This document shows positions 1-64,000 of a stretch of DNA of 64,000 nt, in pieces (position 1 is the first letter of the stretch; each line of letters starts with the position of its first letter). A program made the translations under genes and the position numbers. The notes under the pieces were generated by a model. The model ran no database searches. It saw only the letters and a list, made by a program, of their open reading frames with translations, and had not been told where the DNA came from. This stretch comes from Ruegeria sp. 6PALISEP08 (GTDB lineage Bacteria > Pseudomonadota > Alphaproteobacteria > Rhodobacterales > Rhodobacteraceae): NCBI RefSeq assembly GCF_001238295.1, contig NZ_LGXZ01000005.1:62001-126000 (forward strand). Reading direction: 5' to 3'.

Positions 1-426
1 TTGCGCATGGCGCGTTGGAGGGCCGGTTGGGCTCTGCGCCAGCCGATCCTGATCGCGTTGCATTTGGGTCTTGGAATGCTGGCCCTTGGGCTGGTTCTGT
101 GGGGGCTGTCAGCCCTTGGGCTGGGCAATGAAGTTGGAGCAATACACATCTTGGGAATCGGCTGCGTCGGCGGCATGACTTTGGCTGTCATGAGTCGAGC
201 CGCTCTGGGCCACAGCGGACGCCCGCTTGTTGCGTCGTCACCGATGGTGGTGGCCTATGTGTTGATGGCGGCGGCGGCTCTGGTGCGCTGGCTGGGCTCG
301 GGCCTGACAGGTGGGTATTTGGCGGCCATGCTGACGGCTGATGGCTTGTGGATCGCAGCCACAGCTTTGTATTTGTTTGCGATGTGGCCGGCATTGACCG
401 GCCCCCGGGTTGCCAGGGCAAACTGA
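1..426 (+). CDS. nnrS: NnrS family heme/copper membrane protein, C-terminal part
   Basis: Only the last 141 codons lie in the window; the 5' part is beyond base 1. The fragment is almost entirely hydrophobic, with about four membrane segments and the stretch HILGIGCVGGMTLAVMSR followed by ALGHSGRPL, which I recognise as the conserved end of NnrS. NnrS proteins are polytopic heme and copper membrane proteins co-regulated with nitrite and nitric oxide reductases, and they are thought to ease nitrosative stress. The adjacent norCBQDEF operon agrees with this. The codon at base 1 is TTG and is not a start. The call is firm for the family; the exact role of NnrS is known only in outline. Confidence 0.85.
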   Translation: MRMARWRAGWALRQPILIALHLGLGMLALGLVLWGLSALGLGNEVGAIHILGIGCVGGMTLAVMSRAALGHSGRPLVASSPMVVAYVLMAAAALVRWLGSGLTGGYLAAMLTADGLWIAATALYLFAMWPALTGPRVARAN

Positions 427-450
427 CTCTTCCGGGGCCAGAACGGGCTG

Positions 451-1554
451 TTATTCAGATAAAAGCGGGCGGTCATTCTTGATATGGCGGTGAATGAGGG
501 TACGTGCACGCCTGCCCCGATCCGGAATCTGTCGTGCCGGCTGCGGCTCGTATTCGGGTTGCAAGAGTTCCGGGAACAGATCCAGAATCTCGGCGCGGGC
601 ACCCGGGTGCACGCTGGCCAATGCCTGCGCCCCTGTGAACAAACTCTCCGACGGGGCGCTTTCTGCATAGACAATTTCATGCCGGTCGAACAGCATGTGA
701 TAATAGACGACATCTTGCGCGCCCTCTTCGACCGTGATGCCCGGAACGCCGACAAGTTTGCAGGCCGGAACCAGGACTTCCTTGCTGTCAAACATGCGCA
801 CGGCAATTGGTGAACGAACCATCATGCGATGTTGCGGCGAAACGCGCAGATCGCGTTTTGGCAAGTCACTGCCCAGACTGCCTGCTGCAATCCGAATGGG
901 GCGCAGATTCGGTTTTGCGGTCAGGTCAGACGCATTCAATGCACGCGCTCCGATCCAGCGTATCTCTTGCGGCCCGTTGTCGGCTGTCAGGACTTGATCG
1001 CCAACGCTCAGGTGTTCGATGGAAACCGGGCCGTCCGGTGTGGCAATCTGTGTCCCGGCCGCAAAGCAGGGCACATCGACAATTGCGCCTGGATCTGAAG
1101 TGTCCGGTGCGTTGGTTGGGGTGACATTTGACCGGACAAAGGAATAGTCCGTTCCGGGCACCAGCGGTTCAGAGGTGATGTATCCGACCAGATTGCCTTC
1201 GACTTCGACGCGGAAGACATCGATGGTGCCACCACCCGGTTTGCTGAGACTGTAAGATTCCTCAAGATAGATAGCGCCCGAATCTATTGTGACTGACCCA
1301 TCAAGATTGGTCACGACGCCGAATTGGGTCAGATCGTCGCCGAATTCGTTGTTGAAGCGGTCGCCGTTAAAGTCTGTTCCATTGTCCGGGTCACCGTTGA
1401 CAAGTGTGCCGCCGGCCGCGTCAACGACATCGAACACACGCCGGTCAGAGCTGGCATCATACGTCCCGGACAGAGTTATCGTACCAGTGTTAAACCCGGT
1501 AAAGCTGAGCGAAATGACCCCGGGGTCGTAACCGATGAATGAATAGTTTGCCAT
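451..1554 (-). CDS. Hint-domain (Hedgehog/intein-type) protein
   Basis: A 367-residue protein. Residues 1-160 are acidic, rich in Gly, Asp, Asn and Thr, and have no signal peptide. From Cys163 a Hint_2-type domain begins: CFAAGTQIATPDG, then VGDQVLTADNG, and a later SPQHRMMV block carrying the conserved His. The Cys at the domain start and the downstream His are the usual residues of Hint autoprocessing chemistry. Family members of this size are common and multicopy in Rhodobacteraceae, often in secreted calcium-binding proteins, but their roles are unknown. The gene is convergent with nnrS and divergent from norC, so it is probably unrelated to nitric oxide metabolism. The tail after about residue 330 is Arg-rich. 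Function unknown. Confidence 0.8.
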   Translation of the reverse strand: MANYSFIGYDPGVISLSFTGFNTGTITLSGTYDASSDRRVFDVVDAAGGTLVNGDPDNGTDFNGDRFNNEFGDDLTQFGVVTNLDGSVTIDSGAIYLEESYSLSKPGGGTIDVFRVEVEGNLVGYITSEPLVPGTDYSFVRSNVTPTNAPDTSDPGAIVDVPCFAAGTQIATPDGPVSIEHLSVGDQVLTADNGPQEIRWIGARALNASDLTAKPNLRPIRIAAGSLGSDLPKRDLRVSPQHRMMVRSPIAVRMFDSKEVLVPACKLVGVPGITVEEGAQDVVYYHMLFDRHEIVYAESAPSESLFTGAQALASVHPGARAEILDLFPELLQPEYEPQPARQIPDRGRRARTLIHRHIKNDRPLLSE

Positions 1555-1796
1555 AGTTTAACCTGCCACTTGTTGTTACTGGTTCAAAGCGTCGGATCCG
1601 ACGCGAGCCAATTCGCACTATACCCCCCTATTTTTAGCAAAGCTTTAAGTCAATTTCGGGGCTATTTGAGGCCACTTGGCGGGAAGTTTAGCGATCTCTT
1701 CCCTCGCAAACCTGATGTCTTGACTTTCGTTAAGGCGGATCAGCGCCGCACCCGCCATGTTGACCGCACTAGCTAATCTGCGCAAAGGAGAGCGCG
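1555..1796. promoter_or_regulatory. Divergent intergenic region between Hint gene and norC
   Basis: These 242 bases hold no credible gene; the short open frames here lack ribosome sites. The region carries a Crp/Fnr-type box at 1720-1733 and the norC ribosome-binding site AAAGGAG at 1784-1790. It must hold the promoters of the Hint gene and of the nor operon. Confidence 0.6.
1720..1733 (+). promoter_or_regulatory. Dnr/FNR-type box upstream of norC
   Basis: The sequence TTGACTTTCGTTAA is an imperfect dyad. Read on the other strand it is TTAAC-N4-GTCAA. It ends 63 bases before the norC ATG, a distance fitting a class II or class I Crp/Fnr activator site. A Dnr-like regulator gene lies at the far end of the same block. 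The same half-sites recur upstream of the idr-like operon at 27335-27348. Binding by the encoded regulator is inference. Confidence 0.65.
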
Positions 1797-2246
1797 ATGC
1801 GAGAAGTCATGACAAAGAGCATGGCTCGTAACATATTTTATGGCGGGTCACTGTTCTTCATCCTCATCTTTCTGGCCTTATCGGCCCATTCGCACCTGTA
1901 TATCGTCAATTCTGAAAACTCTAAAAAACTTGATGACAGTGTGGTGCGAGGTAAACATGTCTGGGAGAAACACGCCTGTATCAATTGTCATACCATCCTT
2001 GGTGAGGGCGCGTATTTCGCCCCCGAAGTCGGCAACGTAATGACGCGTTGGGGCGTGCTGGACGACCCGGAATCGGCCTTTGAATCCCTCAAGGGCTGGA
2101 TGGAAGCACAACCGACCGGTATTCCCGGTCGTCGGCAAATGCCCAATTTCAACCTCAGCGACGAAGAAATCCGTGATCTGACGAACTTCCTGATCTGGAC
2201 GGACAATATCGACGCTCAGGGCTGGCCGCCCAACGAGGCAGGCTGA
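1797..2246 (+). CDS. norC: Nitric oxide reductase subunit C (membrane cytochrome c)
   Basis: The 149-residue small subunit of cytochrome c-dependent nitric oxide reductase, which passes electrons from periplasmic cytochromes or cupredoxins to NorB. There is one N-terminal membrane anchor (about residues 13-32) and one c-type heme site, CINCH at 61-65, with Met115 in RRQMPNF as the likely distal ligand. Length and motifs are standard for NorC. The start at 1797 is supported by AAAGGAG seven bases upstream. It is the first gene of norCBQDEF, with norB 16 bases downstream. Expression is probably controlled from the box at 1720-1733. Confidence 0.95.
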   Translation: MREVMTKSMARNIFYGGSLFFILIFLALSAHSHLYIVNSENSKKLDDSVVRGKHVWEKHACINCHTILGEGAYFAPEVGNVMTRWGVLDDPESAFESLKGWMEAQPTGIPGRRQMPNFNLSDEEIRDLTNFLIWTDNIDAQGWPPNEAG

Positions 2247-2262
2247 GAAAGGGAACGGAGCA

Positions 2263-3630
2263 ATGAAATACGAATCCCAAAAAATCGCCTACGCTTACTT
2301 CGCAGTAGCGATGGCCCTGTTCGCGATACAGGTAATCGGCGGCCTTCTGGCTGGTCTGATTTATGTGTTCCCGAACTTCCTGAGTGAGCTTCTGCCATTC
2401 AACATCGTGCGGATGCTGCACACCAACTCTCTCATCGTCTGGCTGTTGCTGGGCTTTTTCGGTGCGGCTTACTTTCTGATCCCGGAAGAGACTGAGCGCG
2501 AGATCCACTCACCTAAGCTCGCGTATCTGCAGTTGATCATTCTTGTGGTCGGCACATTGGGCGTTGTTGTGACCTATGTCTTCAACCTGTTTGAAGGCAA
2601 CTGGCTGCTGGGCAAAGAGGGGCGCGAGTTCCTTGAACAACCCAAGTGGGTCAAGGTGGGCATTGTCGTGGCCGCGCTCATGTTCCTGTACAACGTGTCG
2701 ATGACCGTTCTGAAGGGCAAGAAGACCGCCATCTCCAACATCCTGCTGTTGGGCCTATGGGGTCTGGCATTGCTGTTTCTGTTTGCCTTCTACAACCCGG
2801 GCAACCTGGCGCTCGACAAGCAGTACTGGTGGTATGTGGTCCACCTGTGGGTCGAAGGCGTGTGGGAGCTGATCATGGCCTCGATTTTGGCCTACCTGAT
2901 GCTGAAGCTGACAGGCGTGGACCGTGAGGTGGTCGAGAAATGGCTCTACGTCATCGTCGCGGCTGCACTGTTCTCGGGTATCCTTGGTACCGGGCACCAC
3001 TACTACTGGATCGGTACGCCTGCGTACTGGCAGTGGATCGGGTCGATCTTCTCGAGCCTCGAGGTGATCCCGTTCTTCGCGATGATGGCCTTTGCCTTCG
3101 TCATGGTCTGGAAAGGCCGTCGCGATCACCCGAACAAGGCCGCGCTGCTGTGGTCGCTGGGCTGTGCAACGCTTGCCTTCTTCGGTGCCGGTGTCTGGGG
3201 CTTCCTGCACACGCTGCATGGGGTGAACTACTATACCCACGGTACGCAGATTACCGCCGCGCACGGCCACTTGGCCTTCTACGGTGCCTATGTCTGCCTC
3301 AACCTGGCGATCTTCAGCTACGCGATGCCGATCCTGAAAAACCGTGATCCGTACAATCAGGTACTGAATATGGGCTCGTTCTGGCTGATGACCAGCGGCA
3401 TGGTCTTCATGACCTTCGTGCTGACCTTCGGTGGGACTGTGCAAACACACATGCAACGCGTTGTCGGTGAGTACTTCATGGACGTGCAGGATCAAATCGC
3501 GATCTTCTACTGGATGCGTCTTGGCTCTGGTGTCGTCGTGGTCCTTGGTGCGCTGTTGTTTATTTACTCGATCTGGGTGCCCCGGAAAGAGGTTATTGAA
3601 TCCGGTGCAGCTGAAACCCCTGCGGAGTGA
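2263..3630 (+). CDS. norB: Nitric oxide reductase subunit B (catalytic)
   Basis: The 455-residue catalytic subunit, a heme-copper-oxidase superfamily member of about 12 membrane segments that reduces 2 NO to N2O at a heme b3/non-heme iron centre. The expected ligands are all present: His53, His334 and His336 for the hemes, and His194, His245 and His246 plus Glu198 for FeB. Glu202 is the second conserved acidic residue of HLWVEGVWE. The spacing matches the Pseudomonas enzyme with a constant offset. There is no N-terminal quinol-oxidase extension, so this is the cNor type that needs NorC. The stop codon overlaps the start of norQ. Confidence 0.97.
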   Translation: MKYESQKIAYAYFAVAMALFAIQVIGGLLAGLIYVFPNFLSELLPFNIVRMLHTNSLIVWLLLGFFGAAYFLIPEETEREIHSPKLAYLQLIILVVGTLGVVVTYVFNLFEGNWLLGKEGREFLEQPKWVKVGIVVAALMFLYNVSMTVLKGKKTAISNILLLGLWGLALLFLFAFYNPGNLALDKQYWWYVVHLWVEGVWELIMASILAYLMLKLTGVDREVVEKWLYVIVAAALFSGILGTGHHYYWIGTPAYWQWIGSIFSSLEVIPFFAMMAFAFVMVWKGRRDHPNKAALLWSLGCATLAFFGAGVWGFLHTLHGVNYYTHGTQITAAHGHLAFYGAYVCLNLAIFSYAMPILKNRDPYNQVLNMGSFWLMTSGMVFMTFVLTFGGTVQTHMQRVVGEYFMDVQDQIAIFYWMRLGSGVVVVLGALLFIYSIWVPRKEVIESGAAETPAE

Positions 3631-4445
3631 TGAATATGGACGGCTCCATGAAACTGAATGAGGGGGCGGCAAACGCCCCCTTCTACCTGCCCCAGGGCGA
3701 TGAATGCGACGTGTTCTGCGCCGCCTACAACAATGACCTGCCGGTTCTGCTGAAAGGCCCGACAGGTTGCGGCAAAACCCGGTTTGTTGCACATATGGCC
3801 GCCCGCCTGGGCCGCCCGCTTTATACCGTGGCCTGTCATGACGATCTGGCGGCTGCTGACTTGATCGGTCGCTACTTGCTGAAAGGCGGAGAAACCATCT
3901 GGGTCGATGGCCCCCTGACCCGGGCGGTCCGTGAAGGTGCGATCTGTTACCTTGATGAGGTGGTCGAGGCGCGCAAGGACGTCACCGTCGTACTGCACCC
4001 GCTGACTGACGACCGCCGTATCCTACCGATTGACCGCACAGGTGAAGAGCTTGAGGCCGCGCCTGGCTTCATGTTGGTCGCTTCATATAATCCTGGATAC
4101 CAGAATATCCTGAAAACCCTTAAACCCTCGACCCGTCAGCGTTTTATCTCGCTCGAGTTCGACTTCCCGTCGCCTGAGATGGAAGCGCAAGTTGTCGCGC
4201 AAGAAAGTGGTCTGCCGCTGGAGCGGTGCAAACCGCTGGTGCGACTGGCGGGCAAACTGCGAGGGCTCAAGGGTCAGGACCTCGAGGAAGGCGTCTCTAC
4301 CCGTCTGGTCGTTTATGCTGCGACGCTGATTGCACAGGGCATGTCGACAGACCGCGCTATCCTTGCCGCTATGATCGAGCCTCTGACTGATGACGAGGAT
4401 ATCAAACGCGGGCTCCTCGATCTTGTCACGGCTGTCTTTGGGTGA
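3630..4445 (+). CDS. norQ: NorQ, MoxR-type AAA+ ATPase for NO reductase maturation
   Basis: About 271 residues, with Walker A GPTGCGKT near residue 43-50 and Walker B ICYLDEV. NorQ forms an AAA+ ring that works with NorD to insert the non-heme iron of NorB. Start choice is uncertain: GTG 3627, ATG 3630, ATG 3636 and ATG 3648 are all in frame. TGCGGAG at 3621-3627 serves 3636 best by spacing, while 3630 gives the usual one-base overlap with the norB stop. The order norC-B-Q-D is standard. Cytoplasmic, no signal peptide. Confidence 0.93.
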   Translation: MNMDGSMKLNEGAANAPFYLPQGDECDVFCAAYNNDLPVLLKGPTGCGKTRFVAHMAARLGRPLYTVACHDDLAAADLIGRYLLKGGETIWVDGPLTRAVREGAICYLDEVVEARKDVTVVLHPLTDDRRILPIDRTGEELEAAPGFMLVASYNPGYQNILKTLKPSTRQRFISLEFDFPSPEMEAQVVAQESGLPLERCKPLVRLAGKLRGLKGQDLEEGVSTRLVVYAATLIAQGMSTDRAILAAMIEPLTDDEDIKRGLLDLVTAVFG

Positions 4446-4454
4446 GGCCGGCCA

Positions 4455-6380
4455 ATGGTCAAGATCGATTTTGAGCCATGGGAACCCGAAGAAACGATCG
4501 GGAAACTGTGGCACTCCCTAGCCAGTCGCCTCGATGCACCCCAGGTGCATGATGGAGCCGCGGTCGACCTGTCTCAGGTCGCGGGGCGGCTGGCTGTCCT
4601 CTTTCGGGGATTAGGGGGTACTCCGGGCGTGGAATTGCGCCCGGTCTCACCCGAGGTATCGCGTCACCGTTTAAGCTGGCGCCGCCGCCTGGCGACTGAG
4701 GTCGAACTGATGCCACGCGCGTCATTCGACGGAGAAGTGCTGCGCCTGCCAGACCGCCTGGCTGTCTTTCCTGCGCGTGAGGCAAATGGTGCGCTTTACG
4801 TCTGGCTCGCCGCCGCAGCGGCCCATGCTGGAACTCGCATCGACGAAGACGACCCTTTGCGCGCTGACCTGCGTGCCCTGATCTCTGCCCGACACATGGT
4901 CGAGGCAACACTGGATAACGCCCCCGGGTTGCGTCCACTTTACACCGAACTCTGTAAGGGTGTTCTGTATCACCGTGACGTCCCAGACCTGCCGCCCGAC
5001 GAGGCGGCAGTTGAAGAGCTTGTCCGTCATATGCTGGGTGATCCTGCCCCCCTGTCTTCAAAAGCCGAGCAACTACTTTCGCTGGACGATGACGATCTGA
5101 CTGCTGCGCGCGGGTATCAAAATTTCCGCCCGGTTCCTTTATGGCCCGAATTGCGGGCGGTTGGGTTTTCCGAGCATAACGAGGTGGAAAACCCTGAAAC
5201 CGAAGGCGAACCTGAAGAATCTGGTGAAAAAACGCACCGCGCCCGCCGCCGCAAATCCGATCAGGCCGAGCGCAGCGACAGCTTCATTTTGCACAAGTTC
5301 GAAGCGATCCTCAGCTGGGCCGAGTTCCTGAACATCAATCGCCGCATCGACGACGATGATCCTGACAATGCCAAGAAAGCTGCTGACGATCAGGAAGAGA
5401 TCGGCTTGGGTCAGATCTCCAAGGCACCACCGACTAAGCTGAAACTGCATCTGGACCTTGCGCCCGAGGATGTGAACCGCGAGCGCTTGTCGGGTCGTAT
5501 CCTTTATCCCGAATGGGACGTGCGGACAGGGCAATATCTGCCGGATCACGTCAATGTTCTGCTTTCGGACGCCGAAATCCGCGAAGACGCGGCGGAGTTC
5601 GGAAAGGACCCTGCCACTGCTCGCCGTATCCGCGCTGTGAAACGCCAGTTCGAGGCTCTACGCCCCGGTAGAGTGATGACACGAGGCCATCTGGACGGAG
5701 ACCAGCTGGACATCGAAGCTGCGGTACGGGCCGAGACGGAGCGAATGGCGAGCGGTGAAGGAAACGAACGCATCTGGATGCAATCGCGCCCCGAAGCCCG
5801 CGATCTGGCAGTGTCGATTCTGTTGGATGTCAGCCGCTCAACCGAAAGCGCGGTCACAGGTCGCGCCGTGATTGACATTGAGCGCGAAGCGTTGGCTGCG
5901 CTCGCTTGGGGTCTGAACGCCTGTGGCGACGATTTCGCCATCCATGCGTTCAGTTCGCTGAAACGTGAACGTGTCTATGTGCAACGCTGCAAACGGTTTG
6001 ATGAGCCAATGGGGGCAAAGGTCGAACAACGCATCGCCTCTCTGCGACCCGGTCATTATACCCGGCTAGGTGCGGCGATCCGACATTGCTCCGCCGATCT
6101 GGCCAGCCAATCCCGCCAACGCCGGTTGTTGCTGGTCATCACAGATGGCAAGCCCAACGACCTCGACCATTACGAAGGCCGCCATGGTATCGAAGACACC
6201 TGTATGGCTGTTCGCGAGGCGCGCCGCGGCGGGCAATCGGTTTTTGGCGTCACCATTGATAAGACCGGCAAAAGCTGGTTCCCACGCATGTTTGGGCAGG
6301 GTGGTTTCGCCGTCATCCCCGACCCGCACCGCCTGACTATGGCCCTTCCGCAAATCTACCGCCAACTGGTTGGAGCATGA
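4455..6380 (+). CDS. norD: NorD, VWA-domain NO reductase activation protein
   Basis: A 641-residue cytoplasmic protein. The C-terminal third is a von Willebrand A domain with the metal-site motif DVSRS in SILLDVSRSTES and the later LLLVITDGKPND. The middle is acidic and charged (about residues 245-330), typical of NorD. NorD pairs with NorQ in a MoxR-VWA chaperone that activates the NorCB complex. It begins nine bases after norQ and its stop overlaps the norE ATG, so translation is coupled. Length is normal for the family. Confidence 0.94.
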   Translation: MVKIDFEPWEPEETIGKLWHSLASRLDAPQVHDGAAVDLSQVAGRLAVLFRGLGGTPGVELRPVSPEVSRHRLSWRRRLATEVELMPRASFDGEVLRLPDRLAVFPAREANGALYVWLAAAAAHAGTRIDEDDPLRADLRALISARHMVEATLDNAPGLRPLYTELCKGVLYHRDVPDLPPDEAAVEELVRHMLGDPAPLSSKAEQLLSLDDDDLTAARGYQNFRPVPLWPELRAVGFSEHNEVENPETEGEPEESGEKTHRARRRKSDQAERSDSFILHKFEAILSWAEFLNINRRIDDDDPDNAKKAADDQEEIGLGQISKAPPTKLKLHLDLAPEDVNRERLSGRILYPEWDVRTGQYLPDHVNVLLSDAEIREDAAEFGKDPATARRIRAVKRQFEALRPGRVMTRGHLDGDQLDIEAAVRAETERMASGEGNERIWMQSRPEARDLAVSILLDVSRSTESAVTGRAVIDIEREALAALAWGLNACGDDFAIHAFSSLKRERVYVQRCKRFDEPMGAKVEQRIASLRPGHYTRLGAAIRHCSADLASQSRQRRLLLVITDGKPNDLDHYEGRHGIEDTCMAVREARRGGQSVFGVTIDKTGKSWFPRMFGQGGFAVIPDPHRLTMALPQIYRQLVGA

Positions 6381-6925
6381 GCGACTCGTCTCTGATCGAC
6401 GAGCTTCCGGGCGAGTTACTGATGTGGGTTCTGATCATCTCGGAACTGCTGGTCTTTGGCGCGGGCCTGATCGCGTTCATGGGCGTGCGATTGACCGATC
6501 CGGTGGGGTTTGCCGAGGCCCAATCGCATCTTTATCGTACTGGGGCCGCCTTCAACACCGCGGTGTTGGTCACATCGGGTTACCTTGCCGCGCAGGCACT
6601 GCGCTGGCGCCGTGCCGCAGAACGGTTCAAAGCACGGTTTGCCCTCATGGTCGCGGCCGCGTTGGGGATCGTCTTCCTGATGATCAAGGGTGCGGAATAC
6701 GTGGGAAAAGCCGGGCAAGGTATCACGTTTGAAACTCATCCCTTCTTTCTGTTCTATTACCTACTGACCGGTTTCCACGCCGCCCATGTCCTGGCCGGGG
6801 TCGGAATCCTTCTCTTGGTGGCCTGGCGCGACGATCCGCATAACATCGAAGCAGGCGCGCAGTTCTGGCACATGGTCGATCTGGTCTGGATCATGCTGTT
6901 CCCCGTGATCTACCTGTTGGGGTAA
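6377..6925 (+). CDS. norE: NorE, cytochrome c oxidase subunit III-like protein
   Basis: A 182-residue membrane protein with about five hydrophobic segments, resembling oxidase subunit III (for example GFHAAHVLAGVGILL and the final HMVDLVWIMLFPVIYLL). NorE is an accessory of the NorCB enzyme that raises its activity in Paracoccus and Rhodobacter; the mechanism is not settled. The ATG overlaps the norD stop (ATGA), and norF starts two bases after the norE stop. This compact layout is the standard denitrifier operon. Confidence 0.9.
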   Translation: MSDSSLIDELPGELLMWVLIISELLVFGAGLIAFMGVRLTDPVGFAEAQSHLYRTGAAFNTAVLVTSGYLAAQALRWRRAAERFKARFALMVAAALGIVFLMIKGAEYVGKAGQGITFETHPFFLFYYLLTGFHAAHVLAGVGILLLVAWRDDPHNIEAGAQFWHMVDLVWIMLFPVIYLLG

Positions 6926-6926
6926 A

Positions 6927-7217
6927 ATGATGCCCGCGTCTTCATCATTTCACAAAAACTCCCGCCTGAGGCTCCCGAACGCACTCACACGCGCGTGGTT
7001 CACCCTGTTGGCGCTCAGCGTGACCTCGGCGCTGCTGACCCTGTTACCGTTTGCGCCCAAAATCGTCGGCGCGGGTATTCTGGGTCTTGCGCTTCTCAAG
7101 TGCCGCATCATCCTGGCGCAGTATCTTGACCTTGCGGCTAGTCCGGCCTGGCTGCGTGGATTTTCCATTGTGCTGACGGGCTTTGCACTGATTGTACTTG
7201 TCCTCTATCTGGTCTGA
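6927..7217 (+). CDS. norF: NorF-like small membrane protein
   Basis: A 96-residue protein with three predicted membrane helices and a basic N terminus, the right size and place for NorF, the last gene of the nor operon. It resembles cytochrome c oxidase subunit IV-type small proteins. Two in-frame ATGs occur (6927 and 6930) behind TTGGGG at 6917-6922. The identification rests more on position and hydrophobic profile than on a diagnostic motif, because NorF is poorly conserved. Confidence 0.75.
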   Translation: MMPASSSFHKNSRLRLPNALTRAWFTLLALSVTSALLTLLPFAPKIVGAGILGLALLKCRIILAQYLDLAASPAWLRGFSIVLTGFALIVLVLYLV

Positions 7218-7243
7218 AAAAAAACGCCGCCCCGAAGGGCGGC
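7216..7243 (-). terminator. Intrinsic terminator after hemA
   Basis: On the minus strand a perfect 7-bp GC stem (GCCGCCC/GGGCGGC) with a TTCG tetraloop is followed by a run of eight T. It lies 28 bases past the hemA stop. On the plus strand the hairpin follows norF but has no T-run, so it serves hemA mainly. Confidence 0.85.
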
Positions 7244-7271
7244 AGTTCTCCATGCAAAGGGGTGCTTGGAA

Positions 7272-8495
7272 CTATTGTGCAGCCATAGGCATCCGCGCAA
7301 TCTGGCAGCGTTGCCACAAGGCTGACAGCGCACCGACCAGATGGTCGATATCCTCATCCGTATGAACCGGAGACGGCGTGATCCGCAGACGTTCGGTGCC
7401 TTTGGGAACGGTGGGATAGTTGATGGGCTGGATGTAGATGCCGAATTCTTCCAGCAGTGTGTCCGAGATGAACTTACATTTCACCGGATCGCCCACCATC
7501 ACCGGGATGATGTGGCTGGGGTTGGGCAAATGTGGAATGCCTTCGGCGTCCAGTCGGGCCCGCACCTGCGCCACCCGCTGTTTTTGCAAGTCACGTTCCG
7601 TGCTCGATTGTTTCAGATGCTGGATCGAAGCCGCAGCCCCAGCCGCAATCGACGGGGGCAGGGCGGTGGTGAAGATGAACCCGCTGGCAAAGCTGCGCAC
7701 GAAATCGCACAGGGCGGCAGAGGCGGCGATATATCCGCCGACTACACCAAAGGACTTGCCCAGCGTCCCTTCAATAACGGTCAGGCGATTCATGAGCCCT
7801 TCGCGTTCGGCAATACCACCTCCGCGCGGGCCATAGAGACCGACGGCGTGCACTTCGTCCAGATAGGTCATTGCACCATATTTGTCGGCCAGATCACAAA
7901 TCTCTTTGATAGGGGCGATGTCGCCATCCATCGAGTAGACCGACTCAAAGGCGATCATCTTGGGCGCGTTGGGGTCAGCGGCGGCCAGCTTTGCGTCCAG
8001 ATCCTCAAGGTCATTATGGTTCCATATCACCTTCTGCGCCCGTGAGTGGCGGATGCCTTCGATCATCGACGCATGGTTCAACGCATCGGAGAAAACTATC
8101 AGCCCCGGAATCTTCGCAGCCAGCGTCCCCAACGCGGCCCAATTGGAAACATAGCCCGAGGTAAACAGCAGCGCGGCTTCCTTGCCGTGCAAGTCAGCCA
8201 ATTCAGCTTCGAGAAGCACGTGGTCATGGGTAGTCCCCGAGATATTGCGCGTTCCACCCGCACCGGCGCCGCAGCGGTCCAGCGCATCGTGCATGGCGCT
8301 GATCACCGACGGATGCTGGCCCATGCCCAGATAGTCATTCGAGCACCAGATCCGCACATCCCGCTGAACTGGCCCATCGGTCTGCCGGGCGTTTGGAAAC
8401 GCCCCGCAACGTCGTTGCAAATCGATGAAAACCCGGTAGTTTCCTTCATCTTTCAAAGTGTCGAGGCTCTGGCTGAAATATCGCTCGAAGTCCAT
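7272..8495 (-). CDS. hemA: 5-aminolevulinate synthase
   Basis: A 407-residue PLP enzyme that condenses glycine with succinyl-CoA to 5-aminolevulinate, the first step of heme synthesis in alphaproteobacteria. The ALAS features are present: [38 protein letters not shown] and the PLP lysine in [15 protein letters not shown]. The frame is open further upstream to 8564, but ATG 8495 with GGGGAG about eight bases ahead gives the standard N terminus MDFERYFSQ. Placement between nor and a Dnr-type regulator, with a Crp/Fnr box in the shared promoter, suggests heme supply for cytochrome-rich anaerobic growth. A second ALAS gene may exist elsewhere, as in Rhodobacter. Confidence 0.95.
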
Positions 8496-8557
8496 CTGAC
8501 ATGCTCCCCGGATAACTGGCTTTGAGCTGAACTTAAGGCAGCGCACCTGGTCGTGAC

Positions 8558-8571
8558 ATGACAATTGTCAA
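8558..8571. promoter_or_regulatory. Crp/Fnr-type box between hemA and the dnr-like gene
   Basis: ATGACAATTGTCAA is a near-perfect dyad, one base off TTGAC-N4-GTCAA, with a perfect GACAATTGTC core. It sits 62 bases upstream of the hemA start and 109 bases upstream of the likely regulator start, so it could serve both divergent genes, including autoregulation. Which Crp/Fnr protein binds is not shown by the sequence. Confidence 0.65.
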
Positions 8572-8680
8572 GTTTGGATGCAAGAATAGGGGTGGTACGT
8601 CGGAGTGCGCTTTGGCATAGCTTTGTCTAGGGATGATCACTCGGGCGCTGCCCGAAACGGACAAACAGGGGGATGCCTTG

Positions 8681-9373
8681 ATGCCACATGAGGCACAAAA
8701 GGCTATCGCACGCCAGTCACTTTTATTGCGCAGCTTGCCCGAGAGGCATGTCGATTCATTGCTGCGTCAGGCCGTTTGGCGGAAATATGATCGGGGTGAG
8801 ACGATCTTCCTGCAAGAGGAAGAGGCCAAGGCAGTGCATGTTATGCTGGCGGGTTGGGTCAAACTGTTCCGTGTTACGCCGACCGGAGCTGAAGCGGTGG
8901 TGAGCGTTTTTACGCGAGGTGACAGCTTTGGCGAAGCCGTGGCGCTTCGGGACGTGCCATACCCTGTGTCTGCCGAAGCTGTGTCTCCTTGTGAAGTGAT
9001 GCATATCCCCAGCCCGGTATTGTTGTCGCTGATGCGGGAAGATCCGGAAATCGGCATTTCGATTCTAGCGGCTACTTTCACGCATCTGCACTCTCTGGTG
9101 GCACAGCTTGAGCAGCTGAAGGCGCAGACCGGTGCTCAGCGTGTTGCGGAATTTCTGCTGGAATTGTGTGATCGGGAAAGTGGTGCGTGCGAGGTGGAAC
9201 TTCCCTACGACAAGATGCTGATCGCAGGACGCTTGGGGATGAAACCCGAAAGCCTGAGCCGCGCGTTTTCACGGTTAAAAACTGTTGGTGTCAAGATCAA
9301 CAGAAACCACGCAGATATCGACGATATTGACACTCTGCGCGACTATGCGGATAGCGACCCGAGCGAGCGGTAA
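8681..9373 (+). CDS. Dnr-type Crp/Fnr transcriptional regulator
   Basis: About 230 residues: an N-terminal cyclic-nucleotide-binding fold (IFLQEEEAKAVHVMLAG, then RGDSFGEAVAL), a dimer helix, and a C-terminal Crp-type helix-turn-helix whose recognition helix MKPESLSRAFSRLK keeps the E-SR residues that read TTGA-type half-sites. There is no N-terminal cysteine cluster, so it is not an oxygen-sensing Fnr. Dnr proteins instead sense NO through heme. ATG 8681 has AGGGGG eight bases upstream; ATG 8633 has no well-placed site. Location beside nor and hemA makes control of denitrification the likely role. The exact subgroup (Dnr, NnrR or other) is inference. Confidence 0.85.
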   Translation: MPHEAQKAIARQSLLLRSLPERHVDSLLRQAVWRKYDRGETIFLQEEEAKAVHVMLAGWVKLFRVTPTGAEAVVSVFTRGDSFGEAVALRDVPYPVSAEAVSPCEVMHIPSPVLLSLMREDPEIGISILAATFTHLHSLVAQLEQLKAQTGAQRVAEFLLELCDRESGACEVELPYDKMLIAGRLGMKPESLSRAFSRLKTVGVKINRNHADIDDIDTLRDYADSDPSER

Positions 9374-9382
9374 CACCGCTCG
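9364..9382. terminator. Small hairpin between convergent dnr-like and queF genes
   Basis: CGAGCGG/CCGCTCG pair as a 7-bp stem with loop TAACA that includes the stop codon of the regulator gene. No T-run follows on either strand, so termination is only a possibility. Confidence 0.3.
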
Positions 9383-9397
9383 GATCCTGCATCTTGG

Positions 9398-9859
9398 TCA
9401 ACCGCGCCCGCGATAGGGGGGAACGCCCTGATCCGGAATCCACACGCTTTCCGGCAGGGGCCCCGTTTGCCAGAATACGTCAATGGGGATGCCGCCGCGC
9501 GGGTACCAATAGCCACCGATGCGCAGCCAGCGGGGTTCGAGAAATTCCTGCAGACGGCGCGCGATCGAGACGGTGCAATCTTCGTGAAAAGCACCGTGGT
9601 TTCGAAACGATCCCAGAAACAGCTTTAGTGATTTGCTTTCCACCAGCCAATCGCCGGGCACATAGTCGATGACCAGATGCGCGAAATCCGGCTGCCCGGT
9701 CATCGGGCAGAGCGAGGTGAACTCGGGCGCTGTGAAACGCACGTTATAGTCCACGTCCGCCTGCGGGTTCCGCACGCGTTCAAGAACCGCTTGTTCCGGC
9801 GAGTTGGGCAGGACGGTGTCGCCGCCCAATTGAGTGAGATTGCTGTAAATGTCGCTCAT
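9398..9859 (-). CDS. queF: NADPH-dependent 7-cyano-7-deazaguanine reductase
   Basis: A 153-residue unimodular QueF that reduces preQ0 to preQ1, the last step before tRNA insertion. The catalytic Cys is in [14 protein letters not shown], followed by the QueF signature [16 protein letters not shown]. Length fits the short QueF class. It is the last gene of queCDEF, with AAGGAG placed well before ATG 9859 and only 16 bases after queE. Confidence 0.96.
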
Positions 9860-9875
9860 GTCTGTCTCCTTATGG

Positions 9876-10577
9876 TCAGACGCCGCGTTTGTTGCCCCAG
9901 ACCAGCACGTGGAGCTGCGGCAGGATACGGGGGGCGAACCACCCTAAGCCAAGAGTTTTGTCGATCAGCCATTCCAGCCGCTCGGTGGCTTGGGTGAGAT
10001 CGACGGGCAGATCGGGGTCGGTTTCCGGGTTGCCTGGTTGCAGATAAAGCGGCAGGTCCGGATAGCGGGCCGCCACGTCCTTTGCCCATTGGAAATCGGT
10101 GTCATTGAAGATGACGATTTTCAGTGCTGTCTGCGCGGGCCGTACTGCAAGGCACGCGTCGAAGGCGTCCCAATCCATAACCTCGCCGCTGCTGGGAGGT
10201 TTGGGGCTGAGTACCAGCATCGACAGGTCGGCAAACCACGGTTTGGCAACGGACCCTTGGGTCTCGCAGGCAAAGCGATAGCCTGCCCGCGTTCCGCGCT
10301 GGATCAACGGGGCGAAGTCCTGAATGGCTGGGTTGCCGCCGGACAGCGACACGGTCAGGGGTTGCCCGCCAGAAAGTCGCTGTACCTCGGACCAGACGGC
10401 CTCGGTCTCCATCGCCTTCCAATCGTGGCGATAGGCGGTGTCGACGGCGTGCAGGCTGTCACACCACGCGCAGCGAAAATCGCATCCGCCTGTACGTACG
10501 AAAACGGTGGGCTGGCCGATCAGTGCGCCCTCGCCCTGAATGGTTGGGCCGAAAATTTCAGCGATGCGCAGGGTCAT
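9876..10577 (-). CDS. queE: 7-carboxy-7-deazaguanine synthase (radical SAM)
   Basis: A 233-residue radical SAM enzyme that converts 6-carboxytetrahydropterin to CDG. The cluster motif is CDFRCAWC (CX3CX2C), preceded by FGPTIQGEG, the usual QueE start. The frame is open to 10652, but ATG 10577, overlapping the end of queD by four bases, gives [12 protein letters not shown], the expected N terminus. The C-terminal part ([14 protein letters not shown]) matches QueE. Confidence 0.95.
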
Positions 10578-10927
10578 GGCCGGTACTCGGCCCACGTCTT
10601 GGGCGTCTCGGACACTTTGACTGCGGCTGTTTCGGGCCAGCGCGCGGCGCACCAGTCATAGAAATGGCGCGCCATGTTCTCGGCGGTGGTCGCGCAGTCC
10701 AGCACATCGTTCAGATGCTGATGGTCGAACCTGTCGTCGATATAGGTTTTGAGCGGTTTCAGCTCGTGATAGTCCCGCACAAATCCATCGCTGTTCAGGT
10801 GGGCCGAGGCGAGCTCGACCACGACGATATAATTGTGCCCGTGCATCCTTGCGCATTGGTGATCGTTTGGCAGGTGGGTCAACTGGTGCGAGGCCGAAAA
10901 GTGGAATTCCTTGGTGATCCGGTACAT
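10574..10927 (-). CDS. queD: 6-carboxytetrahydropterin synthase
   Basis: A 117-residue PTPS-family enzyme that makes 6-carboxy-tetrahydropterin from dihydroneopterin triphosphate. Zinc-binding histidines are visible in FHFSASH and MHGHNY, with the catalytic Cys in [11 protein letters not shown]. The frame extends upstream to 10960, but ATG 10927 overlaps the queC stop and yields the family start [10 protein letters not shown]. The short overlaps through queC-D-E indicate translational coupling. Confidence 0.95.
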
Positions 10928-11625
10928 CAGGCCCGCTCCCTTTCCATTGCCTGACGCCAAAATTCGGGGTCCTCGTACACAGTGGGGTCTTCGACACCGG
11001 CCAGATCAAATGCCTCGCGCCGTTCGACACAGGTGCCGCAGCGCCCGCAATGCCGATCACCGCCCTTGTAGCAGGACCATGTTTCAGCAAAGGGCGTGTT
11101 CACCCGTGCCCCTTCGGCAACGATTTCGGATTTGGATCGATGGACGAAGGGAACATGCAGCGCGATATCCGCATATCCGTCCAGAGCCGCACGCTGCATG
11201 GCGTCAAAGGCGTCAGTGAAGCCGGGGCGACAATCTGGGTAGATAAAGTGATCGCCCCCATGCACGGCGGTGGCCACCGCCGCGTCGCCATTTGCCGCCG
11301 CGATGCCATAGGCAATGGTCAGCATGATGGCGTTGCGATTGGGGACGACTGTGACCTTCATGGTCTCTTCTTCATAATGCCCGTCCGGCACGTCCAAATC
11401 GTCGGTCAGGGCAGATCCGGTCAGCGACGCCCCAACCGAACGCAAATCAATCACATGATGTGGTACGCCCAGCCTTTCGGCACATTGGGCGGCAAAACCC
11501 AGTTCCTTGGTGTGGCGTTGGCCATAGTCGAATGAGATCAGTCGAGACAGGTTGCCTTCAGCCGCCAGTACATGGGCCAAAGAAACCGAATCCAGCCCGC
11601 CGGAGCAGACCAAAGCAGTTTTCAT
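10927..11625 (-). CDS. queC: 7-cyano-7-deazaguanine synthase
   Basis: A 232-residue ATP-dependent enzyme converting CDG to preQ0. The PP-loop CSGGLDSVS sits at the start and the zinc site is at the end (CYKGGDRHCGRCGTCVERR). The frame stays open upstream to 11892, but the residues before ATG 11625 are not QueC-like and coincide with the riboswitch. AAGGA at 11638-11634 is the ribosome site and is embedded in that riboswitch. It is the first gene of queCDEF. Confidence 0.96.
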   Translation of the reverse strand: MKTALVCSGGLDSVSLAHVLAAEGNLSRLISFDYGQRHTKELGFAAQCAERLGVPHHVIDLRSVGASLTGSALTDDLDVPDGHYEEETMKVTVVPNRNAIMLTIAYGIAAANGDAAVATAVHGGDHFIYPDCRPGFTDAFDAMQRAALDGYADIALHVPFVHRSKSEIVAEGARVNTPFAETWSCYKGGDRHCGRCGTCVERREAFDLAGVEDPTVYEDPEFWRQAMERERA

Positions 11626-11632
11626 ATTGTCA

Positions 11633-11668
11633 GTCCTTGTTTTGTTAGCCGGGTAGGCTGCGACCGGC
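11633..11668 (-). promoter_or_regulatory. preQ1-I riboswitch (Tte-like) controlling queC
   Basis: Reading the minus strand, GCCGG (11668-11664) pairs with CCGGC (11652-11648). The loop begins TCGCAG, and the tail TAACAAAACAAGGA (11647-11634) ends in the queC Shine-Dalgarno sequence nine bases before the ATG. This is almost base for base the layout of the Thermoanaerobacter tengcongensis preQ1-I aptamer (stem, UCGCAG, second stem arm, UAACAAAACAAGG). Ligand binding would close the pseudoknot over the ribosome site and shut down translation of the preQ1 pathway. Recognised by eye; no covariance search was run. Confidence 0.88.
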
Positions 11669-11851
11669 GGGGCGCATCGATAGGTGCGTTTTTTTTCAAG
11701 TGCAATGCTTTTCGAACCCGAGCGCGGTAAAATAACTGCGACTGTGCGCTGACCCTGTTCTGCGTTCTTTCGCTTGGTTCGCTTCCTGTCTATCGTGCGC
11801 CAAAGGACATCTTTCGCTGGTTGTGCGCAGACGACAAAACGGATCACGATA

Positions 11852-12862
11852 ATGACGATTGAAGATATGCTCTCGGGCTTTGCCCGCGCCACATTGATGA
11901 CGTCCGCGACGCCGACCGAGCGGCTTGATCGGTTGTCGGATCAGTTAGGGCTGGATCTGTGGATCAAACGGGACGACCTGACTGGGCTGAGCTTTGGTGG
12001 CAATAAAACCCGCCAGCTGGAGTTCTATTTGGGTGAGGCCCAGCAACAGAAAGCAGATACAATCCTGATCACCGGGGCGGTGCAGTCGAACTTTGTTCGC
12101 TCGGCTGCCGCGGCGGCTGCAAAACTTGGCATGGACGCCGTCCTTCAGCTGGAAGAGCGCGTACCGGGCATGGGTGCAGATTATTACCGATCGGGAAATG
12201 TCTTGCTGGCCGGTCTTCTGGGGGCCGAACATTTACACTACCCCACCGGCGAAGATGAGATCGGCGCAGACAATGCCTTGCATGAAAGGGCCGATCAGCT
12301 GAAGGCCGAAGGCCGAAAGCCCTATGTTATTCATCTTGGCATCGATCATCCTCCGCTTGGCGCGTTGGGATATGTTGCTGCTGCAGCGGAACTGATGACC
12401 CAGATCAGTGATTTTGAAGCGGCTGTGGTGCCATCCGGCAGCGGTTCCACCCATGGCGGATTCTTGGCAGGGCTGCGGCTTGCCGGGCAATCTGCCCCTG
12501 TCTATGGCATCTGCGTTCGCCGCGATCAGCACCAGCAACATGTACGGATGCAACAGGTTCTGGGGCGTCTGGCGGATATGCTGGGCTTCGATCCCGTTTT
12601 GGTCATGGATGACATTCAGACATGGGACGGGGCGTTGGCTCCGGGATACGGACAGATCGGTCCTGCCACGCGCAATGCTCTGACCCTGATGGCTCGTTCC
12701 GAGGGAATCTTTTTGGACCCGGTCTATTCAGCCAAAACCTTCGCGGGGCTTTTGGGTTTGCTGGAACAAGGTGTTCTGCAGCAGGGGCAGAAAGTGATTC
12801 TGCTGCACACAGGGGGTCAACCGGCGCTATTTGGGTACCAGGACGAGTTGCTTTCGCCCTGA
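11852..12862 (+). CDS. PLP-dependent D-cysteine desulfhydrase / ACC deaminase family enzyme
   Basis: A 336-residue fold-type II PLP enzyme. The Schiff-base lysine is Lys52 in FGGNKTRQLEF, with GAVQSNFVRSAAA and VPSGSGSTHGGFLAGL forming the PLP pocket. The family includes D-cysteine desulfhydrase, ACC deaminase and L-cysteate sulfo-lyase (CuyA), and marine roseobacters are known for the last. The motif after the lysine is QSNFVR instead of the QSNHxR usual in CuyA and DcyD, so I do not choose a substrate. ATG 11852 is preferred to the upstream 11774, whose extra 26 residues look non-coding; the ribosome site is weak. Confidence 0.75.
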   Translation: MTIEDMLSGFARATLMTSATPTERLDRLSDQLGLDLWIKRDDLTGLSFGGNKTRQLEFYLGEAQQQKADTILITGAVQSNFVRSAAAAAAKLGMDAVLQLEERVPGMGADYYRSGNVLLAGLLGAEHLHYPTGEDEIGADNALHERADQLKAEGRKPYVIHLGIDHPPLGALGYVAAAAELMTQISDFEAAVVPSGSGSTHGGFLAGLRLAGQSAPVYGICVRRDQHQQHVRMQQVLGRLADMLGFDPVLVMDDIQTWDGALAPGYGQIGPATRNALTLMARSEGIFLDPVYSAKTFAGLLGLLEQGVLQQGQKVILLHTGGQPALFGYQDELLSP

Positions 12863-12939
12863 CGTATTAAAGAAACGACAGTCGGGTTCGACCTATCGAC
12901 AGTAGCACCTATGGTATGCTCCGGGCCGGCCGTGAAGTC

Positions 12940-15900
12940 CTACAGCGTCTTCGCTTGATCAACTGCCGCCAAAGCCTCCGCGATATCGCAGTTTTGCGGG
13001 CTGCCGGATATTGCGCCCAGAATGCCCCTTATGTCCGGTGACGTCTCTGGCACACAATTGAGACGTTCGCAGGTCCGCTGATACGCGATGGCGGTACGCA
13101 GTTCGAACATTCGAGCCTGCTGTCTGCGCGCGGTTCGAATAGCGCGTTCGAACAAGAGGTCGGCGGGGTGATCTGTGGCCTGCAAAGTGGCCTCGATCCG
13201 GTCTGTTTCGGCTTGCGCCCAGCCTTCATTGGTCAGATCCTGCTGAGTTCGCGCCTCGTCCAGAAACTGTTGCGCTGTGCGCGTTTCGTTTGCCTTAAGT
13301 GCGACTTCGGCCAGAACTGTCAGGAACAAAGGCTTGTAGTTACCTGCCCCACTGGCCCACCAGGCTTGTGCCGCATCGTGCATCGCGTGCATCGTCCGAA
13401 GGTTGGGTGTAATCTGAGCATCCGCCCAGCTGCGCCAGACATTGGCCGTCAATGACATGAACGGGAATGCATGTTTGATGGCCAGAGATTCAAGGCGCGA
13501 GACCGCGTCATAAACTTGTTCAGGATCGCGCCGCAGAAGGTGAAGCATACATAGATAAGTCAATGACTGCGCCAGACTGTGTGCATGTTTCAAATCCTGA
13601 GCTGCTGACACGGCCTGAAGCTGGATATCAAGGGCGCGGTCTGGCTCGCCGCGCAGCCAGGTCGCGACGCTCAGAAAGCAAGATGTAATGGCGGCATGAT
13701 CAGTACCATAGACGTAAGCCAGGCGGCTGTGCTGTTCCGGGTCATACAAGCTCAGCGCCTGTTTCAGGTGATCACAAGCTGGTTCCAGATGCCCGATATG
13801 CAGTAAAACTGCGCCCATGGCCCGGTGGGCGATCATGGTGTGATGCGTTTCCTCATCAAGTTTTGCCAGGTCCAGCAATTGTGCTGCCGTGGCTTTGGCC
13901 AGATTGTATTCACCCCGCACCAGATGATACGCGTACAGCCCATTCAGAACCGGGAACAGTTGTTCGGTTTCGCCCAGCCGGTTGCACAGGTCGCGAATCC
14001 GCGCGTAAGCCGCTCCTGTTTCATCCGCTGCAATGCCTGCGGTCGAGCGAAGAACACCCGCCCGAAGAACTTGAATCCGGGTTTCGTTTCGATCCCGGTC
14101 AACGGATTTGTCCACCTTTTCGAGCAAGGTGATGGCCCGGCCCAACTGTGTCACCGCTTCGACCGCCGCCGAACGTTCAGCCGAGCGTTGGCCAGCCAGA
14201 AACCAGTAATCGATCGCCTGTTCCGGCATGTCCGCCATCGTGTAGTGGTGGGCGAAAATCTCAGGGCCGACCGCCGCATCGTGATGCTCAGTCTCTTCCA
14301 AGGCCTCGGCCACACGGGCATGCAGCCCCCGCCGTTCGCGTTTCAGAAGGCTGTTATACGCAGTTTCGCGAATGAGGGCGTGACGATAAGTGAAGGTCTC
14401 CTCCGGATCTGCGTCCGAGCTGTTCACGATGCCTGCATCCTCCAGCAATTCCAGCCCCGCCCGCAAGGCCCCTTCGTTCAAACCCGAGACCCGCGCGATC
14501 AGAGGGTACGAGAAGTGTGGACCGATAACTGCCCCGATCTGTGCCACTTCCTTGGCCGAACTCAGTCGGTCCAAACGGGCCATCAAGGCGTCATGCAGGG
14601 ATTTGGGAACGGAAGATGATACCGACGCACTGTCAGCCGAGACGGTTTCCGCACCATCAATCAGAAAGTCGGTCTCCAGAAGGTCCTTGGTGACCTCTTC
14701 GACGAATAGAGGAACCCCGTTTGAACGGGCTGTGATCAGATCATAAGCCGCCTTTGGAACGGGTCTGCCATTGGCGACGTCGTCAACGATTTCCTTTATC
14801 TGTTCAATGCCCAACTGCTTCAAATCGACATGGGTGAGATTTGAGGTGAATGTCCAGCCCGGATCAAAGCCCGTGCGATAGCTCATCACCATCAGCACCG
14901 GCGCATCCCCGATGCGTTTTACAAAGAGATCGAGCAGCGTTTTTGTTGTCGGGTCGATCCAATGTGCATCTTCAAACAGCACCAGCACCGGACTCTTCCC
15001 GGCTGTTGCGATCAGATGATCTGCCAACATGTCCAGCGTCTGTTTCATCACCTGTTCAGGCGTCAGATCCAGCGGACCCAACTGATCCTCGAATGGAACA
15101 GACAGAAGCGATGCGGCCAGTTTTAGCGTGATGTCGGACGGCGTGCCCAATGCGTGCTTTAACTTGTCCAGTTTCTGTGCCGCGCTGTCGTCAATTCTTA
15201 ATCCCGCTGCGGTCTCAAGCTGGCGAATGATGGGATATAGTGCACTTGCATCGTGGTAGGGAGAGCATTGAAATCGAACGTGTTGATAGGATGGGTCTGG
15301 GATCGTTCGGTGCAGCTCTTCGATCAGGCGGGATTTTCCGATCCCTGCTTCGCCTGACACCAGCGCCACCTGACCATGTCCTTGTTGGGCCAGATCCCAT
15401 TTGCTGTGCAGCGTTTTGTATTCCAGTGTTCGGCCGACAAGCGAGCTCATCGCAGTGTCATCCGAGGCTATGAACCGGCTGAGGGTTTGGCGCGTGCCAG
15501 TGACTTGCCAGGCTTCAACTTCCTTTGCGAAACCTTTCAACTGAAACGTTCCACGGCGAATGTATTCAAACGTATCGCCTGCAAGTTCGTGGGTCGTCGG
15601 CGCAACGATCAGCGTGCCCGGGTCGGCCATGGATTGCAGCCGCGCGGCGAGGTTTGGGGTTTCGCCCATCGCTGTGCCATCCTCGAACATCTTTTCACCC
15701 CGCAGGTCGCCAACGACGACCAGACCGGTTGCAATGCCGATACGCACCTGAAGCTGGGCATGCGTGCGCAAGTTGGGGATATCGCGAATAATCCGAAGAC
15801 CCGCGTGTATCGCGCGTTGAGGATCATCCTCATGCGCGTGCGGAAACCCAAAGAACACCATGATGCCGTCGCCATAATAACTGGCGATGTGTCCGTCATA

Positions 15901-16281
15901 TGCGGCGACGGCTGCGGCGCAAGTTTCCTTGAACAGCCTCAGAACCTCGGCCAGATCTTCGGGGTCAAGTTGTTGCGACAGCGGAGTAGACCCCACGAGA
16001 TCAATGAACATCACCGTCAGTTGCCTGCGTTCGGCAACAATATTGGGTTCTGGACCTGAACGCCCCTTTGCACCTTCGCGAATGGCCTTCAGGAAACGCC
16101 GTCTAGGTCCCAAAGGCAACCCAATGGTGACAAGGTCATCATCGTTCAGTTCGGCAAGATCACCCAACTCGACTTCATGCTGGGAAAAGGCGTCAGCATA
16201 TTTGGATAAGCCATGCTTGCTCAGCCAGTCTGCAATATCTGCCATGTGATCCCGCACGTGACATCGGTGTTGTGATGCCAT
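12940..16281 (-). CDS. SAM domain/adenylate cyclase/AAA ATPase/TPR regulatory protein
   Basis: A 1113-residue multidomain protein. In order: a SAM domain (about 14-75), a class III nucleotide cyclase (about 90-270) with metal Asp residues in MFIDLVGST and YYGDGIMVFFG and the NLAARLQ transition-state residues, a STAND-type ATPase (Walker A SGEAGIGKS; FEDAHWIDPTT), and a long C-terminal TPR-like helical region. Proteins of this design occur in multiple copies in rhizobia and roseobacters and are presumed signal-dependent cyclases; ligands are unknown. Two starts are possible: ATG 16281 with GGAG close by, or ATG 16245 at the SAM domain. Cytoplasmic; no link to its neighbours is obvious. Confidence 0.85.
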   Translation of the reverse strand: MASQHRCHVRDHMADIADWLSKHGLSKYADAFSQHEVELGDLAELNDDDLVTIGLPLGPRRRFLKAIREGAKGRSGPEPNIVAERRQLTVMFIDLVGSTPLSQQLDPEDLAEVLRLFKETCAAAVAAYDGHIASYYGDGIMVFFGFPHAHEDDPQRAIHAGLRIIRDIPNLRTHAQLQVRIGIATGLVVVGDLRGEKMFEDGTAMGETPNLAARLQSMADPGTLIVAPTTHELAGDTFEYIRRGTFQLKGFAKEVEAWQVTGTRQTLSRFIASDDTAMSSLVGRTLEYKTLHSKWDLAQQGHGQVALVSGEAGIGKSRLIEELHRTIPDPSYQHVRFQCSPYHDASALYPIIRQLETAAGLRIDDSAAQKLDKLKHALGTPSDITLKLAASLLSVPFEDQLGPLDLTPEQVMKQTLDMLADHLIATAGKSPVLVLFEDAHWIDPTTKTLLDLFVKRIGDAPVLMVMSYRTGFDPGWTFTSNLTHVDLKQLGIEQIKEIVDDVANGRPVPKAAYDLITARSNGVPLFVEEVTKDLLETDFLIDGAETVSADSASVSSSVPKSLHDALMARLDRLSSAKEVAQIGAVIGPHFSYPLIARVSGLNEGALRAGLELLEDAGIVNSSDADPEETFTYRHALIRETAYNSLLKRERRGLHARVAEALEETEHHDAAVGPEIFAHHYTMADMPEQAIDYWFLAGQRSAERSAAVEAVTQLGRAITLLEKVDKSVDRDRNETRIQVLRAGVLRSTAGIAADETGAAYARIRDLCNRLGETEQLFPVLNGLYAYHLVRGEYNLAKATAAQLLDLAKLDEETHHTMIAHRAMGAVLLHIGHLEPACDHLKQALSLYDPEQHSRLAYVYGTDHAAITSCFLSVATWLRGEPDRALDIQLQAVSAAQDLKHAHSLAQSLTYLCMLHLLRRDPEQVYDAVSRLESLAIKHAFPFMSLTANVWRSWADAQITPNLRTMHAMHDAAQAWWASGAGNYKPLFLTVLAEVALKANETRTAQQFLDEARTQQDLTNEGWAQAETDRIEATLQATDHPADLLFERAIRTARRQQARMFELRTAIAYQRTCERLNCVPETSPDIRGILGAISGSPQNCDIAEALAAVDQAKTL

Positions 16282-16418
16282 GCTCTCCGCTTTTTTGTTT
16301 GATCCTCAAGTTCGGCCTTTGCGCCGCCAAGGACGTTTGATCTTATCAAGAACGACAGGGCAGGGTGGGTCAAGAGTGCATCGGGACAAAACAACGTTCC
16401 ACGTCTATCGCTCGGGTC

Positions 16419-16973
16419 CTACAAGCTCCCTCTGGTCCACTTGATAGAGCATCCCATCGAGGGTGTTTGATCTTGGGGGCCTTGCCCGGTTTCAGCGATC
16501 CGAAGCATCGCGTTGACAAGTTCCGGCTCACGCTCGCCGGATTCGCCACGGCGCAGATTGTCCAGGCGTCCACGGTATTGCAGCAACCCGTCTGCATTCA
16601 GACCAAAGAAGTCGGGTGTACAGACCGCGTTATATGCCTGTCCAACGGATTGATCCTCGTCGACAAGATAGGGGAAGTTGAACCCGTTCATTCGCGCGAA
16701 CTCCAACATTCTGGGCGGTGCATCTTCTGCGTAGTCTCGATAATCGTTCGACATCACCGCCAAGACGCCAATGCCCTTTGACCTCAAAAGATCCGTGTCC
16801 CGCGCCAGCCGATCTGCAAGGGTTTTGACATACGGGCAATGGTTGCAAATAAAGGCGATCAGCAGCCCGTTTTGCAGATGATCGGACATGGTGAAAGGTT
16901 GACCGTTGGGATCCTTCAGTGTGAAGTCCGGGGCCTTCCAGCCAAATTCGCAGATTGGTGTGTCCAGCAGCAT
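16419..16973 (-). CDS. Thioredoxin-fold (AhpC/TSA-like) redox protein
   Basis: A 184-residue single-domain protein. FICNHCPYVKTLADRLA carries a CxxC in the thioredoxin position, preceded by APDFTLKDPNG and followed by VCTPDFFGLNADG. This is the peroxiredoxin-like thioredoxin family often annotated as redoxin or YbbN-like. There is no signal peptide, so it is probably cytoplasmic. It is transcribed in the same direction as the large cyclase gene, whose start lies 138 bases downstream. Substrate unknown. Confidence 0.8.
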   Translation of the reverse strand: MLLDTPICEFGWKAPDFTLKDPNGQPFTMSDHLQNGLLIAFICNHCPYVKTLADRLARDTDLLRSKGIGVLAVMSNDYRDYAEDAPPRMLEFARMNGFNFPYLVDEDQSVGQAYNAVCTPDFFGLNADGLLQYRGRLDNLRRGESGEREPELVNAMLRIAETGQGPQDQTPSMGCSIKWTRGSL

Positions 16974-17060
16974 GTTCTACCTTGCGTCCGATAAGGGTGG
17001 TGATTGGATCAGTCTAGAGGTCAATCGCTTGGAAGTTTAGCGCAAGTTTTCCTGCGCCAT

Positions 17061-17094
17061 GAGGGTGAGCGGAAAGCCCAATGGGATCACCCTC
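17061..17094. terminator. Hairpin at the end of dctM
   Basis: GAGGGTGA (17061-17068) and TCACCCTC (17087-17094) form a perfect 8-bp stem that overlaps the dctM stop codon. No T-run follows, so it may be a 3'-end stabiliser or a weak terminator. Confidence 0.35.
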
Positions 17095-18352
17095 AGATCA
17101 GCAGCGTCGACAGGCTGGGGAAATAGCTGAGCAAAAGCAGAACCAAAGCCACCGCGACAAGGAAAGGCCAGAGCGATTTGAGGATTGCACCCGGCGTGGT
17201 GCCGCTCATGGATGAGGCGATGTACAGACCGATCCCGACAGGTGGTGTCAGCAGGCCAAGCACAAGATTCAGGCAGGCTACGATTCCGAATTGATACGGG
17301 CTGATGTCGTAAGACCCGGTTGCAATGGGCAGCAGGATGGGTGTGATCAGGATAATCGCAGCAATGCCATCAATCACCATTCCCACCAGTAAGAGCGCCA
17401 GATTCACGATCAGCAGAAACACAAAGGGGTTCGAGGTAACAGATGTGATCAGCCCGGCCAGATGCTGCGGTATCTCTTCGTAGATGATAACCCAGCCAAA
17501 TACACTGGCTGCCGCGATCATGAACAGGATCATCGAGGCATTGGCAGCGGTGCGTTTGAACATTTCGGCCAGGTTTTGCGGTTTCAGATCGCCATAGACC
17601 AGCCAGCCCACAAGAAAGGCGATTAAGGACGCAATCGCGGCGGACTCGGTTGGGGTGGCGATCCCGAACAGGATGCCACCAATGATCGAAAGGGGGATCA
17701 ACAGGGCAGGAACTGCGCTGATCAGGGACCGAATAGCCTCGGCCCGCGTCATCCAGCGGCCTTTGGGAAACTGCCGCTGCCACCCGATCAGGGTAATGAC
17801 CAAAGCAAAAGCGCCAGCCAGAAGCAGGCCCGGCAAAATACCGGCAATGAACATGTCGCCGATGGGAATCTGGGCCAGAACCCCAAAGATCACAAACATC
17901 ATTGAGGGCGGAATAACCGGGGCCAATAAGCCACCAGCAGCGGTGGTCGCGGCGGCGAAGCCTTTATCATAGCCTTCTTCGTCCATCGCCGGGACCATGG
18001 CGCGCGACATCACCGCGATTTGCGCAGTCGCAGAGCCGATGATCGCCGCCATGAACATGTTGGCCAGCAGGTTGATATAGGCCAGCCCACCGCGAAACCC
18101 GCCAACGAACACGCGCGCCAGCGCGACAAGGCGTCGGGTCATACCGCCTTCATTCATCAATTCTCCGGTCAGCATGAACAAGGGGATTGCCAGAAGCCCA
18201 TAGTTTTCCAACCCACCGAACATTTTCTGTGCGTAGCTGTCATAAAGAACTGTGTTGCCGCTTTCCCAGATGTACCAGATGGCTGTGATGGCCAGCACGA
18301 TTGCCACCGGTACAGACAGAAACAGAGTAGCCAGAAAGACGATAGGACTCAT
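17093..18352 (-). CDS. dctM: TRAP transporter large permease (DctM)
   Basis: A 419-residue, about 12-helix membrane subunit of a DctPQM TRAP transporter that imports organic acids with sodium. Typical stretches are LAIPLFMLTGELMNEGGM, PPSMMFVIFGVLAQ and VNLALLLVGMVIDGIAAI. The frame runs on to 18427, but ATG 18352 overlaps the dctQ stop (ATGA) and gives the usual start MSPIVFLATLF. It is the last gene of a minus-strand operon running from the hydroxyanthranilate dioxygenase through DctP and DctQ, so its substrate is probably an aromatic or amino-acid-derived acid handled by that pathway. Confidence 0.92.
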   Translation of the reverse strand: MSPIVFLATLFLSVPVAIVLAITAIWYIWESGNTVLYDSYAQKMFGGLENYGLLAIPLFMLTGELMNEGGMTRRLVALARVFVGGFRGGLAYINLLANMFMAAIIGSATAQIAVMSRAMVPAMDEEGYDKGFAAATTAAGGLLAPVIPPSMMFVIFGVLAQIPIGDMFIAGILPGLLLAGAFALVITLIGWQRQFPKGRWMTRAEAIRSLISAVPALLIPLSIIGGILFGIATPTESAAIASLIAFLVGWLVYGDLKPQNLAEMFKRTAANASMILFMIAAASVFGWVIIYEEIPQHLAGLITSVTSNPFVFLLIVNLALLLVGMVIDGIAAIILITPILLPIATGSYDISPYQFGIVACLNLVLGLLTPPVGIGLYIASSMSGTTPGAILKSLWPFLVAVALVLLLLSYFPSLSTLLI

Positions 18353-18882
18353 GGCTGCGACCCCTTCGCCGGGGCGCTCAGCAGGTGCATCGTGGAATGC
18401 AAAGTTGCACCAAGTGAAAACAACCACATGACAAGCCAGAACAGGTATTTTTGCAGGCCCAGGGTTAGTGTCGGCTCGGCATAGATGAAGTTGAATGTCT
18501 GACCCTGAAAGGCCGCAGTGTCAAAACCGCTACGGGCGATTTCCAGCGGCAGGAACCAACGCCAGCAGAACCACAGCATCGCCAGGGAAAAGGCAAACAC
18601 GAAGGTGTCCACAATCTTGCGGATCAGTCGTTTCGCGCGATCCGGCACATTGTCGGAGAGAATAGAGATCGAAACCGAACTGCGATGATGCAAAGCAGCG
18701 GACGCCCCGAGGAAAGTCATCCAGACCATGGCATAAATCGCCAGCTCATCGACCCAGAACAGAGCATTTCCCGCCGTACGCGTCACGACATTCAGCAAAA
18801 TTAAAGCTGTTATGCAGACCGCCAGAAAGGCGGCGCACCACAATTCGACCCGCGCCAAGCCAGCCGACAGCCGATACAACAT
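18349..18882 (-). CDS. dctQ: TRAP transporter small permease (DctQ)
   Basis: A 177-residue membrane protein with four predicted helices, the size and profile of DctQ, which docks with DctM to form the transport unit. LFWVDELAIYAMVWMTFLGA is the conserved DctQ stretch. It overlaps dctM by four bases and follows dctP after a 63-base spacer containing a strong hairpin. Confidence 0.9.
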   Translation of the reverse strand: MLYRLSAGLARVELWCAAFLAVCITALILLNVVTRTAGNALFWVDELAIYAMVWMTFLGASAALHHRSSVSISILSDNVPDRAKRLIRKIVDTFVFAFSLAMLWFCWRWFLPLEIARSGFDTAAFQGQTFNFIYAEPTLTLGLQKYLFWLVMWLFSLGATLHSTMHLLSAPAKGSQP

Positions 18883-18899
18883 CGCTGTTCTCCCGTGAG

Positions 18900-18928
18900 A
18901 AAGGGCGCAGGATCGACCTGCGCCCTTT
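18900..18928. repeat. Perfect hairpin between dctP and dctQ
   Basis: AAAGGGCGCAGG and CCTGCGCCCTTT pair over 12 bp around a 5-base loop. No long T-run follows in the reading direction of the operon. Such structures between binding-protein and permease genes commonly stabilise the upstream message or attenuate read-through, giving more binding protein than permease. Confidence 0.75.
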
Positions 18929-18945
18929 TCGTCATGCCGTTTTCG

Positions 18946-20540
<1,595 letters not shown>

Positions 20541-20592
20541 TTATCAGCATCTAGCTATCAGATTTCTTTATAAAGCTCTACGCGCAGCCATT

Positions 20593-21546
20593 TCAGACGC
20601 GCAGGCCGCATTCGTCGAACGCTTTGTGAATGATCGTTTTTTCGGCTTCAGACAGTTCCAGCATCGGCGGGCGTACGCGGCCTCCAACCTGACCCAGCAA
20701 TTCCTGCCAGTACTTTCCAAAGGCCGTGGGCTTACCCGCTGGGCGCGCGCGTTTCATGGCATCCCGGACAGGATTGAGGCTGTCAAACACACGTCGCGCT
20801 TCATCCGCTTTTCCGGCAAACGCTAGGCGCGTGTATTCGTTCATCCGCTGATCGATCTTGCTTTGCAATTGATATGGTGGAGAGGAGCAAAGATAGAGCT
20901 TCCAGTCGAGTTCCAGGATATTATCCAGCCATTCATGCTCGGCCGAGGTTGAGACATGAATCTTGTCGCCTACCATGTGGGTCAGCTTCACATACATTTC
21001 GCGTGGGACCGAATATTTGATTGCAACGATATTCGGCAATTCCGCAATGCGCGCGCATTCTTCGGGCTGCATCAGATAGCCGCTGTCAGGATGGCTCCAC
21101 ATGGCGATGCCAATGTCTAGCTCATCGCAGAACCGCTTGTAGTATTGGTATAGAACCTCGCCTCGATCCTGCACGAAGCTAAGAACCGGAGCATGGACCA
21201 CGATGTAATCCGCACCGCAATTCTGGGCATGATGCGCCAGCTCCAACGCCGTATTCATGTTCTGATCCGAGACCGAGACAATCACCCCGGCCTTGCCCGT
21301 GCATTCGTCGACGGCAATTTCGAAATTCCGCTTGCGCTCCTCAATGTTCATCGAAAAGAACTCGCCCTGTTTGCCAGCGACGAACAGGCCCTGAATGTCC
21401 AGATCGTCGATCCAATGGCGGATGTTGGCGCGCAGCCCGGTCTCATCCAGCGACAGATCTTCGTTGAACGGATTCAACGCTGCGGCCCAGATCCCCGTCA
21501 TGTTTTCGCGGGCATAATTTTTTGCGTCGTCTTTTGTGTATTTCAT
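20593..21546 (-). CDS. Dihydrodipicolinate synthase/NAL-superfamily lyase
   Basis: A 317-residue TIM-barrel aldolase of the DHDPS family. The Schiff-base lysine is Lys177 in NIVAIKYSV. Two DHDPS features are altered: the GTTGE pyruvate loop reads GKQGE (58-62), and the catalytic Tyr position (YNVPxRTG) is Trp150 in MWSHPDSGY. A housekeeping DapA role is therefore unlikely. It may act as a pyruvate- or other ketoacid-type lyase/hydratase in the hydroxyanthranilate pathway. It lies 106 bases upstream of the dioxygenase gene and is transcribed divergently from the aspartate dehydrogenase gene. Reaction unknown. Confidence 0.8.
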   Translation of the reverse strand: MKYTKDDAKNYARENMTGIWAAALNPFNEDLSLDETGLRANIRHWIDDLDIQGLFVAGKQGEFFSMNIEERKRNFEIAVDECTGKAGVIVSVSDQNMNTALELAHHAQNCGADYIVVHAPVLSFVQDRGEVLYQYYKRFCDELDIGIAMWSHPDSGYLMQPEECARIAELPNIVAIKYSVPREMYVKLTHMVGDKIHVSTSAEHEWLDNILELDWKLYLCSSPPYQLQSKIDQRMNEYTRLAFAGKADEARRVFDSLNPVRDAMKRARPAGKPTAFGKYWQELLGQVGGRVRPPMLELSEAEKTIIHKAFDECGLRV

Positions 21547-21693
21547 TTTTTGCGCGGTCCCTGTGGCTCTGATCCAATGAAAAGCACATTGAGACGGTCG
21601 ATCCAGCGCGATTTCAGGGAAATGGCTATCTGAAAAAATTATACCATCAACTTATCAATTCAGGTTTTTTCAACGCTGGTCTAGGGTTCAGGC
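21547..21693. promoter_or_regulatory. Divergent promoter region, DHDPS-like gene and aspartate dehydrogenase gene
   Basis: An AT-rich spacer of 147 bases with a spaced dyad TGAAAAAA (21631-21638) and TTTTTTCA (21665-21672). This is a natural site for the LysR regulator encoded at 22470, but no operator can be proven. Confidence 0.45.
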
Positions 21694-22467
21694 ATGAAAA
21701 TCGCAGTCATCGGAACCGGCGCAATTGCGCAATATGTGCAGCGCGCACTGCCAGAACATGGGCATGAGTTGGCGGCCATTCTGGTCAGACCGCACCGCGT
21801 CGCTTCAAAAATACCCCTGTCAGTCGGTTCAATTGACGACCTGCCGGCGGGGATCGACATGGTTCTGGATTGCGCAGGGCACGAGGCTTTGGCCGGTCTG
21901 GGGCCGTACATACTGGCAAATGGTATGGACATCATCAGCGTTTCAGTCGGCGCGCTGGCGGACCAGAAAATAGCGGATCGGTTGGAAAGCGCTGCGCGAC
22001 AGGGTGGGGGACGTTTGCATCTGGCAAGCGGTGCCATCGGCGGGTTGGATTGCTTGAGCGCTGCTGCAGTCGGCCCGCTCAAGTCCGTTACCTACGTGGG
22101 GCGCAAACCACCTGCGGGGTGGAAGGGATCGCTTGCCGAACACAGTCTGGAACTCGACAAGATTAGTGACGCTGAAACCCATTTCCAGGGTTCTGCCCGA
22201 GAGGCGGCGCTGGCTTACCCAAAGAACGCCAACGTTGCGGCCGCTGTCGCTTTGGCGGGTGTGGGGTTTGACGACACTCAGGTTCGTCTGATCGCCGACC
22301 CGACGATTTACAAGAACATTCACGAGGTCGAGGCCGAAGGCGATTTTGGAACTTTTCAGTTTCGGATCAGCGGCACAGCCCTGCCCGACAATCCGCGCAG
22401 CTCGGCATTAGCCGCGATGAGCGTTCTGTCCAAACTGGACCAGCTTTGCAAACCGATTGTGCTTTAG
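21694..22467 (+). CDS. Aspartate dehydrogenase (NadX family)
   Basis: A 257-residue protein with an N-terminal Rossmann motif IGTGAIAQYV and the DUF108-type C-terminal domain (YPKNANVAAAVALAG, and FQFRISGTALPDNPRSSALAAMS split across the end). NadX oxidises L-aspartate to iminoaspartate, which can feed quinolinate and NAD synthesis, and some homologues work in catabolism or the reverse direction. It is divergent from the DHDPS-like gene and is followed closely by LysR and aldehyde dehydrogenase genes. The association with 3-hydroxyanthranilate dioxygenase is notable because both enzymes can lead to quinolinate. Confidence 0.88.
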   Translation: MKIAVIGTGAIAQYVQRALPEHGHELAAILVRPHRVASKIPLSVGSIDDLPAGIDMVLDCAGHEALAGLGPYILANGMDIISVSVGALADQKIADRLESAARQGGGRLHLASGAIGGLDCLSAAAVGPLKSVTYVGRKPPAGWKGSLAEHSLELDKISDAETHFQGSAREAALAYPKNANVAAAVALAGVGFDDTQVRLIADPTIYKNIHEVEAEGDFGTFQFRISGTALPDNPRSSALAAMSVLSKLDQLCKPIVL

Positions 22468-22469
22468 CC

Positions 22470-23435
22470 ATGGTTGGGCGTCACTCTCGCATCGTTGATC
22501 GTGCTTTGACGCGCCTGAAACTGCGCCAACTGCGTCTGCTGGTTGCCGTGGGCGCGCATGGAAACATCCAGAATGCCGCGCGCGAGTTGGGTATCTCTCA
22601 ACCCGCTGCCACCAAGATGATTCAGGATCTTGAGCTGGACTTCGAAGTTAAACTGTTCACCCGCACCAATCGTGGAGTCGTACCGACAGTCTTTGGCGAA
22701 ACCCTGATCCGTCATGGCAAACTGATCTTTGCGCAGGTGTCGAACGCGGCTCAGGAACTGGACGACCTGAACGAGGGCAACTCGGGTCGCGTTGTGGTGG
22801 GCACATTGCTTGCGGCGTCGACCAGCCTTTTGCCTGCAGCCATTGAACTGCTGTTGGAAGACCGCCCAAATGTGGCGGTCAAGATCAGCGAAGGCACCAA
22901 TGAAGTGCTGATGCCTCGGCTGCTTTCAGGAGAGATCGACATGGTTGTGGGCCGTCTGCCCTCGCATCGGCACCGCGACAAGATCCGTCAGGAAAAACTG
23001 TTCGAGGATCGGATATTAGCCGTTGTTGGCCCTCAACACCCGCTGGCCTGTCGCAAGGACGTGACGTTTGCCCAAACCAAACCCTTTGGCTGGATTCTTC
23101 CTCCGCAAGAGACCACGTTGCGGCGTCAGGTCGATCATTTCTTTGTTGGCCAGCAGCAATATGTGCCGCCGGTCATGATCGAGTCTGTGTCTTATCTGAC
23201 GAACCGCGCGTTGCTGCAATCGCGTGACCTGATTGGCCTTATGCCTGCCGAGGTCGTTGCGCAGGACATCCAGCACGGGCACCTTGTCCAAATCAATTGG
23301 AGCGTTCCCTTTGGTCAGGGACCGATCGGGGTGTCTTTCCGCGCGGACGATGATCTGTCGCCTGCCGGGCGGGCTTTCAAGACGGCATTGCACAAGGCGG
23401 CGCAGGATAAACAAACCAGCTATTCGCCAAAGTGA
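22470..23435 (+). CDS. LysR-family transcriptional regulator of the hydroxyanthranilate cluster
   Basis: About 321 residues: an N-terminal winged HTH (LRQLRLLVAVGAHGNIQNAARELGISQPAATKMI) and a substrate-binding-like effector domain. It resembles the GbpR/PcaQ branch by the QPAATKMIQDLE helix. An in-frame ATG at 22446 would overlap the upstream gene; ATG 22470, two bases after its stop, is taken here. It probably controls the divergent catabolic genes and the aldehyde dehydrogenase nearby. Effector unknown. Confidence 0.88.
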   Translation: MVGRHSRIVDRALTRLKLRQLRLLVAVGAHGNIQNAARELGISQPAATKMIQDLELDFEVKLFTRTNRGVVPTVFGETLIRHGKLIFAQVSNAAQELDDLNEGNSGRVVVGTLLAASTSLLPAAIELLLEDRPNVAVKISEGTNEVLMPRLLSGEIDMVVGRLPSHRHRDKIRQEKLFEDRILAVVGPQHPLACRKDVTFAQTKPFGWILPPQETTLRRQVDHFFVGQQQYVPPVMIESVSYLTNRALLQSRDLIGLMPAEVVAQDIQHGHLVQINWSVPFGQGPIGVSFRADDDLSPAGRAFKTALHKAAQDKQTSYSPK

Positions 23436-23516
23436 TACCCGTATTTGTTCAATTCACTTGATGTAATACGAGGCGTCGCGCGATTTGAAAACAAGGCAAG
23501 AAGAGGTGTCAGCTTG

Positions 23517-24947
23517 ATGTATCCAGAGCTCAAATTGTTCATAGATGGCACGTGGCGAAAGACCGACCGCGATATCCCGGTGATCAACCCGGCAACCGAA
23601 GAAGAGCTTGGGCGGTTGCCCTGCGCATCGATCAAAGACCTAGACGATGCGCTGGAAGCCGCTGTCAAAGGTTTCCGCGTCTGGAGCCGTACCTCTCCGC
23701 GTGAACGCGCGGATACGATCCTGCGCGCTGCAGCCCTGATGCGGGAACGCATAGACCAGATTGCGCATTCGATGACCCTGGAACATGGCAAACCCTTGAA
23801 GCAAGCCCGCCTTGAAGTGATCCGCGGGGCTGAGTTTTTTGAATGGGATGCGGGTGAGGCCATGCGGACCTATGGACGGATCATCCCGGCTGCTCAGGGT
23901 CACAAATTCGCGGTACATCACCAGCCTATCGGAGTTGTCGCCGCATTTTCGCCGTGGAACTTCCCCATGAGCCAACCGGCTCGGAAAATCGCCGGTGCAT
24001 TGGCTTCGGGTTGTTCAGTAATCCTTAAGGCCGCAGAGGAAACTCCAGCTGGGGCAATGCACATTGCAAAAGCGTTCGAAGATGCGGGATTGCCGCCGGG
24101 TGTCCTGAATTTGGTATTTGGTGAACCAGCCGAAATTTCCGGGTATCTGATCCCGCAAGACCCCGTGCGTCTGGTGGCCTTTACCGGGTCGACAAATGTT
24201 GGGCGGCATCTAACCAAACTTGCATCCCAGCATGACACGCGTGTGTTGATGGAACTGGGTGGGCACGCTCCGGTCATTGTCTGTGAAGACACGGATGTTC
24301 AGGCGGCGGCAATTTCTGGCGCCGTGCGCAAGATGCGCAATGCCGGGCAAGTGTGCACATCCCCAACCCGCTTCTTTGTGCACCAGAGCATCCTTGAGTC
24401 CTACGCCAAAGACTTTGTGCAACGGGCAGCGGCCACAGTTGTCGGCAACGGCTTGGACTCTGAGGTCGAGATGGGCCCGCTGGCCAATGATCGGCGGGTG
24501 CCTGCCCTGACCGAACTGGTCGAGGATGCGCGTGCCAAAGGGGCGATTGTCGCTACGGGAGGCGCGCCCCTGGGCAACCAGGGCTATTTCTATCAGCCGA
24601 CAGTCTTGTTGAACGTTCCTCAGATCGCGCGGATCATGCAGGAAGAACCATTTGGTCCCATTGCAGTCATCAACCCTGTGGCCTCGCTGGACGAGGCAAT
24701 CGATCAGGCAAATTCCGTCCCTTACGGATTGGCAGGATATGCATTTACCAATAGGGCGGATTACATCGACCGTTTGGTCGATGAGGTTGAAGTAGGCAAT
24801 CTGTCTGTCAACACGCTTGAAGCATCGATGCCGGAAACGCCTTTCGGAGGCGTGAAGTCCAGCGGGTCGGGTCGTGAGGGCGGCACCGAGGGGCTTGAGA
24901 ATTACATGACCGTCAAGAACGTCTGGCATTCAGCCCGGATCGTCTGA
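23517..24947 (+). CDS. NAD(P)-dependent aldehyde dehydrogenase
   Basis: A 476-residue enzyme with all ALDH hallmarks: SPWNFPMSQPARK, VAFTGSTNVGRHL, the catalytic Glu in MELGGHAPVIV, the catalytic Cys in NAGQVCTSPTRF and QEEPFGPI. It resembles the succinate-semialdehyde/ketoglutarate-semialdehyde group. ATG 23517 with AAGAGGTG upstream is preferred over 23445. Its place in the cluster suggests oxidation of a semialdehyde arising from ring cleavage, analogous to 2-aminomuconate semialdehyde dehydrogenase, but the substrate is not determined. Confidence 0.88.
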   Translation: MYPELKLFIDGTWRKTDRDIPVINPATEEELGRLPCASIKDLDDALEAAVKGFRVWSRTSPRERADTILRAAALMRERIDQIAHSMTLEHGKPLKQARLEVIRGAEFFEWDAGEAMRTYGRIIPAAQGHKFAVHHQPIGVVAAFSPWNFPMSQPARKIAGALASGCSVILKAAEETPAGAMHIAKAFEDAGLPPGVLNLVFGEPAEISGYLIPQDPVRLVAFTGSTNVGRHLTKLASQHDTRVLMELGGHAPVIVCEDTDVQAAAISGAVRKMRNAGQVCTSPTRFFVHQSILESYAKDFVQRAAATVVGNGLDSEVEMGPLANDRRVPALTELVEDARAKGAIVATGGAPLGNQGYFYQPTVLLNVPQIARIMQEEPFGPIAVINPVASLDEAIDQANSVPYGLAGYAFTNRADYIDRLVDEVEVGNLSVNTLEASMPETPFGGVKSSGSGREGGTEGLENYMTVKNVWHSARIV

Positions 24948-25062
24948 GGAGATCCGCAACCCGACTTCGGCGCGATTTGCCGCGCAATAGTCTCTTCGCA
25001 ACATACGCCATGAGCGGGTACCAAAGGTAAAGCCACACGGCAAGGATCAGGTCGGAGGTATC

Positions 25063-27300
25063 ATGGTCTTCAGGCAAAGCCATCCCGCGACGGCAGAGGG
25101 CACCCCTTCTGAGAAATCAATGGCTGCGCCGCTTGGTGTGGCCTTCGCAATGGGTATCGCGCTGGTCATCATCCTGTCGGTATTCCTGTACATGTCGCGG
25201 GAGACCACGATCCGGATCGGAGAAATGCGAAAGGTCTGGCAGGGCTATTCGGTCGAGACCACCCCGCGCGGCTACTGGATATCGGAAATCCGGGGATATT
25301 TCGGCTATGGCGGTTTGATCCACAACTTCAAGAACTACGTCCTGAGGCATGACGCAGAATACTCGCCGACCTTAAAAACCCAGTCGCAGAACCTTCTGAC
25401 AACGATCGAAACTTACCGGAACGCCGCGCCGTCGCTGACGGAACTGGATGCATTGCAGCGGATCGAGCGGGTGGCGCGGGAATACATCGGCAATATCCCC
25501 AAGATCGAAGCGGGCATAGCAGCAGGTCTGCGCGCGGAAGAGATTGATGCGCTGGTGCGGGTGGATGACAGCGACGCACTTGCGGCTCTTTCCACGCTCG
25601 AGACGCTTTGGATTACCGAGCGGGATCAAAGCTTGTCGGACATGGTTCAGGCGTTTTCGGAAGGGGAACAGCTGGTGCGCCGCTTCTCGGTCTTGCTGGT
25701 TGGCCTGATTTTCGTGGTTGGCGTGATTGCGATCCTGACCACGTTGCTGATTTCAAACATTTTGGGTTCCAATCGTCGCTTGAAGGCTGAGTTGGAACTG
25801 CGCGAGCAGGTGGAACTGGCCGAGCGCAAACTTGCGCGGGCCGTCGAACAAAGCCCAGCCTCGATCATCATCACGGACACCGAACTGAAAATAGAATACG
25901 CCAATCGCAAGTTCTTTGATCTCAGCGGATATGAGGCGGAAGAGGTCTATGGGCACACCCCCAGAATGCTGCAATCGGGGCATTCGGGGCAGGGGGTTTA
26001 CGCCGACATAAGGCAGAAATTGCAACTTGGGCAGAACTGGTACGGCGTGTTTCGGAATCTCAGCAAGGACGGCAGCCATTATTGGGTTTCAACTGCGATT
26101 TTCCCGCTGGTGGATCAGTACGGCGAGGTCACGCATTACATTGGGATCGGCGAAGATATCACCGAAACCCGGCGCACACATGAGCAATTTGCCCAAGTGC
26201 AAAAAATGGAAGCTGTGGGGATTCTGGCGGGCTCGGTCGCGCACGACTTTAATAACGTGTTGATGAGCATCATCGGCAATGCCGACCTGATCGAGCTGGA
26301 TTCGGACGGGAACGATGACATTCAGACCTCGGTCAATCATGTCCGTATCGCGGCCCGCCGCGCGCAAGCGTTGGTGCGCAAGATGCTGACCTTCGCGCGT
26401 CAAAGGCCACGCAACCCGCGTCGTGGCGACATGGTCAAAGCCACGCAGGAAGCGTTGGATCTGATCCGGGTATCTGCCCCGCCCAGCGTCCAGACGCGTT
26501 TTGATACAGAGGTCGAAACAGCCTTTTCCGACTTTGACGGCACGCTGTTCTTTCAGACCCTCTTGAACCTGTGTCACAACGCGTTTGAAGCCATGGGCGA
26601 TCAGCCGGGTGAGGTTGTGTTGCGTATCGGCTTGGCCGACAAGGACGCACTTGACGATTTGCCGGACGGGGCCATCGGCGTGATCCGTCTGGACGTCAGT
26701 GATACTGGCCCCGGTATTGCCCAGGACCTGCGTCAGCAGGTGTTCCAACCCTTCTTTTCAACCAAACCTGTTGGCAAAGGCACCGGTTTGGGTCTGACCA
26801 TCGTGCATAACAGCGTCGAGGAATGTCATGGCCGTGTCGCGCTGCAATCGGAACCGGGTCAGGGCACCTGTTTCAGCCTGTTCTATCCGCTGATGCCCGC
26901 ACTCAGTCCGGAAGATCAGGCCGAGGTTGAGGCTGTGGCCGGGGACGAGCATGTCCTTTTGGTGGATGATGACGAGAACATCCTTTACGTGACCCGGCGG
27001 CTGCTGACGCGATACGGTTACAGGGTCGAGGCGTATTCCAATCCGCTGAAAGCGCGCGAGGCGTTTTGTGAAAGCCCGGAAAGCTTTGACATCCTGATCA
27101 GCGACCTGATGATGCCCGGTTTGCGGGGCACGGACCTGATCGAGTCTGTGCGTGCGATCCGGTCGGATTTGCCCGTAATTCTGATCAGCAGCTATTTCGA
27201 CGACGCCGAGGTGTCAGTGACCGGACCTTCCCCCATCATGGTTCAAAAACCGTTGGAGGTTCAGTCACTTGCCCGGATCATACGGTCTCAGATGACCTGA
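25063..27300 (+). CDS. Hybrid sensor histidine kinase with PAS and receiver domains
   Basis: A 745-residue membrane kinase. There is a membrane helix near residues 24-44, a periplasmic helical sensor region (about 45-205), a second helix (about 208-232), a PAS domain (about 255-375), a HisKA H-box SVAHDFNNVL, an ATPase domain (DTGPGIAQDL, GKGTGLGLTIV) and a C-terminal receiver (LLVDDDENIL, phospho-Asp in LISDLMMPG). The sensor helix contains YFGYGGLIHNFKNYVLR, a pattern that I believe recurs in periplasmic four-helix sensors of chemoreceptors and cyclases. GGAGG precedes ATG 25063. It stands 135 bases upstream of the idr-like operon in the same direction and could regulate it. Confidence 0.88.
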   Translation: MVFRQSHPATAEGTPSEKSMAAPLGVAFAMGIALVIILSVFLYMSRETTIRIGEMRKVWQGYSVETTPRGYWISEIRGYFGYGGLIHNFKNYVLRHDAEYSPTLKTQSQNLLTTIETYRNAAPSLTELDALQRIERVAREYIGNIPKIEAGIAAGLRAEEIDALVRVDDSDALAALSTLETLWITERDQSLSDMVQAFSEGEQLVRRFSVLLVGLIFVVGVIAILTTLLISNILGSNRRLKAELELREQVELAERKLARAVEQSPASIIITDTELKIEYANRKFFDLSGYEAEEVYGHTPRMLQSGHSGQGVYADIRQKLQLGQNWYGVFRNLSKDGSHYWVSTAIFPLVDQYGEVTHYIGIGEDITETRRTHEQFAQVQKMEAVGILAGSVAHDFNNVLMSIIGNADLIELDSDGNDDIQTSVNHVRIAARRAQALVRKMLTFARQRPRNPRRGDMVKATQEALDLIRVSAPPSVQTRFDTEVETAFSDFDGTLFFQTLLNLCHNAFEAMGDQPGEVVLRIGLADKDALDDLPDGAIGVIRLDVSDTGPGIAQDLRQQVFQPFFSTKPVGKGTGLGLTIVHNSVEECHGRVALQSEPGQGTCFSLFYPLMPALSPEDQAEVEAVAGDEHVLLVDDDENILYVTRRLLTRYGYRVEAYSNPLKAREAFCESPESFDILISDLMMPGLRGTDLIESVRAIRSDLPVILISSYFDDAEVSVTGPSPIMVQKPLEVQSLARIIRSQMT

Positions 27301-27435
27301 GCTTGTAACATAATTTAACAACTCTTCTTAAAACTTAACACTGGTCAAATCCTCACGAAACAACTGCCCTATAGGATTCGCCATACCGATCCACGGTCAC
27401 CCGGAGAGATCGGAATAGCGAAAAGGGGCTTTTAG
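27301..27435 (+). promoter_or_regulatory. Promoter region of the idr-like operon with a Dnr/FNR-type box
   Basis: At 27335-27348 the sequence TTAACACTGGTCAA has the half-sites TTAAC-N4-GTCAA, identical to the norC box read on the opposite strand. It ends 87 bases before the ATG of the first peroxidase gene. AAAAGGGG at 27421-27428 is the ribosome site. This points to low-oxygen or NO control of the operon through the Dnr-type regulator, as inference. Confidence 0.6.
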
Positions 27436-28542
27436 ATGATGACCAAAGCCAGAACATGGTTCTCGGCGCTATCGACAGTTTCGCTGCTGACGATGGGCGC
27501 TGCGTTCCCGGTTCACCAGGCCCAGGCGGAAGAGTCGGGACCGGTAGAAGCGATAGAGTTCGATCCCGCCAAGGCGGCCCTTGGCAAACGTTTGTTTTTT
27601 GATCCGCGACTGTCCGGCGACACCGAGTTGTCCTGCGCCAGTTGCCACCAGCCGGAAAACGGCTTTACTGACGGACAGGCCTTGTCGGACGCCTATGCCG
27701 GCAGCTTGCATTTCCGCAACGTGCCCACGCTGATCAACAGCGCCAAGCGCGCGGCATGGTTTCATGACGGGCGGATCGGCACCAACCTCAACGATGTCAC
27801 ACGCGAAAGCATCACCGAGACGTATTCCATGAACATGGACATGCGCCTGATGCAGGAACGTATCAAGCAGGACCCGGTCTATGTCGAGATGTTCGAAGCC
27901 GCCGGATTCGGCGAGCCCTCGAACGGCGGCGTGCGAAACGCGATCCCGGAATACTTAAAAACGCTGATCTCGCGCGGGGCACCCTTCGACACTGGCAAGA
28001 TGTCGGATGAGGCCAAAGCGGGCTATGAGCTATTCAATGCCAGCGGGTGTAATTCCTGCCACTCGGGTGAGCGGTTCACGGATGACTTGCCGCATAATAT
28101 CGGTGTCGGCGACAACCCCGAAATCTGGGCGACACCAGAACGTCACATCACCTTCGTGACCATGATGAAATTCCTCGGTGTCGAAAACTACATGAACCTG
28201 CGCGCCGATCCCGGAGCGTATATCCGCACCCACACCGCCGATACGTTCGGCACGTTCATGACCCCTACGCTGCGCGAGCTGACCTTTACTGCGCCGTATA
28301 TGCACAACGGTACGCTGGAAACGCTTGAAGATGTGGTGGCCTTCTACAACACAGGTGGCGGTGACGATGAAAACAAGGATCCGCGCATCAAGCCGCTGAA
28401 CCTGAACGAGACCGAGCAAGCGCAATTGGTGGCTTTCCTCAAGGCGCTGTCCGGCGATCCACTGACCGGCCCCGAATTCGTCGCCGAGGAGGTCGATACC
28501 TTCTACGAGCCGATCGAAAACTGGCAAGACGCGACAAACTGA
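27436..28542 (+). CDS. Di-heme cytochrome c peroxidase family protein (IdrP-like)
   Basis: A 368-residue periplasmic protein with a signal peptide (about 1-31, ending AQA). Two c-type heme sites are present, CASCH at 67-71 and CNSCH at 205-209, in the MauG/CcpA fold (ALGKRLFFDPRLSG, TAPYMHNGTLETLEDVVAFY). Bacterial peroxidases of this family reduce H2O2 with electrons from cytochromes or cupredoxins. In the iodate reductase locus two such proteins, IdrP1 and IdrP2, are thought to remove H2O2 or reactive intermediates released by IdrAB. It is first of four tightly spaced genes. Assignment as P1 or P2 is not possible here. Confidence 0.85.
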   Translation: MMTKARTWFSALSTVSLLTMGAAFPVHQAQAEESGPVEAIEFDPAKAALGKRLFFDPRLSGDTELSCASCHQPENGFTDGQALSDAYAGSLHFRNVPTLINSAKRAAWFHDGRIGTNLNDVTRESITETYSMNMDMRLMQERIKQDPVYVEMFEAAGFGEPSNGGVRNAIPEYLKTLISRGAPFDTGKMSDEAKAGYELFNASGCNSCHSGERFTDDLPHNIGVGDNPEIWATPERHITFVTMMKFLGVENYMNLRADPGAYIRTHTADTFGTFMTPTLRELTFTAPYMHNGTLETLEDVVAFYNTGGGDDENKDPRIKPLNLNETEQAQLVAFLKALSGDPLTGPEFVAEEVDTFYEPIENWQDATN

Positions 28543-28553
28543 GGAGTGGACCC

Positions 28554-29741
28554 ATGAAAGACCTTTCGTCTTATCTCAAAGGCACAATCGCCACCGCTGC
28601 CCTGTTTGCCGTTCTTGGCTCGCAGGCCGCTGCGGAAACCAGTATGGAGATTGAGGCCGGTATCGGCGGGCCAGATCCCGATCCTGATGCGCCACTGGTG
28701 GCTCTGGGCAAGCCTCCAATTCCGCTGGACAACCCGCAAACCGAAGCCAAGATTGAGCTTGGCAAGATGCTGTTCTTCGATCCGCGTCTGGGTGGCAACC
28801 CATCGACGCCTTGTTCCGCCTGCCACCTGCCGGATGTCGGCTGGGACGTCGAGGCCCCGATCTCGTTCGGCTATCCCGGTACGACCCACTGGCGCAACAG
28901 CCAGACCATCGTGAATTCAGCCTATTACGGCAAACTGTTCTGGGCGGGCTCATCCAAGAGCCTTGAAAGCCAGGCCAAATCCGCTGCGGGCGGTGCGGTG
29001 GCCGGGAACGGCGAGGCCGACATGATGGAGGCTCGTCTGGCCTTCGTTCCCGAATATGTCGAACGGTTCAACGACGTCTTTGGGGATCATTGGCCGCGCA
29101 TCGGCAACGCATGGCGGGCCATTGCAGCGTTTGAACGGACCATCGTTCAGACCGGCACGCCCTTCGACAACTATCTGCGCGGGGACGATGCGGCACTGAC
29201 CGAGGAACAGAAACGCGGGCTGGAGTTGTTCACCGGCAAGGCGCAGTGTTCCGAATGCCACAACGGTGCGCTGCTGTCGGATGAGAAGTACTACAACACC
29301 GGCGTGCCCGCCTATGACGGTTGGCATGATGATGGTCTGGCACAGGTCACCTTCCGGTACGAACTTTATGCCAAAGGCTCGACCGAAGAGATGTATCGCC
29401 ACACTAAGGACGACCCCGGTTTCTATTTCCGCACCAAGGAAAAGGCCGACAAGGGCAAGTTCCGCACGCCAAGCCTGCGCTACACCCTTTATACCGAACC
29501 CTACATGCACAACGGCATGCTGGAGACGCTCGAGGATGTGGTCGAATTCTACAACCAGGGCGGCGGCGAGAACGAGTTCTCAGCGAATAAATCCCAGCTG
29601 ATCCAACCCCTTGGTCTGAATGATCAAGAAAAGACGGATCTGGTGGCCTTCCTGAAATCCCTGTCCGGCGAGGAACTTCTGATCGAAGAACCCGACCTGC
29701 CGGATTATCAGCCGCTTCCTGCGGTTGCAGCAGAGGAGTAA
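28554..29741 (+). CDS. Second di-heme cytochrome c peroxidase family protein (IdrP-like)
   Basis: A 395-residue protein with signal peptide (about 1-27, ending AAA) and heme motifs CSACH at 87-91 and CSECH at 232-236. It keeps ELGKMLFFDPRLGG and TEPYMHNGMLETLEDVVEFY. It is clearly a paralogue of the upstream gene but diverged, with an extended N terminus (GGPDPDPDAPLVALGKPP) and a longer insertion before the C-terminal heme ligand. It starts 11 bases after the first peroxidase gene. Two adjacent MauG-type peroxidases with a Rieske protein and an AioA-like subunit are the composition of the idr locus. Confidence 0.85.
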   Translation: MKDLSSYLKGTIATAALFAVLGSQAAAETSMEIEAGIGGPDPDPDAPLVALGKPPIPLDNPQTEAKIELGKMLFFDPRLGGNPSTPCSACHLPDVGWDVEAPISFGYPGTTHWRNSQTIVNSAYYGKLFWAGSSKSLESQAKSAAGGAVAGNGEADMMEARLAFVPEYVERFNDVFGDHWPRIGNAWRAIAAFERTIVQTGTPFDNYLRGDDAALTEEQKRGLELFTGKAQCSECHNGALLSDEKYYNTGVPAYDGWHDDGLAQVTFRYELYAKGSTEEMYRHTKDDPGFYFRTKEKADKGKFRTPSLRYTLYTEPYMHNGMLETLEDVVEFYNQGGGENEFSANKSQLIQPLGLNDQEKTDLVAFLKSLSGEELLIEEPDLPDYQPLPAVAAEE

Positions 29742-29746
29742 GCGTC

Positions 29747-30316
29747 ATGACTGATCATAACGCAAACGGATGCAGTTGTTCGGGTGAAGCCAAGAAAGCC
29801 TGCACCGTGAACCGCCGCCAATTCCTGTTCGCCTCGGGTGCCACAACCTTTGCCGTGATGGTGGCCATGCCCACCCGCCACGGTCAGGCCGAACAGGTTC
29901 CTGCCCTTGTGTCCACCTATCCGCGCAAGCTGATCGGCAAACTCTCTGAGTTGGAACAGGATGTTCCGGTCGAATTCTACTACCCGGATGAGGGCGATTA
30001 TTCGGACTCGATCCTGGTCAAGACCGGCGTGGAAAGTGGGGGTGGCATCGGTCCGCAAAAGGACGTGGTGGCGTTCAACCTGACGTGTACGCATCAGGGC
30101 GGATCGCTTTACGACACGTACAAGGGGGAACATAAGGTGCTGGGCCCATGCCCGCTACACCTGTCGACCTACGACGTGACTCGTCACGGCATTCTGGTCT
30201 CCGGTCAGGCGTATCAGTCGCTGCCGCAAGTCCTTCTGGAACTCGATGGTGACGATATCTACGCCGTCGGCATGTTCGGCCTGATCTACGGCCGCTACGA
30301 CAACCTCATTGCATAA
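29747..30316 (+). CDS. Rieske [2Fe-2S] small subunit, AioB/IdrB-like
   Basis: A 189-residue protein with a twin-arginine signal (NRRQFLF, Arg23-Arg24, then a hydrophobic stretch), so it is exported folded, probably carrying the large subunit along, since that has no signal of its own. The Rieske ligands are Cys114-Thr-His116 and Cys135-Pro-Leu-His138. The cysteine pair that forms the disulfide in many Rieske proteins is absent (Gly and Leu at those places), which should lower the cluster potential. It starts five bases after the second peroxidase gene and passes electrons to or from the molybdopterin subunit. Confidence 0.88.
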   Translation: MTDHNANGCSCSGEAKKACTVNRRQFLFASGATTFAVMVAMPTRHGQAEQVPALVSTYPRKLIGKLSELEQDVPVEFYYPDEGDYSDSILVKTGVESGGGIGPQKDVVAFNLTCTHQGGSLYDTYKGEHKVLGPCPLHLSTYDVTRHGILVSGQAYQSLPQVLLELDGDDIYAVGMFGLIYGRYDNLIA

Positions 30317-30330
30317 AGGGAAACGGAATC

Positions 30331-33012
30331 ATGGCAACCCCGTATTACGTACCCGAAACCAACGTCCCGCTGCCACCCAAGGGCGCCGAGGTCATCTCGA
30401 CCGCCTGCGACTATTGCATCGTGGCCTGTGGTTACAAAGTCTACCGCTGGCCCGTGACGGCCAAATCCGGTGGGCCCGGCGCGGATGAAAACGCCTTTGG
30501 CGAGGATTTCCCTGTCGCACCGCTGGGCGCATGGGTGGCCCCGAACCAGCACAATATCGTGCTGCACAAAGGCCTGCCGCACCACGTCGTGATTATCCCC
30601 GACAAGGACAACAAAACTGTCAACACCGACGGCGACAGCTCCTTGCGGGGCGGGTGTATCGCGCAGAAATGCTATAACCCGCAGACGCCCACACGCGACC
30701 GTCTGAAAACGCCGTTGATGCGGATTTATGGCACCTTGATGCCGGTTCCGTGGGATCTGGCGCTGGATGTGGCGGCTGAGGTGGGCAATCATGTCATCGC
30801 TAAACATGGCACCAATGCCTACGGCGTAAAAACCTTTAGCTATCAATATATCGAGAACACCTATGCGATCTCGAAATACGCGCTGCGCCATATCAACACC
30901 GCCAACTTCACCTTCCACGACACGCCGTCCGATGTGACCTCGACCCCCGGTTTCCGGGATGCGGGCTTTGATAATTTCGGCCCCTCCTATGAGGACTGGC
31001 GTGATGCGGAAACCCTTCTGGTCTGCGGCACCGACCCATATGAGACCAAGACCATCCTCTATACCCAGTGGATGATGAAGGGGATGCAGAACGGTCAGAA
31101 AGAGATCTATCTGATCCCGCGCCGCTCGGCCGGTGTGGCCCATGCGGAAAAGATGGGTGGCCTGCATATCGACGTTTTGCCCGGTACTGACCTGCTGGTC
31201 GTTAACGCCATTGCCCGCGTCATTGTGGAAAATGGCTGGGAAGACAGCGATTGGATCAAGAAATGGGTCAACAACAAGTGGGAAAGCTCGTCTGGCTTCG
31301 GTCAGGGCACCCGTAACACGCCATGGCAGTGGCGCACGACCTGGGGCAAGTTCCAGACCAAGGGTTTCGAGGACTGGAAAGAGTGGCTGCTGGCGCAGGA
31401 CGAATTCGCGCCTGAGACTGCCGCGGCCGCGGCCGAGATCGACGTGCAGAAGATCTATACGGCTGCTGAATGGCTCGCCAAACCCAAGGATGACGGCTCG
31501 CGCCCGAAAACCTCGATTATGATCGAAAAAGGGTTCTACTGGTCCAATAACACCGGCAACACACAGGCGATTTCCGCACTGGGCATCATCTGTGGTTGTG
31601 GTGGACGTCCAGGTCAGGTCATCGGTCGGGCCGGTGGTCACCAGCGGGGCGGCGTGAAAGGCGGGAAATACCCGCGCAACAAATCGCCCGAGAAACTGCC
31701 GGGTCGCCGTCGTCGCGCCATGGATACCGACCGGTATCTGATCGCGGGTCATACCCGTATGGCCCACGTGATCGGCACCACCTGGATTCAGTCCATGTGT
31801 GGATCGCAGCAGTTGGCCGACAAGTTTGAGGAACTGACCGTCCGCAACCCGCACCAGATCGCCTCTTTCGACAAAAAAGAAATGATCGACACGCTAAAGG
31901 CCCGCACCGACAGCGGCGGCATGGTGGTGATCAATCAGGACATCTACCTACAAGACCCGATCGGCAACCGTTACGCCGACATTGTGTTCCCAGCCGCAAC
32001 CTGGGGCGAAGAGGACTTCCTGCGGGCCAACGGTGAACGCCGCCTGCGCCTGTACCAGAAGTTCTATGATGCGCCCGGTTCGGCGAAACCAGATTGGTGG
32101 ATCATCGCCCAACTTGCCACGCGGATGGGCTTTGACGGGTTCGATTGGCAGAACTCGAATGAGGTCGCGGAGGAGGCCGTGCGCTTTACCCGCGGGTCGC
32201 GCAAGGATTTCCACGCGGTCCATCGTCTGGCAAAGGCCGAAGGCAAAACCCTGCATGCCAAGGTTCGTGAATTCGGCACCGACGGTGTGCAGTGCCCGGT
32301 CATGCTGGATGCTGACGGAGTCACGCTGATTGAGACCAAGCGCTTGCACGACACAACCCGCAAACTGCCCGATACTGGTGCTGCCGGCGCGGATGTGTTC
32401 AATAAAAAGCTGACGCACTTCAACAGCCAGACCGGCAAGTGCAACATTCAGAAATCGCCTTGGGGTCTGTTCTCGGACTATTGGGAATGGCTCAGCCCGA
32501 ACAAGGACGAAGGCGAGCTCTGGGCCACATCTGGACGGATCAACGAACGCTGGCAGTCCGGTTTCGACGATCGTCGCCGCCCATATATCGTTCAGCGCTG
32601 GCCGGAAAATTGGGTCGAAATTCACCCTGACGATGCGGCCGAACGCGGCATCGAAAGCGGCGACTATGTGATGGTCTATTCGGAACGCGTTCCGGGCAAC
32701 AAACACACGCTGCTGGGTGTGGAAGGCGATGACTTCCAGTTCTCGAAGCTGATGGAGAACGGGCATATCGAGCTGACCAAAGCGGCGATCACCGCCGTGG
32801 CGATGGTTACGCCTGCCATCAAGAAAAGCGTGGTTTACATGGACTTCCTGCACATGCAGCAGCCTGCAAATGCGCTTGAGGGGCGGATCGTCGACTGGAT
32901 CAGTGGCAACTACAACTACAAGATGGGCGTTGCCAAGGTCCGCAAGCTTGGGCCGAGCCCCTACAAGACCTCGTTCCGCACGATGTCCTTCGCACCGCGC
33001 GACATCGCCTGA
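30331..33012 (+). CDS. Molybdopterin oxidoreductase large subunit, arsenite oxidase/iodate reductase type (IdrA-like)
   Basis: An 893-residue bis-MGD enzyme of the DMSO reductase family. The N terminus shows Cys26-X2-Cys29-X3-Cys33 (CDYCIVAC), then Ser104 exactly 70 residues after Cys33, the [3Fe-4S] pattern of AioA-type enzymes, which have Ser where others have a fourth Cys. Further AioA-like stretches are RAGGHQRGGVKGGKYP and NGERRLRLYQKFYDAPG. No export signal; it should ride with the Rieske Tat signal. AioA normally comes as aioBA without peroxidases. Two upstream di-heme peroxidases make an IdrA-type iodate reductase more likely than arsenite oxidase. The substrate cannot be proven by sequence. 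Confidence 0.8.
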   Translation: MATPYYVPETNVPLPPKGAEVISTACDYCIVACGYKVYRWPVTAKSGGPGADENAFGEDFPVAPLGAWVAPNQHNIVLHKGLPHHVVIIPDKDNKTVNTDGDSSLRGGCIAQKCYNPQTPTRDRLKTPLMRIYGTLMPVPWDLALDVAAEVGNHVIAKHGTNAYGVKTFSYQYIENTYAISKYALRHINTANFTFHDTPSDVTSTPGFRDAGFDNFGPSYEDWRDAETLLVCGTDPYETKTILYTQWMMKGMQNGQKEIYLIPRRSAGVAHAEKMGGLHIDVLPGTDLLVVNAIARVIVENGWEDSDWIKKWVNNKWESSSGFGQGTRNTPWQWRTTWGKFQTKGFEDWKEWLLAQDEFAPETAAAAAEIDVQKIYTAAEWLAKPKDDGSRPKTSIMIEKGFYWSNNTGNTQAISALGIICGCGGRPGQVIGRAGGHQRGGVKGGKYPRNKSPEKLPGRRRRAMDTDRYLIAGHTRMAHVIGTTWIQSMCGSQQLADKFEELTVRNPHQIASFDKKEMIDTLKARTDSGGMVVINQDIYLQDPIGNRYADIVFPAATWGEEDFLRANGERRLRLYQKFYDAPGSAKPDWWIIAQLATRMGFDGFDWQNSNEVAEEAVRFTRGSRKDFHAVHRLAKAEGKTLHAKVREFGTDGVQCPVMLDADGVTLIETKRLHDTTRKLPDTGAAGADVFNKKLTHFNSQTGKCNIQKSPWGLFSDYWEWLSPNKDEGELWATSGRINERWQSGFDDRRRPYIVQRWPENWVEIHPDDAAERGIESGDYVMVYSERVPGNKHTLLGVEGDDFQFSKLMENGHIELTKAAITAVAMVTPAIKKSVVYMDFLHMQQPANALEGRIVDWISGNYNYKMGVAKVRKLGPSPYKTSFRTMSFAPRDIA

Positions 33013-33177
33013 TGACAACTTTCCGAGGGGCGGACGCCATGCCGCCCCTCGGGACGGGCCCCACTGCAGAAGGGGCTCTGAACCGGTCCCCCGGTTCACA
33101 TGGAAGGCAGGTATCGGTTGGGAAATCTGCCTTCCACTTTCACCCAACCCGCCAACCACAAACATGGCAGATCCGAT
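33013..33177 (+). repeat. Three tandem hairpins between idrA-like and HEAT-repeat genes
   Basis: Three perfect inverted repeats follow each other: CCGAGGGGCGG (33023-33033) with 33042-33052; TGAACCGG (33079-33086) with 33091-33098; and TGGAAGGCAG (33101-33110) with 33127-33136. None is followed by a T-run. They lie just after the stop of the large subunit and before the HEAT gene, fitting an RNA-stabilising or attenuating spacer, or a protein-binding region. Confidence 0.75.
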
Positions 33178-35385
33178 ATGAACATCCATTCCGATACTTC
33201 CCTGCGTGACGAGGCCACCAGCCTGTTTTCCGAATACGCAAAATCCGACTTTGACGTGATCCGCTTGCGCGCCGTTCAGGCCCTGACTGCAATTGGTGCG
33301 GGAGACAATTCGGCACTGGTTGAGGCACTGCTGGACGACGATGAGGACGTCCGACAGGACGCCGCGCAGGCGCTTGGTGTTTTGGGTGTAAAAGAGGCCG
33401 CGCCGCAGTTGCTTGAAAACCTGATCCACGATCCCTGTGGCGAGGTGAAACTTGCCTGCGTGACCTCATTGGCCGCGTTGAAAGCCGAGGATGCCGCCCC
33501 CTATCTGCGCACTCTCGTGACCGGTCGCGGGGATGAGATGACGTGGGACGAGGACGAGTTGCATCAGGACGAGTGGGATGACTGGCTCGACACGCAGATT
33601 GCCGCAATCAAAGCGCTGGGTCAGATGGGTGACACTGCGGCGATTGAGCCCATCGTCATGGCCCTGATGGACGAAGACGGGCAAGAGTTGGGCGATGTGG
33701 CCTGCGAAGCTTTAGGCTGGATCGGGGAACCCTCGGTCCCGACATTGGGCGTATTCACCCAATCTTCGAACCGTCGCCTGCGGCACCGTGCGCTGCGGAC
33801 GCTGGCCACGATTGGCGGGGCCGAAGCCGAAGCGATTTTGCGCAAGGCTCTTTCCGACAAGGAAGGTGAAGTTCGTCTGATCGCCTATGAGGCGCTGATG
33901 CCGAACGACCCCGCACTTGTCGAGCGGGCGCTGAACGACGCGGTGGAAGAGATTCGCATAGCAGCTCTGGGGCAGTCCGGTCTTTCGGAGCCCGAGCTTT
34001 TGGACCGGATGATGCGCGACCCCGGGGCGAAAGTTCAACTGGCTCTGATCGAGCGGCTGAACCGCAGCCAGCCTATCGAGGATCAGGACGACTTGCGCTG
34101 GCAGGTACTGGACTTTCTTGCGACCGGTCAACAGCCCGAAGTGTCTGCTCAAGCACTTGGCCTGTTGGCCGCCTTGGCCCCCGAGCTTGTGTCCGACCGT
34201 TTGAACGCCGTGTTCTCGATCAACGCCGACGACCTCAAGGGTGAGCGCCTGCAATGGGCTATCGTCGACGCTCTTGCCTCCTCGCCTTTGCGCGAAGCGA
34301 CGGAGTGGTTGCAGCGTGCCTGTCGCTCACCCTTCCGGTCGGTTCGGCTCAAGGCTATGGCGTCGCTGGCAATGATTGTCACCGATACAGATCGCCCGCA
34401 TGTGAACCAGCAGCAGGGCCGGGAGCTGCTTTTGTCTTTTGCGCTGGCTCCGATGCCATTGGCCGTCGACGTCGAACAAAAAGAAGAGGCAATACAAACG
34501 GATTTCGCCGCTCTGGAAGAGGCGGGCCTGGATGTGTCCGAAGGGGGCGAGAATGGCCCGACCTCCAGCCTTGGGGCTATTCTTGGTCATGACGCCATCG
34601 CTGCCGAGATGACGCAAGAGGCCGAAGAGAACGATGTTCAACCCTTAACCCCGCGCGAACAGGCACTGTTGGCCAAGGCAACCCGTCACCCAAAACGCCG
34701 CCGTGTCGCGCTGGATGACGATGCAGAAGCGCTGGAACGTGAAACGCGTATGTCAGCCATCCGGTTGCTGGGTGAAGTGCGGGGAATGCAGATTATGCTG
34801 GCCCAGATCGCCAATGACCCCGAAGCGGATATCGCTGCACAGGCTGTTTCCGCTCTGTCCGTGTCGCTGGCCCGCCACAGGTCCGAGTTGAGCGATGAGC
34901 AATTGATTGATCTGATCGCTTCAGGTGTGTCGCATACTGATTCAAATCTTGCGCTTCAGGCTCTTAAGCTATTGCAAACTACCGATCTGCCGCCACAGGA
35001 CGCTTTGCGTGGCAAGTTGCGCTTGATGGTGAAAACCGGGGATACCGCATTCCGGATCGACGCCATGCAGATCCTGACCCAATGGGACGGAAAGCCGAAC
35101 GTTGCGCGCAGCCTGCTGGACGACATCTCAGCCCCGGTGCGGCAGGCCGCAATGCGCCTGCTGTCGAGCGTCGCCCCCGATCAGGCCGCAGCAGCCATCG
35201 TGCCCTTCCTGTTGGACAATCCCGAGCAGCGAATCGTGACCTATGTCAATGACAGTACCTCTGCGGTGGTGTCCATTGGGCGCGAACTGCTGGTTGGATT
35301 GCGTGACGAGAACCGCCGCGCGCAATGGCCGGTGATGATCAGCGCATTGGCTGACCTGTTGGGGAGACCATCTCGGGCGGCTTAA
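33178..35385 (+). CDS. HEAT-repeat protein linked to the molybdoenzyme operon
   Basis: A 735-residue cytoplasmic protein made of repeated helical pairs such as DEDVRQDAAQALGVLGVKEAA and GEVRLIAYEALMPNDPALV, the short PBS-lyase type of HEAT repeat. N-terminal and C-terminal repeat blocks flank an acidic linker (about residues 420-510). ATG 33178 is chosen because the upstream part of the frame overlaps the hairpins. HEAT proteins of this kind are binding scaffolds or chaperones. Position between the molybdopterin subunit and the cupredoxin/moeA genes suggests help with assembly or cofactor loading of the large subunit, which is inference. Codon use is like the neighbours. Confidence 0.75.
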   Translation: MNIHSDTSLRDEATSLFSEYAKSDFDVIRLRAVQALTAIGAGDNSALVEALLDDDEDVRQDAAQALGVLGVKEAAPQLLENLIHDPCGEVKLACVTSLAALKAEDAAPYLRTLVTGRGDEMTWDEDELHQDEWDDWLDTQIAAIKALGQMGDTAAIEPIVMALMDEDGQELGDVACEALGWIGEPSVPTLGVFTQSSNRRLRHRALRTLATIGGAEAEAILRKALSDKEGEVRLIAYEALMPNDPALVERALNDAVEEIRIAALGQSGLSEPELLDRMMRDPGAKVQLALIERLNRSQPIEDQDDLRWQVLDFLATGQQPEVSAQALGLLAALAPELVSDRLNAVFSINADDLKGERLQWAIVDALASSPLREATEWLQRACRSPFRSVRLKAMASLAMIVTDTDRPHVNQQQGRELLLSFALAPMPLAVDVEQKEEAIQTDFAALEEAGLDVSEGGENGPTSSLGAILGHDAIAAEMTQEAEENDVQPLTPREQALLAKATRHPKRRRVALDDDAEALERETRMSAIRLLGEVRGMQIMLAQIANDPEADIAAQAVSALSVSLARHRSELSDEQLIDLIASGVSHTDSNLALQALKLLQTTDLPPQDALRGKLRLMVKTGDTAFRIDAMQILTQWDGKPNVARSLLDDISAPVRQAAMRLLSSVAPDQAAAAIVPFLLDNPEQRIVTYVNDSTSAVVSIGRELLVGLRDENRRAQWPVMISALADLLGRPSRAA

Positions 35386-35399
35386 ACCCGGAGGGACAG

Positions 35400-35885
35400 A
35401 TGAGGACTTCGCTGAAATTGAGTGCAGCGTTTCTTGTGGGGACGATGATTGTTGCCCCCGCAGTACAGGCCGAGGACTTACCCGAAGTCGCTGTAGTGCA
35501 TCAGATTATCGACCTCAATGCTGACACTCCGGCACATGCCTTCCGTTTTGAGCCGAAATTCCTGCAGGTTCCCGCCGGGGCCACGGTACGTTTCAAAGGC
35601 TCAACCGGGCGGCATACAGTTACAGCAATTCCACGGATGATCCCCGTCGGCGCGCGTGTATTCGAAATTCGTGGCAAGCCCGAGCTGGACCTGACCTTCG
35701 AGAAAGAAGGCGTCTACGGTATACGCTGTCGCGTTCATGGTCGCCACGGCATGGTGATGCTGCTGGTGGTTGGCGATCCAAATTCGAACTTGGAAGAAGC
35801 CAAGGCCTATTTGCCCAAGCTGGGCGAGGCAGAACAGGCCGGTTTCGAAGAACTGTTTGCATATATGGAGGCCCAAAATGGCTGA
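35400..35885 (+). CDS. Pseudoazurin-like type 1 copper protein
   Basis: A 161-residue periplasmic cupredoxin with a signal peptide (about 1-24, ending VQA). The type 1 copper ligands are complete: His72 (GRHTV), Cys110, His113 and Met118 in CRVHGRHGM, which has the C-X2-H-X4-M spacing of pseudoazurin. A C-terminal helical tail follows VVGD, also as in pseudoazurin. It probably shuttles electrons between the respiratory chain and the Rieske/molybdopterin pair or the di-heme peroxidases, and it could also serve NorC. It starts 14 bases after the HEAT gene and overlaps moeA. Confidence 0.88.
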   Translation: MRTSLKLSAAFLVGTMIVAPAVQAEDLPEVAVVHQIIDLNADTPAHAFRFEPKFLQVPAGATVRFKGSTGRHTVTAIPRMIPVGARVFEIRGKPELDLTFEKEGVYGIRCRVHGRHGMVMLLVVGDPNSNLEEAKAYLPKLGEAEQAGFEELFAYMEAQNG

Positions 35886-37122
35886 TGGATGCGCCTGTGA
35901 CCGCCACGCTCATATGTATCTGACTGTGGATGACGCTCTGCGGCGCGGCCTGTCAATTGCTGCTCCACTTACCGACCGCGAGACTTTGCCGCTGACGCAG
36001 GCAATAGGTCGGGTATTGGCAGAGGATTGTACCAGCAAGGTCGAAATGCCCGCCTTCGACAATTCGGCGATGGACGGCTACGCAGTACGGACAATTGATT
36101 TGATCGACGGCCCGCTGTTCGAACTTCCTGTGGCGGGTCGCATCGCGGCGGGGGACAGCGCTGAGCATGATGCACCTGCAGGAAGTGCGCTGCGGATATT
36201 TACCGGCGCGCCGGTTCCCACGGACTTCGATGCGGTTGTGATTCAGGAAGACTGCGACGTCACCCTTGACGGAATCCGGTTCAGCCGTCTCCCTAAAGCT
36301 GGTCAGCATATTCGCCTTGCGGGCGAAGATTTGCGCGCAGGCGCCCCGATCCTGCGGCGTGGATGCGAGATCGGGCCGCGAGAGGTCGCCGCGTTAGCCT
36401 CGGCCGGGTATGGTGAGGTCGCAGTTTACCGCAAGCTGAAGGTCACAATTTTTTCCACTGGTAGCGAGTTGCGCCAACCGGGCGAGGCTTTGGGTCCAGG
36501 GCAGATCTATAACTCCAACCGTTACATGTTGCTTGCGTTGTTGCAGAAGCCGTGGATTGAGTTGACTGACAGCGGCCCGGTCAAGGATGATCCGGACGTT
36601 TTGGAACAAGTTCTGCGCGAAGCGTGTGAAAGCTCGGATCTGATCGTTACGACCGGTGGTGTATCCGTTGGTGATGAAGACCACATGCCGCGCCTGATTG
36701 CCGAGATCGGTGGTCAGACAGACGTTATGAAAGTTGCAATGAAACCGGGCAAACCCATCATGTTCGGACGCTATGGACGCGCACTTTATGTAGGGCTGCC
36801 GGGCAACCCGGTGTCGGCCTATGTGACTTGGCAGATCATCGGGTCGCAAATGATGGCGCGTCGCGCCGGATTGCAATACAATCCGCAGGTAACAGTCCAG
36901 GCGGTTCTGGCAGAACCTTTGCGTCGCCGTGCCGGCCGCCAGGAATACCGCCCGGTTCAGATCGAGGGCACGACCCCGGATGGTCGCCCGAAGTTGCGGC
37001 TGATGGCTCCGTCTTACAGCGGCCGTGTGGCTCTTCTGGCTCAGGCGGAAGGGTTGGCGATCATTCCGGCCGAGGTTGAAGAACTGCCTGAAGGTCACGT
37101 TCTGGACCTGCTGCCAGTCTGA
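35878..37122 (+). CDS. moeA: Molybdopterin molybdenumtransferase
   Basis: A 414-residue MoeA that inserts molybdate into adenylylated molybdopterin. The signatures are PAFDNSAMDGYAV, TTGGVSVGDEDHM, and KPGKPIMFG followed by GLPGNPVSAYV. The start at 35878 overlaps the cupredoxin stop by eight bases with GGAGG upstream. The N-terminal extension ADGCACDRHAHMY with Cys and His residues is unusual. Its position suggests a dedicated copy for the idr-like enzyme in addition to any housekeeping moeA. Confidence 0.93.
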   Translation: MADGCACDRHAHMYLTVDDALRRGLSIAAPLTDRETLPLTQAIGRVLAEDCTSKVEMPAFDNSAMDGYAVRTIDLIDGPLFELPVAGRIAAGDSAEHDAPAGSALRIFTGAPVPTDFDAVVIQEDCDVTLDGIRFSRLPKAGQHIRLAGEDLRAGAPILRRGCEIGPREVAALASAGYGEVAVYRKLKVTIFSTGSELRQPGEALGPGQIYNSNRYMLLALLQKPWIELTDSGPVKDDPDVLEQVLREACESSDLIVTTGGVSVGDEDHMPRLIAEIGGQTDVMKVAMKPGKPIMFGRYGRALYVGLPGNPVSAYVTWQIIGSQMMARRAGLQYNPQVTVQAVLAEPLRRRAGRQEYRPVQIEGTTPDGRPKLRLMAPSYSGRVALLAQAEGLAIIPAEVEELPEGHVLDLLPV

Positions 37123-37214
37123 ATGCCACAGCATGACCGTTGTGCGCGCTTGCCAGTTTCAAGCGCGCGCGGATACAAGACTAATAAGCCAGTTCATTCT
37201 GCCGCCAGAGATTG

Positions 37215-37949
37215 ATGACAGCCAAAGATCATATCCTTGTCGTTGATGACGACCCGCAAATCACTTCCTTCCTGCAGCGCTATCTTGAAAAGCAGGAATG
37301 TGACGTGACCTGTGTGGCGGATGGAAACGCCATGGATGTTGTCCTGGAAACGGCGAACGTAGACTTGATCCTGCTGGATATCGGGTTGCCTGGCCGAAAC
37401 GGATTTGACATCACGCGCGAATTGCGGATGCAGTCGAATATTCCGATCATCGTGCTCTCAGGCCGGGATGAGATCTTTGACCGGGTTGTCGGCCTGGAGT
37501 TCGGAGCCGATGATTACATCACCAAACCCTTTGAGGCTCGTGAGGTTCTGGCCCGCATCCGAACTGTGCTGCGCCGAAGCCGGGCAGACGACGCAGCGAC
37601 TGCCGCAAACGGATCCGAAGCCGCGCAGATTGTGTTTGGAGATTGGGCGCTAAACCCGCATGAGCGAACGTTGACAGCCAAGAGCAGTGGACTGCAAACG
37701 CCCCTGACCACAACTGAATTTGACGTTCTGCACGCTTTTGTCACCAACCCGCATATCGTGTTTTCCCGCGATCAATTGCTGGATAAGGCGCGCGGCCGTG
37801 AAACCGTGGTTGGGGACCGAACCATCGACGTGCATGTCTTGCGCCTGCGCAAGAAGATCGAACCCGACCCGAGTGAGCCGACTTTTATCAAAACCGTTCA
37901 CGGTATTGGATACTGCTTTGCGGCAAACGTGCGTAAGAGCGGCGGGTAA
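37215..37949 (+). CDS. OmpR/TorR-type response regulator
   Basis: A 244-residue two-domain regulator: a receiver with Asp10-Asp12 and phospho-acceptor Asp55 (LILLDIGLPGRNG), Lys in ITKPFEAREVLARI, and a winged-helix output domain (LTTTEFDVLHAFV, RTIDVHVLRLRKKIE). A TTG start at 37212 directly precedes ATG 37215. No ordinary cognate kinase is adjacent; the hybrid kinase at 25063, upstream of the idr-like genes, is the nearest candidate partner. The receiver resembles TorR-like regulators of alternative electron acceptors. Confidence 0.88.
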   Translation: MTAKDHILVVDDDPQITSFLQRYLEKQECDVTCVADGNAMDVVLETANVDLILLDIGLPGRNGFDITRELRMQSNIPIIVLSGRDEIFDRVVGLEFGADDYITKPFEAREVLARIRTVLRRSRADDAATAANGSEAAQIVFGDWALNPHERTLTAKSSGLQTPLTTTEFDVLHAFVTNPHIVFSRDQLLDKARGRETVVGDRTIDVHVLRLRKKIEPDPSEPTFIKTVHGIGYCFAANVRKSGG

Positions 37950-38136
37950 GGCGTTCAGGACAGACGGTTAGACGACTTTCATACCCGGCTTTATCTGCGA
38001 GGCAACTCGGCAGGAACGCGGCGCAAATTGTGGTTTCAGGAGCATGGTCCTCTGACACTGGCGGAGACGGTTCCCCGTTGGTGTGTGCCCGAAGCCGGTT
38101 GTGGTCGGGCTCAATCCAGCGTTATTCCAATGAAGA

Positions 38137-39036
38137 CTAGGCTTCGGGCAGTTCATCAAGCAACCATGTCTTGAGGGCCCGCGCCCCATCCGAGAGTTGA
38201 TCATCTGGGCGACCGACAAGAAAAAAGTTCTCAGGGGCGGGAAGGGTGAACGCGTCAAGTGCTGCAAGCTTGCCCGAGGACAGCATAGGCCGAACAAGGC
38301 GTTTCCATCCCAGCGCCAGACCCGCACCCTTGCGCGCCATCTGCAGCGCTAGTGCATAGCTGTTGACGCGCGACTGCACGGGAATATCGCCCTGAAATCC
38401 AAGGTCGCGAAACCAGGACGTCCAGGTTGTCCAGCTGTTGTCTTGGGTTTCAAGGTTGATCAGACGACATTCTGCAAGGTCTTTGAGGCTGGCCCCTTTT
38501 AGATCTCGCGCCATCTCGGGACTGCAAACGGGAGTTAGAGTGTCACGGTACAGTTTTGTGTAGGTGAGGCTCGCGCTCGCCTGCTGGCCATAGCGAATGA
38601 AAAAGTCTATGTCCGGCCGATCCGTGAATGGTTGGTCCTGAGCCAATTGGTTCACTTTGATATGCGGATACTCCTGCCAAAACCGGATGACGGACGGCGA
38701 CAACCACAATGCCGCGACCGCGGTTGTTGACCCGACCGTTACCTGATTTTCAGAGTCGCCGTTGCGGATCTTCTCCAGAACTGCTGAGATCCGCCTGAAA
38801 GACGACCCGAGCACCTCCAGCAGATCATGGCCGTCTTCGGTCAAGTCCACACCTCGGTGCTTTCGGACAAACAGGTCTGCGCCCAAATCTCCTTCAAGTG
38901 CTTTAATCTGGTGGCTGATGGCGCCTGGCGTCACGGACAATTCAACCGCGGCCCGCTTAAAGCTCAGATGTCGCGCGGCAGCTTCAAACGCCGATAATGA
39001 TGTGAGTGGAGGCAAGTTATATTGTCTTCGTGACAT
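38137..39036 (-). CDS. LysR-family (GcvA-like) transcriptional regulator
   Basis: A 299-residue LysR protein. The N terminus LPPLTSLSAFEAAARHLSF and VTPGAISHQIKALE are typical of the GcvA branch, which often controls amino acid metabolism. The effector domain follows. ATG 39036 is preferred over TTG 39048. It is convergent with the response regulator gene and divergent, over a long spacer, from the BCCT transporter gene, which it may regulate. Confidence 0.88.
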   Translation of the reverse strand: MSRRQYNLPPLTSLSAFEAAARHLSFKRAAVELSVTPGAISHQIKALEGDLGADLFVRKHRGVDLTEDGHDLLEVLGSSFRRISAVLEKIRNGDSENQVTVGSTTAVAALWLSPSVIRFWQEYPHIKVNQLAQDQPFTDRPDIDFFIRYGQQASASLTYTKLYRDTLTPVCSPEMARDLKGASLKDLAECRLINLETQDNSWTTWTSWFRDLGFQGDIPVQSRVNSYALALQMARKGAGLALGWKRLVRPMLSSGKLAALDAFTLPAPENFFLVGRPDDQLSDGARALKTWLLDELPEA

Positions 39037-39341
39037 AAATTCCAACAAGTTTTTTAAGGTTTAGATTTATTTATTTTCACGCGAAGTGCAAGGGTTTTCA
39101 ATCAAATTCCGGTTTTGCTGGCTCGACCCGTGTCAAGTGAGATGGATCAGGGATCTGCCAGTGTTGTGCCTTGTTCGGAAGTGTTGCTGAATCGCAAGTT
39201 CCGCACCGTTTTTTGGCTTTGGCGGGTGATCTCTGCCGCAAACAAACGGTTCCCTGAATATGTTGGTCGTTTCGCGTGAGAGAATGGTCGGTTTCTCAGG
39301 TGAATGCTCCTCACCCCTGAAGTAGGTTTCTGCAAATTGAG

Positions 39342-39353
39342 ATGAGCGCTCAT
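39342..39353. promoter_or_regulatory. Perfect palindrome ATGAGCGCTCAT
   Basis: A 12-bp perfect dyad in AT-richer surroundings, 264 bases before the BCCT start. It looks like an operator for a dimeric repressor; the protein is unknown. Confidence 0.4.
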
Positions 39354-39453
39354 ATCTTGCGATGTTGCGATCAGGTTAAACACCTTTTCGTTCCACCTCC
39401 AGGATCCAGCAGAATCTGCAAGCGGAGCAAAACCGGGAGGAAATCAGCGGTTG

Positions 39454-39472
39454 GCCACGCCAAAAGCGTGGC
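39454..39472 (+). other. Hairpin in the BCCT leader
   Basis: GCCACGC and GCGTGGC form a 7-bp stem with loop CAAAA. The bases after it (GAAATAGG) hold no T-run, so it is not a terminator. It may be a leader structure 145 bases before the BCCT start. Confidence 0.35.
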
Positions 39473-39616
39473 GAAATAGGATCTCCAAAGCCCAGGCTGT
39501 CAACGTCCCACACGTGTTCTGGCGCATGACGCTGAGTATTGCGCCGTGAAACGAGGGGGCTGACAGCACCAGTTTCGAAGAACGAAAACCGACATATGCA
39601 AGGAGGAGCACGCAAC

Positions 39617-41443
39617 ATGTCGATACCCGAACCCTTTACGGATGTTGAGATACAAACGGCGGATGCTGGTTTCTATGAGAACTATAGCGTCCCCATCGCC
39701 ATATTTAGCAAGGCCATCATGGTTGGTTTGGTTTTGTGGGCACTTGTTTTCCCTGCAAATGCAAACAGCACGCTGGGCAGCCTGAACGGCAAGTTGCTTG
39801 AAATCTTTAATAGTTTTTACGTCATAATCGTCGGCGTATTTTTCTTTTTCCTGGCCATCGTTGCGATCATCCCCTCGACGGGACGTCGGATCATGGGAAC
39901 ACCCGGTGAAAAGCCTGAGTTTTCGAATTTCTCGTGGTTCTCCATGATGTTTGGTGCCGGTCTGGGCGTGGGCTTGATGGTCTTCGCCACAGCAGAACCA
40001 CTGGGCCTCTGGGGATCGAACCCCGAGATCGTGTCTGGCGCAGTTGAAGGCAACACGCCCGAGGCCATGCAATCGGCTTATCGCTTCACCTATTTGCACT
40101 ATGGGTTCCATGCTTGGGCGATCTATGTGGTGACCGGTCTGTCGCTGGCCTACTACGCTTACACCCGCGACATGCCTTTGACGATCCGCTCGGCGCTGAC
40201 ACCGCTATTTGGTCGTTTCGTCAACGGCTTTTTCGGCCATGTGGTCGACGTTCTGGGCGTTGTTGCGACGATTCTCGGCGTGTCTGTCACCATCGGCTAC
40301 GGCGTCAGCCAATTTATCGACGGCCTCTATGCCATCACTGGTATGGGCTGGATCATGGACTTGAACGCAGAGGTTCCGACCCCCAGCAAGGTGGGTCTGA
40401 TCTCGGGTCTGGTTGCGATCATGGCGCTCTCCATTCTTTCGGCTGTGTCAGGTGTTGGGCGCGGCGTTAAGTACCTGTCGAACCTGAACCTTGTCTTGTC
40501 GGTTATCCTGCTGGGCACATTCATCGTTTTTGGCTCGTTTGTATTTGCCATGACCACCTACGGCACGGCGATGGTCGACTATATCCTTCACTTCCTGTCG
40601 CTCAGCTTTAACGCCTATGGCCCGCTGTCGGCAGAAGCATTTGCGGCAGCCTTGCCTGCTGAGGCTCAGGCTCATGCCGATGACCTGGTTGCGGGTGCAA
40701 CCAACGCATGGGGCAGCTTTGACGGCTTCAAGGGCGGTTTGGAAGGCGCTGCGGCAGAGCTAGACGAAGCGACCCTGGCTGCGGCCTACGCGGCAGGTGA
40801 GCAAGGCCGTCAGTTCGGCTGGCAGGCAGGTTGGACCACGTTCTACTGGGCCTGGTGGATCGCGTTCTCGCCCTTCGTGGGCTTGTTCCTGGCGCGTATC
40901 TCCAAAGGCCGTTCGGTGCGCGAGTTCATCTTGGGCTGCGTCTTTGCTCCTGCTTTGGTTTGTTTTGCCTGGATGACTGTTCTGGGAGGCACGGCAATTG
41001 ACCTGGAACTGGCCGGGGCTGCCGAAGGTGCGATCATTGGCGCATCGAACACCAACAAACTGTTCGTGACGCTGTCCTACATGATCGACGGAGGTCTGCT
41101 GTCCATGCTGAACGTGATGTGCGTGATCCTGATCCTGACCTTTCTGGTCACTTCGGCGGACTCGGGCATTCTGGTGATGAACACCATCATGTCGGGTGGC
41201 AGCCAGGAAACTGGCATCAAGCACCGCATTATTTGGGGTGTGATACTTACGGCTGTGATCGGCGCGCTTATCCTGGCGGCGGGTGAAAACAATCCGATGG
41301 ATGCGTTGCGCAATGCGATGATTATCGGCGCGCTGCCGTTCACTGTGGTGATGGGTCTGATGTGCCTTGCACTGGCCAAGGCCCTGTTTCGTGACAGCCA
41401 GCGTGACAAACACGGGTCAACAAGCACTCAGGCTGCAGAATAG
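39617..41443 (+). CDS. BCCT-family transporter (betaine/choline/carnitine/DMSP type)
   Basis: A 608-residue membrane carrier with about 12 helices. The BCCT signatures are GAGLGVGLMVFATAEPL and FYWAWWIAFSPFVGLFLARISKGRSVREF. A glycine/alanine-rich loop of about 70 residues (around 335-405) is longer than usual between helices. AGGAGGAG sits right before ATG 39617, so translation should be strong. Substrates in the family are quaternary amines or dimethylsulfoniopropionate; marine origin makes glycine betaine or DMSP plausible, but no enzyme gene for them is adjacent. Followed by a strong terminator. Confidence 0.92.
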   Translation: MSIPEPFTDVEIQTADAGFYENYSVPIAIFSKAIMVGLVLWALVFPANANSTLGSLNGKLLEIFNSFYVIIVGVFFFFLAIVAIIPSTGRRIMGTPGEKPEFSNFSWFSMMFGAGLGVGLMVFATAEPLGLWGSNPEIVSGAVEGNTPEAMQSAYRFTYLHYGFHAWAIYVVTGLSLAYYAYTRDMPLTIRSALTPLFGRFVNGFFGHVVDVLGVVATILGVSVTIGYGVSQFIDGLYAITGMGWIMDLNAEVPTPSKVGLISGLVAIMALSILSAVSGVGRGVKYLSNLNLVLSVILLGTFIVFGSFVFAMTTYGTAMVDYILHFLSLSFNAYGPLSAEAFAAALPAEAQAHADDLVAGATNAWGSFDGFKGGLEGAAAELDEATLAAAYAAGEQGRQFGWQAGWTTFYWAWWIAFSPFVGLFLARISKGRSVREFILGCVFAPALVCFAWMTVLGGTAIDLELAGAAEGAIIGASNTNKLFVTLSYMIDGGLLSMLNVMCVILILTFLVTSADSGILVMNTIMSGGSQETGIKHRIIWGVILTAVIGALILAAGENNPMDALRNAMIIGALPFTVVMGLMCLALAKALFRDSQRDKHGSTSTQAAE

Positions 41444-41465
41444 GCATATGCCTTCTGAAGAACTG

Positions 41466-41500
41466 GTCAGGCCGCCCGTGATGGGCGGCCTGACTTTTTT
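41466..41500 (+). terminator. Strong intrinsic terminator after the BCCT gene
   Basis: A perfect 12-bp stem GTCAGGCCGCCC/GGGCGGCCTGAC with a 5-base loop, followed by six T. It lies 22 bases after the BCCT stop. Confidence 0.93.
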
Positions 41501-41536
41501 GGGCGCTAAAAAGGCGACAACTTCACTGTCCAGAAC

Positions 41537-41574
41537 GAAAAAGCCCCGGCTTTAACCGTGGCTTTCCGGGCTTT
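41537..41574 (-). terminator. Intrinsic terminator after coxM
   Basis: On the minus strand AAAGCCCGG pairs with CCGGGGCTTT across a 16-base loop (one bulge) and is followed by T residues. It begins nine bases past the coxM stop and sits back to back with the BCCT terminator. Confidence 0.6.
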
Positions 41575-41583
41575 GGAAAATCC

Positions 41584-42375
41584 TTACATGCAAGCTTCAA
41601 CAGCACGTTTTGTCATGACCGAAACAAGGTGCGCGCGATACGCTTTGCTACCATGCAAATCGGCGATCATGTTGGCCGGGTTGATCCGAAGATCCATCAA
41701 GGCATCTGGGCGGAATTCCTTGTTCAGGGCTTCTTCGGCCTCGGACCAACGGAAGACACCATCTTCACTTGCACCTGTCACAGTCACGCGTACGCCATCC
41801 GCGAAACGGGCAAGGTAAACACCGACTAGCGCAAAACGCGATGCGGGTTGCAGGAACTTTTGATAGCTCGCTACCTGCGGCACGGGGAAACGGATCGAGG
41901 TGATGATTTCACCTTCCTCAAGCGCGGTGGTGAACATGCCCTCAAAGAATGCATCCGCCGCAATCTGCCGCGTATTGGTCACAATGGTTGCCGCGGACCC
42001 CAGAACGCCTGCCGGATAACAAGCGGCTGGATCATTGTTGGCCACAGAGCCACCGATGGTGCCACGGTTGCGCACCGCCGGATCACCGATCTGTCCGGCA
42101 AGCGCCGCCAAGGCTGGATACGTTGCCGCGGCCTCACGCGCAACGGTGGCGTGCGTCGTTGCCCCACCGATCGAGAGGGACCCGTCATCCTCAACGCAGA
42201 CGCCCTGCATCTCAGCAATCCCGCTCAACGACACCAGCTTGGACGGTGCGGCAAGACGCTGCTTCAGCGTCGGGATCAAGGTCTGCCCGCCCCCCAAAGC
42301 CTGCGCGTCCTCAGCCCCCAATGCAGCAACTGCATCGGCGACGGTCGAGGGTTTTTCAAAATCGAAACTGTACAT
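41584..42375 (-). CDS. coxM: Carbon monoxide dehydrogenase-type FAD subunit (CoxM-like)
   Basis: A 263-residue FAD-binding medium subunit of a xanthine oxidase family enzyme. The two flavin motifs are GGGQTLIPTLK (normally AGGxxL) and TIGGSVANNDPAA. It passes electrons from the [2Fe-2S] subunit to a quinone or another acceptor. ATG 42375 is preferred to 42414, giving the standard start MYSFDFEKPST. It is last in coxG-S-L-M on the minus strand, 94 bases after coxL. Confidence 0.9.
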   Translation of the reverse strand: MYSFDFEKPSTVADAVAALGAEDAQALGGGQTLIPTLKQRLAAPSKLVSLSGIAEMQGVCVEDDGSLSIGGATTHATVAREAAATYPALAALAGQIGDPAVRNRGTIGGSVANNDPAACYPAGVLGSAATIVTNTRQIAADAFFEGMFTTALEEGEIITSIRFPVPQVASYQKFLQPASRFALVGVYLARFADGVRVTVTGASEDGVFRWSEAEEALNKEFRPDALMDLRINPANMIADLHGSKAYRAHLVSVMTKRAVEACM

Positions 42376-42469
42376 TTCGTCTTCCTTTCCGAAAGGCGCG
42401 GATCCGCCCTTCATCTGGCTATAAATATCTCAGGGAGAGCGAGGGGCTGGCCTCTCGCACCCCAACACC

Positions 42470-44830
42470 TCAGCTGTTCATCGCCGCCCAGACGCGCGAC
42501 GGGCTTACAGGCATGTCAATGTGATCCACCGCTTTGCCGCCTGAATTCAGTGCGTCGAGAACCGCATTGACCACCGCAGGCGGTGAACCAATCGCTCCGG
42601 CCTCGCCACAGCCTTTCACCCCCAGCGGATTGTGCGTACAAGGCGTCTGGCTGGAATGATCGACACCGTAAAACGGCACATCATCTGCGCGCGGCATCGC
42701 ATAGTCCATGTACGAGGCGCTGAGCAGTTGGCCGTTCTCATCATAGGCGCAGTTCTCAAGCAGGGCCTGACCGATACCCTGGCCAATACCCCCATGCACC
42801 TGACCGTCAACAATCATCGGGTTGATGATATTGCCGAAGTCATCTGCGGCGGTGAACTTCTCGATGCTGACCTGACCGGTGTCCGGATCGACCTCGACCT
42901 CACAGGCGTAGGCGCCAGCCGGGAAGGTGAAGTTGGCCGGGTCATAGAACGCGGTCTCTTCCAGCCCCGGCTCCACTTCCAACGGATAGTTATGCGGCAC
43001 GTAGGCCGTCAGGGTTACATCGCCCCAAGCCACCGATTTGTCGGTACCTGCTACGCTGAATTGTCCGTCTTTCAGCTCGATGTCCGCCTCGGACGCCTCT
43101 AACAGGTGCGCCGCGATCTTTTTGGCTTTCTCGATCACCTTCTCGGTCGCCTTGACCATGGCCGAGCCACAGACTGCAAGACTTCGCGAACCATAGGTGC
43201 CCATGCCAAATGGGATCTTCGAGGTGTCCCCATGCACAATCTCGATCATCGACTCGTCAATGCCGATCATGTCGGCCACAACCTGCGGGAAGGCGGTTTC
43301 ATGCCCTTGTCCATGGCTGTGTGCGCCGACCATGACGCTGATTGAACCAGTTGCGTTCACGCGAACAGTGGCTGCATCATAAAGACCCGCTCGGGCCCCA
43401 AGCATCCCAACAATGTTGGAAGGCGCAATGCCACACGCTTCGATGTAGCAGTTGATGCCCAAGCCCCGCAGCTTGCCGTTGGCCTCGCTTTCCGCTTTCC
43501 GCGCGGCAAAGCCTGCCAGATCGGCGGCGGCCTCAAGCTTGTCCATCGTGCCGTTGTAATCCCCGGTGTCATAGGTCAGCGCCACCGGTGTGTCATAGGG
43601 GAACTGAGTGACAAAGTTCTGACGGCGCAGTGCAATTGGATCGAGGCCCAACTCTCGCGCGGCCTTATCCACCACACGCTCAAGTTGGAAGGTCGCCTCG
43701 GGGCGGCCAGCACCGCGATAGGCATCCACTGGCACGGTATTGGTGAACATCGCCTTTACATTCACCTGAATGACCGGGGTCTTGTAGTTGCCCGCCATCA
43801 ACGTCCCATGCAGCCAGGTTGGAACCGAGCTGGAGAAGGTCGACAGATACGCACCCAGATTGGCGTAGGTGTTGGTCCTCAGACCGATGAAGTTGTTATC
43901 CGCATCCAACGCCAGTTCGATCTTGCTGACATGGTCACGGCCATGCGCATCAGACATGAACGCCTCGGACCGGCTGGAGGTCCACTTGACCGGACGGCCG
44001 CAAGCCTTCGCGGCGAAAGTGCAGAACGCCTCTTCCGCATAGTGGAAGATTTTGGTGCCAAATCCACCGCCCACATCCGGGGCCACAACGCGAACCTTGT
44101 GTTCGGGCAGGCCCAGAACAAAAGCGCACATCAGCAGACGGATCACATGCGGGTTTTGCGACGTGGTGAAGAGCGTATACTCATCTGTGCCGCGCTTGTA
44201 TTCACCAACGGCGACGCGGGGTTCCATCGGGTTTGCGACCAGACGGTTGTTGACCAGATCCAGTGTCGTCACATGCGCGGCATTGGCAAAGACCTCATCG
44301 ACCTTGGCGTCGTCAGTCTCGCCCAACTGCCAGTCATAGCAGATGTTGTTTTTCAGATCGTCATGGACCAGCGTCGCGTCGTCCTGCGCGGCGGCTTTCA
44401 TGTCGATCACGGCGGGCAGTTCTTCGATGTCCAGATCGATAGCTTCGGCCGCGTCACGCGCCTGCTCAAGGCTGTCGGCCACAATCGCGGCAATCGGGTC
44501 ACCTACGTGGCGCACTTTGCCCTGCGCCAGAATGGGATGCGGCGGTTCCTGCATGGGCGCGCCGTGCTTGTCGGTCACTTCCCACCCGCAGGGCATCCCG
44601 CCCACGCCCTCAAAATCCTTGCCGGTGAATACCCTGACCACACCGGGCATGGCTTCGGCGGCTGAGGTGTCTACTGATTTGATCCGTCCATGCGCAATGT
44701 CGGATCGAAGGAAATGCACATAGGCTTGGCCATGTACGTTTATGTCGTCGGTGTAATTACCTGCTCCGGTCAGAAAGCGTACGTCCTCACGCCGCTTGGA
44801 ACTGGCTCCGATGCCACTGTCTTTGGGCAT
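42470..44830 (-). CDS. coxL: Form II carbon monoxide dehydrogenase-like molybdenum subunit (CoxL-like)
   Basis: A 786-residue molybdopterin-cytosine-dinucleotide subunit of the xanthine oxidase family. The active-site loop reads AYRGAGR at 370-376, the form II signature, not the AYxCSFR of true form I CO dehydrogenase. The catalytic Glu lies in [14 protein letters not shown], and [13 protein letters not shown] is a cofactor-binding stretch. Form II enzymes have uncertain substrates; in marine roseobacters CO oxidation depends on form I. The real substrate may be another aldehyde or heterocycle. Well-placed GGAGG precedes ATG 44830. Confidence 0.9.
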
Positions 44831-44881
44831 TGCTTGTTCTCCTCCCTGGAAAAGAATTTTCGTCGAAAACTCTTGTCCGCC

Positions 44882-45364
44882 TCACTCGGCGGCGATGCTG
44901 GAAACGTCCTGGCCGGATGCAGCCATGATCGCTTTGACGATGTTGTGGTAGCCGGTGCAGCGGCACAGATTACCTTCCAGATATTTCCGGATTTCGGCCT
45001 CGGTCGGGCGCGGGTTCTCTTTCAGCAGCGCAGCAGCGCTCATCACCATCCCCGGAGTGCAGAACCCGCACTGAAGGCCGTGATGGTCCTGAAACGCCTG
45101 CTGGATCGCGTTTAACGACCCATCTGCATTTGCCTGACCTTCGATTGTGCCTACGTCGGCCCCGTCGGCTTCAGCCGCCAACATGTTGCAAGACTTCACC
45201 GCCTCACCATTTACATGCACCAAGCAGGCACCGCATTGCGCGGTGTCACAACCGACATGGGTGCCGGTCAACGACAGGTGTTCGCGCAGAAATCCGGACA
45301 GCAAAGTCCGGCCTTCGACGTCTCCGCTTACGGCTTTGCCGTTAACGGTCATGGTAATCTTCAT
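44882..45364 (-). CDS. coxS: Carbon monoxide dehydrogenase-type [2Fe-2S] subunit (CoxS-like)
   Basis: A 160-residue small subunit with both ferredoxin clusters of the xanthine oxidase family: a plant-type set ([15 protein letters not shown] plus SCNML) and a C-terminal set (CGFCTPGM, then [13 protein letters not shown]). It links the molybdenum subunit to the FAD subunit. GGAGG is placed well before ATG 45364, and the gene lies 27 bases after coxG. Confidence 0.95.
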
Positions 45365-45391
45365 GAATTTTCCTCCCTGAATTCCTATGGT

Positions 45392-45916
45392 TCAATCGCC
45401 CAATACGCGCTTGAACCAACCTTTCTTTTCTTCTGTGCCCTCACCCTCATCCGAAGTTTCCGCCTCGGGCGCAGGTTGAGGTTCGACCGCGTTCTGAAAA
45501 TTCTCAAAAAACTGGTCAGCCAGTTTTCTGGCAACGCCGTCGATGACCCGCCCTCCGAGTTGCGCCAGCTTTCCACCGACGCGCGCGTCGACGTTATAGG
45601 TCAGCAGCGTGCCTTCGGGGGCGTCTGCCAAACTGACATCTGCAGACCCTTTGGCGAACCCTGCCGCTCCGCCCTTACCTTCACCCGAGAGCTTCACTCT
45701 TTCAAGCGCCACGAGATCGGAAAGGGTGACGGCCCCTTTGAAGGTTGCTTTGACGGGTCCAACTTTCTGCACAACCGTCGCCTCGAACCCGTCTTCAACC
45801 GAGCCGGTCATTTCCTGACATCCCGGCACACAATCCTTCAGAACTTCCGCCGACAAAAGCGCGTCCCAGACCTTGGATCTTGGCGCGGCTATGACGCGGT
45901 TGTCGCTGAGTTCCAT
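45392..45916 (-). CDS. coxG: CoxG-like SRPBCC-fold protein
   Basis: A 174-residue protein. Residues 1-145 match the CoxG/SRPBCC fold (MELSDNRVIAAPRSKVWDAL, DCVPGCQEM, VDARVGGKLAQLGGRVIDG), and the C-terminal tail is acidic. CoxG anchors CO dehydrogenase to the membrane in Oligotropha. It is first in the minus-strand operon, with GGAG before ATG 45916. Being placed first instead of last is common in form II clusters. Confidence 0.88.
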   Translation of the reverse strand: MELSDNRVIAAPRSKVWDALLSAEVLKDCVPGCQEMTGSVEDGFEATVVQKVGPVKATFKGAVTLSDLVALERVKLSGEGKGGAAGFAKGSADVSLADAPEGTLLTYNVDARVGGKLAQLGGRVIDGVARKLADQFFENFQNAVEPQPAPEAETSDEGEGTEEKKGWFKRVLGD

Positions 45917-46147
45917 TTCACGTCTCCAAAATATTTTTCGTTACGCTACGCGGTGTTGGCTGCCCTGCCTATAAGACCTTGGGCGTAGGTATCGCCCCGC
46001 GCAAACCCAATAAGGTCCACTTTGTCGTTCCATTGCGCCGCAGGCAATCGATTTGTCGCCTACGACTTTCGCCCAGTAGGGGCTGTTTTCATTGAGTGCT
46101 AGGATTGGTTAGGCTGGAGCCAACTCGATTTCAAAAGGCGATACCAA
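45917..46147. promoter_or_regulatory. Divergent spacer between coxG and LuxR-type regulator
   Basis: 231 bases without a gene. It must carry promoters for cox and for the regulator operon, but I see no clear operator or Crp/Fnr box in it. Confidence 0.4.
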
Positions 46148-46831
46148 ATGCTTGCCGATTCCTCCCGACGGACCAATTTCAAGAATGTTCTGATTGTGGA
46201 CGATCACCCTTTGTTTTGCGACGCATTGTCGATGACTTTGCAAACAGTCGCCCAGATCGGTGAAATCCACACCGCAGATCGCATGGAAGGCGCAATGGAT
46301 TTGTTGGCCAATGGGCTGAAACCGGATGCCGTGATGCTGGACTTGAACTTGCCTGATGTTGACGGGTTGGATGGGCTTGTACGCTTGAAGGCCGCTGCAA
46401 ATGCACCGGTAATCGTGGTGTCATCCCTGACGGACAGTCGCGTTGTCAGTCAAGTGATTCAGGCAGGGGCTTCGGGCTACGTACCCAAACATAGCCAGCG
46501 CGACATTTACCGCTCGGCTATCGAGGCAGTGCAATCCGGTGACATTTTTGTGCCCGAAGGCTGTGTATTGATCGAGGCAGAAAACGACGATGAACACAGT
46601 GACGCGATCAACCGTCTGGCGACGCTCACAAATCAGCAGTCGCGCATTCTGCAACTGATCTGCGAAGGCAAACTGAACAAACAGATCGCTTACGACCTGT
46701 CGATTGCAGAAACCACGGTAAAGGCGCACGTAACTGCAATCATGCGGAAACTGGGGGTGCAAAGCCGCACGCAGGCAGTTTTGATCGCGAAGAAAGCGTC
46801 CTTTGCCAGCGTCTTGCAAGACCAAGGCTAA
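46148..46831 (+). CDS. NarL/LuxR-family response regulator
   Basis: A 227-residue regulator with a receiver (VLIVDDHPLF, phospho-Asp65 in MLDLNLPD, Lys in GYVPKHS) and a C-terminal LuxR helix-turn-helix (LTNQQSRILQLICEGKLNKQIAYDLSIAETTVKAHV). It is first of three genes: FIST protein next, then hybrid kinase. The three probably form one signalling route, with the kinase output reaching this DNA-binding protein directly or through a phosphotransfer protein encoded elsewhere. Confidence 0.92.
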   Translation: MLADSSRRTNFKNVLIVDDHPLFCDALSMTLQTVAQIGEIHTADRMEGAMDLLANGLKPDAVMLDLNLPDVDGLDGLVRLKAAANAPVIVVSSLTDSRVVSQVIQAGASGYVPKHSQRDIYRSAIEAVQSGDIFVPEGCVLIEAENDDEHSDAINRLATLTNQQSRILQLICEGKLNKQIAYDLSIAETTVKAHVTAIMRKLGVQSRTQAVLIAKKASFASVLQDQG

Positions 46832-46877
46832 GCGGCATAGTCTCACCCTATTGTCGCGCTTTGAGGGAGGAGGCCCG

Positions 46878-48047
46878 ATGGACCAAGCAGTCGGGTGGGC
46901 AGAGGCCCGGGCCCGCACGCCAGGCATCGTCAAAACGGCTTTTGTTCAATACGACAGCGCGCAGGCTGTGGGCACGCTCAAGTACAACCTGGGTGACGGG
47001 CCATTTGCGCTTGTCATACTTTTCGTTAGTCCAAACGCGGATGCATCGGACGTCATTGCCGAAGCCCAAGAGGTTTTCGATCCAACACCAGTTGTTGGTT
47101 GCACCACCGCCGGAGAGTTAGCGGATGATGGCTATTGCGAGGGTAAGATCGTCGCGATCGCCTTGCCGCAATGCCACTTTGAAACGCGCACGGTTCTGGT
47201 CTCTGACCTCAGCGACTTTGATGCGGAAAGCATCATCAATGAAATGATCCATAACCGACATGACATGATGGCAACCGCGCCTGATTGGAGCCATGAATTC
47301 ACATTTCTGATGATCGATGGGCTGTCGACCAAAGAGGACGCGCTGACTTCTGAACTGGCCGTGGGTTTAGGACCGGTGCCGTTGTTCGGGGGGTCGGCAG
47401 GGGATGGGATTCGGTTCGACAGCACCTATGTGCTGCATGAAGGGCAAGCGCTGCCCAATGCAGCCGTTCTGACTCAGGTCCGCACAAGGTGTCCGATCAA
47501 AGTGTTCAAGACCGACCATCTTGTTCCGGCCGAACGGCGTATGGTTGTGACCAAAGCTGACCCGGCCAAAAGGATTGTGCAGGAAATCAATGCCGAACCC
47601 GCTGCGCGCGAATACGCCCGTATTCTTGGAAAAGATCCCGAACAACTGACGGCTTTCACCTTTGCGGCGCATCCTGTGGTCGTGCAAATCGGCGGGAAGC
47701 ACCACGTCCGTGCGATTCAACAAGTGGCAGGTAACGGGGATTTGGTGTTTTTCTCGGCCATTGACGAAGGCTTGGTTCTGACACTGGCCGAACCACGGGA
47801 CATGGTCGATCATCTTCAAGAGGAAATCGGGGTATTATCCGCAAAGCAACAACCTGACACGATTTTGGGTTGCGATTGCATCCTGCGCCGATTGGAAGCG
47901 CAAGAAAAGCAGATGACCCGCGAAATTTCGAGCATTCTGGCGCGCAATCACGTGGTCGGGTTCTCGACATATGGCGAACAATACAATTCGATCCATGTGA
48001 ACCAGACTCTGACAGGCGTTGCGATTTATCCGCCTGAGAAAGAGTAG
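46878..48047 (+). CDS. FIST-domain sensor protein (NosP-like)
   Basis: A 389-residue soluble protein with FIST_N (about 20-220, VGCTTAGELADDGY, LFGGSAGDGIRF) and FIST_C (about 230-375, ending HVVGFSTYGEQYNSIHVNQT) domains. FIST proteins encoded beside kinases include NosP, a heme protein that senses nitric oxide and controls its partner kinase. GGGAGGAGG precedes ATG 46878; a frame extension to 46803 overlaps the regulator gene. Three bases separate it from the kinase gene. NO sensing is inferred from this pairing and from the nor genes in the window. Confidence 0.88.
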   Translation: MDQAVGWAEARARTPGIVKTAFVQYDSAQAVGTLKYNLGDGPFALVILFVSPNADASDVIAEAQEVFDPTPVVGCTTAGELADDGYCEGKIVAIALPQCHFETRTVLVSDLSDFDAESIINEMIHNRHDMMATAPDWSHEFTFLMIDGLSTKEDALTSELAVGLGPVPLFGGSAGDGIRFDSTYVLHEGQALPNAAVLTQVRTRCPIKVFKTDHLVPAERRMVVTKADPAKRIVQEINAEPAAREYARILGKDPEQLTAFTFAAHPVVVQIGGKHHVRAIQQVAGNGDLVFFSAIDEGLVLTLAEPRDMVDHLQEEIGVLSAKQQPDTILGCDCILRRLEAQEKQMTREISSILARNHVVGFSTYGEQYNSIHVNQTLTGVAIYPPEKE

Positions 48048-48050
48048 CCC

Positions 48051-50264
48051 ATGATCGAACATCTCACGGATCCCTCAGATTCCATAGAACGTCAGAACGA
48101 GAAGTTACGCAGGATCGCCGAGGCGCTGATGCGGCGGGTTGAAGAATCCACCGATGCGTCAGGGGCCGCTTACGCACAGTTTCAACGGGCCGCTGTCCTT
48201 GAGCAGGAAGTGCGGGCGCGGACGGATGATCTGGAACGGGCGCTTGAGCTTCTTAACGATTCCAACGCTCGTTTGGCGCAGGCCAACCAGGAAACCGAGT
48301 CTGCGCGGGCCGATCTCGCCAATGCGATCGAAACGGTGCAGGAGGGGTTTGCCCTGTTCAACCGAGACGAAAAGCTGGTGCTTTGCAACACCCGTTTCGG
48401 ATTGCACATGCCCGATATTCGAGAACGGCTGAACCCGGGCTTGGGATTTGCCGAATATGTCGAGTTGCTGAGCCAATCCTCATTCCTGTCATTGCCCGAA
48501 GAAGTAACACCGAAGGAGTGGGCCAAAGCTCGTCTTGATCGACATAGTGACGACCATGTTGTGTTCAACGTCCGGCTTGCGGGCAATCGCTGGGCGCAAG
48601 TGTCAGAACATCGCACCCCGGATGGCGGGACGGTTATCCTGCAAACGGACGTGACCGATATCATGCGGATCGAACGGCAGGAGAGGGACCGGATTCTGGA
48701 CGACAAGGCGAGGCTGATCCGCGCCACGCTTGAGCATATCGATCAAGGCGTCTGCATATTCGACAATAAACACCGCCTTATCGGTTGGAACAATCGGGCC
48801 AGCGAATTGCTGGCGATTCCGATCACCCAGTTTCAGATGGGAACTCGCTTTGACACACTGTCTAACCGGCTCAGCGCAAACATAAGTTTTCAGGAAGGGA
48901 TCACCGAAGAAGACTTGTTGAACTGGGTACGTCGCAAAGCGTCGCGCCGCCCTTTGCAGTTTCAGATGCACAGAGGGCGATCCAAGATCCTGTCGGTCTT
49001 TGCACAACAAATGCCGGACCGAGGTTTTGTGATCTCATTCACCGATGTCACAGCGGAACGCAAATCTGCTGAAGCTTTGTATGAAGCGAAAGAGTTGCTG
49101 GAACAGCGGGTGGCGTCGCGCACGGTGGAACTTGCCGATGCGTTGAACGAGGCTGAGCGTGCCAACGCCTCAAAATCGCGTTTTGTGGCTGCTGCTAGTC
49201 ACGATCTGTTACAGCCCTTGTCTGCGGCAAAACTCTATGTCGCGTCATTGGGCGGCGGGTTGAACAAGGAAGACGCTCAGACCGTTGCCGCAAAAGCGGA
49301 AAGCGCGCTGAACAGTGTTGAGCATATTCTCGAAGCATTACTGGATATCTCGAAGCTGGATTCAGGGCGGGCTCGGGTGCATTTGTCTCCTGTTCCATTG
49401 GGTCAGTTGTTTTCTCAGATGGAGGACGCGTTTCGCCCGGTCGCGCAGGCAAAAGGGCTGGACTTGCGCTTTGTTGCCTCGGACGTCGCGGTTACAAGTG
49501 ATGCCAGCTATCTAAGGCGTATCTTGCAGAATCTATTGTCGAACGCGATCCGTTACACCGATGCTGGGAAGGTTCTGGTTGGTGTCAGGCGGCGCAAGAA
49601 ATCTGTCTCGCTTGAGGTGTGGGACACCGGTATCGGAATCGCGCCGGACCAGCGGGACACTGTGTTTCAGGAGTTCCAGCGTTTGCATTCAGATGCTAGC
49701 GCTGCTGAAGGCATGGGGTTGGGCCTTGCGATTGTCGAAAGGGCTTGCGGATTGTTGCATCACCCGATCCATCTGCGGTCTGAATTGGGGAAGGGCACAG
49801 GGTTTTCGGTCGAGATCCCGTTGGCAAAAACAAAGCCTGTGGCCCCACATGACGTTTCCTTGCGTCAAACGTCCAACCCCAAACTGCCATGCAGCACCGT
49901 CGCCCTGCTGATCGAAAACGATGAGAACCTGCGCAGCGCCTTGAGCATGACCATCGAGTCCTGGGGTGTTGAAGTGCTGGAAGCAGACAGTGGAGACGGC
50001 GCGAGCCGCCTGTTGCAAGAAATTGGTATCCTCCCAGACATTATTGTCGCGGATTACCAGTTGAACCATGATGAAACGGGGATCGAAGCCATAGTCGCCT
50101 TGACCCAAGAATTTGGAGCTTTGCCGGGGTGTATCATTTCCGCCAATCGATCTCCGGAACTGGTGGAATACTGCAGGCAAGCTGATCTGCCGCTGCTTTA
50201 CAAACCCATTGACGCGCAATTGTTGAGGACGACCCTGGAAGTGTCCGTTGCGAAAAGCATATGA
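48051..50264 (+). CDS. Hybrid histidine kinase (NahK-like), partner of the FIST protein
   Basis: A 737-residue cytoplasmic kinase. In order: a coiled-coil N terminus (about 10-90), two PAS-like domains (about 95-205 and 220-335), a second coiled coil (335-375), HisKA with SRFVAAASHDLLQPLSAAK, HATPase (NLLSNAIRYTD, WDTGIGIAPDQ, GMGLGLAIV) and a receiver with Asp in DIIVADYQLN. There are no membrane helices. Organisation and FIST neighbour match the NahK type, whose phosphate goes to a histidine phosphotransfer protein. The signal is probably delivered by the FIST protein. Confidence 0.9.
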   Translation: MIEHLTDPSDSIERQNEKLRRIAEALMRRVEESTDASGAAYAQFQRAAVLEQEVRARTDDLERALELLNDSNARLAQANQETESARADLANAIETVQEGFALFNRDEKLVLCNTRFGLHMPDIRERLNPGLGFAEYVELLSQSSFLSLPEEVTPKEWAKARLDRHSDDHVVFNVRLAGNRWAQVSEHRTPDGGTVILQTDVTDIMRIERQERDRILDDKARLIRATLEHIDQGVCIFDNKHRLIGWNNRASELLAIPITQFQMGTRFDTLSNRLSANISFQEGITEEDLLNWVRRKASRRPLQFQMHRGRSKILSVFAQQMPDRGFVISFTDVTAERKSAEALYEAKELLEQRVASRTVELADALNEAERANASKSRFVAAASHDLLQPLSAAKLYVASLGGGLNKEDAQTVAAKAESALNSVEHILEALLDISKLDSGRARVHLSPVPLGQLFSQMEDAFRPVAQAKGLDLRFVASDVAVTSDASYLRRILQNLLSNAIRYTDAGKVLVGVRRRKKSVSLEVWDTGIGIAPDQRDTVFQEFQRLHSDASAAEGMGLGLAIVERACGLLHHPIHLRSELGKGTGFSVEIPLAKTKPVAPHDVSLRQTSNPKLPCSTVALLIENDENLRSALSMTIESWGVEVLEADSGDGASRLLQEIGILPDIIVADYQLNHDETGIEAIVALTQEFGALPGCIISANRSPELVEYCRQADLPLLYKPIDAQLLRTTLEVSVAKSI

Positions 50265-50300
50265 GCGCCGAAGGCTTCTGTCAGCTGGGCTTTGTTTGGG

Positions 50301-51245
50301 TTAGACAACCTCGGTTCGGGGATTGGCTCCGGTCTGGTTCAACATCGACAAGACTTCGGCCTTCCATCCTGCTTTGATTTTAATCGCCAATTGGGAAGGG
50401 GGACGGTGATCCGGTGACAGGATCGCATACTCATATCTCAGCGGTTCCTTTAGCGGCAGAAACTGAACCTGGCCGTTTGACATGTTCAACTCACGTTCAG
50501 TGGCGACGGTCAGCGGGTCGACAATCGTGCAGCATTGGCCCGAACCAACAAAGGGAAGCAGGGGCAGAAAGTACTGACAGGTCACGTTGGGAGTGTAAGT
50601 TGCGGAAGCTAACTGAAACGCTTGGCGCACTTTTTTCTGGAAAGGATGCGTCGCATGCAGCCCTCCCATGGGAACTCCGTCCAAATCCGAAATCGCAATG
50701 GCCTGTTTACGTGCCAGGGGATTGTCCCGATCCATAGCGCAGAAACAATCGCCGCTGATGACTTCGGCGGAAAACTGGGGCTTCTTGCCAGCCGGATACT
50801 CAAAATCCGCAAACCCGAAGTCAATATTCTGTGTCGCTGCCAGTTCCATGATCTGCGGTGAACTGCGTGTCGATAGAGTGATGCGAATGTCAGGGTTTCC
50901 GCCCACTGAGCGACTGATGAAATTCGGAAATGCGATGGTCGACGGGCCTGGCATGGCGGCAATATTCAAACTGCCGGAATGCCCTTCGAGAAGCCCGTGC
51001 ATCGTGCTTGCAATAGAGGACAATCGATCAAGCACACCAGCAGTTTCAGTCAGCAGGTAGTGCGCTTCGGGCACAGGGATCAGGCGCCGCCCTTTGCGTT
51101 CGAAAAGGGTCAGACCCAGACTACGTTCCAGATTCTTGATCGCAAGGCTGATGGCCGGTTGTGTCCGGTTCAGTTTCTTGGCGGTTTGAGAGATAGAGCC
51201 TGTCTCCATCACCTCACGAAACACGGTTAATTGAATAAGGTTCAT
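50301..51245 (-). CDS. LysR-family regulator of the TAXI transporter cluster
   Basis: A 314-residue LysR protein with HTH at the N terminus (LIQLTVFREVMETGSISQTAKKLNRTQPAISLAIKNLE in parts) and an effector domain with DIRITLSTRSS and SGDCFCAMDRDNP. It is divergent from the TAXI-TRAP genes across a 129-base AT-rich spacer with a palindrome, so it probably controls them in response to the imported compound. Confidence 0.9.
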   Translation of the reverse strand: MNLIQLTVFREVMETGSISQTAKKLNRTQPAISLAIKNLERSLGLTLFERKGRRLIPVPEAHYLLTETAGVLDRLSSIASTMHGLLEGHSGSLNIAAMPGPSTIAFPNFISRSVGGNPDIRITLSTRSSPQIMELAATQNIDFGFADFEYPAGKKPQFSAEVISGDCFCAMDRDNPLARKQAIAISDLDGVPMGGLHATHPFQKKVRQAFQLASATYTPNVTCQYFLPLLPFVGSGQCCTIVDPLTVATERELNMSNGQVQFLPLKEPLRYEYAILSPDHRPPSQLAIKIKAGWKAEVLSMLNQTGANPRTEVV

Positions 51246-51280
51246 AGCCCATTCATAAGCTCAACTTTAGTTTTATTAAA

Positions 51281-51300
51281 TATAACAAATTTGTATTTAT
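51281..51300. promoter_or_regulatory. Candidate LysR operator upstream of the TAXI operon
   Basis: A perfect ACAAATTTGT palindrome (51285-51294) in an AT-rich stretch between the divergent LysR and TAXI genes. LysR operators typically contain T-N11-A dyads in such spacers. Assignment is by position. Confidence 0.45.
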
Positions 51301-51374
51301 GATTTTTCTGCCTAGGCTGATCTGATCAGAATTCGGACGCACCGAATCCATAGATCTAAAACTGGGAGCTTAGA

Positions 51375-52382
51375 ATGAAACTTATGAAATGCCTGACGGG
51401 TTTGGCGTTGGCGGGGGCGCTGGCCGCACCTGCACTTGCACAGGACCCGACCTTTTTTCGCATCGGCACCGGCGGCGCAGGTGGCACGTATTTCCCAATC
51501 GGCGGCACCATTGCCAACGGGATTTCGGCCCCTCCGGGCTCGCGTCCCTGTGAAGAAGGCGGCCAGTGTGGTGTGCCGGGCCTGATCGCGATTGCACAAT
51601 CGACGACAGCTTCGGTCTTCAACAACGCCGCCGTGCAGAACGGTGAGCTTGAAGCCGGTCTGGCTGCGGCGGACGTCACGCGCTCGATGTATCTGGGCGA
51701 AGGCAAGTTCGAAGGTAAGCCACACCCCAAGCTGCGCATCGTTGCAAACCTGTTCCCCGAGGACCTGCATCTGGTTCTGCCAGCGGGCCAGACGATTGGT
51801 AGCCTTGGTGATCTGGAAGGCAAGCGCGTCGGTATCGCGCAGGCCGGATCGGGCACACAGGTGGCCGTGCTGCAGATGCTGGATGCCTGGGGCGTCAACC
51901 GTGACAACATGGACGAAGCCGAGTTGAACAACAGCCAAAGCGCCGAACGTCTAGCCGACGGTCAGCTGGATGCTTATTTCTATGCCGCAGGTTGGCCGGT
52001 TGCTGCGATGGTGCAGCTGTCCTCGACCAAAGGCATGAACCTGCATTCCTTCAGCGACGAAGACCTGGCCAAGATTAACGAGATCATCCCGGCTTATATT
52101 CCGTCGGAGATCCCGGGTGGCGTCTATGAAGGCATCGACGCGCCGACCAAAACGCCCGCTGTCAGCGCGATGCTGGTGGTTTCCGCGGACCTGTCCGAAG
52201 ATCTAGTCTATCAGTTGACCAAGGCCATGTGGAACGACAACACCCGCAAACTTCTGGACAATGGCCATGCCAAAGGCAAGCAGATTACCCCTGATACCGC
52301 GCTGAACGGTGTTGAAGCACTGGGTGTTCCGCTGCATCCGGGTGCCGAGAAGTTCTACAAAGAAGCAGGCTTGCTGCAATAA
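51375..52382 (+). CDS. TAXI-family TRAP transporter substrate-binding protein
   Basis: A 335-residue periplasmic protein with a signal peptide (about 1-22, ending ALA). The TAXI family signature is FRIGTGGAGGTYFPIGGTIA, and a later LNNSQSAERLADGQLDAYFY fits too. TAXI proteins bind glutamate-like or other carboxylic ligands and feed a fused TRAP permease, which follows here. Downstream D-amino-acid dehydrogenase-like and racemase-like genes suggest an amino-acid-derived ligand. Confidence 0.93.
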   Translation: MKLMKCLTGLALAGALAAPALAQDPTFFRIGTGGAGGTYFPIGGTIANGISAPPGSRPCEEGGQCGVPGLIAIAQSTTASVFNNAAVQNGELEAGLAAADVTRSMYLGEGKFEGKPHPKLRIVANLFPEDLHLVLPAGQTIGSLGDLEGKRVGIAQAGSGTQVAVLQMLDAWGVNRDNMDEAELNNSQSAERLADGQLDAYFYAAGWPVAAMVQLSSTKGMNLHSFSDEDLAKINEIIPAYIPSEIPGGVYEGIDAPTKTPAVSAMLVVSADLSEDLVYQLTKAMWNDNTRKLLDNGHAKGKQITPDTALNGVEALGVPLHPGAEKFYKEAGLLQ

Positions 52383-52409
52383 TCTAAACCGCAACTTAGC
52401 GTTTCTTCC

Positions 52410-52431
52410 GGTGCCCCGATTTTGGGGCACC
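52410..52431 (+). repeat. Hairpin between TAXI binding protein and permease genes
   Basis: GGTGCCCC and GGGGCACC form an 8-bp stem with loop GATTTT, 28 bases after the binding-protein stop. Only a weak T-rich tail follows, so it probably attenuates or protects the upstream message. Confidence 0.7.
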
Positions 52432-52465
52432 GAATTCTTAAGGTACGCGCAATCGGGGGGCCATC

Positions 52466-54679
52466 ATGTCCGAAACCCAGAAACTTGATGACCATGAGCT
52501 GACGGCCGAGGAATTGGCGGCCATCGAAGAACAGTTCGACGAAGGCGCTGCTGTTCGGGAAGTCACACCGACAGCCGGTAAGGTGCTGCGCGTTGTTGCC
52601 CTGATCTTTGCGTTCTACGAGTTTTTTACCGCCGGATTTGGCCTGCCTGCCGACCATTGGCATATGGGCATCTATTTGGCCCTTCTGTTCATTCTGGTCT
52701 ACGCGACCATCCCTATTGTTGGATCGAAAAGCCTCTATGCGCTTAAGGTCAGCCGGTTCCGCATCGGTAACATTCCCGTCTACGACCTGGTGTTCATGGC
52801 GCTTGGTATTGTCGCCGCGCTGTATGTAGGGTTCGCCTGGCGCGGCCTTCCGTTTCTGGGGATCGAGGAGCAGACGTTCCGGATGGGCAACCCGAACACC
52901 TATGATGTGTTCCTGGGTGTCGTCATCATCCTTTTGGTTCTGGACATTGCCCGCCGTACGCTGGGTTGGGTACTGCCGCTGATCATCTGCGTTTTCATCT
53001 CTTACGCCCTGTTTGGGCCGTATTTCCCAGGGCTGTTGCAGCACCCGGGCGTGAACTTCAAAACTTTCGTGTCGTCGATGTATTTCCCGCAGGAGGGTAT
53101 TTATGGCGTTACCCTCTGGGTCGTTTCGACCATCGTCTTCCACTTTGTACTCTTTGGCGTGATCGCACAGCGCACCGGATTGGGGCAATTGTTCATCGAC
53201 AATGCAACGATTCTGGCGGGCCGTTATACAGGCGGTCCGGCAAAGGTGTCGGTGGTATCCTCGGCCTTCTTCGGCACGATCTCGGGTTCTTCGGTGGCCA
53301 ACACCGTTTCAACCGGCGCGCTGACAATTCCCAACATGAAGCGCCTTGGATACCCCGGTCATTTTGCGGGAGGGGTCGAAGCCGCCTCCTCGGCCGGTGG
53401 TCAGATCACTCCTCCAATTATGGGAGCCGCAGCCTTCATCATGGCTGAGTTCCTTGAGGTGCCTTACACCACCATCGTGATTGCGGCGATCTTCCCGGCA
53501 CTCTTGCACTATGTCGGCGTCTTTGCGGTTGTGCACCTGATGGCGCGCAAGCTGAACCTGAAAGGTCTGACGAAAGAACAGTTGCCGCAGCTCAAAGCTG
53601 TCTGGTCCGAAGGTTGGGCCAATATCGTGCCTTTGATCGGTCTGCTGGTGGTGCTGTTTACCGGCTATACGCCGTTCATGTCCGCTTTCTGCGGTATTTC
53701 TCTGGCCGTCATAGCGGGCATGTCGCGGATCAAACAACCGCCGACGTTGGTTTACGCTGCAGCGTTCCTGGCTTTTGTCTTGTGGAAATACTCGAATGGC
53801 GGGTTTGACCTGACCATGACGGCGATTCTTTGTGGTCTAACGGTGATTGCGACACTGAATCCGCAAAAACGGATTGAGGTGCCAGAGATGCTGCAGGCAG
53901 TAGAGCTGGGCGTGAAATACTCGCTGGCCGTGGGCGCCGCCGCCGCTGCGGTGGGCATCGTGGTTGGCGTGATCAACACGACAGGCATCGGTTTCCGCAT
54001 CGGCTTCATGGTGACGCAGGGCGCAGGCAATCTGGCGGCTGACCTCTACAACATGATCTCGTTTGGCAGCTTCCAGTTGTTTGCCATGGAAGACCTGCAA
54101 CTCTTCATCTCGTTGGTCTTCATCGCCATTGTTTGCATCCTGATGGGCGCGGGTATTCCGACCACGGCACTGTACATCATGCTGGTGTCGGTTGCGCAGC
54201 CTGCGCTGGCCCAGCTTGGCGTCCCGCCAATCGCCAGCCACCTGTTCGTGCTGTATTATGGTGTGGTGTCCGAGATCACGCCACCGGTCTGTACCTCGGC
54301 CTATGCGGCGGCGGCCATCGCTAATTCGAACCCCTTCCGAACCGGGCTGTCCGCCTTTACCCTTGGGCTGGGTAAAGTCATCGCGCCAATGGCCTTTGTC
54401 TATGCGCCGGTTTTGTTGTTCGTGTCGTCGACCGGGTTCGATTTCTGGGAATTCACCTATACCGCAGCCAGCTGTATCGCGGGGGTCATCGCACTGTCGG
54501 CAGCAGTGGTTGGTTATTGGCTGCAACCGATGAACGTGATTTCGCGCGTCCTGATGGCGATCGCGGGTGTGATCTTTGTCGCGCCGACACTAACGGCGGA
54601 CCTGATCGCATTGGCTGTGGCGTCACCGGTCATCGTGACCCAGTTGATCGCCCGTAGCCGCACTCAAGCCACGGCCTGA
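52466..54679 (+). CDS. TRAP transporter fused permease (4TM-12TM)
   Basis: A 737-residue membrane protein that fuses the small and large TRAP permeases, the usual partner of TAXI binding proteins. Recognisable stretches are SGSSVANTVSTGALTIPNMKR (within 290 residues of the start), AASSAGGQITPPIMGAAAF and LMGAGIPTTALYIML. A soluble acidic N terminus of about 40 residues precedes the first helix. It imports the TAXI ligand with a sodium or proton gradient. Confidence 0.93.
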   Translation: MSETQKLDDHELTAEELAAIEEQFDEGAAVREVTPTAGKVLRVVALIFAFYEFFTAGFGLPADHWHMGIYLALLFILVYATIPIVGSKSLYALKVSRFRIGNIPVYDLVFMALGIVAALYVGFAWRGLPFLGIEEQTFRMGNPNTYDVFLGVVIILLVLDIARRTLGWVLPLIICVFISYALFGPYFPGLLQHPGVNFKTFVSSMYFPQEGIYGVTLWVVSTIVFHFVLFGVIAQRTGLGQLFIDNATILAGRYTGGPAKVSVVSSAFFGTISGSSVANTVSTGALTIPNMKRLGYPGHFAGGVEAASSAGGQITPPIMGAAAFIMAEFLEVPYTTIVIAAIFPALLHYVGVFAVVHLMARKLNLKGLTKEQLPQLKAVWSEGWANIVPLIGLLVVLFTGYTPFMSAFCGISLAVIAGMSRIKQPPTLVYAAAFLAFVLWKYSNGGFDLTMTAILCGLTVIATLNPQKRIEVPEMLQAVELGVKYSLAVGAAAAAVGIVVGVINTTGIGFRIGFMVTQGAGNLAADLYNMISFGSFQLFAMEDLQLFISLVFIAIVCILMGAGIPTTALYIMLVSVAQPALAQLGVPPIASHLFVLYYGVVSEITPPVCTSAYAAAAIANSNPFRTGLSAFTLGLGKVIAPMAFVYAPVLLFVSSTGFDFWEFTYTAASCIAGVIALSAAVVGYWLQPMNVISRVLMAIAGVIFVAPTLTADLIALAVASPVIVTQLIARSRTQATA

Positions 54680-54680
54680 C

Positions 54681-55919
54681 ATGTCGGAACAGGTGACAAT
54701 CATTGGGGCGGGGATCGTCGGCCTTTGCTGCGCGCTCTCCCTGCAGGACCGCGGCATCGCCGTACGGCTGATCGACAGGGGAGAGCCTGGGCAGGAGACC
54801 TCATTCGGCAATGCCGGTGTGGTCTCACCCTGGTCGGTGATCCCTCAGGCTGTGCCCGGTATCTGGAAAACGATCCCTAAGATGTTGCTGGACCCTAAAA
54901 GTGCTTTGTCTGTCAGGGCGTCATTCTGGCCCAGGATGGTGCCTTGGGGCCTGCGGTTTCTGAGAAAGTCAGATGAAAAATCCGTGCGCAACATCTCTGA
55001 TGCAATGGAACTGCTCTGTCGCCCATCGATAGAGCTCTATCGTAGGCATTTGCAAAACACCGGGCATGAAGACCTGATTGTTGATTCCAACTACATCCAT
55101 GCGTTTCGCCAATCAGACCAGGCTGACTTGAAAGCACTGGGTTATGCGATCCGGAAGGAAAAAGGCGGGCAACTTGAGCGGATCGACGGGGCAGAACTAC
55201 GTCGGATGGAACCCGCTTTGTCCAGGGATTTTAAAGCAGCGATTCTGATCAAAGGGCAAGCACGGGTTACCTCACCCGGTCGGATTGGTTCGGTGCTGGC
55301 CGACAAAGCGCACCGGCAGGGTGCTGAATTCGTGCGCACCGAAGTCACCAAGCTGAACCGCACCGATGATGGCCTATGGCATCTGGTGACACCTGAGGGC
55401 CCGCTTCACGCCGATACGGTTGTGATGGCGGCGGGTGTCTGGTCAGCCGAGCTGCTAAAGCCTTTGGGCCTGTCGGTGCCTTTGGTCGCGGAACGCGGAT
55501 ACCACGTGCAGTTTCCCAATCCGTCAACGGTCCTGGAAAACTCTGTCATGGATGTGGATGCCAAGGTGGTTGCCAGTTCGATGCAGGACGGCTTGCGCGT
55601 GGCAGGGACAGCCGAATTTGCCAACATCGATGCGCCACCCGATCCGAGGAAACAGGCGCTTTTGACAGAACAGGCGCGGGCGATGGTGCCGGATCTTAAC
55701 ACCACGGACACGCAGTTTTGGATGGGCCGCCGCCCATCGTTCCCTGACAGCCTGCCTGCAATTGGTCCGGTCGAAGGCAGCAAAGGTTTGTTCAGCGCTT
55801 TTGGCCATTCCCATTACGGGCTGATGATGGCCCCCAAAACCGGAGAGCTTTTGGCTGATATGGTGTCGGGGCAACGCCTGAATATCTCAATGGCCCCATT
55901 CGCCTTGTCGCGGTTCTGA
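54681..55919 (+). CDS. FAD-dependent D-amino acid dehydrogenase-like oxidoreductase
   Basis: A 412-residue DAO/DadA-family flavoprotein. The N-terminal dinucleotide fold IIGAGIVGLCCALSL, GNAGVVSPWSVIPQ and the C-terminal GHSHYGLMMAPKTGELLADM are typical of DadA. It begins one base after the permease gene, so it is co-translated. DadA enzymes oxidise D-amino acids to keto acids, feeding electrons to the respiratory chain; relatives oxidise N-methyl amino acids or D-hydroxyaspartate. The imported ligand is its probable substrate. Confidence 0.88.
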   Translation: MSEQVTIIGAGIVGLCCALSLQDRGIAVRLIDRGEPGQETSFGNAGVVSPWSVIPQAVPGIWKTIPKMLLDPKSALSVRASFWPRMVPWGLRFLRKSDEKSVRNISDAMELLCRPSIELYRRHLQNTGHEDLIVDSNYIHAFRQSDQADLKALGYAIRKEKGGQLERIDGAELRRMEPALSRDFKAAILIKGQARVTSPGRIGSVLADKAHRQGAEFVRTEVTKLNRTDDGLWHLVTPEGPLHADTVVMAAGVWSAELLKPLGLSVPLVAERGYHVQFPNPSTVLENSVMDVDAKVVASSMQDGLRVAGTAEFANIDAPPDPRKQALLTEQARAMVPDLNTTDTQFWMGRRPSFPDSLPAIGPVEGSKGLFSAFGHSHYGLMMAPKTGELLADMVSGQRLNISMAPFALSRF

Positions 55920-55958
55920 CCTCAACAAGGCGCAGTTTCGAAAAAGGATCATCATATC

Positions 55959-56699
55959 ATGCCAATTTTCCAAGGCGGTCAGAACATTTGCGGGGCCTCA
56001 ATCGGGGTTTTGTGTCTGGAAAGCTATTTCCCCAAACCTCCGGGTCATATCAAGAACCCTTCGAGCCTGCCATTTCCGGTGCTCTACGAGATGATAGATG
56101 GTGTCACAGTTCCGACGCTGCTGAATAACCCGACCCCTGAATTGCTGGACCCATTCATCAAGGGCGCACAACGGCTTGAGGCCGAAGGTGTGCGCGCCAT
56201 CACGGGCAGCTGCGGGTTTCTTGCGCTGTTTCAGAAAGAGCTGGCAGCGGCTGTGTCGGTGCCGGTATTTGCCTCCAGCCTGATTCAGGTGCCGCTGGCC
56301 TATCACATGTCCGGGGCCAGCGCGCCGGTTGGCGTGATCACGGCCGATTCCACTGCGTTGACATCACGCCATTTCGAAGGCGTTGGGGCAGGGGAAATAC
56401 CTGTTGCCGTGCAGGGATTGGAGCACACCACAGAGTTCGCGGAAGTCATACTGCGCAACACCCGCACTCGCATGAATACCGATGTGATCGAAGCCGAAGT
56501 TCTGGACGCAGTACGCAAGCTGAAACGTGATGCGCCGGACATCAGGTCTGTGGTTCTGGAATGCACCGACCTGCCACCCTATGCGTACCGCATTCAGGAT
56601 GAGTTGAAGCTGCCGGTCTATGATCTGACAACTCTTGCCCAGATGGCACATTCTGTGAGCACACGTGCGCCTTATGGTGGTCTGATGCCCTGGGGTTAA
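55959..56699 (+). CDS. Asp/Glu/hydantoin racemase superfamily protein
   Basis: A 246-residue protein with two cysteines at the catalytic places of the racemase superfamily, in ITGSCGFLALF and VLECTDLPPYAY. Two-cysteine members racemise aspartate, glutamate, hydantoins or allantoin, or act as maleate isomerase/decarboxylase relatives. Downstream of a DadA-like gene it may convert L- to D-isomers for oxidation. It starts 39 bases after that gene. Substrate unknown. Confidence 0.78.
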   Translation: MPIFQGGQNICGASIGVLCLESYFPKPPGHIKNPSSLPFPVLYEMIDGVTVPTLLNNPTPELLDPFIKGAQRLEAEGVRAITGSCGFLALFQKELAAAVSVPVFASSLIQVPLAYHMSGASAPVGVITADSTALTSRHFEGVGAGEIPVAVQGLEHTTEFAEVILRNTRTRMNTDVIEAEVLDAVRKLKRDAPDIRSVVLECTDLPPYAYRIQDELKLPVYDLTTLAQMAHSVSTRAPYGGLMPWG

Positions 56700-56835
56700 G
56701 GCCGTCCTGTACTGGGTTATCCCGCAGTTGACCATGGGGTTCAGCGGGTAGATGCCCAATGATCACGACAAGGGTCTTCCCCTCATCGAAACGGCTGGTT
56801 AAGAAACCCTTCCACTGTCGTTTCAGGAGGTTCCT

Positions 56836-59013
56836 TTGGACCGTATCGCCCGCACCATCGCCACCGAGATCAACGCGCGTTCCGATCAGGTCGGTGCCGC
56901 GATCAAACTGTTGGATGATGGGGCAACCGTGCCTTTTGTCGCCCGCTACCGGAAAGAAGCTACCGGCGGTTTGGACGATACCCAGTTGCGCTTGCTGTCC
57001 GAGCGGCTGACTTATCTGCGAGAACTTGAGGCGCGGCGCGAAACCATCCTGAACTCGATCCGGGATCAGGGGAAGCTGACCGAAGATCTGAGCAAATCGG
57101 TTGCCCGGGCCGAGACTAAGGCGCAACTGGAAGATATCTATCTGCCTTACAAACCAAAGCGGCGCACCAAGGCGATGATTGCACGGGAGAACGGGTTGGA
57201 GCCTTTGGCCGACGCCATTCTGGCCGACCGCAATGCAGAACCGGAAACGCTGGCCGAGGCATTTCTGTCCGAGGCGGTGCCGACACTGCGCGATGCGCTA
57301 AACGGGGCGCGGGATATCCTGACTGAGCGGTTGACCGAAAACGCGGGTCTGTTGGGGGAACTGCGGGCTTTCATGCAACGCGAGGCTCTGCTGAGTGCCA
57401 AGGTCATCGAAGGCAAGGAAAAGGAAGGCGCGAAGTTCAGCGATTACTTCGACCACTCCGAGCTTTGGGCTGATGTTCCTTCGCATCGGGCGCTGGCTAT
57501 GCTGCGCGCTTCGAAAGAGGGCATTGTCACGCTGGACATTGCTCCGGAACCCGAATTCGGTGCAGCACGTGCCGAAACAATTGTCGCCGCACATCTGCAA
57601 ACGCGCGGGAAGGGACCGGCGGATGCGTGGCTGCGCAAAGTTGCCGGCTGGACGTGGCGAGTTAAGCTTTCGCTGTCCATGATGGTCGACCTGATGGGGG
57701 ATCTGCGCAGCCGCGCGCAGGACGAGGCCATTCAGGTCTTTTCGCGCAACCTCAAGGATCTGCTCTTTGCAGCGCCGGCAGGGGCCAAGGCCACATTGGG
57801 TCTTGATCCAGGTATCCGCACTGGTGTGAAGGCGGCTGTTGTTGATGCAACCGGTAAGGTGGTGGCCACCGACACGCTCTATCCATTTCAGCCTAAGAAC
57901 GACGTGCGCGGGTCGCAGGCCGCCATCCTCAATCTGATCTCGGCCCACCAGATCGAACTGATCGCCATCGGGAACGGAACTGCGAGCCGTGAAACCGAAC
58001 GGTTGGTTGCAGACACACTGGCCTTGCTGCCAAAGAGCGTGAAGGCGCCGACAAAGGTGGTTGTGTCCGAAGCCGGTGCCTCGGTCTATTCCGCCTCTGA
58101 AATGGCGGCACGAGAGTTTCCCGATCTGGATGTTTCGCTGCGCGGGGCAGTATCTATCGCACGGCGTTTGCAGGATCCGTTGGCGGAGCTGGTCAAAATC
58201 GAACCCAAATCAATTGGCGTCGGACAGTATCAGCACGACGTAGATCAACACCGGCTTTCACAGTCACTGGATTCCGCGATTGAAGATGTCGTGAACGCCG
58301 TCGGCGTCGATCTGAATACCGCCTCTGCCCCGTTGCTGTCGCGTGTTTCTGGTCTGGGAGCAGCACAGGCCGAAGCCATTGTTGCCCATCGTGATCTGAA
58401 TGGGCCGTTCCAGTCACGTAAAAATCTGTTGTCAGTTGCCCGGCTGGGCCCACGTGCATTCGAACAGTGCGCAGGTTTCCTGCGTATCCGGGATGGCGCA
58501 GAGCCGCTGGACGCGTCGTCGGTTCACCCCGAAGCATATGACGTCGCCCGGCGCGTTGTGGCGGCTTGTGGACGCGATATTCGACGCATCATGGGCCACG
58601 ACGGGGCGTTAAAAGGGCTGCGGGTCGAACAGTTCGTGACCGACGATTTCGGTCTGCCAACGGTTCGGGACATCTTTGCCGAGTTGGAAAAGCCCGGACG
58701 CGATCCACGGCCAAGTTTCGTCACAGCCTCATTTGCGGATGGCATTGAAGAGATCACCGATTTGAAGCCTGGCATGGTTTTGGAGGGCACCGTGACAAAC
58801 GTGGCGGCGTTCGGGGCATTTGTGGATGTGGGCGTGCACCAGGACGGGCTGGTTCATGTCAGCCAGTTGGCAGACCGCTTTGTCAAAGACCCACATGAGG
58901 TTGTCAAAACCGGGCAGGTTGTGAAAGTCCGCGTTGTCGAGGTGGATGTGCCCCGAAAACGGATCGGCTTGACGATGCGAAAACAGGGCGGCGGCGGAAA
59001 GAGGCGCGCCTGA
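56836..59013 (+). CDS. tex: Tex family transcription accessory RNA-binding protein
   Basis: A 725-residue protein in Tex order: N-terminal helical domain, YqgF-like RNase H fold ([17 protein letters not shown]), helix-hairpin-helix repeats ([36 protein letters not shown]) and a C-terminal S1 RNA-binding domain ([20 protein letters not shown]). It starts with TTG at 56836, five bases after AGGAGG. Tex aids transcription, stress resistance and RNA processing. It is a housekeeping gene, transcribed with the upstream cluster direction but separated by 136 bases. Confidence 0.94.
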
Positions 59014-59185
59014 TCTGCAATGTGCACAGTTTCCGGGCGCATCGACATGAAGCCGTTGCATACTGGACATAATGTGACGACCGACACGGGCGGCCTTATT
59101 GCATTGTTTTCATTGAGCGCTGAACTGAGTATCAGCAAGAGAGTTCGCAGCCCCGCCACACGGACCGAAACAGAATCGAAAGTTC

Positions 59186-60583
59186 ATGCAGTATCACAAC
59201 AAGCCCTATGACAAGCTTCAGGTCGGCGATACTGCCGAGCTGGTTCGCACTTGCTCGGTCGACGATTTCTATGTGTTCGCAAACAATTCCGGCAACCACA
59301 ATCCGCTCCATCTGGCCAGTGAAGACGGCGATGGCGACCATACTAACGAAGCGGTTGCGCCTGCCATGTTTGTGGGGGCTCTGATCTCGGCCGTCTTGGG
59401 GAACGTTCTGCCGGGGGCAGGGACGCTCTACAAATCGCAAAACTTTGACTTTGTTGAACGGGCGCACGCTGGCGATGAATTGGTATCCAAGGTCACGGTT
59501 GCTGAAAAGCGGCCAGGTCGCGAGGTTGTCTTTGATACAGTCGTTACACGCCCGTCCGACGGTGCAGTGATCGTCAGTGGACAGGCTATTGTCATAGCGC
59601 CGGACAAAGAGTTGGCGTTTGCCGAGCTGGAATTGCCCGGGCTTGTGGTCAAACGCCATCGCCACTTTGACGCCATGCTGGATAAGGTGCGCCCCCTGCC
59701 ACCTATGCCGACGGCGGTTGTAGCCCCTGAAGACCCGAATTCTTTGGGTGGTGCCTTGCTGGCGGCGCGCGAGACGATCATTGCCCCCATTTTGATAGGT
59801 GATCCTACGAAGATCGCAAACGCGGCGGCCGAAATCGGCGCTTCGCTGGACAAGTTTGAGATCATACCGCAGAGCGATCATTTCAGCGCAGCAAATACGG
59901 CGGTTGATCTTGTTTCTACGGGCCGGGCCAAGGCGTTGATGAAAGGGCATCTGCACACGGATGAACTGCTCAAGGCCGCGCTGCGACGCGAGAATGGCCT
60001 ACGCGCGGGTCGTCGCTTTACCCATGTCTTTGTCATGGACGTGCCCGGACAACCCAGACCGCTGTTGGTGACGGACGCGGCGATCAACATCGAGCCGGAT
60101 TTGGAAACCAAGATTGATATTGTCCAAAACGCAATAGATCTGGCCCTGTCGCTGGGGATCGAAAACCCGAGGGCGGGTATTTTGTCGGCCATCGAAACCG
60201 TCAATCCCTCCATTCGATCTTCGGTCGATGCGGCCCTGCTGTCGAAAATGGCGGAACGCGGTCAGATCACCGGTGGGCTGGTTGACGGACCTCTAGCCAT
60301 GGACAATGCCGTCAGCCTTGCTGCCGCGCGAGCCAAGGGGATTGTATCGGAAGTCGCGGGTAAAACCGATATTCTGGTGGTGCCCAATCTGGATGCCGGG
60401 AACATGATGGCCAAGCAGCTGACCTATATCGCCAATGCAGAAGGGGCGGGTGTAGTGATGGGGGCCAAGGCGCCCATCATTCTGACCAGCCGGGCTGATG
60501 ACGACAAGGCGCGGCTGGCGTCCTGTGCCGTTGCGGCCTTGCATGATGCATTCACCCTTTCGCCCTCCGGAGCACCCGAATGA
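59186..60583 (+). CDS. MaoC-like domain fused to phosphate acetyl/butyryltransferase
   Basis: A 465-residue fusion. Residues 1-150 are a MaoC hotdog domain. Its hydratase motif SGDxNPLH reads SGNHNPLH (35-42), so the catalytic Asp is Asn37. Residues 160-465 are a phosphotransacylase of the PTA/PTB family (FVMDVPGQPRPLLVTDAAI, MGAKAPIILTSRADD). The C-terminal domain makes acyl phosphate from acyl-CoA for the acetate kinase that overlaps by four bases. The hotdog domain may bind an acyl-CoA or regulate the transferase. The ribosome site before 59186 is weak. Confidence 0.85.
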   Translation: MQYHNKPYDKLQVGDTAELVRTCSVDDFYVFANNSGNHNPLHLASEDGDGDHTNEAVAPAMFVGALISAVLGNVLPGAGTLYKSQNFDFVERAHAGDELVSKVTVAEKRPGREVVFDTVVTRPSDGAVIVSGQAIVIAPDKELAFAELELPGLVVKRHRHFDAMLDKVRPLPPMPTAVVAPEDPNSLGGALLAARETIIAPILIGDPTKIANAAAEIGASLDKFEIIPQSDHFSAANTAVDLVSTGRAKALMKGHLHTDELLKAALRRENGLRAGRRFTHVFVMDVPGQPRPLLVTDAAINIEPDLETKIDIVQNAIDLALSLGIENPRAGILSAIETVNPSIRSSVDAALLSKMAERGQITGGLVDGPLAMDNAVSLAAARAKGIVSEVAGKTDILVVPNLDAGNMMAKQLTYIANAEGAGVVMGAKAPIILTSRADDDKARLASCAVAALHDAFTLSPSGAPE

Positions 60584-61776
60584 CACATGTCGTGACATTA
60601 AACGCTGGATCGTCTTCGATGAAATTTGGTCTGTTCGAGCTGACCAATGACGATCCGATCATGGTTTGCACCGGGGCAGTTGAGAGGATTGGCGAGGGCG
60701 AGCCGCTGGTCAAGGCCAAGTCATCCGACGGCAGTGTTCTTGCCAGTGGCACGGCGGGCGAAATCCACGATCACGCCGCTGCCCTGGATTGGGTTTTGAA
60801 TCTGCTGGCGCGCTCTTTCCCCAACAGCGAAGTGACTGCGGTAGGGCATCGTGTTGTCCATGGTGGTCCGGATATCGATGCCCCGCTACCGTTGACCGAA
60901 GCCTCCATTGAAGCGCTGGACAAGCTTTCACCCTTTGCACCATTACACCAACCACACAATCTGGCCGGGGCGAAGGCGGCGATGGAACGGTTCCCGAACG
61001 CCGCCCAGATTGCCTGTTTCGACACAGCTTTTCACCGCAATCACCCGTGGGAAAATGACGTATTTGCGCTGCCGCGCGAGTATTACGACAAGGGCGTCCG
61101 TCGCTATGGCTTTCATGGTCTCAGCTATGAATACATCTCGGACCATATGGCAAAAACTGCCCCGCTGCTGCACGAAGGGCGGGTGGTCGTCGCTCATCTG
61201 GGAAATGGCGCGTCGATGTGTGCAATGATCGGCGGACGGTCCGTGGGCTCCACCATGGGGTTTTCGGCTCTGGACGGGCTGCCAATGGGATCACGCTGCG
61301 GCCAGCTTGATCCAGGCGTGGTGCTGTACTTGATGGAACAGGAAGGGCTCAGCGCTGACGAAATCTCGGACCTTCTGTTCCGCAAGTCGGGCTTGCTGGG
61401 CCTTTCCGGGCTATCGAATGATATGCGAACCTTGGAAAAAGCGGACACGCCTGAAAGCCGCCAGGCGATCAGCTATTTCACCTTCCGTATTCGACGCGAA
61501 CTAGGAGCGATGGCGGCTATTCTGGGTGGCATCGATGCCTTGGTTTTCACTGGCGGGATCGGAGAAAACTCGCGTTTGGTACGCGACCGGGTTTGCTCTG
61601 GAATGGGGTGGTTGGGGATAGAACTGAATCCGGATGCAAATGCGGATAATGACCTGATCATCTCAACTGATCTGTCCCGCGTGGTGGTCATGGCGATCCC
61701 GACGAATGAAGAACTGATGATTGCCCGCGCCGCATCGGATCTATTGGCCGAACGCCCACATTTAAAAACCGCGTAG
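60580..61776 (+). CDS. ackA: Acetate (acyl) kinase
   Basis: A 398-residue ASKHA kinase. Signatures are LNAGSSSMKFGLFE at the start, RYGFHGLSYEYIS, VAHLGNGASMCAMIGG and FTGGIGENSRLVRDRV. It interconverts acetyl phosphate plus ADP with acetate plus ATP. The ATGA overlap with the MaoC-Pta gene shows translational coupling and a Pta-AckA pathway, which may favour a longer acyl group given the unusual partner. Confidence 0.94.
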   Translation: MTHVVTLNAGSSSMKFGLFELTNDDPIMVCTGAVERIGEGEPLVKAKSSDGSVLASGTAGEIHDHAAALDWVLNLLARSFPNSEVTAVGHRVVHGGPDIDAPLPLTEASIEALDKLSPFAPLHQPHNLAGAKAAMERFPNAAQIACFDTAFHRNHPWENDVFALPREYYDKGVRRYGFHGLSYEYISDHMAKTAPLLHEGRVVVAHLGNGASMCAMIGGRSVGSTMGFSALDGLPMGSRCGQLDPGVVLYLMEQEGLSADEISDLLFRKSGLLGLSGLSNDMRTLEKADTPESRQAISYFTFRIRRELGAMAAILGGIDALVFTGGIGENSRLVRDRVCSGMGWLGIELNPDANADNDLIISTDLSRVVVMAIPTNEELMIARAASDLLAERPHLKTA

Positions 61777-61784
61777 GGGCGGTT
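61762..61784 (-). terminator. Probable terminator of the citryl-CoA lyase-like operon
   Basis: On the minus strand AACCGC pairs with GCGGTT around a 6-base loop and is followed by TTTAAA. It overlaps the last codons of ackA. Confidence 0.45.
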
Positions 61785-62551
61785 CACATCGCCTTATATG
61801 TCCAGCGGTAGGCGGGTGGGGTCGGCCCCTTGTTTCGACCCCCTTGTTGCATCTGTTCCCACGCATGGGCCAAAATTCCGACAGATCGGGACAGGCAGAA
61901 CAGGCCGCGTGCAAGCGGGGGCGCAAAGCCAAGTTCGGCGTAAATAACAGCAGTTGCGCCATCTATGTTCATCGGAACGGGCTTCCCTTTGCGCCTCGCC
62001 AACTCCGCCTCGATCGCTTGCCCGATCTGCATGAACTGGCCGTCGCAGGCACCGTTTTTCACGGCTTCGGACACCAACGCCATCAAACGCGGGGCCCTAG
62101 GGTCCGTGGGGGTATGGAACCGGTGGCCAAAGCCCGGCAATATTTTCCCCTCGTTATCAATCCAGTCGTCCAGGGCCTGTTCCAAACTGCCGGGATGTTC
62201 AGTTACGAAATGGAAAAGAGTTACGGCTTGCTCGCCAGCCCCGCCGTGAACGTCCCCCAACATGTTCACGGCGCTTGCCATCGCGTTGTTGAGGGGCAGG
62301 CCGCAGGTTACTGCCATGCGCGCTGTAGCAATCGAAGGCGCCTGAGGCCCATGGTCTACTGCGGCGACCAATGCGGCCTCAAACAACCGTGCCTGCGCGT
62401 CGGAAGGGTGATCACCGCGCACCATGAACCAGATCATTTCAGCGAAGCTGAGGTTTCCGATCAAGTTCTGGATCGGTTCACCGCGCAAATCGATTCGGCC
62501 GGGTTCCATATCAATGATGGATGTTGTCCACCAATCGGACACATCGCTCAT
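61784..62551 (-). CDS. Citrate synthase-like/citryl-CoA lyase family protein
   Basis: A 255-residue short member of the citrate synthase superfamily. The catalytic positions are visible as His in LGDVHGGAGEQ, His in PGFGHRFH and Asp in NIDGATAVIYAELGF. Citrate synthases proper exceed 370 residues; this length fits citryl-CoA lyases and related acyl-CoA lyases that cleave to acetyl-CoA and an oxo acid. The start overlaps the end of the CoA transferase gene by four bases. The pair suggests activation of a di- or tricarboxylate as a CoA ester, then cleavage. Confidence 0.82.
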   Translation of the reverse strand: MSDVSDWWTTSIIDMEPGRIDLRGEPIQNLIGNLSFAEMIWFMVRGDHPSDAQARLFEAALVAAVDHGPQAPSIATARMAVTCGLPLNNAMASAVNMLGDVHGGAGEQAVTLFHFVTEHPGSLEQALDDWIDNEGKILPGFGHRFHTPTDPRAPRLMALVSEAVKNGACDGQFMQIGQAIEAELARRKGKPVPMNIDGATAVIYAELGFAPPLARGLFCLSRSVGILAHAWEQMQQGGRNKGPTPPAYRWTYKAM

Positions 62552-63732
62552 ATGATCCCCTCCTTGCGCAACGTGTCGATTTCTGCACCGGACAAACCGA
62601 CTTCAGTCCAAATTGAGGCATTGTCGGCCCCAAGCTCGGGTGGCGCGGTCTTTGGCATAGGCCGCGTGCCGTCCATCACGACAGGGCTGCCCGCAAGCTT
62701 CATGTCTTCGCCCTGAACCTGCACAGACCCGATTAGGCCGCGACCGGAAAGCTGTTCGTCGGCAAGCGCCTGGGGCACGGTCAGAACCTGACCGGTCGGT
62801 ACGCCAATGGCATTGAGTTCACGCACCCAATCTGCTGCGGTTCTGGTCCGAAGAGTCTGCTCCAGCGCTTCGCGCAATGTGTGACGGTTCTGTTTGCGGT
62901 CTTCGCGGGTTGAGTAGTCGGGGTTGCTTAGCAGGTCGTCCCGTCCCAGATGGCTTGCTAGGGCCTGCCACTGCTCATCTCGGTTGGCAGCGATATTGAT
63001 CGGGTTGTCGCGCGTCGCAAAGGTGCCAGAGGGGGCAGAGGTTGTATTTTCGTTTCCGTGCGCTCCGGGCATGACACCGCCGACCAGATAGTTCGACACG
63101 ACCCAACCCATCGTTGAAATCACCGCTTCGGACATAGCAACATCCAGATAGGTTCCGCGTGGGGTTGCGTTTAATGCGGCAGACACGGCAAAGGCGGCCG
63201 TCATCCCGCCGACCGTATCCGCCAAAGGGTAGCCAACGCGATAGGGCGCAGTATCAGGTGCCCCGGTGATGGACATCACGCCACTGATGCCCTGAACGAT
63301 CTGATCATAAGCCGGATCGCCCCTTCGTGGGCCATCCTGACCGAACCCGCTTATGGCGCAGTAAATCAGGTTCGGATTGACCTCTCGCAAGACGTTGTAA
63401 CCAAGCCCAAGGCGATCCATTACACCGGGTCGGAAATTTTCAACCAGCACATCAGTAGCTTGGACAAGACGTTTCAGCAACGCCCTGCCTTTTGCCGATT
63501 TCATGTCGAGCGTGACAGATTTCTTTTCGGCGTTTTGGGCCAGAAAGCTGACGCCCATGCCCGCTTTATTTCTGTTGGGTTCAGCGCCCAGAACGCGGGC
63601 AAGGTCGCCGCCACCAGGGCGTTCGACCTTGATCACTTCAGCTCCCATCAGCGCCAGTTGGTAGCAGCAATACGGACCCGCAAGGACATTTGTCAGATCG
63701 AGCACCCGTATTCCTGCCAGCGGTTCAGTCAC
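62548..63732 (-). CDS. CaiB/BaiF-family (class III) CoA transferase
   Basis: A 394-residue family III CoA transferase. Typical stretches are LAGIRVLDLTNVLAGPY, ENFRPGVMDRLGLGY, GFGQDGPRRGDPAYDQIVQ with the catalytic Asp (AYD), and YPLADTVGGMTAA. GTG 63732 overlaps the tctA stop and gives the family start VTEPLAGIRVLDL; ATG 63765 upstream is less likely. It transfers CoA between carboxylic acids. Co-transcription with tctA and the lyase-like gene suggests that the imported tricarboxylate-type acid is its acceptor. Confidence 0.9.
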   Translation of the reverse strand: MTEPLAGIRVLDLTNVLAGPYCCYQLALMGAEVIKVERPGGGDLARVLGAEPNRNKAGMGVSFLAQNAEKKSVTLDMKSAKGRALLKRLVQATDVLVENFRPGVMDRLGLGYNVLREVNPNLIYCAISGFGQDGPRRGDPAYDQIVQGISGVMSITGAPDTAPYRVGYPLADTVGGMTAAFAVSAALNATPRGTYLDVAMSEAVISTMGWVVSNYLVGGVMPGAHGNENTTSAPSGTFATRDNPINIAANRDEQWQALASHLGRDDLLSNPDYSTREDRKQNRHTLREALEQTLRTRTAADWVRELNAIGVPTGQVLTVPQALADEQLSGRGLIGSVQVQGEDMKLAGSPVVMDGTRPMPKTAPPELGADNASIWTEVGLSGAEIDTLRKEGII

Positions 63733-64000
63733 CTTCTGCAACCCCAGCCGCCCGCGCCCGTGCACGGCGTGCGCGATAGCTGGGCAGAAGCACCAGAAGT
63801 GCTGCGATGACCAGCAGACCCAGCGTCATCGGGCGTTCCCAGATAAAGGCGATGCCGTCATAGAGCTGCATCGAGCGGGCAAAGTTGTCTTCCATCATGC
63901 CACCAAGGATGAAGCCGATCAGCAACGGTGCCAGTGGGTAATCGGCGAATTTCAACGCTGTCGCGCAGACGCCGAAGCCAACAAGTATCAAAAGCTCAGT
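63725..64000 (-). CDS. tctA: TctA-family tripartite tricarboxylate transporter large subunit, C-terminal part
   Basis: The gene enters from beyond base 64000; about 91 codons of its end are seen. The stretch YPLAPLLIGFILGGMMEDNF is diagnostic of TctA, followed by a final hydrophobic helix and a basic tail. TctA with TctB and the periplasmic TctC imports citrate or other carboxylates using ion gradients. Eight bases overlap with the CoA transferase start, tying transport to that pathway. Confidence 0.9.
   Translation of the reverse strand, partial: TELLILVGFGVCATALKFADYPLAPLLIGFILGGMMEDNFARSMQLYDGIAFIWERPMTLGLLVIAALLVLLPSYRARRARARAAGVAEGD

Follow-up and report, generated by a model that had tools for sequence, protein, structure and literature searches.

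Gene content of the idr locus in Ruegeria sp. 6PALISEP08

The window analyzed here is a stretch of 64,000 nucleotides from contig NZ_LGXZ01000005.1 of Ruegeria sp. 6PALISEP08. A sequence-only reading had proposed a candidate iodate reductase (idr-type) operon of four genes at positions 27436 to 33012. The four open reading frames lie where they had been placed, and the locus consists of the following features, with positions counted from the first letter of the window.

25063 to 27300, plus strand: PAS hybrid sensor kinase (745 amino acids; Pfam PAS, HisKA, HATPase_c, and Response_reg)
27305 to 27320, plus strand: putative OmpR-type regulator site, direct repeat GTAACA-N4-TTAACA (motif match)
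27436 to 28542, plus strand: first di-heme peroxidase-like gene, idrP (368 amino acids; CXXCH at residues 67 and 205; Pfam CCP_MauG, E 1e-39)
28554 to 29741, plus strand: second di-heme peroxidase-like gene, idrP (395 amino acids; CXXCH at residues 87 and 232; Pfam CCP_MauG, E 9e-41)
29747 to 30316, plus strand: idrB, Rieske subunit (189 amino acids; twin-arginine RRQF at residue 23; CTH...CPLH)
30331 to 33012, plus strand: idrA, molybdopterin large subunit (893 amino acids; C26, C29, C33, and S104)
33013 to 33177, plus strand: four strong stem-loops in the idrA-HEAT spacer (folding)
33178 to 35385, plus strand: HEAT-repeat protein (735 amino acids; alternative start at 33100; Pfam HEAT_2)
35400 to 35885, plus strand: pseudoazurin-like cupredoxin (C-X2-H-X4-M at residue 110; Pfam Copper-bind, 24.4 bits, cutoff 21.2)
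35878 to 37122, plus strand: MoeA paralogue (414 amino acids; Pfam MoeA_N, MoCF_biosynth, and MoeA_C; its first 8 bases overlap the end of the cupredoxin gene)
37212 to 37949, plus strand: OmpR-type response regulator (245 amino acids; TTG start, with ATG three bases later; Pfam Response_reg and Trans_reg_C)

The core genes are separated by 11, 5, and 14 bases, in agreement with the claimed spacing of 5 to 14 bases. The two adjacent di-heme proteins each carry two CXXCH motifs and a CCP_MauG match, as had been read; both fell under the NCBIfam cutoffs for MauG and MbnH, and both have Sec-type signal sequences when read by eye. The Tat-exported Rieske subunit and the C-X2-C-X3-C-X70-S motif of the molybdopterin subunit were also borne out. 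Two di-heme peroxidase genes beside idrB and idrA constitute the synteny by which idrABP1P2 is recognized (PMC8692401), and a chance origin of this four-gene arrangement with intact cofactor motifs is far outside expectation. The core is another example of the known idr gene set, here in Ruegeria, a genus in which idrA is scattered (14 of 37 genomes).

Two points in the earlier reading needed revision. The order peroxidase, peroxidase, idrB, idrA (P-P-B-A) is present, but it is not a variant, because published idr loci share it (PMC8801600 and PMC10989891). The proposed range does contain the four core genes, but the locus runs on past both of its ends. The system is wider than four genes, with a kinase, a repeat site, a HEAT-repeat protein, a cupredoxin, an extra MoeA, and an OmpR-type regulator added.

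Phylogeny and active site of the large subunit

The NCBI models that the two subunits pass call both of them arsenate reductase (azurin) (IdrB, 106.7 bits against TIGR02694, cutoff 95.65; IdrA, 398.5 bits against TIGR02693, cutoff 359.05), which would favor an arsenite oxidase. In order to place the large subunit, a tree was calculated from 59 proteins, out of 101 distinct ones, after thinning at 93% identity and removal of rows shorter than 800 amino acids. In this tree, made by a quick method in which the AioA rows have long branches and the places of L024 and L116 are unsure, 54 IdrA-type rows, recognized as such by synteny, split from 5 AioA rows with an SH-aLRT value of 100. The large subunit thus lies outside the AioA clade, and this placement, together with the two peroxidase genes ahead of idrBA as in published idr loci, backs the idr-type reading.

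The active site also opposes an arsenite oxidase. The window protein has Ser204 where 5 of 5 AioA rows have Glu; His196, Arg433, and His437 are unchanged in the IdrA rows relative to AioA. These four positions are what we take to be the arsenite-binding residues of AioA. The AioBA locus of NT-26 belongs to the same large- and small-subunit families and, like the Ruegeria locus, encodes a small electron carrier and a MoeA-type protein downstream of the large-subunit gene. However, it includes aioX, has the Glu where the window has Ser, and contains neither peroxidase nor HEAT genes in the stretch seen. On the tree and active-site evidence, an arsenite oxidase was discarded as a highly improbable identity for this operon.

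IdrA itself falls into two branches: clade I, which includes the window gene and whose hosts found here are mainly Alphaproteobacteria, and clade II, with six loci whose neighborhoods look like those published for cultured iodate respirers. Where AioA has its Glu, all 46 clade I rows carry Ser and all 6 clade II rows carry Asp; at position 209, clade I has Arg and clade II has Asp. The window IdrA shares only 50% identity with the Azonexus protein of clade II; this value and the clade-specific active-site residue were both counted against the iodate reading.

It is possible that clade I enzymes reduce a related oxyanion or oxidant, with a main substrate other than iodate; the earlier reading rightly left room for a related oxyanion enzyme. 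Beyond the substitutions at positions 204 and 209, clade I carries a partner set of its own, and no tested member could be assigned to this branch here. However, 57 alignment positions, which include most of the insert at 321 to 338, are common to every IdrA row, whether of clade I or clade II, and absent from every AioA row. The P-P-B-A order is kept in both clades, and in the Rhodobacteraceae one sensor type adjoins both clade I and clade II idrA, which suggests a single inducer. It seems unlikely that iodate is not the main substrate.

The tested marine strains may themselves belong to clade II. The predicted mass published for the IdrA of Roseovarius azorensis is 99.4 kDa, and the computed masses are 99.4 kDa for L118 of clade II and about 99.5 to 100.6 kDa for clade I; the equality with L118 is a weak hint. 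Clade I may hold no member tested for iodate. To our knowledge, few idr carriers have been tested so far.

A HEAT-repeat gene directly behind idrA

Loci were collected in one contig scan. In all 80 of the loci kept, the best 80 of 491 matched relatives, with idrA at least 76% identical, a HEAT gene lies directly 3' of idrA (78 by tblastn; the remaining two, truncated at contig ends, were recovered with an HMM built on hits from the same loci in which it was counted). Across these loci, HEAT protein identity drops to 21%. Among 61 relatives, the set of 15 with idrA and the set of 15 with a long HEAT match coincide, and among 345 family genomes idrA is directly upstream in 16 of 16 HEAT carriers. 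On the IdrA tree, HEAT was gained once (SH-aLRT, 99). No HEAT gene was found in the six clade II loci or in G074, which indicates that HEAT is dispensable for IdrA in general. G542, whose clade I idrA is truncated near the end of a contig, had no HEAT match in the whole genome. As judged from gene neighborhoods, the presence of a HEAT gene after idrA offers a simple way to distinguish the IdrA branches; a literature search found no mention of a HEAT partner gene of idrA.

The predicted structure consists of two solenoid arms (pLDDT, 88.5), and no export signal is apparent by eye. Like the NarJ/TorD chaperones, the protein is encoded beside a catalytic-subunit gene and appears to lack an export signal; any likeness is at most one of working in a similar way. 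Unlike them, it is a 735-residue HEAT solenoid that has no Pfam or NCBIfam match to the NarJ/TorD families at an E value of 0.001, with only HEAT models among its Pfam hits. A Vibrio protein (L024:4028-6061, minus strand), considered as a possible HEAT homologue, gave nothing against the HEAT-family HMM at an E value of 0.001, and hhalign gave E 0.0023 with a probability of 12.5%.

HEAT solenoids can bind a wide variety of partners, the solved-structure matches in a fold search were generic scaffolds only, and a short conserved motif sits in a low-confidence linker of the predicted structure. At a little short of even chances, the protein could be a scaffold or regulator for another pathway partner and no maturation factor. 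Against this stands its constant position: of the same 80 loci, many of them cut by contig ends, 27 showed the kinase, 28 the regulator, 23 MoeA, and 25 the cupredoxin. We consider it possible, if doubtful, that HEAT is a dedicated maturation factor with a fold unrelated to NarJ/TorD, that it had a single origin with clade I and has kept its place behind idrA despite sequence drift, and that the stem-loops set its dose relative to IdrA.

The stem-loop region occurs once in the genome. The folding energy of 33000 to 33190 was -84.5 kcal/mol, compared to a shuffle mean of -61.1 (z, -5.4). Three of the four stem-loops were retained in a 14-sequence Ruegeria alignment, with two-sided changes in only 2 of 31 pairs.

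Accessory genes and the putative regulator site

Of 61 relatives, 8 have the kinase sensor region, and each of these 8 also has idrA; the region is missing from 7 of the 15 idrA carriers. The 27305 site is the sole match to KTHACA-N4-KTHACA in the window. Counted in the same loci from which it was derived, this motif precedes idrP in 22 of the 34 regulator-bearing loci versus 1 of 47 that lack the regulator; it was not found in the other 12 regulator-bearing loci, which include all three from clade II. The Fisher tests in the analysis took no account of kinship.

The cupredoxin scored 71 bits against the TIGR02375 pseudoazurin model, under its cutoff of 109.85. Two further MoeA homologues in the genome are 37 and 38% identical to the MoeA paralogue. 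The idea that this paralogue is tied to idr alone was weakened by its presence in 19 of 61 relatives, 5 of them without idrA; in 4 of these 5, a HEAT remnant adjoins MoeA. In Ruegeria sp. AD91A, the kinase, the idr genes, most of HEAT, and the regulator were lost as a block.

Comparison with known systems and proposed function

The idrABP1P2 islands of Pseudomonas sp. SCT, Denitromonas sp. IR-12, Azoarcus sp. DN11, and Aromatoleum sp. TC-10 likewise have two di-heme peroxidase genes followed by idrB and idrA, with a Tat-type IdrB, a signal-free IdrA, and a patchy, apparently transferred distribution. The Ruegeria locus differs in the HEAT gene added after idrA, in a cupredoxin and MoeA compared to the cytochrome c551 and moaA reported for the islands, and in an OmpR-type regulator compared to the sigma-54-type pair of DN11 (PMC8801600 and PMC10149662). 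Its IdrA is also on a separate branch, if Azonexus is a suitable stand-in for the cultured group. R. azorensis, Notoacmeibacter marinus, and Aliiroseovarius sediminilitoris (PMC11445184) are likewise marine alphaproteobacterial hosts of idrABP1P2, and are aerobic. In IR-12, deletion of idrA abolished iodate respiration (PMC8692401).

The sequence itself shows gene content and order, cofactor motifs, a large subunit that groups with IdrA apart from AioA, and a HEAT gene in a constant place after idrA. The operon, of a distinct IdrA branch, probably provides periplasmic iodate reduction at low oxygen. When iodate is present and oxygen is scarce, the kinase and the OmpR-type regulator would turn the operon on via the 27305 repeat, and HEAT would act in the cytoplasm as a maturation factor for IdrA. 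In the periplasm, the Rieske subunit would receive electrons, probably from the cupredoxin, and pass them to the molybdenum, where iodate would be reduced; the two di-heme proteins would clear oxidants arising en route, as in a published proposal. The stem-loops 3' of idrA may hold the catalytic proteins above the levels of HEAT, cupredoxin, and MoeA.

Implications

Iodide in surface seawater is a main ozone sink, and marine aerobic bacteria may produce part of it. In annotations, some probable iodate reducers likely pass as arsenic metabolizers, since the NCBI models give IdrA and IdrB the name arsenate reductase (azurin). The Ruegeria locus belongs to an IdrA branch with a partner gene of its own, to which part of clade I adds a regulator pair and a putative binding site, likewise its own. 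Aio operons are reported to be without a chaperone gene (PMC10609526). If the proposed role is true, HEAT would be a maturation factor in a molybdoenzyme family reported to have none, and the gene opens a test of how enzymes of the Aio/Idr family receive their cofactors prior to export.

Core operon and neighboring genes

The sequence-only reading had proposed an iodate reductase (idr-type) operon, and gene calls recovered its four genes where it had placed them (27436-33012): two di-heme peroxidase-like genes, a Rieske subunit, and an AioA-like large subunit. The close spacing that it described was borne out (gaps of 11, 5, and 14 bases), cofactor motifs were as expected in all four proteins, and the Rieske subunit had a twin-arginine motif. 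The idr-type interpretation was upheld in that the large subunit grouped with IdrA-type rows, apart from AioA, in a tree (SH-aLRT 100). Synteny of the idr genes is a published criterion for idr loci (PMC8692401), and the published gene order is P-P-B-A (PMC8801600; PMC10989891). The core is a further member of the already known idr kind. The surrounding features are as follows.

25063-27300, PAS hybrid kinase gene, preceding the operon
27305-27320, putative regulator repeat site
27436-33012 (+), core operon: two idrP genes, idrB, and idrA
33013-33177, array of four strong predicted stem-loops in the idrA-HEAT intergenic region
33178-35385 (+), HEAT-repeat protein gene (HEAT; 735 amino acids)
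35400-35885 (+), cupredoxin gene with C-X2-H-X4-M
35878-37122 (+), MoeA paralogue gene, its start overlapping the cupredoxin stop
37212-37949 (+), OmpR-type regulator gene

NCBI equivalog models name both idrB and idrA (29747-33012) arsenate reductase (azurin), with scores above cut-off; these models are a likely source of misannotation. There are two further MoeA homologues in the genome. The arsenite oxidase locus of NT-26 likewise has a small cytochrome gene and a MoeA-type gene behind aioA. The Azonexus locus, in contrast, carries genes for a sigma-54-type pair and a cytochrome, along with moaA, where this locus has the OmpR-type regulator, cupredoxin, and MoeA; the Azonexus content resembles that of published loci of cultured iodate respirers (PMC8801600; PMC10149662). 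It is possible that the cupredoxin could fill the electron-donor role that was proposed for cytochrome c551.

Two clades of IdrA

In a tree of 59 proteins, built by a quick method and with AioA on long branches, 54 IdrA-type rows were split from 5 AioA rows (SH-aLRT 100) and fell into two clades. Clade I comprised 46 rows with HEAT, including the IdrA studied here, and clade II comprised six rows (Azonexus, Thiothrix, G082 from another class, and three Rhodobacteraceae). A Vibrio row and G074, from another class, branched near the base of clade I. In the alignment, His196, Arg433, and His437 were conserved across both clades and AioA, and one further active-site position was Glu in AioA (5/5), Ser in clade I (46/46), and Asp in clade II (6/6). 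We take these four positions to be the arsenite-binding residues of AioA, a role for which the literature search returned no supporting paper. An insert at 321-338 was common to both IdrA clades and mostly a gap in AioA.

Linkage of HEAT to clade I idrA

An open reading frame of a single HEAT family lay directly 3' of idrA on the same strand in all 80 loci inspected (the best 80 of 491 idrA relatives; raw counts ignoring kinship), with identity to the protein studied here as low as 21%. HEAT was cut by the contig end in several loci, among them L072 and L090, which stop after 69 and 73 HEAT residues. In a set of 61 relatives, a long HEAT match occurred in 15, exactly those carrying idrA, again as raw counts ignoring kinship; a sixteenth match was a 55-residue remnant (G029). 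Across 345 genomes of the family, idrA was found in 18 at the cut-off used and HEAT in 16 (raw counts ignoring kinship), and idrA was directly upstream in 16/16 HEAT carriers, that of G473 being a fragment at a contig start. HEAT was absent from three idrA carriers in this set, G602 and G618 of clade II and G542 of clade I, where idrA is cut short at a point about 120 bases away from a contig end and there was no HEAT match genome-wide. There was also no match in the clade II genomes G082 and G256, and only a weak one, located elsewhere in the genome, in G074. A single gain suffices to explain HEAT on the tree (SH-aLRT 99).

In Labrenzia sp. DG1229 (L051:12769-15143), HEAT is split into two open reading frames beside an intact idrA, from either a sequencing error or a broken gene. 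The idr operon of Vibrio sp. THAF190c has a divergent protein encoded next to it, at L024:4028-6061 (-). This protein matches HEAT weakly, has a tryptophan-rich acidic stretch like that of the HEAT protein, and may be its distant relative. A recurring set of neighbor genes (clusters 9, 13, 18, 10, and 20) follows HEAT in L055, L057, L061, L084, L094, and L106, and some of these genes look cytochrome-like by eye.

Of the four stem-loops predicted by folding at 33013-33177, three were kept in Ruegeria relatives, with little covariation. In other clade I loci the idrA-HEAT gap often folds strongly with unrelated sequence, and some loci have no gap. The Rhodobacter puf operon has stabilizing hairpins, of which the array is reminiscent.

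Distribution and apparent loss of the island

Fourteen of the 37 genomes of the genus carried idrA, this one counted. Among the matches listed, idrA was 97 to 98% identical in 15 loci, 14 from Ruegeria and 1 from an alphaproteobacterial MAG. The nearest tree rows were Pseudovibrio flavus and Cohaesibacter rather than other Rhodobacteraceae, a placement that fits transfer.

The MoeA paralogue was retained in five Ruegeria genomes without idrA, adjoined in four by a HEAT remnant. In Ruegeria sp. AD91A (L121, NZ_CP031947.1), the flank matches up to 24947 and resumes at 35191, with no match for the kinase, the idr genes, most of HEAT, or the regulator. From these remnants and this gap, the idr island seems to have been lost as one block. 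In idrA-less Ruegeria (L121, L176, L178, L179, and L180), a C-terminal HEAT remnant lies beside the MoeA paralogue, with breakpoints close together at residues about 667 to 682; this clustering reflects either one shared deletion or repeated deletions.

Regulation

The kinase sensor region was found in 8/61 relatives, every one an idrA carrier, and was absent from 7 other carriers; it also adjoins clade II idrA in L118, L156, and L157. KTHACA-N4-KTHACA, a motif derived from the same loci on which it was counted, stood 5' of idrP in 22 of the 34 non-redundant loci that have the regulator, versus 1 of the 47 that lack it. It was not found on the other strand, the shuffle mean was 0.03 loci, and it was missing from the three clade II loci. 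The stricter GTHACA-N4-TTHACA has two copies in the genome, one of them here; the reversed control pattern has one. The sole other match to this stricter motif (G000:C10:50875-50890, L186) is a possible second target or due to chance.

Possible role of the HEAT protein

The predicted fold consists of two HEAT arms and a low-confidence linker; matches among solved structures were generic, and no NCBIfam model attained its cut-off. Fourteen columns were invariant in 36 HEAT sequences, including W123, W133, W136, Q140, and, in the linker, S463. A search of the open-licence literature, supplements aside, for iodate, HEAT repeat, and reductase found no paper, and looking for HEAT within PMC8692401 and PMC10149662 gave nothing relevant. 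The IdrA of IR-12 carries no signal peptide, and its export is proposed to occur together with that of IdrB (PMC8692401); a review describes Aio operons as being without a chaperone gene (PMC10609526). The HEAT protein, with no evident signal and encoded right behind idrA, could fill the missing-chaperone gap. That it is a maturation factor for IdrA is a tentative but testable guess.

In marine aerobes with idr, iodate is reduced at low oxygen and induces the genes (PMC11445184). The clade I branch carrying HEAT is a new variant of the idr system, and iodate is likely to be the substrate of its enzyme.
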